Below are positions 1 to 64,000 of a stretch of DNA of 64,000 nt, in pieces (the stretch's first letter is position 1; every line of letters begins with the position of its first letter). The notes under the pieces are model-generated. The model worked only from the letters and a program-made list of their open reading frames with translations. It made no database searches and was not told where the DNA came from. The translations under genes were made by a program, and so were the position numbers. Source of the stretch: Ascidia mentula (taxonomy: Eukaryota > Chordata > Ascidiacea > Phlebobranchia > Ascidiidae); NCBI GenBank assembly GCA_947561715.1, contig OX387198.1:12462001-12526000 (forward strand), written 5' to 3'.

Positions 1-73
1 GATAATTTAGGATATTTTGTTGCTGTTCATGATGTATTAAAGCCAGGTTTGTAATTAAAATACTTTGTTACAG

Positions 74-1291
74 TGCAATATTATCGAAAGCTCCCTGTTG
101 AGGTTAAAGAGTTGGAAGATGCTCTTCGACCATTTATGCAACTCCAGTCACACCCTATTGCACATGATTTAATGATTCAAGGCTTGCGAGAAGAAATTAA
201 TCTTAAGAAAAAAATTAGAAAGTTGAAGTTATATCGCTCAAATGGTATCACTTCATTCAGAGGCGAGTCAACGTTTTCACTGTTGTGATTTTACTACAAA
301 GCGACATATATAAACCCTTTTAACCCCCAAATTACATAAATTTAAATACAAATATATAGAATTTTCTTGCATATACAAGCACCGATGTATACATTTTTCT
401 ACTGATAACTCCTGTTTACTAAGTGCCTTCATGGTGTTGTGTGTTAACTGCAGAGCTAGAGGAGCTTGTTTTGTGAGGTTAACTTCTGACTTCTAAATTG
501 CGTTTGCAGTCACCCGTTTGTATGAAAAGCTGAAAACCCAAAGAGAAGAAGCAAAGCAACAAACAAACTACATGTCAGAAATACTTCCCCATTTACATGA
601 TCCCAGTGCCCTTGCTCAATGGCTTCAGAGACAGGTAATTGAAAAAAAGATCTTAAGATCAACAACTTTCCATCTTAAGATCAACAACTAAACCTTGTAA
701 ATTTAACCCAGTGGTTTTTTCACTTGCTTGCAAGATCTTTGTATACTTTTCCTTCATACTACCTTTAATCGTATTGACTTAACTATAAAAGTATAGTTAA
801 GCCAATCAGTAATTCTTTACACACAAATTGCTTATATTCATATACATATATGACTAGTTGCTTTTTTCCTGGCAACAACGTGTACTGTAAACCATGTTTT
901 AATTGAAGGTTTGTTTCTAGGCTGCTATTGAATCGGGTGCAGTTAGTGCATCTACTGCAGCCAGCTCGCTCCCCATTCAAAAGAAAGTTATTCCTCCACT
1001 TGATCTAACTGGATTACCAGGTGTTGAGAAACTTTCTTCAACAGAAAAAAAGGTTTAGTATATTCTTTAATTAGAACGAACAAAATTAGGCTAAATTTCA
1101 ATTTTCAGTTTTGCTCGAAAACAAGATTGGTCCCTGAAGCATTTCTTCTATACAAAATTGCGCTTATCAACGAATACCGTAAGTCTGGGTCGGTAAAACT
1201 GGCCAATGCAAGATCCATAGTCAAAATCGACGTCAACAAAACGAGAAAACTATACGATTTCATGTTGGAACAAGGGCATATTGAGAAATAA
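74..1291 (+). CDS. TADA2A: TADA2A, transcriptional adaptor ADA2-alpha (3' exons only)
   Basis: Subunit of the SAGA/ATAC-type histone acetyltransferase complexes, where ADA2 bridges GCN5 and ADA3. Four exons read in phase: 74-262, 510-634, 921-1052 and 1109-1291 (TAA). The second encodes the helical stretch ending DPSALAQWLQRQ. The last two encode the C-terminal SWIRM domain, from PPLDLTGLPGVEKL to the hallmark KIDVNKTRKLYDF and the end EQGHIEK. These match the order of human TADA2A. The N-terminal ZZ finger and SANT domain lie upstream of the window, so the gene is partial here. The first intron appears to use a GC donor (base 263, gcgagt) with a normal AG acceptor; the join gives RVTRLYEKL. 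The other introns are GT-AG. Bases 1-73 look like the end of the preceding intron. Confidence 0.93.
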
Positions 1292-1426
1292 AACACATTC
1301 GGTTTCTGAATTCTGCAAGATTGCGAAGTGGTTGCGTGTTCCTAGTGGAGTCATATTATTTGGAAATGTTTGCTTTGAACCTTGAAGGTGTATATGTGAA
1401 TGTGATATGTTCGTTGCAACAAAAAG

Positions 1427-1432
1427 AATAAA
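1427..1432 (+). terminator. Likely poly(A) signal of TADA2A
   Basis: AATAAA lies 136 bases after the TADA2A stop codon and ahead of the MAP2K5 5' region. It is the first canonical hexamer downstream of the stop. Confidence 0.55.
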
Positions 1433-1901
1433 ATTGTATTTTAAAATGGACCGTGGTCAAGCTCTTTTTCTGAGGTCGTTGCTATTTTTCTGCCTACTTG
1501 TTGCTGTTTATGTTGATATCACACAATTATATGTCTGACACAATGAAAAATAAAAAAGTATTTTCCGAAACGAATTTGTCATTATTTTCGAATATTGTGT
1601 TTATTTGTACGTCACTTTCAAGGTGACGTAGTAACTTTCAAAATGCTTAGTCATGCTAATTGAGCACGGTTCCGTTTTGTGATGAGTGAAAATATTAAGG
1701 AAAACATAGTTATCGTAAACAGTATATAAACATAGAGATTCATTCTAGTATTTTGCAGTTGTTGAGTACTGGAAACGACGGAAAAAACTGGTAACCGTAA
1801 AACCAGTGTACGCGGAAAGTGATACTGTGTGATGATGCCACTGGCAAGTTAACTTTTGACATAATATGTAAGTCACTACAGTCCACTGAATTTTAAAAAC
1901 T

Positions 1902-4552
1902 ATGGATACGCCAAACTTAGTTATTCGCATTGTCTTTAACGAGGGACATGAAGTTGATTGGCATGTCATCACACCCAAGGAGCTAACATTCCGAGATGTC
2001 CTGGATGTTATTTCAGAGGTAACACACTTAACTTTTTTGTCATAATGTAGTCTCTCTGTACCATGTGAAAAGTTTTTTAATATTTACTGATAAAATGGCC
2101 TTGAAATCATACCCTTAAAACAAACTTGATAAACTGGTTACATAAAAAATGTATGTTTTATTTCTAGTAAAGCTAAAAACACGCATTTAAAGAAAAATGT
2201 TTACCATGTCTTAATTATAGGCCAGCGACAATCAACTGGTTGTGTCATCATTTGAGTATAAAGATGAAGATGGTGATCGCATAACTGTGAAGTCCGATGA
2301 AGAACTTCGAGCTATGATTAACTTTCACATGAGCATGCCATTAAGTTTTGGCACACATCAACAAGGATCTTTTATTGGGGAAAATCAAGGCTTGCCACAT
2401 AATGCATCATCTCAACAACTTCTGATATATCCGAAAGTGTGCAAACACCCGAAAGTTAGAAATAAACTTTCTTTAAAGGTAGCAGTTGCTCCCACAGCTT
2501 CCTCTTTACTTTTGGCAAATCCCCCAAACTATGCTGTGCAGGAAACCTATTCTAATGGAATGTTTTTGGGACAAAGAGCACCCTTTCAAGGCACGTCATC
2601 TCAGTTATATGGTAATACGCAAATGCAACACTCCAATCAGCAGTATGTTACATCGGCGAATGCAGTTACGCATCTACCGACTTGTGAAACAGTACAGCCT
2701 CAAACAACAGGCATAAACAGGACCCTAAACTTACAATTGGGCACTTTGGGAAATGATGCCTTGATGTTCCTTGAGATTCTTGGCAATGGAAACAGTGGGA
2801 TTGTCAGAAAAGCTGTACACAGGGAATCAAATACAGTTACCGCTGTGAAGTCGATCACTCTGGATTTAACTGGTGAAGAACAGCAGCAAATCCTAAGGGA
2901 GCTGGAAATATTACGCAGGTATGCAGGACGTAAATACTTTGAACTGCAATAGTGACTTTGTTGTTAAATTCAAATAATGTAAAGTAACTTGGCAAGTAAT
3001 TTTTAAAACCACTTAGCTGCATATTTTTGCAAATTGTTTTATTTTTTTGCAGGTGCAATGGTTCACCCAACATCATTTCATTTTATGGTGCTTACTTTGA
3101 TGAAAACAGGGTCCTGCTTTGTACTGAGTATATGGATGGTGGTTCTCTTGACCGTTACGGAAAAATCCCCGAGCCAGTTTTGGTCAATGTAGCTAGGTAA
3201 GAAATAACCAAAGTAAAGAACTATTAGATCAGTGACACCTTTTCTACTTGTGCACCACTAGGTGGTTTTGGTATGGTGTGCGCATGCCACCCGTTGACCC
3301 ATATTCAGGTAATAATAAATCAAAAATACTTTTGTTAAATTTAAATATATATATATATATACATGTAAACCACCCAAGCCAAGATAGTTTATGCTAGTAT
3401 TTGCTTTTTTATTGTGGGGCTTAGTTCTTGCTGTTTCCAGCTCCATTTCTTACGGTCTACGACATTTGTGGAGTTTGAGAATAATGCATCGTGATGTGAA
3501 GCCTTCGAATGTGCTGGTAAACACAACTGGCCTTATTAAGCTCTGCGACTTCGGAGTGAGCACCCAACTTGTGGACTCAATAGCCCGTACCTATGTTGGT
3601 ACAAATGCATATATGGCACCTGAGCGAATAATAGGACATGATTACACAATATATTCTGATGTGTGGAGCTTTGGTCTATCTCTGTGTGAACTTGCCACTG
3701 GAAAATTCCCTTACCCGCAACTAGCATCCAAAATTGAAGGTATAGTGGAGTTGTTAATCTACATCACTACCCTTTATCCTGTTTGATGCTATGGAACCCT
3801 TGAGATACATTCAAATAATATTATGAAACCCTATTTTTTTTAAGAAAGGCTATAAAAGCGTGTCACACAGAAAGTATTTTTCTTTGACATGTTTTCCACA
3901 CACTGTTTTCAGCGTATATATAATTTTTGTTGTTGATGTCATGGTTTAATGACTTGAGTGGAACCCTTCAAATTTGATGGACCCCCTCAGAGTCTAGGGT
4001 TCCATGGTTAAAGAGCTCTAACCTACAAAAAAGCATAAAGACCAGATCAGATAGTCCTAAGTTTAACATTACATAACTTTTTATGTTTTATACTACATGG
4101 AATTGTACCTCAAAACGCATTTGGCTATAGTAAAAAAAAGGAAGATCACTGATATTTTTCAGTTTGTTACAGTGTCAATATTTTATGCATTGCTACGTGA
4201 AAAAACTGAACTATCTCCAAAATAAAGATTTTCCATTCAAGCGCATGTTAGCTAATGCACGTGGTTTGCACTTGCAGGTTCAAAAGGGGTGTTGCCAATG
4301 GAGCTCATGCAGTGTATAGTCAATGATCCTCCACCAAGGTTGACAAAAGAGCTCTTCACAGCAGAGCTACTGGATTTCACCAAATGCTGTTTGCAAAAAG
4401 AAGCTGCAAGGAGATTGTTACCTGAGCAGTTGTGTAGTCACACCCTTGTAGCTGCCAACCAGCAAAGTTTGGCTGAAAATCAAACTCTTGTAGCAAAATG
4501 GATATGTGCAAAGATGCAGTCATTTCAAGCTACCAAGGGAAAGCTACAGTAA
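1902..4552 (+). CDS. MAP2K5: MAP2K5 (MEK5), dual-specificity MAP kinase kinase with PB1 domain
   Basis: Phosphorylates ERK5 on Thr and Tyr; the N-terminal PB1 domain binds MEKK2/3 and ERK5 in the cytosol. Five exons: 1902-2018, 2221-2918, 3053-3196, 3441-3739 and 4278-4552, all GT-AG and in phase, giving 510 residues (human about 448). The extra length is in the linker after PB1. The PB1 acidic motif reads YKDEDGDRITVKSDEEL. The kinase domain shows AVKSI (ATP lysine), MDGGSLD, HRDVKPSN, DFG and the activation loop SIARTYVGTNAYMAPERI with the two phosphorylatable S/T sites of MEK5. PB1 plus a MEK-type kinase is unique to MEK5. A polypyrimidine/AG at about 1758 could be a trans-splice or 5' UTR acceptor. 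I saw no canonical poly(A) signal soon after the stop. Confidence 0.95.
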
Positions 4553-5323
4553 AACAATGTTATCAGGATTTAACAAACAAAAATTTTAATACACCGGTAC
4601 ATTGGCATAAAAATTCCAGCATATTTAATTTTTCATTTTCTTTGGAACTGAACAGAGTAGCGTTGGCCAATTTTTTGCAAATTTTGTTAAAGCTCCATAT
4701 AGTAAAAAAAGTTTTTTTTTTGCACAAAAATGTTTCTTGTTGATTTTTTGGATTAGGTTAGCTTTTAAGTGTTGGCCAACCTATTTTGATATCATGTGCC
4801 GTTTTGTTACTGTTATTGCCTGTCCAAGGTACCTACAAATCAGTTTGATTTATGTGGCATTGCAATTGCTTTGTGCTATTCCTTGATTGGGATATAGGTG
4901 TTTTCGTAATCACAGCAAACACATTTTGAAACAGTGAATTTCAATATCATGTTTAGTGTTTGACATGAAGTGTGCCTTAAACAAGCATTTTTACAAGTTT
5001 AATTGTATCTGTTGTGTAACATGCACCTGCACTTAGTACCTGCATTTCAAAAGCCGTATTTCGACTAGCTTGTTGCCTGGTGTACAAGTTAAAAGTTGCC
5101 ATAGTTGTCCAACATGCTTTTATGCATTTTTGTGCAGTGCGTGTATGTTTTCCTACTGATTTTCATACAATCTTTTTATCTATGCGTAACTGACTCTCAC
5201 TCTCTCTTTCTTAACTGTACGTCTGATTTTCAGAACTTAAGTGTTTTAAATACTGAGGAAAACTGCAGAAAAACATTGAAAAACCAAATTGATGTTATAG
5301 GACATAAGACCGTCTTTTTTGAA

Positions 5324-7628
5324 ATGGGTTCAACTCTTCGAGATCATGGAAAAATCACTTTTCTCACTCACTTGAATGTGTCAATGTATGCTCTATGTTT
5401 CTGGATACAAATTGGCACACTGCCTGTGAGTCGCATGTGTTTACAGTTGTGTTGTCATGTAATTGTCAACATAACCATTTTCAGTACTTGACCAAAGCAT
5501 TTGATGTCAACCCAGTAACCTTCGGATATCTTCAAACCACATTTGCTGTTGTGCAACTACTTGGTGGCCCACTGTTTGGAAGGTAGTTACAGTATAGACC
5601 ATTTTTTCGTTTATGTTAAGACCAAAAACTTAAAAAATAAAAAAATTCTGAGGCCTGTAATACTAGTGCAACTAATCGCATGTAAATATTATTATAGATT
5701 TGGAGATCTTTTCGGAAGTCGCACAGCCTTAGCAATTGCATTTGTCTCTGCTTTTTGCAGTTATTTACTTTTGGGACTAGCCAACACTGTTTTTGTCATT
5801 TTTCTATCAAGGCTACCATCTGTTTTTATGCATGCAATGCAGGGTAAGACCTATACAATATTATAACTTTTGTTTGTTTTAAAGGTGTGGAAATAGCTGC
5901 ATGCAAAGATTATAATGACAAAATTGTGTAAAAGAAAACTGCCTGCTGAAAATACAATACCTAAAAAGGTTTACTGCAACAAAATCTATTTTGTATAAGC
6001 CTTATAGCCAATAATGTTTTTATAGTGAGCTGCAAACACGGTCACTGTTTCGACCTAATAAGTTTCATTAGTGCAGCTATGATAATATTAAATAGATTAT
6101 TCTATCAACTGCACATATTTACCCAGGTGCACAAATGGTCATTACTGACCTAACAGAACCAAATCAACGATCAGACAGCCTTGGAAAACTTGGCTTATCG
6201 TATGGTGTTGGCATGGTGATTGGTCCAATGGTTGGTGGGTTATGCACAAAATATGCCAGCGAGCAAGTTGCTGCCTTTTTTGCTGCTTTTGGTTCACTCT
6301 TGTCAGTATTTCTTGTGTTTACATTTATTCCTAACAACACAAAAGAAATGGGAAAGAGGAAACTCTACACAAAGGTAATAACAAAGAGAGGTTTGGGCAT
6401 AAATTAATATGATGTGTTGTGCAAATGATTGTTTTTCTGTTATGTTTAGTTAGTAATATAAGAGGTAGCCAGAAAGTGATTAGGTTTTGCTGAAATAACG
6501 TATGTGGTATAATCATTTAGTTTCACAGACACTGCATATTTGTTCAATTCTAATCCGTACCCAACAACTTGTGTGTGTTAAAGGCACATGACTCTGACAA
6601 TGAGGAAGCATCAGAGAAAAAAACTGAGAAAGCAAAATCAAGGAAATTGATTGACGTCGACCTCTTCATGTCCCTTATTTGGAAGAATCCTGTTGCCCGC
6701 AATCTGCTTTTCCTTAAAACTGTATCAGGAATACCTATTGGTGTATTACACAGTATGTTCAGCATGATTGCCCTAAACTACTTCCACCTGTCTGCTGAAG
6801 TGAACGGATATGTGTTGTCCTATATAGGTGTTATATCTATGGTGAGTGTGTGAAGAGTAAATCAATTTGTAATAAAAGTTTCTTAAAATTTTATACTAGT
6901 AAAAAAGAATTTTTTGGAAAGTCATCCATTTTGCAATAAATTTATTATTATTGAAGTGATAAACTATGTGACATATGTGCCTCAACAGTGAAGCTGTGTG
7001 TTTTCAATGATTGACAACAACACTATGATCAAAATCAGGCAAACGACATGTCCTTACCATTGCAGATTACACAAGGTTTGATTGTTGGACGCTTAACAAA
7101 GCTAGGATTCAGCGATCGAACTCTGATCAACTCCTCTATTGCAATGCTTGTTGTAGCCAATGGGATGCTGGCATTTGTCACAGATGTTTATGGATTTTGT
7201 GTGGTCACTTTGCCCATGGTTGTGGCAGGGGCTGTGTTTTCAACAGTTGTCCAGGCCATGATGACTAAATCAGTGGCAATTGATGACACAGGTGATTTAG
7301 TTATGAAACAAATTTTGAGCATCTCTGTTTTCATAAAGCTAAATTACTAACCTATAAAATTTATTTAATTTCACGCAATTTACGTAATATAGAAAAAATG
7401 CCTGTTACATAAAATAAAGTATGTAGATAAAAGTACAGGTAATTAAAAAAAAATTTTAACACTGCAGGTTCTGTGCTTGGCATCAGCATGGCAGTGCATT
7501 CCCTGATTCGAAGTGTATCACCCACCATTGGTGGATTCATTTTCCAATACTATGGCTTCAAGTCCTTTGGAATTCTTGGGGTTTTGTGCAATGGGGCTTT
7601 ATTTATCTATGTTAAATTAACTGAATGA
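5324..7628 (+). CDS. SLC22A18: SLC22A18-like major facilitator transporter
   Basis: Multi-pass organic cation/drug transporter of the MFS, expected in plasma or intracellular membranes; the physiological substrate in this lineage is unknown. Seven exons: 5324-5425, 5485-5582, 5698-5843, 6127-6374, 6584-6841, 7066-7291 and 7468-7628, all in phase, 412 residues against about 424 in human. The block VNPVTFGYLQTTFAVVQLLGG followed by GRFGDLFGSR is the family signature (MFS motif A region), and AQMVITDLTEPNQR matches the human protein. About 12 hydrophobic segments are visible. ATG 5324 is the first in-frame Met after an acceptor-like tttcag at 5228-5233, which may be a leader trans-splice site. 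The reading frame stays open upstream of that ATG, so the start is not certain. The gene is convergent with SKA1; the stops are 440 bases apart. Confidence 0.92.
6028..6078 (-). ncRNA. Decayed hammerhead-ribozyme repeat in an SLC22A18 intron
   Basis: On the minus strand the order stem I AGCTGCA, core, AGGTCGAAACAG, stem III, TGCAGCT is kept. The core reads CTAATGA instead of CTGATGA and stem II is weakened, so it is probably inactive. The flank (AGCCAATAATG, TTTATAGTGAGC) matches the copy at 28829-28950. It is antisense to SLC22A18. Confidence 0.6.
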
Positions 7629-7745
7629 TAATCATTATCTAGTTTACTATTTGGTTTTAATTTTAAATCTTCTCTATGCAACTGCTTCGATGCATAACCA
7701 AAAATGTGTGGGGGTTACTTTTGTAGTATAGCTAGATCAGGCTAG

Positions 7746-7751
7746 AATAAA
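7746..7751 (+). terminator. Possible poly(A) signal of SLC22A18
   Basis: AATAAA about 120 bases after the SLC22A18 stop. The region is AT-rich, so chance occurrence is possible. Confidence 0.4.
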
Positions 7752-8068
7752 AATCTTCACTATGATGAGTGTTTTCAAGTGGTGGCATTTGTATTGAGTA
7801 ACAAAAGCATTCAATCCAAGATGGTGTAAAAGATTTTGACCATTTTGTTTTTGCAATCCTATTGCACTTGCTTTATGAAATTGCAATATCCAGATTGTGT
7901 TTTTCTTATGTTTTGTACATATTTCTGACTAACCACTGCTACTAATAATAAACAACACACAATACCCAAAACTTTGTTTCAAACTTGCTGTAATGAAATA
8001 TGTGCAAACATACTCTGTACATCCAAATGCAGGCAGTTTTGTCCAGCTATGTGATGCTAAAAAGTATG

Positions 8069-10026
8069 TCAACATTTTAGGATTGCATATCTGGTCAGTT
8101 TTCCTTTATGTATCTCCTTAATTATGCCCAGGTGCCTTAATACCAGAAACACATTGTCTTTTGTTTTTCTTTTCAACTTCAACATCTTTCCGTATATTTG
8201 AATATCCTCGTCCACAAAAAATGTCGCGTGGGCAGTTCCTGTAAAACATTCAAACTTGTTAATAATAAACAGGATTACGTTTCAAAATGTAGATTAGTTG
8301 GCATAGTTTCAAGATCGAATAATAGAACCAAGCAAACCTTATCACTCCTGTAACTTCGTAACAATTTCATTTACACTTTTTAAACAGACCTTTAACTTCT
8401 TTAGCCTGTTCCACATAAACAGCCCTCCGCTTGTCTTCTTTCAGTGACAAAGCCTTGCGAGGTCTACTCAGGAACCCATACTTTCCCTTTAGTATTTCAT
8501 TCACCTCATGAACACCGGCATTCATCTGCTCAATCGTCAGGTGTCCTCGGATATGTCTGTTTATATCATTTCACATAATCAAACTGTCATGAAAGTAACA
8601 GTACAAACACTAAACGCAACAAATCATTTTACCTTGGTACTTTGGTGAATTGCGGACTTTTGACTGGATTTAATTGGGGTGTATTTTTATGCCTGCCTAC
8701 CATCGGTACAAAAGCATTTTCCTTGTTATCTAAATTGGGTAAGATAGCAATTGATTTTAGAAAAAGTGTGGGGAATATTATTCCACTGTCTAGTAATACC
8801 ACCAGTTGCATGCTTGGTTGATGGCTCTGGCGAAACTTCTTGTCTGGTGGTAGAGTGTTTTACTGAGTACACCAAAATATCATCAATTTTATCCTTAAAA
8901 TCTGATAGGTTTTCATGGTTCCTCTGCAAAACATATATAAAATAGTGTATAAGCTGCAGACAGATGGCCACTGTTTCGACCTAAAAGGTCTCATCAGTGC
9001 AGCTGGTGATGAGACCTTTTAGGTCGAAACAGTGGCCATCTGTCTGCAGCTTATACACAATTTCATATTATTGGCTCCACATTGCTTATCATATGATTAT
9101 TGTGACACGGGGCCTGACGGCACTATTGGTTGAGCTTGCTTGGCCGTAGTGTTTCCACCTTGTTTGCTCCGTAAGGTTGCACCTAGTTTGGTGCCCAACG
9201 GATAACGGTGACTGTATAGTCACCACAAAGTGGAAGTCTTTGCTTGGCCGCTTGGTCAGCAAAGTCGTTTGATAGTCACACCAGCTGCACTGATGAGACC
9301 TTTTAGGTCGAAACAGTGGCCATCTGTCTGCAGCTTATACACAATTTCATATTATTGGCTCCACATTGCTTATCATATGATTATTGTGACACGGGGCCTG
9401 ACGGCACTATTGGTTGAGCTTGCTTGGCCGTAGTGTTTCCACCTTGTTTGCTCCGTAAGGTTGCACCTAGTTTGGTGCCCAACGGATGACGGTGACTGTA
9501 TAGTCACCACAAAGTGGAAGTCTTTGCTTGGCCGCTTGGTCAGCAAAGTCGTTTGATAGTCACACCAGCTGCACTGATGAGACCTTTTAGGTCGAAACAG
9601 TGGCCATCTGTCTGCAGCTTATACACAATTTCATATTATTGGCTCCACATTGCTTATCATATATAAAATATTCTGCATTATTATTACACACAAAGAGCAA
9701 CACAATCAAGGAAAAAAGTTATATACAAAAAAATAAAAAACAGTGGTATGCAGTATAGGTGAGGTGATGTAGTATACAACCTAGCATCAACATTTGAAAC
9801 AAACCTTTAGTGTGTTAACTTCTTCTTGCCCCGCTGTTATTGCACTTTTCAACATTTCCAAAATGTTTTTGAGTTCTTGAACTTTTGTTTGAAAGTTTCG
9901 GAGTTCGGCACAACCCTCAGGGTACGCCAGTAATGGTTGCAACATAAGCATTTGCTCGATGGTATCCAATTTCTCTTCAAACTGCTTTTCAAATTTTGAC
10001 ATACTACTGGCACTTGGACCAGCCAT
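8069..10026 (-). CDS. SKA1: SKA1, spindle and kinetochore-associated complex subunit 1
   Basis: Part of the Ska complex, which couples kinetochores to microtubules in mitosis. Minus-strand exons in order: 10026-9805, 8923-8803, 8729-8633, 8556-8390 and 8238-8069; phases fit throughout, giving 258 residues (human 255). The N-terminal 75 residues form the helical dimerisation segment (KFEKQFEEKLDTIEQML, NFQTKVQELKNILEML). A low-complexity linker follows. The C-terminal microtubule-binding winged-helix domain is recognisable from VPRHIRGHLTIEQMNAGV through KYGFLSRPRKAL to the end HKGKLTRYAILKC, compared with human GGGLTRYVIT. The join of exons 2 and 3 (a 73-base intron) is the least certain. Intron 1 (8924-9804) contains the hammerhead repeat block. 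Identification rests on remembered human sequence; the family evolves fast, but both ends fit. Confidence 0.87.
8932..8944. repeat. Target-site duplication, left copy
   Basis: catatataaaata, identical to 9658-9670, directly flanks the hammerhead element. The match is AT-rich, but it is exact and sits at the point where similarity to the repeat family stops. Confidence 0.7.
8952..9004 (-). ncRNA. Hammerhead ribozyme, type I, complete core (sense to SKA1)
   Basis: Read on the minus strand: stem I AGCTGCA (9004-8998), CTGATGA, stem II GACC/GGTC with loop TTTTA, GAA, stem III ACAG/CTGT with a 7-base loop, cleavage C at 8959, and stem I partner TGCAGCT (8958-8952). All conserved core positions are present. 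It lies in the same direction as SKA1, so it would be transcribed within intron 1 of the pre-mRNA. Activity is not shown by sequence alone. Confidence 0.8.
9006..9051 (+). ncRNA. Hammerhead ribozyme core with truncated stem I
   Basis: First plus-strand core of the array, fused to the opposing minus-strand copy. The 5' side of stem I is replaced by the junction and the first core base is G instead of C (GTGATGA). Stem II, GAA, stem III and the 3' stem I strand are intact. It is probably not self-cleaving by itself. Confidence 0.7.
9283..9335 (+). ncRNA. Hammerhead ribozyme, type I, complete core
   Basis: AGCTGCA 9283-9289 pairs with TGCAGCT 9329-9335 (stem I, 7 bp). CTGATGA is at 9290-9296, stem II GACC/GGTC at 9297-9309, GAA at 9310-9312, and stem III ACAG/CTGT encloses TGGCCAT. 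Predicted self-cleavage falls after C9328. With the next copy this would release a 284-nt unit RNA, 9329-9612. Confidence 0.83.
9567..9619 (+). ncRNA. Hammerhead ribozyme, type I, complete core
   Basis: Base-for-base repeat of the core 284 bases upstream, with the same stems and a cleavage C at 9612. It is followed by about 40 bases of the next monomer before the right target duplication. Confidence 0.83.
9658..9670. repeat. Target-site duplication, right copy
   Basis: Identical to 8932-8944. It follows the partial last monomer, which ends in ttgcttat. Confidence 0.7.
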
Positions 10027-11644
10027 GACTCTTTTTTATTGGTTTAACTATGAAATGTATTAATTCTCACAATGTACTGTTTAGTTTAAATTACAATTCT
10101 ATTGACAGGTGCGTTACTTCCTACTTTGGACTTTTCACAAAATGACAAAAAAACAAATGAAACAATTTTCCCGCCGACACGCTTGAGAGAATACAATTCT
10201 TTAAACCCCATCATGGACAACTTAATAAGTTGTCTATCTATGATCCAATAACCATGATGATATAACCATAGTATATTGTTTTAGTATTCTATGATATAAC
10301 AATGTTTTCAATATTTAAAAGAATATTTTTTTGTGTAACACACCGTTTTGTAAATAAGTAACACTTGCTGCATTTAATTAAAATTTTTAAAAAAAGAAAG
10401 TCAACAAAGGCGTATTTGTGATGGAGTAAGGGGATAGCTGACTGCTGCCCACTGGAGTAATTTGTATAAAAAGTATATCAAATAACAAAGTTTATTTCAG
10501 TAAACATACAGGTGATTTAAATCAGTGAAGATGTAACCTCATATTTATACACAGCGTCAATAAAGCAGCGATGTACCTAAACGCGCTTGCGGTTTTTACA
10601 GTTGTATACACAGATGTATACGTGTAAGCCGCTTTACGTGTACGAGGTAAAATAGTCTGAGAGTGAAACTGAATAACATAAAAATTTATCACATAAAGTT
10701 TGTTCATGTTTGATACATTAATAAAAACACCATAACGCAATTTTCTAATTATGTACAAGAAAAGACATTACTGTAATGTAGAATACAGGTATTATTGGTT
10801 GGCAACAACGAGAAAGACGTGTTGCAGTATGCTAAGTGCAAGAGAGTGCTTTCAAACGCTAGAATGATTTCTGGAGTAGGTAGTTATGATAACACCAGTT
10901 TTAGTTACAAAATGACCACTTTAATGATAAACCAATACGTATCACCAAAACTATTTGTTTTTTTTTGCACATACTTGAAAATGTGCACAGAATCCAAGTT
11001 ATATTTGCCCAAAAAATAAACTAGTTTTGGTGTGGTACTGGAACGGTGACATTTTGTAACAAAAAAAAACAATAATGGAATCAAAATTTACACAAGATTG
11101 AAAGCAATTTACGCTTGTACTGAGTGAAGATTGGTATAATGATTAAACATAGAAGACCAAAGTAATAAATAAAGTATCCGGCCATACCGGCAATTGCACT
11201 TGAATACGTCTGACCTGACGAATGTGACACAGTAACAAAAATATACCACACAAAATATCAATAAACTACACAGACCACAGCGCCAATAACACGTATCTGA
11301 CCAATGCAAGACTAGAAAAATGTAAGTGGCGTTTAGTGTTTCCCAAATTTTTGCAAAATGTATTTCACACGCATTTTTCCGACGGCATTACATTTCCGAT
11401 AAAAATGTCGCAACAACATATAACATGCGAATACACTGACAATGTAACACAATTACTAGCACCTATCCCACATATTTTGATATCTTTGAAGATATCAAGT
11501 TTTGACGTAAGAAACGTGGAAAACATACGGTTTTAAAATCGTCGACATGCGCATTAAAAGAGCGTTTTAACAAAAAAATATCCAAAACTACTAAGTCACT
11601 TTTCTGTTGCCCAATATAGAAAGAACACGTTTCTAAAGAACGTT
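10027..11644. other. Intergenic, SKA1 upstream region and 3' flank of the GOLM-like gene
   Basis: AT-rich. Only short chance reading frames are present and I see no RNA gene or coding exon. The SKA1 promoter should lie just above 10026; no clear TATA or initiator stands out. Confidence 0.6.
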
Positions 11645-14600
11645 TTAATAAACCCCCGGCCCTTCTTCCTCGTCACCATCCACCACGTCATAGTCCTTAA
11701 TAACGTTAGACTCGTCTGCGTCAGACTGGTCATTATCGTCTTTAATGAAAAGCCTCGCGTCCTCGCCCGTTAAATCAACAACCTCACGCGCGCCATCGAG
11801 CGGAATCGAGTTCAACTTGTTTTCCTCTTCCGTCAACGGCTCAAGTTTCTGGATTTCATCGTCGACTGCAATTGGATCAATTATGGGTTCCACCAGGTGG
11901 GGGTTCACCACGTTTTCTTCTCCAACCTCTTCCACTGGAACTGCCTGTGTGACCGGGAAGTCATTTTCAACATTGCTCAACACCTGTGTTTCTCCATTGT
12001 ATACCGGTTTGCTTTCTTCTACCGCTGTGTCAGCGTTGAGCATTTTTTCGTCCTCCTCTGTTAAGTCAGCCGCCTGCTGTTTAGACGTCACAGGGGATTG
12101 TACAACTTCCACGCGGTCAGCGTCTCTAGTTTCGTTTGGGGCGTCGACAGTGTCAATTCCTTCATGCCTTTTCTTGTTATCGGCCAATTCCTAAAACAGG
12201 TTTTATTCGATTAGGTAGACTATCGGAGTAAAAAAAACACCAAGTAAGGGAAGTTCTGTGACTTTAAATCACGTTTTTGGGACGCGCTTTGTCGCTACAC
12301 TGTGGACTACATTGTTTAATTGGCGGATGTCGAATTGACTGTGAGATTTGTGCAGCCGAGTGTGGCCAGAACGCAACGCACTTTTTGTCACTTGCAAGAA
12401 CGTTCTTGTTTTCACGATGCGATAGCGGAAACTTCCTAATAAAAAGTTTTTGTTGTTTAAACTTAAATGATCCCCATTTTAACACATTCTTACTTTTAGT
12501 ATTGTTTGCATAACACTGTTGGGATTTTAGCGTTAAATATCTTCACAACATGAACTGCAGTAATGTTGGGCCCAGAAAAATCAGGTGGACCTCAAATTCA
12601 TATATTTCATTTACGGCTTTTCTGAGGCATATTGACACCATCCCACAAATTAGCCTATTTTTGTCTTTGTACAATAACAGTATTTCGTTAGTAACATATG
12701 CATGTTGCGCATGACTGTAATATGAACCCTTACGCAATAGTAACGGAAGTTATGGCGTAGTTTACGTTTTTGGCCAGTATTGTTGTTGTTGCATTTGGTA
12801 AATAACGCTAAAGCAAACACATTTTTTGTTGTGTCTTCTGCGACATGTAGCCTTTAAATTTAAACTGAATTTCTTTCAACACATTGCCGTAAATCACAAA
12901 AGTTTCTGGCATTTTACACCCATAACCATGCATGTCATTGCTAATTTGGGTGCCAAGTCCAATTATTCATTTGAAAACAATCCTCTACATTAGGAAACCT
13001 ACGAGTAAAAAATACCAACAATGGAATTATTCTGTGTTGTGTTCTTATCCTTATCATCTATGGAGTGTGCGTAGAATTTCTTTTTCTAAAGTGGGTTCTC
13101 AAACCTAAAAAGTTATCAGCACTGAATTCTAAACGAAGGGTTCTTAATTAGACGTGCGAGATCTGTTCCTTGGGGGTGCGTTGACCCTGAATTAAATCGT
13201 TGTTTATGAAAACACTAAATCACATTTGTATCTTTATCTATCGAGGAAGTTGAAAGCAACCGTTTACGGCAGCAAACTAATAGATGTAAATTACAAATGG
13301 AGATGTGAGAACTGGTTGGTAATTTCAAAACGGTGCCCTAAGCAAATACAATGGGTTAAGAATCACTGCACACCAGTATCAACTATAGGGATGCACCGAA
13401 AGTTCGGTTTGCCGAATTTATTCGGCCGAAACTAAGGTTTTTTTAATTATTCGGTTTCGGCCGAATAAAAAAATTGCTGTTTCGGTGCATCACTATAGTA
13501 TCAACCACTATGTGTGCTGTCTATATGTGTGCGCACTTGCTACACAATGGGAATTGTGTTTATCTGTTACGCCGTCGTGGGACAGGAAGCAATGATTATT
13601 GAGTCAGTGGCATAGATAGAACACGTTAACAATACGATGCCTGGTTTACAGATAAGCTATTTCTCGGCTACATGCCCTCGACAACACTGTGCATTTCGCA
13701 GTGTTTCGTATAAGTAATATCGATATGAATCCATAATTTAGTTGTAAAATTATTATCAATTTTTTTAAATTAAATTTTGAAAATATAGAATCTCCCACAC
13801 TAAAACTTATTTTCATCACAACAAGCAATGAAAACAATTAAGCAAATAGGCATTCGACTGAGTTCCTGAGGTTAAAAATCGTCGACTTAGTTTTGTTTCG
13901 CGAATCGGGCAATGAATCAAGACAAAGTTCATTTTTTCACACACATAACAACAGATGAACGTTGTACAAAATTTTTGTTTGCTTGGCTGAAAAGTCGACA
14001 TCATAACTTATATGGGAAAATGGCATAGCGATGATGCATGGTAAAACGAATTTTCTTTACCTTGTAATTTCCTTCGTTAGTTCCATCAGTTAGCGTAGAA
14101 ATAGAAGTCTTACAAGATTGAATTTCACGTAACAGCATTTGGATCGTCGTGTTGGCTTCTATTTCTTGTTGTGTCAGACGAGCACTGAAATAGAAACGCT
14201 GTGATTTCGATTTGAATACTAGTTTGTCAATAGATTGTGCAAGAAAGTTGATGACACTTGAATCAAATTCGTTCTCATATGTTTATGGTTAAATCTTTTG
14301 CACGCGGGATCTGGAAATTTACTCTAGGGGAGTGATTACTATCCAAAATTCTTGGCGAATTTATATCGTTTTGGCGACTAGTCGAGGAGATAGTCATGCG
14401 CCGAAAAAGTCACACTGGTGTGATAAAGAAAAATAAACCATTTCGTCCCCACTGCAGCGTTTTCAGTAGTACAACAACACGCCATGTCATTACATTATGA
14501 TAATTAAACCATTATGTTACAACAACTTTTCCGCAAAAGAATTTTTTTTTTTATAGATCTGATGCAAAAGCAAAGATACTATTTATCCACCACTTACAAC

Positions 14601-15588
14601 AACTTTTCGGCCTCCACTTGAGTTGCGAGGTACTCGTCAATTGACTTTCGCAGGGTGTCTATTTCTTTGTGTAAGTTTTCTTTTGATTGGCTTTCAGCTA
14701 CCTGAAAATCCTTCATTTACCAAAATGAAAAGCAACGCACGATAAGATAAGAGGTATCAACCCCCACAACCCACCAACTGAGTTTCGAAATCTTCAATTT
14801 TTGCTTGCATCAATTTTGCATTCGCACGCAAGTCCTTCATTCTTTCTAAACACACAGTTTCAAGCTTGTTACGCTTTATTACAATTGTGTGCATAATGTG
14901 GGAACTCTACCTTCATTCCTTGCCAGATTTTGAGTTTTGTCGTTAATTTCCTCCATCATTTCGATTTTTTCAATTGCGTAATTGTCAAGCTCTTTTTTGA
15001 GACCGTCGTATCTTTCCACGTAATGGAGGGTTTTTATCTAAAATATACACAAACCTCGCTTGCTTTACACAACTTGTTAATTAAAGCCAAGTGGCCTGGC
15101 AAAGTTGTTGATTTATTTTATTTTAGGTGTAAAACTAGAACTAGACGAGTCGTTTGTGAAAGGTATTGCGCAAAAAGACATTATACAGTGCTACAAAGTA
15201 AACAGAAAGTTTTTCTACGTAAGTCAATCTATAGTTGACCATGAAGCACTTCAGTAGGCCTACCATATTACGAAAAAGTTGTTAGGCCTACAAGTAGTAC
15301 AGGTATGGATTGTGCATCACCTCCAACTTTGAAGAGTTGCTGATGAAGTAAACGCTAACTGCAGACATAAAGCAAAGTCCAAACAAAAGCAGAGCAATGA
15401 ATTTGCCTCCGTTGCTTCCATAACGTACTGCGATTACAAAACGTTAAGTTAAATCTATGAGCTGACGTTGTGCGTTTATATCATTTTTCCTCGTTCATTT
15501 TTAACGTAACTATACGAGTGACCACATGAGAACAACGTATTTTACCTTTGTCCAGCGCATTCAAATGGTAAGATGCAATGTTTTCCAT
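11645..15588 (-). CDS. Golgi type II coiled-coil protein, GOLM1/CASC4-like
   Basis: Minus-strand exons 15588-15546, 15427-15321, 15037-14911, 14845-14775, 14701-14598, 14184-14061 and 12190-11645; all junctions are GT-AG and in phase, giving 373 residues. The layout is a short N-terminal tail (MENIASYHLNALDK...), one hydrophobic anchor at about 24-42 (FIALLLFGLCFMSAV), a helical coiled coil at about 50-190 rich in E, K, Q and L, then a long acidic tail, EEDEK to DGDEEEGPGVY, encoded by the last exon. Topology, length and acidic tail match GOLM1 (401 aa) and CASC4/GOLM2. GOLIM4 has the same plan, so the exact orthologue is unsettled. Function would be in the Golgi membrane and cargo handling, by family analogy. 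The last intron (12191-14060) contains an hAT-like element and nothing else I can name. Confidence 0.78.
13384..13497. mobile_element. hAT-like MITE, 114 bp
   Basis: Terminal inverted repeats TATAGGGATGCACCGAAA and its complement at the right end (one mismatch over 18). Flanked by the 8-bp direct repeat gtatcaac (13376-13383 and 13498-13505). The interior is palindromic, with TTCGGCCGAA repeats. The GGATGCACCG start is common among animal hAT miniatures. It lies in the last intron of the GOLM-like gene. Confidence 0.82.
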
Positions 15589-18320
15589 TTTCTGTTCGGC
15601 GATCATTTGGTTGGACAGCAGCGTTTTAAAACAACGAGCTGGTCTTGTCTAACTTAACTCCCAACTCACTGATGCGCAACTAATTCTGCTTTGCTATGTG
15701 GCATCACAAACGAGCAATACGTTTCCGTTCGGGACACGAGCACAGCTGATTATAATGGAGAAATACGAACCCAATTCTGCTCACTGCTCTATGCTTTGAA
15801 ACCGCGCCGGTTTTATTTGTAATGGGATGTGTCTTTATCTGATTGACAGCTTAATAAACCTCATTGTATGTTTCTGCGACAACCAACACAATTATACGGG
15901 GCATTTAAGATTAATGTTAGACACCCAGGAAAATGGTGTCGGCCAGCAACATATGGGAGATTTAAACACTAAAGCAGGTAAATTTAAATCCGATTTGTCA
16001 GAAGTTTCACCAATGATTCGCAGGAACAAAGTTTTGGCGTTTGCAACGTTTACCAGTAAAACTGTAGCACCTCGTTTCGCACAACCCTTTCTCTTTTCCA
16101 AAAACAATCAATTAAATATGCACTTTGATGACAAGTATATACTCAACCCCGCGTGTGTTTCGCAATGAAAAGCAAAACAAACACAAAATTTAAATTCAAT
16201 GGAAAAGAGTTTTAAAAGTTTTAAAGGTAAGGTATCCACAAATAAGATCTCTGGGACGCATATAGTGATCTACAACGAAATAACCTGGCACTAGTATCCT
16301 CTGGATATAGTGGACCTGTACAACATCTCCATATGGGAAAGGGAGTTGTGGGGTTAGACAATGCTTTTCTTCGCGGATATGCCATTTTATTAAGTTTATG
16401 TATCTAAAGACTATGAACTTGTTGTTTGTATTGTGTTCTGCACATATATATTTAGTCCGATGCTGGTGTAGCAAGCTTAGTGGTGGTTTTCAACAGGCCG
16501 CTTATAATTTTTGACATGTTTTTTTCAAACATGTGTGACAACCAAAGCATGCCTCGTCCAGATACACGGGATAAAATAGACACCAGTTTTCCCAAACCTT
16601 TCTTTACGGCTTACACTAAAACACAACCAAAAATCAGCAACTGCAATCGTCATTTCTAGCAGTTTCGAACCATTTCGAAGGAAGTAAAGCAATTTTTTGT
16701 GCATCCCGTGCAATCAAAGTTTGTAGACCCCAGCAACGCTATACCATAGCTTTTAATGCGAGCACAGAAAAACCACCCGATAGAGCGGAGTTGCATGCTA
16801 TACGATGAATTAAAGCACACCAATTACGTCATGTACCGACACTCATTACAAAGAATTAGATGCGTAGCGAATGAGCAAACACCTTTGAAACAAGCGGCTT
16901 TAACGGATATCGCAGGACATCTTGTGAGAAATTAAGGTCACACAAAATGATGCAAAAAAGTTTGACAAATAACTCGCACCTGGAACTATTAGTAAACTGC
17001 TCGAAAACATCACAATCGAATGTTCGTATAGTGGTTTGATTAAACTGGAAACAGGTTCTGTTCCTAATGCAAGGGGTTGGTTGTCAATGCAAGGCTCCAA
17101 AACAGCAAGAGGCCAAACTAAACTTTCAGTTTTGATATCTGGGACAAATTGCTATGGGTAGTATGGTGTGATTCACTTAGAAATGGTTTGAAAATTGTAC
17201 CCAAAGGTGAACTGATTAGCGAAAGAATAAACGAACGACAAAACACAGCCTGGACGGATGTAAGAAAAAAAAACAATGGAAAATATTCATAGCAATAAAG
17301 CGCGACGAATCATGGCACCAAACTGCGACTTTCATCAACTAAAGTTTTCGAGAAATTTGCACTTAGCGGTGATGATGAATTAAGTTAGTTGAAGCACTGT
17401 GGAAAGATGTCGTCGCCACAACACCAATGTACAATTGCTCATGGGATTTTGCTTTGGTGGGGGCACAGGAATTGGGCACGACTATTTCTAATGCACGCTG
17501 GTTGATGACCAAGACACAAACGCCTGATATTTCGTAAAAACATAGTTGGCCCCCAACCGTAAGTGCAATTCGCCGATAACGCTAATTAATTTAACCGACA
17601 CCATCATATGACGACACGGATGTATGTCAGGCCAAAGAATCAGTCGTTTATGGATTTAGAGTCATGTACAATGCTTTCGATTGAAGCGAAGGCGAGTATG
17701 TTACACGTTACCGGTGTGTGTTCACCGCACTCTTCATCCGGCGAACTGGTTAGTAGTATTCAAAAACAGAGAAACATCATTAATTTAAGTTAGACAATCA
17801 ACAAACATCTTTTTGTAAATGGGAAATGCCAATAACTTCCCAACAAAAATCTTAGCTAATTTGCTCGGTGACGTCATCCAAAGACGATTGCACCAAAACA
17901 AGATTATCTGTGAAGTAAAACTAAACATGAAAACTACACGCGCCGTAAATTTGCGCTGGCATTTTGCAGTGCCTTGAAAGGTGTGACAAAATACACGAGT
18001 CAAAGGTTAGTGACTAGTTCCGACCGGTTTAAACCAGTCGGGGACGGCCAGGAGCGCATCAAAGTTTCCAACACAATTAAAAAACAATTCATGGCATCGA
18101 TCGGACAAAGGCACAAAAACGAAAATGTAAAAACAAGGGATTAGTTCTTGCAATAAAATTAAACGCAAAAGCCAATGGGAAAAAATGGCGAGATTTTATA
18201 TGGAACTATATCGAGTCGGTCAACATGTACAAACGGCGCGACTTTAAACAACCAATAGCACGCCATAGGAAATTTTCACAACAGAGCAACGTTCTCCAAT
18301 AGACCCCCAAAAAGGACGTA
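15589..18320. other. Intergenic between the GOLM-like gene and the MOCS1 3' end
   Basis: 2.7 kb without a recognisable gene. A 113-residue frame at 15827-16168 has no family features and no splice context. The promoter of the GOLM-like gene should lie just above 15588. Confidence 0.55.
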
Positions 18321-21300
18321 TTAATCTACCTTATAAAAACCACTAGACCCGCCGTCTTTCATTGTAAGTTGAACGTCAGTGATAACAGTCTCCCGATCTA
18401 TCGCTTTACACATATCGTACACAGTTAAGGCAGCCACAGTAACCCCGGTAAGTGCCTCCATCTCCACCCCAGTTCGATCAGCAGTCGCAGCCAGTCCCTC
18501 TATTGCCACCACGCGGTCGCTTTGATCCAACACAAGCTTGATTTCGATGCGTGTGAGCGCCACCTGATGGCAGAGTGGTATTAAGGACGAGCAACGCTTG
18601 GCGGCCATTATACCAGCGATTTTAGCCACTCCCAAGACATCGCCTTTGGATACGGCGTTGTCAGCGACCGCTTGAAATGCGGCGTCGCTTAGGCGGACTT
18701 TCGCTGTTGCCACGGCGACCCGCTTGCTGATTGGCTTGTGGGAAACGTCAACCATGGAAGCCTTGCCCTCGTCGTCAACGTGTGTCAGTTTGGCGGAGGG
18801 TGTCGCGCGTGAAACGCGGAAGAATCTGACGGATTGATGAGAACAGTTGGGTGGGCTGAGCGCGGAGATGTTAGTGAGCGATTTAAAAAAGTTGTCTGCA
18901 GGCGGTGAAGGCGATAAAGTAGATGAAGAGGAACCTGAATAAATATGTAACATTCGTCATTTATTTTGCCTTAAAACTATCCCAAAAGTCATATTTGTAT
19001 CCCGACTATCACGATTGGCTTTATTTCCAGTTGGGTTTCGTTCGTCTGTTCGGTGGTCCCTCGCTATTCTATAGTTAATTATGCGTTGGAGCCTGAGAAT
19101 GACCGTTTTAATGTGATGAAACTTAAAAAAAAAGTTTATTTTAAAAAAAGCCCCAATCTATGCACACTTTTGATGCGACTAAGTTTTCATTGGAAAAAGG
19201 ATACCGAAGTCCCATAACATTTTGTGCATGGTGCCTTTACCGCAATCAAGTACCTGTAACAAGAGGGGTTCACCCACCGATCAAAATCATAGGTCGGTTT
19301 TTCATCTGGGCCAGATTGAACATTCCTGTTGGACAAAACACAGCGTCAACAATGCACTGTGCCATTTTACAGCCAATTTACGGACAATTTATGGAGAAGG
19401 TTGCTTTGTCGCAAGACCTTTTTTTATGACCCCGCCATATGGTCCACACTGATTGTAAAAGCAAATTAAGTGCCAAGCGGGTGGGGCAATTTAGGAAGCA
19501 ACGGCGTTATTGAAATTGTTGAAATTGTCCTACACCAGTGATTTTCAACCGGTGTTCCGCGGAACACCAGTGCTCCGTGAAAGATCCTGAGGTGTTCTGC
19601 AAGAAATTTATTAGTTTGACTGATGTTCCGTTGAACACGGTTCGAAAATCTTTTTTTATGAAAGTAATCATCCGTCATCACCAGTTTAAATGTTCCATTG
19701 TTGTGAAACAATATGATTCGTTTTGTAATAATAAGAATGTAATTGCGCAAGCCTATTGCTGGTTAAGTACAATGCCGCGCAGTACTTCCAACAATTTGGT
19801 GTTCCGCAAGATTATTTTGTTAAAAATAGTGTTCCGTGGCTCAAAAACGTGAAAAAATACTGTCCTACACACATCATGTAATAATGTTAAAACTAAAATC
19901 AATAGAAGACACGCAAGTGGTGGACTGGCATGCTTCTGGCGTCATTAACACTGCTCTGTGTTTTGCTTTTCACATTTTTATGCTATAGTTCACGTTAAAT
20001 GATTAATGAAATACAAGGCTGCTAAGTGCAAGACAGACTACGGTGACGGTCAATGACGTCATAATTGGGTTTTGTGGTCTTTTACCTGCGTGCTGTTTCT
20101 TCTTCCGTTTCACAGCGGCACCGATTATTTCCATCAACTGCTCGTCGTCCTTTCCTGACCTCAGTTCGTCACGCAGTGAAACCTCGCTGTTCCCGAACAA
20201 ACAGACCTGACAAACATACGTTGTTACGTCACAAACAGGAGATGCAGAATACATTTTGGCACAATTTGAAAAGGGTTCGCCAGCAAGGTTGACGATACAG
20301 ATACTATGCAAAACTTAAATTGGTAAAATGAGGGTTTGTATGTCCTTTTATAATTGTAATATGTACATTGTACATAACAGCAGAGTCGAATTAAATGCAT
20401 TTCAAAAATGTATCCAATCACGCCGCATTTTAACGCTGCCCAAAGCGCTTTCAACGCAACGGCCACCTTTACAGCTGTGTTGACCACCAGAAAACACTGT
20501 ATTTCTCCATTAACATAAAATCTGTAAAATGAGCAGTATCCGCGTACGATCAACTCGGTAGCACGGGAAGTACCGACCGTGTTTAAGCTTTTCGAAGTAA
20601 GCGTAAAATTGCGGGTTACGCAGAGGGTCAAAAAGTTAATGATAAATAATAACTAGCTATACCGTGGAGGTATTTCGGAGAAATATCTCTTCCACAGCTG
20701 TGTTCCATTAAAGTGGACTTTATTGTGGTCCAAAAATGGCAAAACGGGTGCGTTTTAATTAAAGTTGGTTCAAAATTTCTGCAACAGCTTTTCAACTTAT
20801 TGTGAAACAAAAATATATTAAACCAATTTAGAATGTAAAGTTTTGCACAGCAAGATCAAATATTTTTTCTTGTGCGCAAGATTTAAAATATGCCAGCAAT
20901 AAAAAAATTTCTCTACATATAAAAAAAATACCTTCAGGTTGCCGTCGGCTGTTATGCGGAGTCGGTTGCACGTGCCACAAAAATGGTTGGACATGGAGGT
21001 GATAAAACCGAACTGCCCGGCGAAACCTTCCACTTTGTAACCCTAAATTGTAACAAAGATGTTTATTGCCGCTTGTACTCTCATATACTCGCTTAAAGGG
21101 AATTATTTCCGACAAAAATTGGGTTGAAAACGACCAAGTGAGAACGAAAAACAACAATGTGTTTTTTCGTGCTCTTTTAACTTTTTGACATTTTTTGTAG
21201 CTTCGGAGAGTTTTCATTGGTGAAACAGAACAAGAGGGTAAATGTGTGCATGAACAATGAACTGGCGGGTTGGAAATCAAACAACAAAACCTGAATGAAA

Positions 21301-24300
21301 ACCATTCCAATTTCAAGTCATCATCGTTTGCGAAAACCCCAAAAACACCTGACCAGCAAAGCAGCAAAACCTAGAAAGTCAAAAAAAACCTCAAAAACAA
21401 CCAATTTGTGCCAAATCACAGAATTGTGACCAATAGGATAAAGTGCCCAATGGCAGGTTTACAACAGAAGCAAAGTGACACCATATATGCAAGCGACTTG
21501 ACACGCCGGCCGGCACATTCCTCACATTTGGCCCGAAGGCTCGTCTTGCGAGTGGAACAAGCTTATCAACGAAAACATCAGCTTTCAACCGGCGGCCAGT
21601 TCAACCTATCACGGACCTGGTCTCCAGTAGCACTCCGAGGCTTATCAGTATAGACACCGACACACCTTCACTATAATAAGGCTGTTTCTGTGGCGAGAAA
21701 AGGAAAATCGAACTTCTTTTAAACTTTTTTTTCATTTTTCCAGGGGAGTTGGTTTGGTCTGATCTATAATCCGCAAAGTCGGGAGACACTTAAAAAAATG
21801 CACAAAATACCACCTGTCCGTAAAACTAACGAGCATTAACCTAAAAAAAAAGCAAAATAATTTAAAAAATACTAAAGCGACATAACCAGTTTGGGCTCGG
21901 CATATAACTCGAACGCAAATCAATCATTTCCGTCCGTTCGAAAAACCAACGTCAACCGGAGAACACGAAAACACATACAAGGAATCGTGCAAATATGTTG
22001 AAACACTCTCTCGTTACATTTCGGTAGCATTGCCCTGTATTGTGAGTTGCAACAAGTTAAACCGCGTATCTCATGCGATTAAGGGTGGAAAGGGTATGAA
22101 GTGTTTCTATTCCAAACAACGGAGACACCCGTATGTGAGGACTGATTCGATGTGCGGTTATTAAACCATAAACTGCAGCTAACAAGTGCCTCGCTGTGGT
22201 ATCCAGAATGTCAATTTGTATCGCAAACAAAAGCATTTCACAATCTGAGGAAAGCCGCAAACTCAATCGTAATTTCTCGTTGAAATATATTGTTGAGGGA
22301 TTTGTTATTTTTTGAAGAAAAAAAAACATCCGAAAAAAAAACCAGAAGAGAAAGAAAACCGTCAAAAACAACTGTTATTGGCCGAAATAAAGAATTATAC
22401 TTCCTTGCGGCCATTTGGATAAAGTGTTTTTCTTTTTTAAGATTTGTGTACGCGCAACAGAGCCATAATAATCAAACCGAAAGGTACCACAAAGTGGAAA
22501 TCTGTGTGCCTGCTAGTCTACCAGCTAGCACAGTGCCACATCAACAGCTGCACTGATGAGACATTACAGACCCTGTCTGCAGCTCTCAAGATTTGTGTGT
22601 TTTCCGACCACTGATTGACCAGCAATGAGAAATGCAAAATGGCGCAACGTGGAGTCGTGTCGTCGAGGATCGCAGTTTTTTGCACGCTTGTGTTTGGATT
22701 TTGGAGACTTTTTAGTAGTTTTTGTCTGGAAGCAACACATGTATATCATCCACATTGCGATAATGTAAAGTAGAATTGGATGCCGCCTGCATGGGGTCAG
22801 GTTAAAGTTTTACTTCTCCAAGTTAAATATGGGAAAAATTTCCACGCTGATTTTTTAACGTTTGAAAGAACTTCAAACCTTGTTAGTATGCAAATCAAGT
22901 TGCAACTTTTGGTAACACCGAAGGCGAGAAGGAAAATAAGCTGAAATATTGGAGCACCATGACTGGAAGAAGTTAACGACAACATATTGGACAGAACAGA
23001 AATTAACAGAACGGAACAGAAAAAACTCAAAAACTAAATTTCAACAAAACAACTTCTCCAGGTAAAAATTTCAATGCTTTTTGTTTGGCAAACACGTTTA
23101 TTTGTATGAAACACCTTCCCAGCTTTTCCACACCTACAGGTGCGCCCCGAAGTTTGAAAACTATTCAAGTTCTTTTGAAAAGACCCTATAGCTGTGGGTG
23201 TGTTTTTGTCAGATCGAAATTTTATTCCTCGCTTCCCAACAATATCCAAAGTGTTCAGTCTAATTCGAGGTTTAAGCACGAACCTGAAAACACATATTAA
23301 TGCACCGACGGAACAACACCGGGAAAACGCACAAAAAATGGCGCCAGGGCCTGTTGGTTGAACGTACCCGGCCGAACTGCAAAGCAGTTTGTCGAGATTA
23401 TGAGTCGTGCCGTTCCAGTAACCGCAACACAGTCCATGCAAGCAGGTAGAACTTGGTTGAACAAGTGTGGAGAGGCTAAGTGTGCGTCAAAACGCAAAGG
23501 ATCGTGATTTAGTTGCATTTGTTTGCTGATTTTCAAGTGAATAAACCGCAGAGACAGACCTGGACTTTCGATTGGATATTGCACGTTGAAGTATGACATT
23601 TTAGATCCTTGGACTCGCTTTGAACGTTGACATCAGTTTTTGAAATCAAAATTTGATCGCAAACAGAGAAGAAATAGTTTATTGTCACTCCACAACAGAA
23701 TAATTTCATGAAAACTGACTTGAGTCTGGATTTTTAATGCGTGAAAAGATATACAGTCGTTAGAAAAAACACACGACAAAATGACGTGGCCGAGGCCCTT
23801 TCACGTCGTTTCATTTACAATTTCATATTTTCACGATCCAATCACATGATTTTTATTCGAAAAATCGTTTTTTTGGTCACATATTCACATATTTGTTCTT
23901 CAAGCAATTGAGCTAATAATCTCTTAATACACATGTTTTTATGTGTAACACGGAGCCTGCCGGCACTATTTTGTTTTTTATCTTTTGCTTGGCCACAGTG
24001 TTTCCACCTTGGTTTATTTCCTGTGGGTTACATCTAGTTTTGTACCAAATAATTAATGGCGGCTACTTGGTCACCACAAAGTGTATGTCTTGCTTGCTGT
24101 TTAGCTGACCAGATTGTTGAAAGTCACACCATGGCTGCACTGATGAGAACGACAGATCATAAACAAATTAACCTATATCTGGTTCGTCACCATCACGGCG
24201 AATAAAAGAGAAACAAAGTGGCAAAAATTGCAACACGGGGTTGTGTAATGAACCAGAGCGTAATTTCATTTCATGCGCGTTCAATTTCATAATAACTACT

Positions 24301-27300
24301 TTCGAAACGTGACAAAATTACATAATCTCACTGGCAACAGAGACAGCAGTAACCGCGGGTAAACTAATTGAAGAGGTTGCATGAGCGTCGAAAAAACGAA
24401 GCTTTTTGCCTGAGCAATGCGATGCCAATCGAACTTGGCTTGAACAACCCTATGATTGGTGCAGTTTGGAGGTGTGGCAAGCGAATGCATGCACGCTTTT
24501 TGCGGGTCGGCGTTCGTGGAAACGATTGTACGACGCGTACTGCGAATTTTCCGACCTGGGGCAAACCGCAGGTCGCTTAAGTTTGCAAACCGTTTTTCGC
24601 TCGCTGCTAAGGATTGGAGGAGGGACGTGGTCGCGTTTGGTGACCTTTGAACTTCACCGACAACTTTTGCAATGAAATCTCACCCTGGAATTTTACCCAT
24701 CAGCCGTAAAATATCGGCCATGTTGTTTGCAGAAGTTCGTTTGCAATATCAGAAAATTTCCACCCCCAAAAACTTCACAAATTTCAGGTTAGGTCGGGTC
24801 GTTTCGTCAAATGGTGTCAGACGGCTCGATGTGGTTGGGCGGTCGGGGCTTTGTTTGTGGAGCCGGTGCAAGAAAGCGCACGCTAATACGAGCCCACAGC
24901 CAAACTACATCGTCACGCACTGTCGGGTCGGTGAACTCAGCACGTGTGAGAGTTGGCGTGCAAAGACATGGTATATGTTATATTCTATACCTAGGGAGGA
25001 CCGTAGGTGATACTTGTGTGTTTCTGCCACTGCCCATTAAATAGATTTGTGGGCACTCATTTTAACGCAAGTCGTCGCAAATGCTTGCCTATTCGAGCCA
25101 CTTATATCGAAACCATCGCACACACAGCGCTGTGATTTGGATCAGGAGTTCTTAAACGGGGAACGCACGGCGAATTTTATGGGTCCCACCTGACAGAAAT
25201 GCACTTAAGTCATATACAATATTTCACAAACACCGGACCACTATACGTATAGGCCAGTTTCAATTAACAGGATTTTTTATAACAAAATTAATGCATTGTT
25301 ACATGTCCGTAAGTTCTACAATTTTTAGTGGTTTTATTTAAATTTACGTTTTGATAAAATAAAGAAATACTAGACGACTGTCAAACACGAGAGCGAGCAG
25401 AAAAGTTTGTGAGGCCTCGTTTATTCGATGATCTGCGACAGAAACAAAAGTTTTCTCTGCAGCACAGGGCTGAAAAAACCCAACCCGTCACCAACGAATT
25501 ATGTCGAGCAGCAAAAATGAACTCGGGGGGTTTTACTGGCATATGACAAGCATGCGAAAAATAAACTTTCTTGGCAGTCAAAACAGCACAAGATATATTA
25601 CATCTACCCGATCTTGACGAGAGCAACGGGAGACAGTCACGTTTTCAGGTGATCACGACACCAACTTATACCAGTTTTGGGCAAAGCAATGGCTTTACAC
25701 GTCCGAGAGTCACAAAGAATTTGATTTTTCATTGAACGAAGTGGCTTTTTTAATTAAAGGTGTATGTGTGCTTTGTAAATAATACAGTATGTCCTTGCAG
25801 TGTTAAAAGTAACGACAAGTTTGGTGCGTTTCAAAATAAAAACGTGCAACTTGTACTGGGAACTTTTTGGAAGACGTTTCGTTCTGTCTTCGGCATCCTG
25901 CTTTTCGGCATGAGATTGCGGTTAAAGTTGGTTGAAACAAAGACAGTTAGACCGTAAACACAACACACTTAACACAGCACCATAAATAGCCGCTTGACAT
26001 ATGAAACTGTTATACCGCAAATTTAACATCGGCAATGAGACAGTTCCTTTTAACCAGAATTGCGCGGGCGTAAGTGGTGTGTCTGCAGCAGCAGTTGCTC
26101 ACCTTGCAATTATCTCATCACGATCAGCGCTGTGCGGCGATTTGTTTTCCCGGTGGTCGGGATGGATTGGGACCTCGTTGCGACCTAATCAGCAAAATGG
26201 ACGAACGCCAATTTCCGATTCACTTCGAGAACTTTCGCGAGCAAATTTCGATGGATTTCGAGTTTCCATTGGGAGCAATTGGAGTTTTTTTAGAAACGAA
26301 GCTGACGGTAAAAAATGCATTCCTTTTACAGAAACGATCTTCAAGCAGTAGGCCGCCCAAGGTAAAAAAATTCGAATGGTCAGTTGTTCGAAAACGTTAT
26401 GGATTATGAAATTTAAGACTATTACAGCACATGCAAACTGTGATGTCTAGTATTACCTAGTATTACACTTTCGAGTCGTTCACGTAAATTTTCAATTTGA
26501 AATATTTCTGCAAATTGAAATATTTCTCAAAAACTTTAAACGTGATGCAAAAAAACATAGAGAAACATAGAGAACATAGTTATCTTACAGTCACCAGGGA
26601 AAAACAGCAACCCATCTGCGTTTTGTCGGTTTTCACCAAATTTATAAACGGGTAAAATCAAGTGGCCGCAACAACAAACAATTGAATGCAATTTAGATTT
26701 TACAAATTTTTGGATTTTACAGCACATGATGAAGCGAGATAAAGCTCGCAAAAGCTTGTGCAAATAACGTTTATTCTACGTCAGTCTGTCAAAAACATTG
26801 CACCAACAATTATCAAAGTTACAGATCTGAACTGACAAGGCGCTTTGAAGAAATTGAATTCCGATTATAGCATTTGTAAATTATGCTTCAATCTTTATCC
26901 CAACAAAGCAAATATTTAAAAAACCACAGTAAAGTCGTTGCTCACACAGCAAGAGAATGACCCGAATTACCTTTTGGAAAAAAGGACGGCACCCATTTTT
27001 GGGATAAAATTCCGACTAAGCATGAAATTAAGAATAGCACCAACTTTTTTGTTTGTTGTGACAAACAATATCTAGCATGGAGCAAAACAAAGGCCCGTCT
27101 GAATACTATGTTCACAACAAATACTGTTAAGCAATGCCCTTTGGCAGGGCTAAATACTAATCTCTACGCTGCTGCGTGTTTCCATCGACTTTGGCCAATC
27201 GGATTGATGGAGGTTTTTTCGGTGGTGAACAGAGCAAGTATTTTCCACTCAGCCGACCTTAATTTTGGGGGAAATCCTGGTTGTCGACACGCATGTGCGT

Positions 27301-30300
27301 ATATGGATTCAGAGACAGATGGGTCGGGATAGCCCGCAGGTAAAAGTTGTTTTTTACAAGATGTTCGAAAACTAAACTTATCGGGCTCGCGTGCGAAAGA
27401 AGACTTCGGCCCTTTGGAATTGACGCACGCGCGGAAAGTGTTTTGCAACAGAATGGTCTTTTTCGGTCACGCGGAAACCCCGTCAAGACCAAAATGGCAA
27501 GTAACCTTTCCGCAGACCTTTGGCCTCTCCGGGCGAAATGACGTAGGTTTTAAAATTATGACATTTGGAAACGTTTCGAACTTGTTTGCTCCGAGACTAA
27601 AATAAAATAAAATCGCTTGTCGAGTGCTTAACTGCGAAGAATGCGACTTAGGATTAGGCGCGCACAAAGGGGGCGTGTCTCAACACGTGGATGATACGAA
27701 CGGATCGAACACGAGAGAACGTGAATGGAATTCGTGACCAGGACATTTCGGGTTCGAAACCCGGTTTAGTCAAAAAGTAGCTGGCGAAAAATTGGAGATA
27801 TTCTCTTTTCTGGTTCCATTTTTTTATGAAACGCCCAATGGCGATTGGAAACAATGGCTAAAAGACATAACAAAAAAACAGGGCTACAGTTAATTGGACA
27901 GATTTTCAGAATTAATGGCAAATTGGTTCATATTGAAGTAATGTTTTCAATCTCAAGTCGTTTTTTGCTTCTAACTGTCACGGAACCTGACGGCACAATT
28001 GGGTTAGTTGTTGCTTGGCTTAGTTTTTCCATCTTGTTTTCTCCGGATAACTGCCCCTAGTTTGGTGCCCAACGGATTGTATAGTCACCACAAAGCGGAA
28101 GCCTTTGCTTGGCCGTTTGGCCCGCAAGATCGTCATAGCTCACAGGTCGATGCAGATCACAGAATACAGAATTATTGTTATGTTCTAAATGCTCTATGAA
28201 GAAACCGTAAAAACGACCGCAAAACCTATTGGGATGTACCACATTGGGGAAAACACCCATATTCACCAGTATGTATCAATGCGGCCGAGTGACTGCACAA
28301 TTTCAAGGTATCACAATCCATGAAGTTGAGTCATGGCGGTACAGACTAAAGCGTCGGCAACAGCATATAGTGAGTAAGTAATTAAAACGTGTTACATGTT
28401 TCTTGAAAAACAAATGAATCAACAAATTATTGTGTTTCTTGGTGCGATATATTGCAGCAATATAGATAATATCTTTCGGTTTCAATGACTCAACTGTACC
28501 CAAAGTATGTGACTCAATTGCATGGTATTTAACTGGGTTTACTAAACTGTTTACCACCGCACAACACTGACTGTAGTTACGCATAAGCGTGGTAAATTGT
28601 ATGTAAGTTGTTACATGACTACAAAAGTGCAGTTTTTAGAATGGCAATTTACCTAAAACCTATTGCATAAGAAAAGAAAAGGACATATTTTGAGGTGTTA
28701 TCTATAAATACCTAAATAGAAGTGGTTGCTAAATGGAAGTGTAAACTCTGTTTAGTAAAAGAGAACAACTTTGTTTTGTTTTTATTCGGTCGCTTTGGGG
28801 AGCAACCCCTTGTTTTATTATCAATACCAGCAACAGAGCCAATAACGTTTTTTTATAGTGAGCTGCAGACAGGGCCTCTCTTTCTACCATTACTGATAAT
28901 GAGACCCGACGAGACCTAACGGGTCGAAACAGTGGTGACCCTGTCTCAGGGCGAAAAAAAATTATCAATAACATCAGCCATTAAAAGGCTTAGTTTCTAC
29001 TTTGAACAACACCATGGAAACTACCTTCGATGTGTCGTTTGCAGCGTCTTTAAGTTTGATCACTTCGGGGTATGCGGTCCTGATCGTCTCCATCATTTCC
29101 CGATACGATACCATTTTCTTGTCGTTCCAACGATTTCCTGAAGAAATTAAACGCGATTTTTTTACGGTCACGTCGTATTCAGTAACGCGCTGTGTTTGAC
29201 AAAAGTTAAAAAGAAAAAATATTACAGCTACATATTTAGTAACTTTTACGGTTTGACAGAATGTTATGTTCTGTGGAATGTAGATTTAGAACAGCATTTC
29301 CTAACGTACCTAAAATTTGATGATAAATGTATAAGTTGTAAACAAAAGTTTCAACAGCATTTATGAATCAGGTTTCTTCAAATCTAAATTCAAATATGAA
29401 TAATTTTCCCCAAAAATTATTCAATACATTTGTGCAGGAAATATGCAACAAGAGCAACTTTGTAGCAAAGCAAAGACATATTAATCCAGTGGTCCCTAAC
29501 TTTTATGAACCGGTAAAACACTCAACCTTAACAAAATGTCGAAACGACACCTCCGAAAAATATGACATTTTTTCAGAAACATTTATAGAGGTGCAGTTTG
29601 TCAAAGAAACAAAATTCCAAAGCCTGGAAGAACTTGCGGCACCCTTCATTAAAACGAAGCACTTGCATCGCGACACACCATCCAAAAAAGTTTGCGATTA
29701 CCAACAACGATTCATAAACGCGCATCGCACTTACTGCAATGAAATCAAGATGCACATGAGACTATTTTTATACAACTTAAATCCTGTGTTGATATATTTC
29801 GTAAAGAAAAGTTTTTATAATACGGCACAAGGGTAACTCAACCTACAAAGCTTTATTTGGACCCCTGAGCAGCTTAAGTCTTCATAAATCTAAAAATATA
29901 AGATTCGTGCCGCTAAAATACCCAGGACTCGTAATTTTAACAGACCCTGCCTTGTCATGCAATAGCAAGAAACCCTTGAGGGGTATATTAACAATTGTTT
30001 ACGCGCAATCTGGTTTTATCTAAAAAGTTAAACAAGGTCGGGAGATTGATGCTTGGGGAACCGATGCTGTGGTAGTTTGCGATAAAACTGATCTGTAGCA
30101 ATGCCCTTTTTTCCGAAAAAGATGATTTTGTCAGTCCTACATATTGCATGCGTCATTACGTGGTTTCCTCCGTCGCTTTCCCGCTACAGCGTGATAAACA
30201 TTTTTACAACCAACAAGACGAGGCCAAAGATCCTTTCAGATTGCCAAGAGTCGGTCTGCAAGCGAAGGGCGTTAACACCAAAAAGCGACAACGGGTTGCT

Positions 30301-33300
30301 CGTTTCGTATTAGTGGTCCCGCCATATCTCACAGCTTGATCGGGACATCAGGACTTAGGTGCGTTCGACGTCAAGCTCTTTTCGGGAACCGACGCCATTT
30401 TCCGCGAATCCGCGGCAAGCCCGTGCGGGCAGAAGCTTTCGCGGGAAGCGGGAGAAAAACATGTTTGATTGACAAGAGCCCGGATCGGTCTCCGATAACT
30501 TCTACGTTTTTTGGATAATGTGCGAAAATGTCGCAAGACCCTTTATTAAGTTAATCCATGACGCTACGGGCAGCCAAATGGCACATCAGCAATAGTATGA
30601 AAGATTTTTGCTGGATGTACGGCATAGGCAAGTACATTGTTCGCATTTAAACGTGCGCTCATTGGAAAAAACACGCTCACACAAATACGTATATTTAAAC
30701 GAGACAAAAAGAACTTTTTAGGTTGTTTAACGTCATGAAATACCATAAATATTGTTTCTTTTTGAATAAAACAACAAGGAACTTTCAAATTGTCAAAAAG
30801 GCAACAGTATATTTCTTTTTTCCGCTTGTCTTTTAACGACCAATGCTCTGCGTGTGGCCTCGGTGGCCGTAATAAAAATGGCTTTTAATCGAATCAAGGA
30901 ATGTATTCAAAAAATGTCAACTCAATTACGTGTGGCGCCCACAGATTTTTCCGCCCACAAAATTTTTCAGGATTCTTTAAATATGGAGATTAATCTCTTC
31001 GCCCGTTTTTTCCCGACCGCAACGGCACGAATACAAATGGGACAAACAACACTATCTTCGATCCCCACCACGTGTTTGCATTGATCGTCTATTTTCGGCC
31101 ATTGTTGAAGCCCGGCGCCACAGGGTTTACAGGGAAATTATAAACGAATTCACACCACAGATGTAAAAGCAAATATTAAAGTCAGTGAATTTTAAAAAAA
31201 ATCCTTTAATAGTTCAAAAGAAAAGAGTAGGTCTGGCTGGCAGATGTTACTAAACCTGGTTTTCTTTACAAATAAAGCCGCCACAAGAAAACCAAAAAAA
31301 CAAACAAATCATTTTTTTCCGCCTTGTGTCAACACAAAATTGCCCAGTTAATTTTTTCACAGCTGTTTTGGCAAAGTTTGACAGATGGCTGTAACAACAA
31401 AAACTACCAAATTATGAACAGTTCAATCAAGTTGTCAATCCCATATGCTACCAAATCCATACCAGAAACGCATAGTTCGTGGCTGTTAGAACGTATTGTA
31501 AACATGGTGTTTGTACATAAGAGTAAGTGATTACTTCCTGTGTTCCAACATGTTGAAAACTGAGCCAATTATTTTCCCAAATGATACAGCCAACAGCTGT
31601 AAACTGTGTGTATGGTGCGACCCGAACAACATTCGTTCATATAGCTTGGTTTAAATAGTTTAGCATGAAACATTGGGCCCAATTTCGTACAAACCCCAAG
31701 AACATATATCAAAACTTAAGGATAAAAAAGACACGCATTAATCTTATCCATCCCTGTGTTATATCGCATGTATGCGGAGGTTTTTGGCCGCCTGTTACAT
31801 GTGATAACACACTGATTACTACGGGTTTTTATGACATTCTTACTTTGCAAACTTGCGATTTTAGACGTACGTATAGAACTAGGTAAAAAAAAATAATTTT
31901 GATTGTGATTAAATGATGGGTCGCCCAAATGAGTTTTCGCTGGAAAGATTGCTCACCATCGAACGGCATGTACTCAATAAATCTGACGTCAACTTTGAGG
32001 TCTCTCGTCAACTGAACGAAGTCGCAAATTTCGTCTTCGTTTACTCCGTTCATCACCACGCAGTTTATCTGCAAATAAATTACAATTAATAAATTTACAT
32101 TATCTAATCGGGTACTAAGCGGGTCAATTACACAAGTGGAACGTCATTGCGTTGAACTACTCGAATGTGCTATTAAATGACAGAATATTTTGAATGATGT
32201 ATCTGATGTTTAAATATGATTTCAAAATTCGCTTTCCAGCTTAAGAAAAGAAATTTTGATCAGAAAGCATGTGGCGTCGCACATTGCGATTTTGGCATAG
32301 ACGAATGAAATGTTTGAGTTGTTTTTGCTGTTACGCGTTTTAAGGATGTAACCTTGCACTTGTTTACAAAGGAAGGTCAGCTTCACACCCATCACTGCAT
32401 GCAAACAACACTGCCATTGTATCCACCTTTTTAAGGCACGCCACCGACGAAGTTTCTCAGAACTGGAAAAAACGAGAGGAGAAAATCTCCAAACGCGCAA
32501 AGTAACGAATTTTCAATTATCGAGCGGGCAATCTGGCGCCGTCGCCACGAAATCGCGGGCAGTCGCAGGCCAAAAGAATTTTCTAGAACACGCTATGGGT
32601 CGCGGAACGCGCAAAGTTGGGACAAAACTGCAAAAACAGGTAAACAATTCGCCGCACGCCATCTGTGCCCTGCAGTTAATTCCTAAAACTGGAGCGTTTG
32701 GCTCGAAGCAAAGGGCACGCGTTAGAGATTAGATGACGGTTACAGGTTGGGCAACGTAAACTGCAAGGCCTAATAGAACCGATTTCACGCAGCTAGTGAC
32801 GAGAAGGCGTTGTCTTGTTCGGTGTTCTCAGAAAACCTGGACGCATTTTCGCCGCCAAGTTCGGCGCGACTTAATTTAACGAAAATACCCGATTTCGTCG
32901 CCGCCGAAAATGTGCCATCTCATAGTGCCTGGTATGTTTGAGAAAAAAACAGCAACAAAAATGCGTTGCATCCTATGCAGGTCGAAGAAAAGAACAGGCA
33001 ATGACTGTGAAGTAGTAATTGATGTTTATTTAAATTGTCCAATTTAATGTCTGCTAATTAAACATGTCCCATGTTACCAATAATGCTGGGTTATTGCTTC
33101 CCATTTCCTAAAACAGGGCAAAAAACGAACAGGCTGCAATGGCGCAGTGGGTGAACACCCTTTAAAGTTACTGTTTTTATGTAATTATCTGAGCAGCATT
33201 AAAAGAACATTTACAACACACCACAATATTTTAGTGAGTGATTAGGAATGGACCCTTTACCGATATATACATAAATAAAATACTCACCTTTACTGGAGAA

Positions 33301-34288
33301 AAACCCATGTCCACTGCCATTTTAATGCCTTTAATCACGCGTTCCCAGCCTCTGTGTCTAGTTATCAGCTCAAATCGTGTCGGATTCAATGTGTCCAGGC
33401 TAATGTTCAATGAATCAAGACCGGCCACTTTAAGGTCTTTCAGTTTTCGTGGGAGTGTTAGCCCATTAGTTGTCATGCCAATGCTCTCCAAGTTTCCGTT
33501 TGGTGTTCTCATGGCATTTAACTCAGCTGCAAAAATATGGTGAATTCGAGAGTTTGCAGCTTTGTCTTGAAAACAAAATTTATTCAAACTTACTTATGAT
33601 ATCACAGAGGTCCCTTCGAACCAGTGGTTCTCCACCAGTCAATCGAATTTTCTTGACACCTTCTTGGACAAAAAGTCTGGACAGTTTGATTATCTCTTCA
33701 GTTGAAAGTAGTCGCTCACGAGGTGTCAGCTGGATTCCCTCTGCTGGCATGCAATACTTGCCTGTATTACAAAAATTATATCAATATTAATGTAAACATA
33801 GTACATTTATAACCAAAAAATTGATTGCTTACAGTTAAAATTTTGATCACAATAAAAAATTCACTAAATCGTATGACAACAAACTATATATACATGTAAA
33901 TAAATATGTATTATGCTCAAGGGAGAAAAGAAAAACAAAGACTGCTTACATCTTAAATTGCATTTCTCTGTCAATGAAATCCTTAGATATGAATGCTGAC
34001 GGTCAAAGTTGTCGACAAGGAAATGTGAAAATGGCAGAGGTTCTTCGATCAAGCGTTCCCTCAAATTCACAACTCTCTGTTTCGGCTTTTCCACTGGCGG
34101 AGAACGTTCTTCAGGCTTAAAAACAAAAAATTCTGATTTAACAAACAAATTAACACATATCATGCTGATTCATGAACTCATATTAAACACAAGCAATCTA
34201 CCAGTGGTTCAAGGGATGCAGCTGTCACGTGACCAAGTCTCTGTTCAATAGATGCAAAAATGGCTGAAGGTTTCAAAAACCTCGCCAT
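18321..34288 (-). CDS. MOCS1: MOCS1, molybdenum cofactor synthesis protein 1 (MoaA-MoaC fusion)
   Basis: Converts GTP to cyclic pyranopterin monophosphate, the first step of molybdenum cofactor synthesis, in mitochondria. Nine minus-strand exons: 34288-34202, 34115-33950, 33761-33594, 33526-33288, 32068-31957, 29137-29025, 21042-20932, 20206-20086 and 18934-18321; all phases agree, 576 residues (human 636). The N-terminus ([13 protein letters not shown]) looks like a mitochondrial presequence. MoaA radical-SAM motif CNLRCKYC, then [18 protein letters not shown], and the C-terminal cluster FCGTCNRLR...VC. The last exon adds a linker and MoaC ([36 protein letters not shown]). The CNLRC motif is split by an intron. 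Intron 7 is about 8 kb. No separate MoaA end with Gly-Gly is seen, so only a fused product is apparent. Confidence 0.95.
19536..19862. mobile_element. hAT-like non-autonomous element, 327 bp
   Basis: Starts CAGTGATTTTCAACC and ends in a related inverted sequence (ACGTGAAAAAATACTG). Exact 8-bp target duplication tcctacac at 19528-19535 and 19863-19870. It carries repeated TGTTCCG boxes near both ends and no transposase. It lies in MOCS1 intron 8. Confidence 0.78.
22453..22584 (+). repeat. Hammerhead-family repeat copy with interrupted core
   Basis: Has the family body (AGAGCCATAATAATCAAACCG, GTACCACAAAGTGGAAA), stem I AGCTGCA at 22546 and TGCAGCT at 22578-22584, and CTGATGAGAC. The GGTCGAAACAG segment is missing, so the ribozyme cannot fold. 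It belongs to the same subfamily as 57586-57719. Confidence 0.65.
23943..24149 (+). repeat. Partial hammerhead-family monomer, 3' truncated at the core
   Basis: Follows the 284-bp monomer from TAACACGGAGCCTG through TTGCTTGGCC, GTGTTTCCACCTT and CACCACAAAGTG to GGCTGCACTGATGAGA, then diverges. It is a diverged copy of the units at 9007-9574. Confidence 0.65.
27975..28146 (+). repeat. Partial hammerhead-family monomer lacking the ribozyme
   Basis: Similar to the monomer interior (TGTCACGGAACCTGACGGCAC, CCTAGTTTGGTGCCCAACGG, TAGTCACCACAAAG, TTTGCTTGGCCG). It stops before the stem I and core region. Confidence 0.6.
28829..28950 (+). repeat. Decayed head-to-head hammerhead pair
   Basis: Starts with a minus-strand half (AGCTGCAGACAGGG at 28861), then a plus-strand core: GACGAGACC, TAAC, GGGTCGAAACAG, and stem III ending CTGTC at about 28946. 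The order minus then plus is the same as at 8945-9051. Core positions are mutated. The left flank AGCCAATAACG with TTTATAGTGAGC is shared with the 6028 copy. Confidence 0.55.
29138..31956. other. MOCS1 intron 5, no coding exon seen
   Basis: 2.8 kb. The longest frame, 157 residues at 29363-29836, shows no known family and no splice partner. I see no RNA gene. Confidence 0.5.
32069..33287. other. MOCS1 intron 4, nothing recognised
   Basis: 1.2 kb, with patches of higher GC at 32.5-32.9 kb but no coding or repeat feature I can support. Confidence 0.5.
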
Positions 34289-36781
34289 GCACATTTTTGA
34301 GGAATTCATTGTTCAGCTGCAAGGGCCCTAAATGCAATGCATACAAAAACACATCATTACACTGTTTTTTTCTTTTGGGTAAAAATTCGTCATTAGGCGA
34401 AGGTGGTTGCAATGCACTTAACGTTTACGTTGCACAAATTTTGTTACGAATATACACAAAAATTTTGTTCAACAAAATTTCGAGATATAAGGATATAAAA
34501 AAACATGTGCAAATTAATGTTGCACTTTTTTCCACCTATTGGTATGACTTGCTCTGGTATGTCACCAGTTCACCTGGCTTCGCTCTTGAAATGAACGGTC
34601 CTCGTGCAAAACCAACACCGAGCTAACAAAATAGCTGACGCTGAATGAAGAAGAGGCTGCGTTTGCTGTGCAAGTAGTATGCATTGAACCGTGACAGATG
34701 TTTTGTGCAATAAAAAAAAACATAGAAAACTTAAAGAAAATCACTGTCTTTCTATGATGTATCGGAATCTTGGAAATCATGCTTTAACCTAATAGGGAAA
34801 AAATTGCATTCAGGTACATTTCAGAGATTTAAACCTGTGTTTCGGCTATAGATTTTTTCGTGTGCCAAACGCATACTTCAAATATTCTTGTTTATTCATA
34901 TGTTCTGTTTATTGCATTTTGGTTTAGACTAAATAAAATCACCGGGCCTTGAATTTATTTAAAATTTAACCTTGTCCACAAATGCGAAAAGGTTCGCAAC
35001 CGCTGGACTTTAACTCTCAAGAATTTGAGACATTTTTCCATGAATTTGCATAGCGGAAAAGTAACAAGAATTGCACGTCAAGCGTTTATTCGCAGTATAT
35101 GACTTTCAACTTTTCGGTCTTTCGAATACAACACTTTTGCAGGACCAAAGGCTCGAAAAGCTAATATTGGAATGACTTCCCCAACTGTTGCTCTGCAGGA
35201 TTCAGTGCCAAACAGTCAAACCGAATAAACATTTTAATATCAGGCTTGTGGAAATAAATTCCAAGCCGGCAAATCGCTTCTTGAATCTTAGTAATTACAT
35301 AGAACCGAATTAAACATGTAATAGACTGATAGACTGATAGACTAATACATTCTGTTTAAATTGAACTGGAAATGCAAATGCACTGCGATTTAACGCAACA
35401 TAATTACAACAGCGACACAAAGCGGAAGAGGAAAAACGAATTTTACGCAATTACAGTTGAAACATGTTTTTATCAGCTGCACTGACAAACAGCCGAAAAG
35501 ACAGAGCAATGTTTTTTCCCCTCATATTGTAAGTATTCATAATCACAACTGTGTATAGAATACTTTAGTAGTCCACATATTAATTCGAAAATGCCAATTT
35601 AAAAATGCAAAACCTTTTCCAACAGTAACTCGTGCACAACAATTTAAGACATGATATTATTACGTGAACACCTACAAAAAAGAAACACTTGCACCTTTAC
35701 ACTCACATATAATATTTTACCTGGAAGGAACTTTCCAAATACTCGCAGTTCTAAAACCGAGGCAGGTTTTTACATCTGTGCATTTGGCCAAAAGGGAAGT
35801 CGACGAGTTCGCCGTCTAAAATATGCAATGCATGAGGCACAGCCTTAATTCGCCAAAGCAAGTAAGCGAGGCTTCCATGTTCAAAGCTTTGCTTTGCCAC
35901 CGTCTTTCGATAAAAACGATCGTCAATGTTGTCCTACATACGATTTATTGACATTCATGTTTCTTGGTGTCGAATATCATTATACGTGGGCGGTCAAAAA
36001 GGGAATTTAAGTAAAACGTTTCCAAAAGATCGCCTTCATCTCCTTCAGACGGCATCCATTGTTCGTTTATAGCCTGTCCACGTCGAATGGCAAAACCGGC
36101 GTTAATCGCCAGTGCACCAACCACGTCTTGGCATATGCCTCGTGGGCAGAGCAGTGTTTCAAATTATGGTGTAACGTTGATCATTTTTTGCCGCATTTAA
36201 TGTTTTGCACGAAATACAGCGGTGCAAAACTTTGATTGGAGAAATCCTGTGTTCAAGGCCCTCGGCTGTAATGCATCTAGCGATGCGACTGTTCCGCTTG
36301 TTTCCCAATGACCGTTGATGGGTCTTGTGACTTACATGGCACCTAAAATTCTACAAAGTTGAAAAAAAAATTTGCTCCTGGATGAGACTGTACAGAGCAA
36401 GGACTTGTTGGGCCTCCTGGAAGATCATATGACCAACAGGGTATATCAGTGGGTAGTTGAACGATTCATTTTTCTGCAAAATCCAGTTCCATTTTTTGTT
36501 GCTCTTTTAACCAAAATACTGAGTAACATGGGGGGCAAATGGCCCTAGGGGGGTGGCTAAACCATTTTTTCGGAGACTAATTTCGATCAAACTCTGTAGA
36601 TATGAAATGGATCTTTCATAAAATCACAAATAATTGGACACTTAAACGATTCATTTTTCCACAAATACAGCCTGATTATTTTGCTCCATTTTCAGCAGCA
36701 CCCACCAGCAAGTTACTACCTAATTGGAATAGCCCAAAACCCCACTAAAACTGCCCAAAACACCCTAAAATTCGCCATGAC

Positions 36782-36903
36782 TGTAGCGTAATGCTTCACT
36801 GGCTGTAACGCCCCAGTAATCGTGACGTCATATGTGGCCTACTATATAAGGCCGACCAGGGCTAATGTGAGCCCTTACCGCTTGTAGCAATTACGCCAAT
36901 ACA
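36782..36903 (+). repeat. Left LTR of the miniature Gypsy-derived element
   Basis: TGTAGCGTAATG...GCCAATACA, 122 bp, with a TATATAAG box at about 36844 that probably marks the promoter. Near-identical to 37374-37495. Confidence 0.85.
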
Positions 36904-36961
36904 TGGTGTCAGAAGTGGGATTCGAACCCACGCCTCCATTCGGAGACCAGAACTTGAGTCT
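36904..36961. other. Primer-binding site extended to 58 nt of tRNA-Leu(CAA) complement
   Basis: Begins TGGTGTCAGAAGTGGGAT right after the LTR. The complement runs on through the T arm, variable arm and anticodon stem to the CAA anticodon of a leucine tRNA, including CCA at the 3' end. The tRNA intron, expected after the anticodon, is absent. Ordinary primer sites are about 18 nt. Confidence 0.7.
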
Positions 36962-37373
36962 CAAGACGGGGAGGAAGATAAGGACAACCGTACCAACGCT
37001 TCCTTCTAACTTGATGCTATGCTGGAGTTACTTGGACAGTTTTCGGATAAACAATAAGCGTTTAAAGGAGAAACAAAAGCGTAACTTTAACGCGCGTCAC
37101 CGTACACGTGCTTTGCCCAGATTGTCTCCAGATACATATGCGTGGATCAATTTCGATAAGGCCAAGGAAAAAAGCAAGGTTCTGTCGCCACATACAAATC
37201 CGAGGTCATATATTGTGCGCCACAATGGTCGAAATGTACGAAGGAATCGTGCACATATTGTTCCCTTTCCTGACGTTCAGCCGTATCATACACGGTCTGG
37301 ACGGCGTGTTGTACCTCCTGCGCGTCTTGATCTTTAATGTTTTTGTTATGTGTGGTGATTCGTTGTGGGAGGA

Positions 37374-37495
37374 TGTAGCGTAATGCTTCACTGGCTGTAA
37401 CGCCCCAGCAATCGTGACGTCATATGTGGCCTACTATATAAGGCCGACCAGGGCTAATGTGAGCCCTTACCGCTTGTAGCAATTACGCCAATACA
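37374..37495 (+). repeat. Right LTR of the miniature Gypsy-derived element
   Basis: 122 bp, one difference from the left LTR. Preceded by the purine-rich GTGGGAGGA. Confidence 0.85.
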
Positions 37496-37768
37496 AAACA
37501 GCACGCACATTTTGCGCTCATTCAACCGTAAATTTAACTTAATTGCGTCACTGCTTTGCTTGGTGATGCATGACTTCCCATTGTGACACAGGTCTACACG
37601 GTGTTTTTTAGCAGCATGACGTGTCAACGAGCACAGGAAGCTCCCGTGTTTTAAATAAGCCAAGCGCCTTCAATTTTGGTAGAATGCTGTTTATACACTC
37701 TTTAAACAGTGCATTTTTTAAGTGTTTTCATTTGTTTTGCTGCTGTTGATTGGCAACCTGAAAACAAA

Positions 37769-40700
37769 ATGGAAGTTTACGCGGATACCAAGTTATTTTG
37801 TGAAAGTCAATGGCAGAAGGTGGTGGAAATTTTCAATGGTGACGAAAAACTTTTAATATGTCTCGGTGGGTGAGATATTTTTTAGATTGTTTCTGAACAC
37901 ATTATAGGCAACTAAAACGCTATTAAAGTGTACATTATTTGCAAAACAAATGTAATTAATAATAAAACTTAATTGCATACCAGTTTAGCTAACGTAGCTT
38001 TGGACAAAGTTGGCTACAGGCCTATATAACGGTGCCATTCTTTTGCCCCAAACCTTACATTTTTTAGTTCAAGAGTGGTAGCCTAGATAATTTGTTTCCC
38101 AAATTGGTATAAGCGCAGTGTAAGTATATGAGGCTTAACTAACTTATATGTTGATAAATGAACTTCCTTTATTCCCGAAAAGAACAAAATTTGTCACTGA
38201 AGTAAACACATATTTCAAAATTCTTTGATCATATTTTGTGGTTAGAGTGGCTGTAGCCTGTAGACTACATTTTCATACCACTGGTCATTGTTGTTCCTTT
38301 ACGTCGCCGTGGGGCAAATTTACGGGACAACGGTATACCTCAAACTTAACTCCACCACTTATCACAAATTAGCAAAATCGACCTAGACTTATCAACCTAA
38401 TCCGATGATATTTATACGTAGGCAAAAAATTTCTTTTTACAATTTACTCTCAAAAATATTTATTATGTAAAACACAGTTTTTGTGCAACTTTATTTCGTG
38501 TTCGTCTTACACTATATTAATACCACTCTTTCTGGGTCCCAGGCACGTCTTTGGTTCTTCTCCTGCCCTTTGTGTTTATGAACTTATTTTTCCTGTTTTT
38601 GGACATCACTGGAAAACCATCCTGGCTCGTCAAGTACAAAATCAAAAAAGGAAAAAATCCAAAGGTCTTGTATTTTTCTCGGAGTCCGGCCTATGAATTC
38701 CTTTATTGCAAGTGTGGTGCAGTAGCAATCGTATATTTATTAGAGAGGGAATTAGGTGACCGCTAAGTGAAATATCATTAAAAAGATACAGGTTATGACC
38801 AGAAAGAAACTTCAGTGATTTCGTTAAAGAACGGTAGATGTCTTCGTAACCAAAGTCTCTGCATGTTAAATATTTTGCATTTAAATTAAAAACAAGCTAA
38901 AACCCAGCCAACCAAACGCGGGCAATATTTCTAACCAATTAAAATTGGATTGAAACCATTTATCCATTACTGTGTTTCACCGTTCTTTAAAGCTGTCCAG
39001 TCAGGGACAGAATTGGAAAATACAATATAATATATTTGTCAATTTGTAAAGATATAACAAGTACAATTTTTTTGTGAAACGCTATTGGTTTGTCACGTCC
39101 CACCTAAGTAACCAACACACATCAGGTTGCTTCATTTATTTAATAAAGTTCAGCCATTAATGACAAACAAGCATATTTTTTTAGGTGGACAAGAAACACC
39201 TGATACGATGCCTCAAGGTCGCAACATTCAACGAAGTTATGGCCTGTGTTATTTTGTATTTCTGTTACCCAATACTGAAAGCAAGAGGGGTGTCTGGCCT
39301 GAACCCACTGCCCGACTTATGGGTTCCTATCGTGCAGTATTATATGTTGGGGTACATCGACGAGGTGCTGATCTATTATGGTCACAGGTAATAATATTCC
39401 ATGCATTGTTGTTTTCTTGACGATCTTAGATGTTATTATAGCCCGTGACAACTTTGGACACGTAACTGTTCATGGTATATGAAACCATACAGGATTCGAC
39501 AGGACTTTAGGAATCGTTGTTTTGGTCTTCGCTATTTATTGGTTATAAATTGTGCTGGTGGTGTACCAGTACGTTTTTGCAACCATGACCTGAAAAGGAT
39601 TGAAAATTTCTTCTAATACAGTTTTTGTTGGTATTATTAAGGAAGAGGTCGACAACCAATGTAGCGTACAAGAAGCAAATAGACCCTGTTTAAATCAAAC
39701 TAACAGATATGCACGAGGCGCAAAAAAATCCATGTTACGCCGATTTTTTGACGTGTACGTACAGGAACAGCGAAGTCAAAAAAAAAAACAGAAAAAAGAT
39801 TATTGAAAAGAGCTGAATGTGGCACCGGAGCCTTTGTTTGCCGAGGCTCTGTTATAAGGCATAATTTTTGCTCCATTTCCAAAGGACATTTAAACTAATG
39901 CTCTTTGTTGTAGATTGCTGCACTGGAAACCTTTCTACAAACGTTTTCACAGAATTCACCACCAATGGCCTACGCCAATTAGCCTTGCAACGTCGTATGG
40001 ACACCCATTGGACAGTTTGGTAAATAATTTATTGTAAGCTTAAGACGATTGCTTGTCAAATTTATCGAGGACAGTCCTTACTTATTTCTGGCACGAAAGT
40101 TTTATTCGCTAAACCAGCCGAACGATTAAAAAGGTTTAGATTTTGATTTTTAAAAACTCCCAGTGTGTACATCACGAATACTAACAGACAGGTAAATAAA
40201 ACCAGAAAGAATACAATCTTTTGGTTAAAAAAAGAACATTACCACATGTTACATCTCCACGTCATTCATAGTGACGAAACAATGACCACTATGCGTAACA
40301 CTTCGTTTCGAATGGCATTGTTTCTTGGTATTGATTAGTTTGCTTGTTTGCTGCGTCTGCGTGCTTGAAGGGTGAAATAGTTTGTGTTAGTAAAATTGTT
40401 TATTTACCCCTTGCAGGAGACAGTTTTGGCTTAAATAGTAATGTCATTTGAATAAGCTGTTATTAGAAAACGTGGCCTGATGAAAAACAGTTGGTGAGTG
40501 CTTGCTAACATTTATTTTTCTTGGCTGTGTTGTGATCATGAACTTTTTATAGAAAACCGTCGTTACACAGTGAATTTAATACACCAGGAAAAGGAAACGG
40601 CGTGTTTCAAAAAAGCAGGCTATACCCTTTATGAGACTTGGCCCTCGCAGGCCGGGCGTTCAGAGTTTACATAAAGAAGTTTTCAACTGTTTCGAACTGA

Positions 40701-43700
40701 AGTAGGTTGGACTGTATTGTAGCAGCAAATCACTATGGAAGAAAATAGGGAAGAACAGTTCCAAGCGTTGCAGCGTTCTTTACAGGAATCGTATATCCGT
40801 ACAGAACGTTTAATGGTTAGCCCAGAAAACTTGTCTGCAGTCCTGAGCTCTGTACAAGTTACAAACGAAAGATACAAGCTTCTTGCGAATCATTTTAATG
40901 GGGATGACATTGATGAGTCTTCATGGGATTTAATTAAACGACTGGCTGCTGAAAAACAGGAGTTTGACGTCCGGGTTGATGATTGGACAGAGAAAACCCG
41001 GTCTGCTTCACCTTTGCTTTTCGCCAGGACTTCAAACAAATCTTCAGGAAGTAGAGCTTCAAGTTGTCCTTCATCAGCAAGTAGGAGTTCGAGCGTGAAG
41101 AGAACCGAGGCTCGAATTAAGGCGGAGATAGCTCGCGCAAAGCTTCGCCAGACGAAAGAAAGGCAGAAGGAAGAAGTACGACGCGCTGAGGAGCAGAAGA
41201 TGCGAGAAAAAGAGAGAAAATTGAGAAACGACGCTGAAGTTAGTGAAGCGCAACGTGAAGCCGAGTTGGCTGAAATTGAAGCCCGTTGCTGGGAAGATGG
41301 ATTTGGTCATGATGACGTTTGTTCACCCTCGCCGATGCAGGTTATGCAAACAGTGGTTGAGCGTTTAAACCCTTCTCCGAATTTTGAAATGCAAGACCCT
41401 TCAAAAGTAAGTCGTTTGCCTGATGATGGCAATAATTTTCAGTGTGACCTAAAAAGTACGGAATTTCCCGCCCGCGTACATGAAGCGCGTTGCAGCTTGG
41501 ACGAACGTTTTCTGCCTCGTCCGAAAATAATGACCTTCAATGGTGATCCCATGGAATATTGGACGTTCATTCGTAACTTCGAAGCACATGTTGCTACTAA
41601 GGTTCATTCAGAAGAGTTGCGTTTGGTTTATCTACTGCAACATTGTGATGATAAACTGCGATTAAAAATTGATCACTTAACAAAAAGACCTGTCGAGGGT
41701 TACCGTCAGGCCCGTCAAAAGCTTTTTCAGGAGTACGGACAGCCCCACATTATTGCAAATGGTTGTGAGCAGCATCTCAAGAAGAGTCCTCGTTTAAAGG
41801 GTGATCAACCCGAGAGGCTGATGCAATTTGCAGACTTGCTGGAAAAGTGCCTTTCTACGTTGGATGACATCAATGAATATGCGGGTTTGAACTCACTCGA
41901 TACGATGTTGCAGCTGATTGATAAGTTGCCTCACCGCTTACGGGAACGGTGGATTGAACGATCGGTTGAAGTTCTCCATCAAACCGGTCGCGAAGCCATG
42001 TTTAAACATTTTGTTCAGTTCGTTTTGGAACGTGCCGAGGTGGAGAATTCTCTTTACGGTTGTAGGATTATGGGATCTAGACGTGACAAGGAGTTCGTTC
42101 AGCCTCTTAAGAAAGACCAAGGCAGTTGCGTACGCTGTTAACCCGATAGAAGTTCAGCAGCGTCCAATGGAAAGGTCATCGCCCTCCGAATCCTGTCAGT
42201 TCTGCGGAAAATTACATGACTTAGCAAAGTGCTTTGACTTCAGGCGCAAAACGTACTCCGAACGAATAGAGTTCGTTAGCCGAAAAAAAATGTGCTTCAG
42301 ATGTCTTGCTCCGGGACATCGCGTTCGAAGATGCAAGGCACAGACCGCTTGCGAGGAAAAGAGTTGTTCGAGTCACTACCATCATACCTTGTTGCACAAG
42401 TGCGTCCCCAATGTGAAGCCGGAGACTCCAGCATCGTCACTACCAGAGAAGGTTGCTACCTGCTCAGTGATAACACCTTCCACTGATGAAGATTGTTCGG
42501 GCGACGTGTATCAGTGCGTAGTTCCGGTCCAAGTGAAATACAAGGGCCGAAAGATTTTGCCTTACGCGTTTTTGGATATCGGGATCTACTGGAACCTTTT
42601 GTTGCCAAAGGTTAATCGACACTTTGGGTATGGAAGGTGAAGCAAAGGGGATTGTTCTGCAAACCCTCTCCGATGACGCTAGAGAGCATGCGGTGTTTCA
42701 GTGAGTTTCGCTGTTTTCCATGTGGGTGGTGGAGAGGAGATAGTTCTCCAGAAGGTAATATCCGTTGATGAGATTCCAGTACGACCCAATCTTGTTTTCA
42801 CTCCCAAACATCTGTTTGGCATACCACATTTACGCAACATAAATTTTCCATCGATCGAGGGAGGTACCGTAACACTTTTAATTGGTTTGGATAATCCGGA
42901 CGCGCTGTTCATCCAGGAAATGCGTCGAGGTCCAAAGGGAAAACCGTTTGCTGTCAAAACACCCTTTGGATGGACACTGTTTGGTCCGTCACTGTTTCCG
43001 TCTGCTTCATCGAAATGTCCGGTGAACTTTATTAAATCACGCGATAGTTGTTTACAAAAGCAGATATCTAGCCTGTGGGAGACGGATTCCGGAAGCGAAA
43101 CTACCGTGCTGGATTTTCCTACGACCCGGGAAGATAGGAAATCGTACGAGATTATGCGAAGCAACGTGACGAGCGTGGAAGGTCACTACGAGCTGCCGTT
43201 ACTTTGGAGAGAGAGTTCTGTCTGTTTGCCGGATAACAAACCCATGGCTGGAAGACGATTGGAATACCTGAAGAGACGTTTGGGGACAGATGACCGACTC
43301 AAGGAAAAGTACGTGGCTACTATGCAATCCTATATTGACAATGGGTACGCAAGAGAAGTACCCAAAGACGAAGTTCATTCATGTAATGGTGTTTGTTGGT
43401 ACTTACCACATCACCCTGTTCTTCATCCCCGTAAATCAGACGAGGTTCGTGTGGTTTTTGATTGTGCTGCAAAATATAACGGGGTTTCCCTTAATGATGT
43501 ACTAATGCAGGGCCCGGATCTTGTAAATAATTTGGTGGTTGTTTTAACTCGATTTCGCAGAGAACGGTTCGCATTGGTGTCCGATATAGAGTCAATGTTC
43601 CACCAGATTCGTGTTACACGAAAGGATAGATATGCTTTGAGATTTTTGTGGTGGCCCGATGGGGATCTGGCCAAGGGACCCACGGAACACCAAATAACTG

Positions 43701-46700
43701 TGCATCTGTTTGGGGCGACTTCATCGCCAAGTTGCGCGAGTTTTTGCTTAAGGCAAACGGCTATTGATTTTGGCCACAACTTCGATACACATGCATCGTC
43801 GGTGGTAAGAAGAAATTTTTACGTGGATGACTGTTTAACGTCAGTTGCATCAACAGCGGAAGGAATTCGATTGACGAAGCAGCTTACGGATCTACTTTCT
43901 CACGGAGGGTTTCATTTAACTAAATGGCTCAGTAACAACCCGTCGATTCTGTCTGAGATTCCCGAAGAGGAAAGGTCAAAGGTCGTGCGGAACAGAAGGT
44001 TCGGCGATGACGTCACGGAAAGAGTGCTTGGTGTGCACTGGGATGTGGACGAGGATACATTTGGATTTAAGATCAATCTTCCCGAAACACCGATGACGCG
44101 TCGAGGGATTCTTTCTGCCTTGAGTTCACTGTACGACCCTCTTGGGTTTGTTGCGCCTTGTACATTAGGAGCCAAACTATTACTTCAAGACTTGTGTAAG
44201 CGTGGACTCCGCTGGGATGATTGCATCTTGGAATCAGAAGCCACGCAGTGGAAGAATTGACTAAGTCATTTGACAAAACTTCATGACCTGCGAATTCCTC
44301 GGTGTTTTAAGCCGTTAGGTTTCAGTGAGGTGAAATGTTGGGAATTGCATCACTTTGCGGATGCTTCATCCGTTGCCTATGGAGCCGTGTGTTACCTGAG
44401 GTTAGTCAACGTTGATTCGCGTGTTCACTGTGTGTTTCTTGTTGGCAAGTGTCGTTTGGCACCGCTAAAAACGGTGTCGATTCCTTGATGTAATGATGCG
44501 GCGAGAACTTGATCTTGGGACATGTCGGTCTGTGTTTTGGACAGACTCCACAGCTGTGCTCCAGAGCATTATCAATTCGAAGAAGCGATTTCTTACATTT
44601 GTTGCCAATCGAATTGCAAAGATTGAAAGGCAAAGTGATTTATCAAGTTGGAGACACGTTCCATCGAAGCTCAATCCTGCGGACGAAGCTTCCCGAGGGT
44701 TGACGGTCGAAACGTTGGTGACGTCAGGGCGCTGGTTACACGGCCCCAAGTTCTTGTTGGAGTCCGAGGATCACTGGCCTGTCAGCCCTATCGTACTACC
44801 AGACTTACCTGCTGAGTTCGTTTCCGAAAAAAAACAGGAGGTGTCCATTCATTTGATTGTGGAAAAGCAATCCATTGTTGACCGGATTATTAATCGATAT
44901 TCTTCTCTAAATCGTTTAAAAAAGAGCGTCGCATGGCTGCTTCGATATAAGCAGTTTTTTCTGTCGCGCATTCGGCGTGACAAAGTGCCCGTGGAGAAAT
45001 GTGACGTATCGGTTGAGGAATTGGATGCTGCCGAATTGGCGTTGATTAAGCACGTACAACGAGGACACTTCGTCGCCGAGTTTGCGGCTTTGGAAAAGGG
45101 CTCACATGCGAAGACCTCTTTAAAACGACACATGTTCGAATTGAACTCTGTAGTTGTTGATTCTGTACTACGTGTTGGTGGTCGGTTGGAAAGGGCACCA
45201 ATCCCGAACGATGCCAAACATCCGATAATCCTGCCGCATTCATCTCATTTTTACTGATTTAATTATTGCAAGACATCATCGCCTTGTCGGACATTCTGGA
45301 ATGGGACATACCTGGTCGTCGTTGCGCCAGAGGTTTTGGATAATCAAAGGTGGAGTTGCCGTACGCCGAGTGATCGGAAATTGCTTGTTCTGCAAGAGAC
45401 GAAATGCTTCCGTTGGTGTGCAGATAATGGCCGATCTGCCTTCGGCAAGACTACATCCCGACGAGCCGCCGTTTGCACATGTCGGCGTTGACTACTTTGG
45501 CCCCTTTTCTGTTAAGCAGGGGCGAAGCATCGTCAAACGGTATGGGGCAGTGTTTACCTGTCTAACAGTACGGGCTGTTCATATTGAAGTTGCTCACAGC
45601 CTTTCAACTGACTCATTTATCGACGCGCTTCGTCGATTTGTTGGTCGTCGTGGAAATCCAGTCCACATTTACTCCGACAACGGAACAAATTTCGTTGGTG
45701 CGGAACGGATTTTGAGGGAATCGTTGCAGTCGTGGAACTGTTCACAAATCGATGAGTACCGGAAGCAGAGAAACATTCGTTGGTCGTTCAATCCTCCGAC
45801 CGCCAGTCATATGGGTGGTGCGTGGGAAAGAATGGTACGGTCCATCCGGCGAATCCTGACGTCTTTGATGACTCAGCAAGTTGTCTCTGACGAGACATTG
45901 GCTACGCTATTCGTCGAGGTTGAGTCCATAATTAATTCGCGTCCTCTTGTTCCGGTGACGTTTGACCCTCGAGATGACGAACCTATCACACCCAACAATC
46001 TATTGCTAATGAGACCGAATGCGAGCCTACCTCCCGGTTTGTTCGATAAAAAGGACTGCTACGTGCGGCGCCGTTGGGCACATGTCCAATACTTGGCGAA
46101 CCAATTCTGGATTCGCTGGGTACGGGAATATTTACCAAATATCATCTCCAGACAGAAGTGGTTCCAGAAGAAGAGAGACCTCCAGATCAATGACGTGGTT
46201 CTCATTGTGGATGATTCACAGCCACGGTCTAAGTGGTTAATGGGTCGAGTTGCGGATACGTTCCCGGATAAAACTGGAACTGTGCGCTAGGTGCTCGTGC
46301 AAACGCGACACAACTGTGTCAAACGACCGATTGCAAAACTATGTTTGATTGTCGCCGCGAATAGCGATGTTTAATGTGCTGAGCTATTTCATGATTCGTA
46401 ATTTCGTTGTTGAACGTTCGATGTTTGTGTTGCGAAATGTATTTCCTGGGTCATACATTTGGGGGGGGGGGTATGTTACATCTCCACGTCATTTATAGTG
46501 ACGAAACAATGACCACTATGCGTAACACTTCGTTTCGAATGACATTGTTTCTTGGTAGTGATTAGTTTGCTTGTTTGCTGCGTCTGCGTGCTTGAAGGGT
46601 GAAATAGTTTGTGTCAGTAAAATTGTTTGTTTACCCCTTACAGGAGACAGTTTTGGCTTAAATAGTAATGTCATTTGAATAAGCTGTTATTAGAAAACGT

Positions 46701-48122
46701 GGCCTGATGAAAAACAGTTGGTGAGTGCTTGCTAACATTTATTTTTCTTGGCTGTGTTGTGATCATGAACTTTTTATAGAAAACCGTCGTTACACAGTGA
46801 ATTTAATACACCGGGAAAAGGAAACGGCGTGTTTCAAAAAAGCAGGCTATACCCTTTATGAGACTTGGCCCTCGCAGGCCGGGCGTTCAGAGTCTACACC
46901 ACAGATATTAGCCAAACCCTTTTACTATCTGCTGAAGGAAATTTCACTCGGCAAATGCCATGACAATGTTATTATTTTTGTAAATATTGTTCAAGTAGAT
47001 TTTAAAATCATGGCGATGGCCTAGGAAGGTCACACGTTCCAGTAAACTTTTGGTTGCACGAAACAACGCTGCAGGTAGTAATGATAAGCGAGACATAAAA
47101 AAACAAGAAGTTCCTGAACTAAAGCGACGCACAAAATGGTGCTGATGGTTATGCAGGTTGATAAGCAATACTGTAGACCAGGATTTCTCAAAAATTGTGC
47201 CGCATACCGGTGTGCTGTGAAGCAGGTTCAGGTGTGCCGCGAGAATTTTTTATTAATATGTAATAGACTATCACTACAACTGTCGGTTTCCTTAATGACA
47301 AAAGTTAAAAATATACAACGTTTGGAACTAAAAGCAGCTCCCGAAAAAAGCATTTCGTTAACCTTACCAGTGCTACTTCTATAACTTATCTTCACAACTT
47401 GAATTGACTTTAAAGTTTGGTGTGCAGGAAACGAATTAAAGAGGATCCAAGTGTGCCGCGTGCCTAAAAGGTTTGAGAACCCCTGCTATAGATTATACGT
47501 GAACCATCAACAAACACATTGAAAAAATAATCGGCGGCAAATAATTGATTAACATGCTGCTTACCTTTACCCAAAGCACTCCTCACACAAGAAGACAATG
47601 GTTTTGCTTGACAAAATTTTGCTTTTCCAGTTGCAGAAAGTCTTTCCGATGTTATTTCAATTCTATGTTCTTCGGCCTCACGTTGTGGTAATGTGGTATT
47701 ACCTTGGAATGGGACAAATCGACGCCTTTACTCACCACTCAAACTATCACTTCCCCTTCAGCAAATCTCCTCAGTTCCATGATTACCATCATTTCGGGTA
47801 AATTATGATACTGAAACAATGCCTTTGGTTGCAACACACTTTGCCTATTGTTCTATGTTCTGTAATTATTGTTGGCCTGTGAACCGTCATAATATATGCA
47901 TATGTGTATATATATTACATAAATATGTATCTTTTATACATGCATGCATGCTATTGTTTTTTTTGTAGCTTCAACGAGTGCTTCGGGGCCAGTGGGTTAT
48001 TGGATTCATTTCATAAAACTGACACGAAGTTCAGGAGTTCTGTGCAAGGCAAACGCGATGTAACTTTCTATAGTTTTACTCCGATCGATCAACTGATACC
48101 GGATGAAGAGAAAAAGCAGTAA
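37769..48122 (+). CDS. FAXDC2: FAXDC2-like fatty acid hydroxylase-domain protein
   Basis: Member of the ER-membrane di-iron sterol desaturase/hydroxylase superfamily; FAXDC2 is linked to sterol metabolism, and the substrate here is not deducible. Exons: 37769-37865, 38543-38664, 39185-39387, 39914-40019, 47631-47797 and 47969-48122, in phase, 282 residues (human 333, longer at the N-terminus). Hydrophobic segments lie in exons 2, 3 and 5. The histidine clusters that bind iron are present: HRLLH across the exon 3/4 join, HRIHHQW in exon 4, and HHSNYH with FHDYHH in exon 5. The ending [19 protein letters not shown] matches the human protein. Intron 4 (40020-47630) is 7.6 kb because a BEL/Pao element sits in it. 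The first exon is the least certain, as it is short and poorly conserved. Confidence 0.9.
40247..40671 (+). repeat. Left LTR of the BEL/Pao element
   Basis: 425 bp, begins TGTTACATCTCC and ends in TACA. Preceded by the target duplication ccaca at 40242-40246. Confidence 0.9.
46474..46898 (+). repeat. Right LTR of the BEL/Pao element
   Basis: 425 bp, about 98 percent identical to the left LTR. Followed by ccaca at 46899-46903 and preceded by an 11-base G run at 46461-46471. Confidence 0.9.
47179..47485. mobile_element. hAT-like non-autonomous element, 307 bp
   Basis: Left end CAGGATTTCTCAAA and right end TTTGAGAACCCCTG are imperfect inverted repeats; GTGCCGC boxes recur at both ends. The flanks ctgtagac and ctatagat match at 6 of 8 positions, an aged target duplication. 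It lies in FAXDC2 intron 4, downstream of the BEL/Pao insertion. Confidence 0.7.
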
Positions 48123-49150
48123 AAATTTTCCGTATCTACCAATGCAAAGCACTTGTTTGAAACGTAGTAACTCGATACTTGTATAAACCGTGTATATTTG
48201 GCAACAACCAAACTTTGTATCCGCAGATGCATGTGCGTTTTTTCTTTGACGAGCGGTAAGACGCCCCCTATTCCGGTTGCTTTTAAAAGTCAGAGCCGTG
48301 TTAAATTCATTTATTAAAATGGTGTTGTTTTGATTAAAAACATTATTTTAATTGGGCGATCATTAATTAAGTTAATCACGTGGAACAGCTAATTTTCATC
48401 CGTGTACTCGAAGACTTTCGTCCATGTGAGTACATTTGTACTTTGAAGGCAAGTTTTATCTGATTTTTCTTGCTTCGTTTGGTTTCATTTTTTTCATTCG
48501 GCTTGTGACAATTAATTTCGTCAAAGTCCGTTTTGTTTGTGTCCTCATTTTATTTGTGTCTAACACCGCCGCTTTTATGTGTAGGCGTTGTACATAAGTT
48601 ATTTGCATTATGTACAAGTTATCAACAAATGCCTCACAACGTTGACGGACATCTTCCCCACCATAAACTTACGCTACTAAACACCAGCCAATGCCTTTTC
48701 TCATTTGCAATTCAATACATTTGGATGTTCGATTCTTCTATTTGAAAATGTATATGTTTTTGTTTCTTTCAACTTACAACTTTGTCATAATTAGTTTGTC
48801 CTAAAAAAATAGGAACTGTTTTAAAAGTTTCAGCTATAAGGTAATATGTAGATCAACTTCAACTTGAAGATCAAACATTCAGCTGTACGTTACAACTCTA
48901 AATTTAGTGAAACACGTTTAATTGTAATGCGTAACCATTACTAAAAACTCAAAATGCTAAATATAATTGATTGTTTTGAGCAGTTTGAAAATTTGCAAAA
49001 AAAAATCTCAGTATAGATTGAGGGGGACAGCACTGATTCCACAACGAAAAAAGGTTTTATTAAACCACGTTTACAGCGGCGCAAGTCATGTCGCAGATTT
49101 GTTTTGTTACAAGAATTGGACGCAAAAACATGATTGAAGCAAGGCACATA
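48123..49150. other. Intergenic, convergent 3' ends of FAXDC2 and CRLS1
   Basis: 1 kb, AT-rich, containing the 3' UTRs of both genes. No other gene is seen. Confidence 0.55.
49056..49061 (-). terminator. Likely poly(A) signal of CRLS1
   Basis: AATAAA on the minus strand, 90 bases past the CRLS1 stop codon. Confidence 0.55.
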
Positions 49151-51049
49151 TTATTTTTCGTCCTTCAAGATTCGGACTGTGTCCTTTCGAGTGACGTAAC
49201 TCAAGCCAGACGCCACGGTTGTGGTTGCGGTGATTCCCCATAAACATTTCAGAACGAAATGGTCGGCCATGTCAAACGCTGGAGCCGCGACTGAACACCA
49301 GATTAGAACCATTTGAAGAGCTGTGTTAATCTTAAAATTGCAGATAACATAACGTAAGTGTTAAAATTTTCTTCATATCTAAAAGTTAGATATTATTTTT
49401 AAGAAGTAGCAAACCAATAAACCAATCAGCTTTAGGCTTGCCAGGTCTAACAAAATTTTAAATTGCAATGATTTAGCCAAAAAAGTACAATCCGAACAAA
49501 TCTGAATGTTCAAACAGGTACTAATATGCATAATAGTTGATACTAGTGAAAATTTGTGCTATTTTCAGTTGCTTGTAACCATCATTCAGAACATAAAAAT
49601 CACAGACCTATATGAATAACAAAAAACAACTAGTTGTTAAGGGACTTTAATGCCCCTTTGTAGGTTTGGATAGAAGAAATTTACCGTGCAATGTCACAAG
49701 TAGTGTTGATTTGAAGTTTGCTGTTACCTTACTAAGTGATGTAGGAGAAAGCTTTGCATTTACTAGGGTTGGATCAAAAAAGCGCTTGAGAGTGCGTGGT
49801 GGAGGGCAAGTTCGCCATCGAACGTAAAACACTGCACCAATCAACAGCAGGTCACGGCTCACAAACAAGATTGTTAGGGGCACTGCAAAACAAGCTCAAA
49901 GTCACTTTTCCAATGGACAAATATTCATCAATCTGTATTTTTAGATTCTATTGCAATTTGCATTAGTGTTTTGTGAAAACTAGTTTTTTAACTGCAAAAC
50001 AGTCATGCGTTTAGATTTTGTTGACCACAGACCAGTCAAAAAATAAAAATAACTAGGCTGATATCAAAGTTTCATTTGTCGTGTATTTTGCTTTTATCTT
50101 ACATGGAATAATGTTGACGTAAGTCAAAGCTCCACATAACACTGCAACCAGAACTTTATCAGCCAAAGGATCAAGAGCTGAACCAACAGCAGATTGTTGT
50201 GAAGGCCAGGTTCTTGCTATTTGACCATCAACCTGAAAAACATTACTTTTAAGGTTTTATCGATGCCATTTCATTCTGATGTCTATTGCTGATCTACTCA
50301 ATTTTTTGGGTAAAATAAATTGATTTTGCAATTGTACCATGTATTTTCACCACCAGCAGGTTAAACTAATACTTAATATTTTGTTTAGACAGAAACAACA
50401 CTTCCAGGTCAAAGGTATTAACAAATGCTTGTCATGTTGCCATAATGCATTAACTACTCCGCAAGATGATCAAATAGGTAAAATGAAAAACAAAGATAAT
50501 TCAATAAAAAAGGTGATATTACCACATCTGTTATGCTGGCAGCAATAAACAAAGCCAAAGCAAGTTTATATTGGTTGGTTACAATTAGATGTGCAAGGTA
50601 TGGTGTAAGCAAAAGGCGGCTGAGGGAAAGTAGATTTGGCACTGTGTAAATATTTTCTCTCTGCAAAACAAGGAAATTAATTACTTCCAGAATCACCAAA
50701 CCCAGTTATAAATACCAACCTTCACTGGTATTTTAGATATTTTATCTTGTTTTTCCTGATTTCCAAGCAAATTTTCCCATTTTTCATTTGACTTGGGAGG
50801 TTGGGTATCTGAGAAGTACCTCACTGGAAAGCAGAATGTTGTATGTGTCGGAAAACTAAACTTTATGTGGATTGTTGTACACCCATGGAAATTGTTTATT
50901 TCTTTTGTTGGGAAGCAACACTTTCTTTTGTGTGCAACAGTTAGCACAGGAAAAGTACAACTGGTTCTGTAACTTTCACTTTGGAGGTAAATACCAGTCC
51001 AACATTTTTTTTGCATAAAAGATTGCAACCAATGCCTTGTAGCTGCCAT
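49151..51049 (-). CDS. CRLS1: CRLS1, mitochondrial cardiolipin synthase
   Basis: Joins CDP-diacylglycerol and phosphatidylglycerol to make cardiolipin in the inner mitochondrial membrane. Minus-strand exons 51049-50720, 50660-50523, 50232-50103, 49882-49728 and 49330-49151; all in phase, 310 residues (human 301). Exon 1 (110 residues) is basic and Cys/Phe-rich, fitting a mitochondrial presequence, but it is poorly conserved, so the start codon is provisional. The membrane enzyme begins at ENIYTVPNLLSLSRLLL. The CDP-alcohol phosphotransferase signature spans the exon 2/3 join: DVVDGQIAR, then GSALDPLADK, with all catalytic aspartates present. LFVSRDLLL and FYVRWRTCPPPRTL match human CRLS1. The C-terminus RKDTVRILKDEK matches the human ending. 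Confidence 0.95.
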
Positions 51050-52954
51050 TCATTCAAGCTTCATATCACATCTCAATTGCCAAAGCTATATGGCTTTTTA
51101 AAGCCTAGTAACAGGACATGTCCCTATAAGAGGAAAGATAACAACAGAATTTTGTTCGAAGTATTAAGTAGGCTATATTTTACGCTAAATTTTTGGCGTA
51201 TCAACAAACTAAGTATTAACGACTCTACACAACTGTTAATACCACAAATATTTACTTTTTACAATACTTTAAGGGCCGGGTATAGGTGTACCTTGGCAAT
51301 AAATAAGAATGTGGTAAAATTAAAAAATAAATAGCCGAAGCAACAACACGCCATGCTTTTTTCTGTTTACTTTTCTGCAGCATGTGCATCCATGCGTAAC
51401 AATCGCCACTGGAGCGTTTTAAAGTGGTTGTGTTGTGAATTTTCAGTTTACACCATTTTTATCAGGGCCAGAAATGGAAAACAAAAATAATCATGCGTGT
51501 CATGGTTGCATCATAGTGTACTTATTTTAGTATGATTGCAAACCATCTACTCCCGTACCATATATTAATGTGAAAGAAAATGTGTCTGTGTGACTATTTT
51601 TAGGTTGATGTCTCTCGTGACTGGTATGACATAAAAATAAAGGACAAGGTGTTGTCATAATAAGCCCGCGTGCCATTTTCAAACCAATGACGTGGCAATT
51701 TTTGACTCTTTCCCTGTATTGTTTACCCTGATGTAGACCAATTACGATTCGTGCATTTAGGATAACAAACACTATATGTTCCAAAGGCCCTTTTTTGACA
51801 CTTCCTGTGATGACATATTTTTTTCACGGCTAACTGCTTTAATGTAAAATACACATTTTTCGGAATCACTATTTGGCAAGTAATTCTAATATCATTCTGG
51901 GGTAGGTAATCGCAAATGCATGTAATTCTTAGCTCGAAAGCAAATGTTTGTTGAATAAAACCACAAAAATGAACAAATTAACGTACATTTTCGAAAAAAG
52001 GTTGTCATTTGACCAGATGCGAATGACGCCCATGATGTAATTGGCAAATCGCTTTGTGATAAACCATTCTGAAAACCGTCCATTCTTTGTGTATCGTTTA
52101 TGGAACACTCCCTTTTTCGTCAGGTCTAGAAAGACAATTTCTTCAATTACTACTTCACACGCTAAAAATAACTGTTTAAATATTCGTTGTCTCAGAATAC
52201 CTGCAAGAAGATTCCCATTAATTTGTTTCTGTCTGGAATAATCGTTAATACAGAAGCTATATTACAAGATTAGCCAAAAGCTCAAAAAAAACTGCAACAT
52301 AAACAAAGCCTCTCCACCGATATTTCGTAACGGTGACAATACAACGTACGGAAACGAGTGTGACAGTATTTCGTGTCATCTGCGCTGCATGCGTTACAAC
52401 GTGCTCACGATTATTGTAATATCTGTTGGGATGTGGCTTCGTTTTTACCAGCATTACATTTACATAAAAGAGAGCATGCACATTCCGGTTTCAATTGAAT
52501 TCATTACTTAAAACAAAACTTGTTTTCGTACTCAAAAAAGCTTATACCCGAAACACGCCGGGAGTCATCAGTGTTTTTATTTAGTTTCAAACACTACAAG
52601 GTAAAGAGGCAAATTTCACCTTCCCCTATTGTGATTGTTTTTATCATCCAACTTACAAGCTTTAGTTGATAAACCTAAGATGAAGAGGTATGCGACATTG
52701 AGCCACAGAGCAGTGCCTCAGTCCAACATTTGTTTGTACTCATTTGCAACGCTCACTACCAACAACAAAATTGCAAACCGGGATGATATTATAAAGGAAC
52801 GTGTATGAATGGTTTTGACATTTGCTCTGACAGATTATTAAAAAATACATTATTGCGCGTTTTCGTATAATTTAGTGTATATAACGCATAAAAAGATTGT
52901 TTTGTCACTTGATCTTGATGCAGTTAAATCAACGAACAGAGCGAAATTTGCAAT
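51050..52954. other. Intergenic upstream of CRLS1
   Basis: 1.9 kb without a supported gene. The CRLS1 promoter should lie just above 51049. A microsatellite-free, AT-rich stretch. Confidence 0.5.
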
Positions 52955-53924
52955 CTTAAGTTGTCTGAGAGGTTCTGTTACATGTTGTTACGTCATCGGT
53001 GTCCATGTGCACCTCTTGTGGATGGCTCATTTAATGCTTTCACTCAATGAGTTTTCATGCAATAAGATGTTTTTATTTCAACGGGGCATCTGTTTTTCGA
53101 AACCTTTTGCTAGTTGGCTCCAGGGACTTTTGGTTTAAGACCTGCGGGACTTTCAAAAGTCCGGTTAAAAGTCTCGGTATACCTTGACTTAAATTACTTC
53201 ACTTCCTGTCTGGAGTACCGTTTGCTGAAAGTCCCGACGAAAGTCCCGATCATGTTAACATGCCTATTATTAGCATGTATGGAGACAAACTGTAATTCGG
53301 TTACATCCTTCTGACTCTTATGGTGGGTTTAGCTTGGTAATTACGAAACAAAAGGGAAAGTGAATCGACGAGAAATCGAAACATAATAATTTGCAACCAA
53401 GGGTTTAAATAAAACAAATACATGAGGCGATAGGTTGACTAATGATTTTTTAAAATTTAAAAAGTTTTTAAAATCTTTGGGTTGACGGTGGGTGTTGTGC
53501 GGTTACCTTAAACCACAGGTAAAATTTTCACAGAAAGTTAAAATAGTTCTGCAATGTGTAAACCGCTGCAAGGAAAAAACACATTGCCGACTTATGACTG
53601 CATATTAATACAATAAGCATATATGGGTTTTACCAAGTTACTTTTTAGTTATTTTATTTTAATTTTATTGGTAAAAAGGCCTTGTTTTGACCTTGTTAAA
53701 CGACAAAGCCATATGCGTTGAAAGTTTTATTAATGGGGGTTTCCCCTAGATGAACTTTCAGTTCCTTCCGCTGCGAGGCTTGATCTTTTTGTTAATGCAG
53801 CTTTTTTACGCTGAAGCAGAAACAAAGTTCAACTGACTTTTGTAATTTCTTACTGCCAGACATTTTGATATTGCATCTCTAGCCAAAGACTATTTGTTGT
53901 AAAAATGGTTTGGACGTTTATGTG

Positions 53925-54003
53925 CAAAAGAGCCTTAATAATGATTTAGACAAGTCACAGGTGTGCACACTGTTCCGACACGTAAGGTCTCATCAGTGCA
54001 GCT
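53925..54003 (-). repeat. Decayed hammerhead-family copy (unit 1)
   Basis: Minus strand: AGCTGCA, CTGATGAGACC, then GTCGGAACAGTG. The GAA is altered to GGAA and the 3' strand of stem I is lost. Its duplicate is at 58477-58579. Confidence 0.55.
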
Positions 54004-54392
54004 GTTAACTGTGTCACTGGGCTAACTCTTACACTAGGAAATACACAGATTTTCAACCCATTGAATACACTAGTTTTTTTCAATTTTTTTGTCTTTTTGC
54101 TTCTCTTTGTAGTCTATTTCAATTGTTTAAAAGGCACTAAAATACTTTTATCAAAATATGCCATGTAGGCTACCGTCTGTTCAAAATAGGTAAAAATTTT
54201 TAATCAAAGACTGTTAAAACTTCATTATTTATGTTTCCAGATAAAATATGGCTGCATCTGAGTAAGTTACGATGATATTTACTTTTTATAATTATTTTAA
54301 ATCAAAGCTTAGAAATAAACTAAAAGAAATATATACAGTAACAATAGTTATCTGTTAACCACTGATATATATGTAATACTGATTGCAACAGA

Positions 54393-55671
54393 ATGTCTTC
54401 TTTCCCACATTCACGATTTTCACCTGGTCAAGAACTGACACAGGGATCAGAGACACAAGAACCACAAATTCCACTATTACAAGAACCACAAATTCAACCA
54501 TTACAAGAACCCCAAATGCAACCATTGCAAGAACCACAAATTCAACCATTGCAAGAACCACAACATCAACAATTGGAAGAACCACAGCATCAACAATTGC
54601 AAGAACCACAACATCAACAATTGCAAGAACCACAACATCAACAATTGCAAGGACCACAGCATCAACCACAACGCCAACCAGTGCAAGACCCACAACAGCC
54701 TGAGCAGAGACAACTACTACAGCAATTACTAGGGATGCCATTGGATGACCTGCAACGACTGTTGCAACAGGTGCAACAACCCAACCTCGATCGAATTATT
54801 ATCGATATTCATCATTTAGAGCTTCAAGGCCTTCCAGCTCGTATGTTTGGTATAGGTGGAGCCATGGCTGGAGCATGTATGATATATAAACTGGCAAGCA
54901 GTGAGAGATTTGTTGATGCAATCTGTGATTCAATAAAAGCAGTGTCCGGGGCTATCGTGAGACGCATTACGGAAGGTAGCATAAAGTTGGAAGTGCTTGC
55001 TGAAACAAAAGAAATTTCCAATTGCCTTGTTGAAGCTTGCAAGTCGGGTAAGCTTGTAAAAGATTTAAATCAACGAATTTCAGCATGTGGAAGTGATACA
55101 AATGAAATCGTCTATGGGTTTGATGATATAAAAGTTATTGCAACAACAAGTATTGAAATTAATTCTTTGGATTTGGAAAAGGAGAAGATACAGTCAGGGA
55201 AAAATATTGAAAAATTTAAACAGGAACTGGCAAGGAGATTTGAAGTGAGTTGTTTCTTGTTTTGCTTACAGGGTGTGCTTCCATACATTTACCTTCACTG
55301 CAAAACGTTATAACATCACAATAATTCTTAAAAAAACTAATGCATTTTTTTCTCATACATTTTTTTGTCTCTAAAACTACTAAACACTTTTTTATTTCTA
55401 GGAATCCCAAGAAATGAAAAGTGCTTCATTAACTCCAGGAGGAATACAACTTTCAGACAAATTGAAAGCAGAGAACCAAGGTAAAGAGTCACGAAAAAGT
55501 CCATCTGGCCAAGAAATTGTTCAACAGACACAACAGATGTTCAAAGGAGAGGCACTTCTAACAACAAAATTGAAAGAAAATCCAAAAGGCGTCTTTCAAT
55601 TAGTGCAGGATTATCGATTATACCACAGTGTGATTGCGAACGAGATGCTCAAATCCTTAGGCTGGATCTGA
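54393..55671 (+). CDS. Unrecognised Q/P-rich protein, paralogue A
   Basis: I do not recognise this family. Two exons, 54393-55244 and 55402-55671, phase 0 join, 373 residues. Residues 1-110 are low complexity, with eight 8-residue repeats of the type LQEPQHQQ (about 28-91). Residues 115-145 are leucine-rich. A glycine-rich hydrophobic segment follows at about 150-167 (FGIGGAMAGACMIYKLA), a possible membrane anchor. The rest is soluble and charged (IVRRITEGSIKLEV, EACKSGKLVKDLNQR) and ends NEMLKSLGWI. Paralogue B, 4.9 kb downstream, keeps the frame, the intron position and most of the sequence outside the repeats, which argues for a real, constrained gene. The ATG follows directly after a CAG that could be a trans-splice acceptor. 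Retaining the intron would add 22 residues and a stop, also conserved in B. Confidence 0.75.
54474..54665 (+). repeat. In-frame 24-bp minisatellite, eight units
   Basis: Eight units of 24 bp encode the Q/E/P octapeptides of paralogue A. The array is disorganised and shorter in paralogue B, so it probably varies in length between individuals. Confidence 0.8.
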
Positions 55672-57154
55672 AATTTAAAAAAAAAAAAATCCACTTCCTT
55701 GTTTGTACAAGGAAGTGGGGGTTTTGCTATATATATAGATGTTGCAAAGTTTTGTAAAACAGAACGATACAAATGTAATAACATTCATGCAAAAAACTTG
55801 CTGTACTAAATTGTTTAAGCTTGCTACTTGCAAATTTTTTGCTTTTAACGCCCTGAAACTGTTTCTTAGCTCTCCTTTACCATTATTGTAGTAAATTTAT
55901 TGATGATTTAGAACTGCATAATTCACAAAGGAAAATAAGCAAAATAAATGATTTGTATCCACAATTTTTTAACATTTAGTGTTTAAACTTCCATGCATAC
56001 AAAAAGTCAAATCAATGAATTATTCAAAAGAAACGTGTCCAAGCTTATCGTTTGCCTCTCTGTAAAAGTTTGTATATGTGCTTCACAGTCGGTCGCCATT
56101 TCCATCGTAGTGTAACCGCACAGTGACACAGTCGTCTGTTATTGTAACACAACCAGGAGAATAATATAAGCGTTTTCCGCATTTATTTTCATGTCCTGCC
56201 CTTTTTCGCGCCACATTGCTTGGACCCCGAATCGAATTATGCGGCAATTAATTCGCTAATGGTAGACTAACAAAAAAAAATAATTTCCGAAAACGACTTT
56301 TTTTCTTTTATTTCGAAATGCATCCCAATAATTTAAAAGGGTCCTCGCCACTGTGCTCCATCAATTAATTATCAGATTACCACTGTTTGCAAGCTTTTAG
56401 GCCCCATCTCGCAATTAAATCCTTAAAATTGAGTTTTGAAAGTGATCTGCACCTCAGCGGAGATTTCGCTTGTTTGCTAAAAGTAATTGCTGGGATTGTG
56501 GACCATGAAGGGCGATTATTATTGCACAATAGAAAGATATGATTACACCGCACAACCAAAAGCAAAATCGCTGGATCGACAGCCAGTGCATCAGCTCATT
56601 CAACCTATATATTAGCACTTAGGAATAACCCATTTCAATGTTACACATCATTAAAGTCTGTTACGCAGGATCTAAAATAACACAAAAAAAGTGATTGACG
56701 TTCAGCGTCATGATCTTTTATTTAAAGTTTCACATAAACATTAATTTCGCCATAGCCTCATCGTCGGTTTCTGTGCTAAAAAAAGTATAAAACATCAGAT
56801 ATATTTAAAGAAGAATATGCTGATTGTATTTTACTTAGCCCAGCAGTATCATGGTAACCTGTTTTTGATGCAGTAAAAGCAAAGCGAAATCTGCCGGTAA
56901 ATCATTAATTGTCATAGTTACCGTCGCCTTTTCTATGCCATGCAAATCATTGGAAGTTAAAGGTGAAAGTTCTCTTGTCGCTGCTGTCTGCAATTTACGT
57001 TGTAACTATCTGAACAAACATGTTCAGCAAAACGTTTCAAAAATAGAAAAGTCAATTATAGCCTTTGCAACCCGGTATACGCAGTGTTTTACTCTTCTAC
57101 TCATTGCACAAAATAGCGTTTTCCATTACCCGAGGTATAGAGTTTGCAAAGACA
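55672..57154. other. Downstream of paralogue A, duplicated non-coding block
   Basis: Matches 60915-63000 in stretches, including GTGTAACCGCACAGTGACAC at about 56110 and 61300. No coding exon is seen. Conservation between the units may simply reflect duplication age. Confidence 0.5.
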
Positions 57155-57322
57155 ATGGTTATTCAGTTTTATCACAAGGAGACAATCCCACCGTTCGGTG
57201 CATATGACAATGGCTCTTGGAGTGGAGTTTGAGGTAAGGGGAGTGGATCTGATGCTGGCAAACAAAACAGACTACAATACCTGGCCCTCACGAGGAAAAA
57301 TTCCAGCGCTAGTGGACGGTAA
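57155..57322 (+). pseudogene. Broken glutathione S-transferase first exon (unit 1)
   Basis: Begins MVIQFYHKETIPPFG, like the intact MVIQLYHMDFSPPSR at 63009. A small deletion near 57200 then shifts the frame, after which HMTMALGVEFEV and RGKIPALVDGNL continue in another frame. The exon is cut off before its splice donor by the start of unit 2, and no second exon follows. It is a duplicated, dead copy of the GST exon. Confidence 0.8.
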
Positions 57323-57370
57323 TCTTGTAAGTTGTCTGAGAGGTTCTGTTACATGTTGTTCCGTCATCGG

Positions 57371-57514
57371 TATGGCCAAACGGATCTGCTTGGTAACCGA
57401 TAGTGCAAAAGGCAAAAACACCAATGTAATATATGTGCAAAAAAGGCCATATTATTGCAAGGTGTTTTTGCCTTTTGCACTATCGGTTACCAAGCAAAAG
57501 ATCCGTTTGGCCAT
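57371..57514. mobile_element. TA-flanked foldback element, 144 bp
   Basis: The left arm from TATGGCCAAACGGATC pairs with the right arm ending GATCCGTTTGGCCATA. The arms are about 52 and 54 bases and nearly perfect, around a loop of about 38 bases. TA at both ends suggests a Tc1/mariner-type MITE. Confidence 0.72.
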
Positions 57515-57585
57515 AGTGCGCTCTACAGTGGTTCGTCTTCTCTGTTGTTTGGTACTAAGTATAGGGTACCCTGCAGATCGACGTT

Positions 57586-57719
57586 GACCGAAAGGTACCA
57601 CAAAGTGGAGACTAGTGTGCCTGCTAGTGTAAAAGCTAGCACAGTGCCACTTAACAGCTGCACTGACGAGACCTTACAGGTCGAAACAGTGCGTGTGCAC
57701 ACCCTGTCTGCAGCTTTGT
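57586..57719 (+). repeat. Hammerhead-family repeat, second subfamily
   Basis: Starts GACCGAAAGGTACCACAAAG, includes an inner hairpin (CTGCTAGT...AGCTAGCA), and ends with the complete ribozyme described at 57656-57715. The nearest copy is 22453-22584. Confidence 0.7.
57656..57715 (+). ncRNA. Hammerhead ribozyme, type I, complete core
   Basis: Stem I AGCTGCA/TGCAGCT, core CTGACGA (the variable position 7 is C), stem II GACC/GGTC with loop TTACA, GAA, stem III ACAG/CTGT enclosing a longer, self-complementary GTGTGCACAC loop, and a cleavage C at 57708. All invariant positions are present. Confidence 0.78.
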
Positions 57720-58476
57720 AACATAATCTTGTTCGGCAATTATGTATTCGTACATATGCGAATGTCTGTACGAGTATAAGAGAATGAACTGCAGAGTGTG
57801 AGTATATAATAGTGCGCTAGATTATATCAAATATATTGTACCTTATCGTATCTGGTGCAGAGAAATGTGGTGGCTTATGAAGTGGCAAAGAAAAAAATGA
57901 CGTTTTTAAGAAGCATCAAGAGTTTTTTACGCAATAGATGTTATCTGCAGTGAAGGGTTTAGCTTGGTCATTACTAAAACAAAAGAAAAGTGCAAAAAAT
58001 AATAAATTGCCAGCAAGGGCTTTAATAAAACAATTTACATGAGGCAACAGGCTGACGGTGTGGGTGTGCGGTTACATTAAACCACAGGTAAATATTTTAC
58101 AGAAAATCGAAATAATTCTGCAATGTGTAATCTCGAGACGCTACAGAGGAAAAAACACATTGTCAATGACTTGTGTCTACATGTTAATACAGTAATCATA
58201 TATCGGTTTGACCAGTTCACTTTTTAATTTTTTTTAATTTTATTGGTAAAAAGGCCAAGTTTCGACCTCGGAAAACGCAAAGCCATATGCGTCAAGAGTT
58301 TTATAAATTGGGGTTTCCCCTTTATAAAGTTTCAGTTCCTTTTTCGGTTCCTTTTTTGCGCAGAAGCAGATACAAAATTCAACTGACGTTTGGTATTTGT
58401 TACTGCCAGACATTTTGATATTGCATCTTTGGCCAAAGACCATTTATTGTAATAATAGTTTGGACGTTAACGTTTG

Positions 58477-58579
58477 TGTGCAAAAGAGCCATAATAATGA
58501 TTTAGAGCTGCAGAAGGAAGGACACGTCGCAGGTGATACAACACCCTGTTTCGACCCACAAAGTTTTATCAGTGCAGCT
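58477..58579 (-). repeat. Decayed hammerhead-family copy (unit 2)
   Basis: Minus strand: AGCTGCA (58579-58573), CTGATAA (conserved G lost), GGGTCGAAACAG, long stem III region, TGCAGCT (58512-58506). Duplicate of 53925-54003, but with the 3' stem I strand kept. Confidence 0.55.
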
Positions 58580-58629
58580 GTTAACTGTGTCACTGGGCTA
58601 GCTCTTACACCAGAAAACACACATATTTC

Positions 58630-58815
58630 CCAGACTGGAAAAAATGTCGTGCGCGGAGGAAAAATCCTCCGCGCACTTTTGCGAAAATTTGCCGATAATC
58701 CGCGCAATATTAATGAGCTAATGCATTAACATACGAAAAAACGTTGCGATCGTCCGCGCAATCAACGATCGCCGAAACAAAATCCTCCGCGCAAAAAACA
58801 AACTTTCCAATCTGG
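58630..58815. mobile_element. MITE with 8-bp target duplication, hAT-like, 186 bp
   Basis: Ends CCAGACTGGAAA and TTTCCAATCTGG are inverted repeats. Just inside are GCGCGGAGG and CCTCCGCGC. Exact 8-bp duplication catatttc at 58622-58629 and 58816-58823. The interior repeats GCGCGGA motifs and is GC-rich against its surroundings. Confidence 0.78.
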
Positions 58816-59318
58816 CATATTTCCAATTTGTTGCCCCTTTCGGTCAACGTGTATGGGTGTATCCGTTGGGTACCCAACTGCTGTGCTTCGCATGTTTTAA
58901 TAAAAAATTCCTACCTAAACTAGTGAATTATCAGCCAATGTACACCTGCAGCATTGCGAAATAAGACTCATTAAAGATGTGAAGTCCTGATCATATCCAC
59001 CTCTATGTATGTGTTTTTAAATTTTTTATTCTTGATTTTCTTTGAAGTCTATTTGAAATCGATAAAAGGCACTAAAATATTTTTTTTCAAAATGTGCCAT
59101 GTACCATCTGTTCAATAATGGGTAAAAATTTTTAAATCAAGGAGTGTAAAAGTTCATTATTTATGTTCCCAGATACAATGTGGCTGCATGTCCAAAGCTT
59201 ATATTTACATTTCATAATTATTTTTATTTAAAGCTTAGAAATTAACTAAAAAAAATATATAGAGTAGCAACAGTTATCTGTTAACCACTGGTATATGTGT
59301 AATACTGATTGCAACAAT

Positions 59319-60601
59319 ATGTCTTCTTTCCCACTTCCACGATTTTCGCCTGAGCAAGACCTGGCACAGGGACCAGAGATACAAGAACCAGCACACCAAC
59401 CATTGCAAGCACCACAACATCAACCACCACATCCATCACTGCAAGAACCACCACATCAACTACTGCAAGAACTACACGGTCAACCAGTGCAACACTATCC
59501 ACTGTTGCAGCCTGAGCACAGACAACTTCTACTGCAATTACTAAGGATTCCACCAGGTGACCTGCCACGACTATTGCAGCCCTACCAAAATCGAGTTCTT
59601 ATCGATAATCATCATATGGAGCTTTTTGGCTTTCCAGCATGTGCATTTGGTATAGCTGGAGGCATGGCTGGGGCATATATGATATATAAACTGGCAAACA
59701 GTGAGAAATTTGTTGATGCAATCTGTGATTCAATAACAGCAGTGTCTGGGGCAATCGTGAGACGCATCACAAAAGGTAGCATAAAGTTGGAAGTGATTGC
59801 TGAAACAAAAGAAATTTCAAATTGCCTTGTTGAAGCTTGCAAGTCTGGCAAGCTTGTGAAAGATTTAAATCAACGGATTTCGGCATGTGGAAGTGATACA
59901 AATGAAATGGTCTATGAGTTTGATGATGTACAAATTATTGCCACTACAAGTATTGAGATCACTTCCGAGGATTTGGAAAAGGAGAAGATACAGTCAAGGA
60001 AAAATATTGAAGAATTTAAACATGAACTGGTAAAGAGATTTGAAGTGAGTTGTTTCTTGTTTTGCTTCCAGGGTGTGCTTCCATACATTCACCTTCACTG
60101 CAAAACGTTATAACATGTTAGCAAATTTTTCTCAAATAATGCATATTTTTCTAAACAATAATTCTTAAAAACAACTAATGCATTTTTTTCTTTCCATTTT
60201 TTGTCTCTGAAACTACTGAAAAACTTTTTTATTTCTAGAAATCCCAAGAAATGAAAAGTGCTTCATTAACTCCAGAAGGAACACAACTTTCAGACAAATT
60301 GAAAGCAGAGAACCAAGGTAAAGAGTCACGAAAAAGTCCATCTGAACAAGAAATTGTTCAACAGATACAACAGATGTTCAAAGGGGAGGCACGTCTAAAA
60401 ACAAAATTGAAAGAAGATCCAAAATTAGAACGTCAGTTCAAACGCTTCTTGCAATTAGTGCAGGATTATCGATCAAACCACAGATGGTTTGCGAACGAGA
60501 TACTCAAATCCTTAGGCTGGGCACCTGAAATTAAAAAAACAAAATCCACTTCCTTGTTTATACAACCAGAATTCATAATAAATGATTGCATAAACACTTA
60601 A
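59319..60601 (+). CDS. Unrecognised Q/P-rich protein, paralogue B
   Basis: Paralogue of the gene at 54393. Exons 59319-60044 and 60239-60601, same phase 0 intron, 362 residues. The N-terminal repeat region is shorter and irregular (HQPLQAPQHQPP, LQEPPHQLLQE). The hydrophobic segment FGIAGGMAGAYMIYKLA and the block SNCLVEACKSGKLVKDLNQR are nearly unchanged from A. Exon 2 keeps an ERQFKR stretch missing in A, and the C-terminus extends past LKSLGW by about 30 residues. Retaining the intron gives almost the same 22-residue ending as in A. Function is unknown; the possible membrane segment and Q-rich head are the only clues. Confidence 0.74.
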
Positions 60602-60804
60602 GAACCACTGTTTAATCAGCCCCTATTCAAGATTGTGTTTTAATTTGTTTTCCTTAGTTTATCTGTAGTTCTATAATAGTTTAACTATAGCATAATAGCG
60701 TCTGACTGAACTGTACACATGAAACACGTAAAGCTTTGTTTGCTGTATCTTTATGGTTTGGTCAAGAAACCTGTGTATCTTATTGTCTCCAAAGTACGGA
60801 GAAA

Positions 60805-60810
60805 AATAAA
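60805..60810 (+). terminator. Likely poly(A) signal of paralogue B
   Basis: AATAAA about 200 bases after the stop codon, followed by a T-rich stretch. Confidence 0.5.
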
Positions 60811-63008
60811 TTTATGTTTTTTTTTGTGTAGTTGCTTCATGTTTTAATTGATTTCTCATTCGCATTGTAGTTATCTTTAAATTCAATAGATGTGGGGATT
60901 TTGTATTTTGCCTTTATATATAGATATATATAGATGTTGTCAAGTTTTGTTAAACAGAGCGATACAATTGTAATAACATACATGTGAAAAACTTGCTGTG
61001 CTAAATTGTTTAAGCTTGCTACTTGCAAAGTTTTTGCTTTTAACGCCCTGAAACTGTTTCTTAGCTCTCCTTTACCATTATTGTAGCGAATTTATTGATG
61101 ATTTTAGAACTGAAGGAAAACAGCAAAATAAATGATATGATTTCTATCCACGATTTTCAATGTTTGGTGTTTAAAGTCGCACGTACATAAAAAGTTGGAT
61201 CAATGAATTATTTGAAAGAAACGTGTCCAAGCTTATCGTTTGCCTCTCCGTAAAAGTTTGTATATGTGCTTTACAGTCCGTCGCCATTTCCATCGTAGTG
61301 TAACCGCACAGTGACACAGTCGTCTGTTATTGTGACACAACCGGGAGAAAAATATAAGCGTATTCCGCATTTATTTTCATGTCTCGTCCTTTTACGCGCC
61401 ACATTGCTTGGACCCCGAATCGTATTATGCGGCATATAATTCGCTAATGGTAGACTAACGAAATAAAAAAACTTCAGAAAACGACCACACTTGTTTTCTT
61501 ATATTTCGAAATGCATCCCAATAATTTAAACGGATCCTCGCAACTGTGCTTCATCAATAAATAATTAGATTACGCTGTTTGCAAGCTTTCAGGCCTTATG
61601 TCGCAATTAAATCCCTAAAATTGAGTTTTGAAAGTTAGCAGAAATTTCGCTTGTTTGCCAAAAAGCAATTGCCGGCATTGTGGATCATGGAGGGCGCGTA
61701 TTATTGCTCAAAAGAAACTCGATCAACAGCCTTTGCATTTGCTCATTCAACCTTTATATTGACACTTATGGATAACCCATAATTAAAGTATATTACTTAG
61801 GATCCAAAATAATTCACAAAGAGTGATTGGCGATCTTTTATTTAAAGTTTCGCATGAACATTAATTCCGCCATAGCAGCATCGTCGAATTCTGTGCTAAA
61901 AAAAAATAAAACAGCTGATTTATTTTAAGAAGAAGATTTCATTTTAATAACTGCACATGAAGTATTTATTACCTAAGGCAGTAATTCTAAACCTTTTTGT
62001 GGTTGCATACCACTGGGAGGTAAAACAATTTAAACGTCTACCACTTTCGACGCGTAGTTGAGTGTTGCATAGTAATCTAGGGAATGAAGTACCAAACATT
62101 TTATGGTCACTAATGATTTTTTTAAATTCAAACTATATCCGCAAATTACTCAAAGGTGCTCGCGTATCAGCTGGAATACCGCTGCGTATCACTGGTTGGG
62201 AAACACTGACCTAGGGGCTTCATACAACAACGTATTTCGTAATAATGGATTTAAACACAATTGATACGCAAGAATGAAAAGATTGATAATTAAATATTCT
62301 TTCTCCGCAGCCCTGTTTGTGATTGGGTGTTTCGGCAAACAAGGGAGACGTCTGTAACCAACCGCACTTTAAACGTTAAAATATTATTAATACGAGATCA
62401 AATTGACTCGGTGACAAATCAAGCAAAGTAAACAGTTCATCAAGACTGAATGCCGCTAAGCCGCGCCTTAGTGTACTGAGCGGTAAAACTTTAACTGTCC
62501 GTTGCTAGATCCACGAGGGAAAAAATTGCAAGTCATTAGGAATTTGTTAAACACAGGATAATTGGCGTTGTGCGGTAGATTGTGTTCTGCAGCCTCTCTA
62601 GTGGTTTTATTGACTACATTTGCGGAATGAAAGTGCTTGCTGAGTGTATTTACTTTTTAAAAGCAAGTTTACAAAAAAGAAATGCGAGTTTTATTTGACT
62701 GAATATTTGACTTCAAGGTTAGTTGATGCGGAAAGAAGAAGGTTTAGAGTTGGACTGATTCAATAATTGATACTAAGACGCTTCTTTTCAACAAAATGTT
62801 TCAATACAAAACAATAGCTTTATATGTCTTTGAAATGATTGCAGTTTTGAGTTTAACAGCGAAGCCGCCTTCAAATAAACTTCAGCCACAAAATTAAAAA
62901 CGTTGCTCAAAATTACTTTTCTTCAAGAATCAATCAACGTTTACCCTACTTTTTTTCTGGTTTTCCTGGCAGAAACCAAATTAGAAAATAAACACCAATT
63001 AAAAAAAG
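60811..63008. other. Between paralogue B and the GST gene
   Basis: 2.2 kb, largely homologous to 55735-57150. It contains one hAT-like element (61979-62208) and must include the GST promoter. No other gene is seen. Confidence 0.5.
61979..62208. mobile_element. hAT-like non-autonomous element, 230 bp
   Basis: Starts CAGTAATTCTAAACC and ends GGTTGGGAAACACTG (imperfect inverted repeats). Flanks acctaagg and acctaggg match at 7 of 8 positions. It is absent from the equivalent place in unit 1. Confidence 0.72.
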
Positions 63009-64000
63009 ATGGTTATTCAACTTTATCACATGGATTTCAGTCCACCAAGTCGGTCCGTGCATATGACCCTGAAGGCGTTGGGCGTTAAGCATGAAGTAAA
63101 CAGGTTAGACATGTTCAATGGGGAACACAAGAAGCCAGTATACTTGGCTATAAATCCCAGAGGAAAGGTCCCGGCGATAGTAGATGGAAAACTCAAGCTT
63201 TCGGAAAGGTACGTCACCCTATACATCATATATTATTACCTCACTCTGTATCATTACGTCATCCCTGCTGACCAAACTAAAGTTCAATGTATAAGCAAAC
63301 ACTTTTGGCGATGTTGAAATTTGAAGGACTTTTGTTTAAATTCGCACTCAAGCATAAATAGATTGCAATTAAAACTACCATAGAAATCATAGTTTTAGTT
63401 ACCCTTTAATAAAATATTTGCGTGATAAACCGTGTAACCGCATGCGTTCTTTCTGCAGCCGAGCAATATGCCAATACCTGTGCAACAAGTACGCCAAAGG
63501 AGATAAACAGTCACTTTATCCATCCGACCCAAAGCAACGAGCAGTGGTTGACATGGAGTTGTACGTCTCAGAAATAGCTTTCGATGCTCTCATTGGATTG
63601 GTAATACTACTTACAACATTATTTTCAGTAAACTTTGCTTGGTGGTTATATGATCTAGGATAACGCCCTGTTACAAACAGCAGTAAAATAACTACTGTTG
63701 CGTTGAGAAAACAATATGAAAACCTTACATTCGATACGACAGAATTGGTCCATTAGGTTTCAGTTTGAATACTAAAAGCAGTGAAACTAAAGTCCACACT
63801 AACATGATCCACACAAGCAACAACATAAGGAGATAAGATGTGTTTCGCGATATTTAAATGTTTGTGTTTGCAGAATCCGCCAGCGATGTTTCTTCGCGGC
63901 GAAAAACCTTCAGCTGAAAAAGTGACGGCCGCAAAAGAATGCGCGACAATAATCAACAACCGATTAGAAGGCAAGAAGTATCTGGCCGGGAATAACCTTA
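63009..64000 (+). CDS. Glutathione S-transferase, delta/epsilon/theta-like (5' part)
   Basis: Cytosolic enzyme conjugating glutathione to electrophiles. Exons 63009-63208, 63459-63600 and 63874 to the window end, in phase. The N-terminal thioredoxin-like domain has MVIQLYHMDFSPPSRSV, with a Ser near residue 11 in the place of the catalytic Ser of delta/theta classes. INPRGKVPAIVDG carries the cis-Pro motif, and SESRAICQYL, split by intron 1, carries the glutathione-binding Glu-Ser. The C-terminal helical domain begins PSDPKQRAVVDMEL and continues to KKYLAGNNL, where the window stops. The class assignment is by motif only. A dead copy of exon 1 lies in the upstream duplication unit. Confidence 0.9.

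What the first reader, a model, noticed from the sequence alone, without database searches (positions are those of the whole stretch)
8945..9657. Mobile tandem array of type I hammerhead ribozymes with 284-nt monomers
Seen: cores at 9006, 9290 and 9574 are exactly 284 bases apart, two with every invariant hammerhead position, and the block is bounded by an exact 13-bp direct repeat. Known: animal genomes carry small hammerhead retroelements (retrozymes) that yield self-cleaved unit RNAs and circles. Inferred: this is such an element in a tunicate-like genome, releasing a 284-nt RNA (9329-9612) and moved by another element's machinery.
Basis: partly seen in the sequence, partly recalled or inferred. 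Interest (0 to 1): 0.88.

Follow-up and report, generated by a model that had tools for sequence, protein, structure and literature searches.

The report
Hammerhead retrozyme inserted by Penelope machinery
This is one copy of a tiny gene-less mobile element whose RNA should cut itself into 284-letter pieces, and its insertions carry the fingerprints of a larger class of jumping genes (Penelope-like elements), which points to who moves such elements in animals.

Summary
Two 284-nt repeats (one base apart) plus part of a third carry two complete type I hammerheads, bounded by a 13-bp direct repeat. The exact 27-nt core occurs 731 times in this 195.8-Mb genome. Of the 40 best-scoring loci, 29 have two divergent arms and 33 have a direct repeat of at least 10 nt (mode exactly 12). 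Of 27 two-armed loci with such a repeat, 26 have one near end (about U14-34) and one far end (U36-60). Target sites tend to AAAC-N12-GTTT. Units within an insertion are 99.7-99.8% identical, against 97.8% between loci, which fits one circular template. Penelope-like elements (PLEs) here show the same divergent arms, 12-bp duplications and end offset; published biochemistry ties that offset ('tail') to PLE reverse transcription starting at two adjacent sites. Best reading: a metazoan retrozyme whose circular RNA is copied into both target strands by a PLE protein. Self-cleavage, circular RNA and the particular PLE partner are not shown; Rfam does not recognise the hammerhead and stem II shows no covariation.

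The parts
8932..8944 (.). Target-site duplication, left copy (CATATATAAAATA)
   Evidence: Exact match to 9658-9670
8945..9008 (-). Inverted arm: partial unit whose outer end is the near end (about U14)
   Evidence: Inverted repeats I1-I3, 97% complementary; end position
8953..9003 (-). Complete type I hammerhead on the minus strand
   Evidence: Same 51 nt as the plus-strand copies
9007..9657 (+). Plus arm: 2.3 head-to-tail units of 284 nt, outer end is the far end (about U45)
   Evidence: TRF, the repeat finder, ends
9284..9334 (+). Complete type I hammerhead; predicted cleavage 9328/9329
   Evidence: Sequence; constrained fold gives the three-way junction
9568..9618 (+). Complete type I hammerhead; predicted cleavage 9612/9613
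   Evidence: Sequence
9329..9612 (+). Predicted self-cleaved RNA unit U1-U284
   Evidence: Between predicted cleavage sites; fold z -3.71, 1 of 200 shuffles as stable
9336..9392 (+). Stem-loop of the unit that holds both deduced reverse-transcription start sites (near about U16, far about U43-46)
   Evidence: Fold -13.9 kcal/mol, z -3.84, 0 of 200 shuffles as stable; sites from insertion ends
9658..9670 (.). Target-site duplication, right copy
   Evidence: Exact match to 8932-8944

Best explanation
A non-autonomous metazoan non-LTR retrozyme. A transcript of an older copy self-cleaves at the hammerheads and the 284-nt unit is ligated into a circle (inferred). A Penelope-like RT/GIY-YIG protein supplied in trans, probably as a dimer (inferred), cuts both strands at a site like AAAC-N12-GTTT with a 12-nt stagger (motif and 12-bp duplication shown; cutting inferred). 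Each freed 3' end starts reverse transcription inside the same stem-loop of the circle, one near U16 and one about 28 nt further 3' (end positions shown; priming inferred). Each copy runs round the circle 0.1 to 5.9 times. The two antisense copies are then joined, often through short microhomology, giving two divergent tandem arms flanked by a 12-bp duplication (product shown).
For: Of 40 loci, 29 two-armed and 33 with a direct repeat of 10 nt or more, mode exactly 12, against 18 of 2000 mismatched pairs. One near plus one far end in 26 of 27 two-armed loci with such a repeat. Target motif. Opposite arms of one insertion 99.83% identical against 97.84% between loci; 17 of 18 variable columns within loci are private changes. 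PLE genes with RT plus GIY-YIG in the same genome; 11 of 11 PLE end pairs and 15 of 16 short PLE-C loci with direct repeats and a near/far offset, against 2 of 110 and 3 of 240 mismatched pairs with 10 nt or more. A purified PLE protein cuts and extends both strands and starts at two adjacent internal sites; the stretch between them is the genomic tail, called unique to PLEs (PMC11167929).
Against: Rfam does not recognise the hammerhead and stem II shows no covariation; no cleavage or circular RNA was shown. None of four PLE families has the retrozyme's own ends, and PLE-C targets match the motif only partly. PMC11167929 reports that a PLE hammerhead is dispensable for insertion in vitro, saw no difference in start site between top and bottom strands, and a 5'-ATT-3' preference rather than this motif. 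The 40 loci are the closest relatives of the window unit, not a random sample; seven of them lack a clear duplication.
Confidence: 0.75

Rival explanations
1. Same element and same PLE machinery, but the template is an uncleaved linear multimer transcribed from a tandem donor, not a circle.
For: [quoted passage not shown] A uniform donor array would also give uniform copies.
Against: All full units of an insertion, in both arms, look like copies of one sequence, with up to 5.9 units in an arm while the median segment is 1.35 units. 113 of 131 hammerheads are unchanged, so the ribozyme seems to be kept.
Confidence: 0.2
2. A retrozyme mobilised by a LINE through twin priming, which also makes inverted 5' parts and target duplications.
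For: Inverted arms and duplications occur in twin priming too (recalled).
Against: Both outer ends lie in two narrow zones 28 nt apart, one of each in 26 of 27 loci, with a duplication of mostly exactly 12 nt; PLEs of the same genome do the same. No LINE of this genome was measured as a control.
Confidence: 0.04
3. Ordinary satellite DNA spread by local tandem duplication and recombination.
For: Tandem structure; animal hammerhead repeats were first known as satellite DNA (PMC7229834).
Against: The 40 loci lie on nine contigs of 15.4-27.9 Mb, with flanking duplications in 33 of 40 and a shared target motif.
Confidence: 0.01

Closest known systems
Metazoan non-LTR retrozymes (Cervera and de la Pena 2020, PMC7229834; abstract, Results parts 1-2 of 3 and Discussion read)
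   Same: Type I hammerhead in 170-400-nt tandem repeats, no LTRs, low GC, duplications larger than 4 bp, predicted highly paired unit RNA
   Different: Two divergent arms with fixed near and far ends and a palindromic target motif are not described in the parts I read; the mobiliser is left open there as LINEs or PLEs
Penelope-like elements (Arkhipova 2013, PMC3846280, parts 1-3 of 5; Frangieh 2024, PMC11167929, parts 1-3 of 4)
   Same: Inverted terminal part, target duplication, optional tail of about 30-40 bp on one end, tandem copies, hammerhead, reverse transcription starting at two adjacent internal sites
   Different: PLEs encode RT and GIY-YIG; the retrozyme encodes nothing. Published duplications in A. 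vaga are 8-10 bp and the A. carolinensis PLE prefers ATT; here 12 bp and AAAC-N12-GTTT
Plant LTR retrozymes (PMC7761336, passages; PMC7229834)
   Same: Hammerhead-processed circular RNA of a non-autonomous element
   Different: Type III hammerheads within LTRs, primer-binding site, 4-bp duplications, probably moved by Gypsy elements

Membership tests
Metazoan non-LTR retrozyme | Canonical type I hammerhead in each unit | tested here: met
   All invariant positions and three stems by sequence; constrained fold gives the junction. Rfam and covariation do not support it; activity untested
Metazoan non-LTR retrozyme | Tandem units of about 150-450 bp | tested here: met
   284 nt, arms up to 5.9 units
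Metazoan non-LTR retrozyme | GC below 50%, no protein-coding capacity | tested here: met
   GC 47.5%; longest stop-free run over repeated units 81 aa
Metazoan non-LTR retrozyme | Target-site duplication longer than 4 bp | tested here: met
   33 of 40 loci with 10-16 nt, mode 12
Metazoan non-LTR retrozyme | Highly self-paired unit RNA | tested here: met
   -101.5 kcal/mol, z -3.71
Metazoan non-LTR retrozyme | Expressed as unit-length linear and circular RNA | not testable with these tools
   No RNA data here
Penelope-like element | Encodes RT and GIY-YIG endonuclease | tested here: not met
   The unit has no frame above 81 aa, so it is not itself a PLE
Penelope-like element | Tail: two alternative end positions about 30-40 bp apart, one on each end | tested here: met
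   26 of 27 two-armed loci; PLEs of the same genome likewise. Works like a PLE insertion without being a PLE
LINE twin-priming product | One fixed 3' end and one variable internal priming site (recalled) | tested here: not met
   Both outer ends fall in fixed zones; no LINE control was run

The most novel reading that the evidence does not exclude
Two-armed PLE-type insertion is an obligate two-site reaction: in each event one protein of a symmetric endonuclease pair starts at the near site and the other at the far site of the same RNA circle, so that both target strands are extended from one circle at once. This would explain why two near or two far ends were not seen together, and would make double-strand-primed copying of circular RNA the general way in which animal retrozymes spread.
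Probability: 0.45. Interest if true: 0.78.

Novelty: new variant of a known kind. Interest (0 to 1): 0.66.

Why it matters
Which enzyme moves animal retrozymes was left open in print (LINEs or PLEs: PMC7229834, and again the review PMC11722881 of Dec 2024, passages). The insertions examined here carry the end signature described as unique to PLEs, in a genome that also holds PLE genes with long open frames, so the question becomes directly testable with purified protein. The one-near-one-far rule and the AAAC-N12-GTTT tendency add constraints on PLE integration that I did not see in the papers I read, and a two-strand, circle-templated insertion reaction would be of interest for RNA-templated gene insertion.

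Tried and rejected
Rfam at gathering on the window, at E<=10 on 1.4 kb and at E<=0.1 on six loci: no confirmed hammerhead; no positive control for Rfam's sensitivity was run. Covariation in stem II, from 34 distinct 27-nt cores read off the places listed: 145 of 170 cells paired against a shuffle mean of 145.6, no support. Unconstrained folding prefers another structure that pairs part of the core. Looking for the partner PLE by shared ends: none of four families matched. Satellite duplication and LINE twin priming were set aside as told under the rivals. tRNA scan of the window, bacterial settings: none. A strict hammerhead pattern in L049-L062 gave two matches, in L050 and L053; the PLE-B motif CTGAAGAAGCCT..AGGCGAAACGTC was seen by eye only. 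The near/far limits (U12-34 and U36-60) were set after seeing the ends. The duplication caller missed some: L020 looks by eye like a 12-nt repeat but is counted as a miss. The cellulose-synthase search for the tunicate question did not complete.

Full report
WHAT IS THERE. The window lies at G000:C2:12462001-12526000 of a 195.8-Mb assembly in 79 contigs. The block reads: 13-bp repeat CATATATAAAATA (8932-8944); an inverted partial unit (8945-9008); a plus arm of 2.3 units of 284 nt (9007-9657; the arms overlap at the junction); the same 13-bp repeat (9658-9670). The two full units differ at one base. Two plus-strand hammerheads are complete (9284-9334, 9568-9618). The core at 9006 lacks C3 because it sits on the arm junction.

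IS IT A HAMMERHEAD. By sequence it has CUGAUGA, GAAA, cleavage triplet GUC, a 6-bp stem I (GCUGCA/UGCAGC), a 5-bp stem II and a 4-bp stem III with a 7-nt loop (motif rules recalled). With the core kept unpaired the best computed fold is the hammerhead junction at -16.6 kcal/mol, against -18.0 for the unconstrained fold, which pairs part of the core. In 40 loci, 113 of 131 motifs (found with up to 10 mismatches at fixed spacing) are identical to it. The loose pattern CTGATGAN{8,26}GAAACAG occurs 2616 times in the genome against 12 for its reversed control, the exact core of this family 731 times against 0, that of a second family 541 times against 0. Against: Rfam gave nothing at gathering scores and nothing at E<=0.1 on six loci; stem II shows no covariation in 34 distinct cores. 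Activity is untested.

ANATOMY OF THE COPIES. A search with the unit gave 190 matches from 40 scored candidates out of 2015, so the 40 loci fetched (L009-L048, L048 being the window copy) are the closest relatives, not a random sample. L021 and L022 share flanks and duplication and are probably one event copied later. Mapped on the unit with U1 just after the predicted cleavage, 29 of 40 are two-armed, minus arm left and plus arm right; 11 are not (L033 is more complex). Segments are 0.1-5.9 units long, median 1.35 over 73. An exact flanking repeat of 10 nt or more is present in 33 of 40: 19 of exactly 12, seven of 13, four of 14, one each of 10, 15 and 16. The seven without are L013, L020, L023, L024, L033, L040 and L042. 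Pairing ends of different loci gave 10 or more in 18 of 2000.

TWO FIXED ENDS. Leaving out L022, 32 loci have such a repeat, 27 of them two-armed. In 26 of the 27 one outer end is near (U12-34 as aligned) and the other far (U36-60), limits set after seeing the data; with the duplication set apart most end at ..GCTTATACACAA and ..CTCCACATTGCTT(AT). The exception is L019. Near is left in 12 and right in 14. Of five other loci with a repeat, four end near (L009, L018, L021, L028) and one far (L032). So near looks like the usual first start and far the second (inference).

TARGET SITE. Oriented with the near end on the left, the 19 loci with a duplication of exactly 12 nt show A at -3 in 18, A at -2 in 17, C at -1 in 14; on the other side G at +12 in 9, T at +13 in 14, T at +14 in 13, T at +15 in 13. 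A full AAAC stands in 7 of 19 and a full GTTT in 7 of 19. The left columns at -3 and -1 (1.26 and 1.48 bits) exceed the largest column of 1000 random sets (1.21; mean of the maxima 0.43); the right columns (0.35-0.64 bits) do not exceed that largest value. AAAC-N12-GTTT is its own reverse complement, as expected if one enzyme cuts both strands alike; the right half is the weaker.

ONE TEMPLATE PER INSERTION. Seventy full units were aligned. Identity is 99.74% within an arm (37 pairs), 99.83% between opposite arms of one insertion (23 pairs), 97.84% between loci (2354 pairs). In 15 loci with two or more full units there are 18 variable columns: in 17 one of the two letters occurs in no other locus of the sample, and one (L030) also segregates between loci; 16 columns segregate between loci. 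This fits reverse transcription round one circle. A linear multimer from a uniform donor is not excluded, and PMC11167929 reports that a PLE hammerhead was dispensable for insertion in vitro. The arms overlap by 1-21 ambiguous bases at 23 of 30 inner junctions, with 2 abutting and 5 gapped, which suggests joining through microhomology, though one or two overlapping bases can be chance.

PENELOPE-LIKE ELEMENTS SHARE THE ANATOMY. GIY-YIG (PF01541) has 121 matches in the genome from 150 scored of 382 candidates. Two of the frames behind them, 801 and 892 aa, hit RVT_1 and GIY-YIG above cut-off. Of 11 head-to-head PLE end pairs examined, 11 have a direct repeat (six of 12 nt, three of 13, one of 14, one of 15), and one arm runs 28-65 nt beyond the other, ten of them 28-44. 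Mismatched pairs reached 10 nt in 2 of 110. One more PLE, L061, has a 12-nt repeat and an offset of about 45, read by eye. Of 16 short PLE-C loci (16 of the 23 head-to-head tag pairs), 15 have a repeat of 10-15 nt, seven of exactly 12, and in all 15 one arm ends 2-7 nt and the other 31-38 nt beyond the tag; L100 has none. Mismatched pairs reached 10 nt in 3 of 240. Neighbouring copies on opposite strands are minus then plus in 17 of 17 GIY-YIG pairs and 23 of 23 PLE-C tag pairs within 5 kb, and 9 of 9 retrozyme-core pairs within 1.5 kb, the last from 100 listed places of 731. For the second retrozyme family 12 loci were looked at; two (L085, L094) show a 12-nt repeat with near and far ends of the same kind, and in the other ten no such repeat was found by that method.

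WHY THIS POINTS TO PLE MACHINERY. Arkhipova 2013 describes an inverted terminal repeat, a target duplication and a 31-bp 'tail' on one end as typical PLE structure, and movement of other sequences by PLE enzymes in trans (PMC3846280, parts 1-3 of 5). Frangieh 2024 shows that a purified PLE protein cuts and extends both strands and starts at two adjacent internal sites of the RNA, mostly in an AC-rich stem-loop; the stretch between them is the genomic tail, called unique to PLEs (PMC11167929, parts 1-3 of 4). In the retrozyme both sites lie in one stem-loop with the loop UCCACAUU (window 9336-9392, z -3.84, none of 200 shuffles as stable). Not in line or missing: that paper saw no difference in start site between the strands and an ATT preference; no PLE family seen here has the retrozyme's ends; PLE target flanks are only similar. 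In families A, C and D, 8 of 9 have C before and 8 of 9 have G after the duplication, family B has neither in 3 of 3, and PLE-C short loci have C in 8 and G in 7 of 15. No LINE of this genome was measured as a control.

NOVELTY. Searches of the held library for retrozyme with Penelope since 2020 (9 papers), for hammerhead with Penelope-like, circular and tail since 2021 (2 papers), and related ones turned up, in the titles, abstract starts and passages I saw, no report of divergent arms or a tail in retrozymes. The Dec 2024 review still says LINEs or PLEs (PMC11722881, passages). Craig 2021 and Cervera 2014 are not held, so this is not a full literature check. The element is a retrozyme; its two-armed, tailed architecture is a variant that I did not find described for that class.

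HOST. 'Tunicate-like' rests on two GH6-domain matches (E 9.2e-6 and 1.1e-4); in animals that domain is recalled as a tunicate trait. The cellulose-synthase search did not complete.

Noticed in passing
window 57387-57735: A second retrozyme core, of the TTACA family (CTGACGAGACCTTACAGGTCGAAACAG at 57663, +), in an older rearranged copy; nearby a 36-nt perfect inverted repeat (57387-57422 / 57461-57496) encloses 38 nt that read by eye like the tail of that family.
   Followed up: partly
L097, L098, L101, L107, L108, L109: Elements of only 167-177 bp made of two PLE-C ends back to back with target duplications of 12-15 nt: miniature PLE insertions.
   Followed up: partly
L059 and L060 (G000:C67:6132000-6149200): PLE array with GIY-YIG frames in two minus and three plus units 2870 bp apart, frames of 559-892 aa, flanked by a 12-nt repeat.
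   Followed up: partly
L062 (G000:C69:12189000-12196000): A PLE-B copy inserted into an array of a 138-bp satellite repeat; repeat of about 12-13 nt at its ends read by eye.
   Followed up: partly
window 40723-46290: Pao-like LTR retrotransposon in several frames: DUF1759, Pao peptidase A17, integrase zinc-binding and DUF5641 above cut-off, RVT_1 and rve below it.
   Followed up: no
window 18321-18956 and 33231-33593: Molybdenum-cofactor genes on the minus strand: a MoaC domain and a radical-SAM exon about 15 kb apart, perhaps one MOCS1-like gene (gene name recalled).
   Followed up: no
window 54366-55313 and 59268-60113: Two similar frames with proline/glutamine-rich repeats at their start; the first has no Pfam match at E<=0.001.
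   Followed up: no
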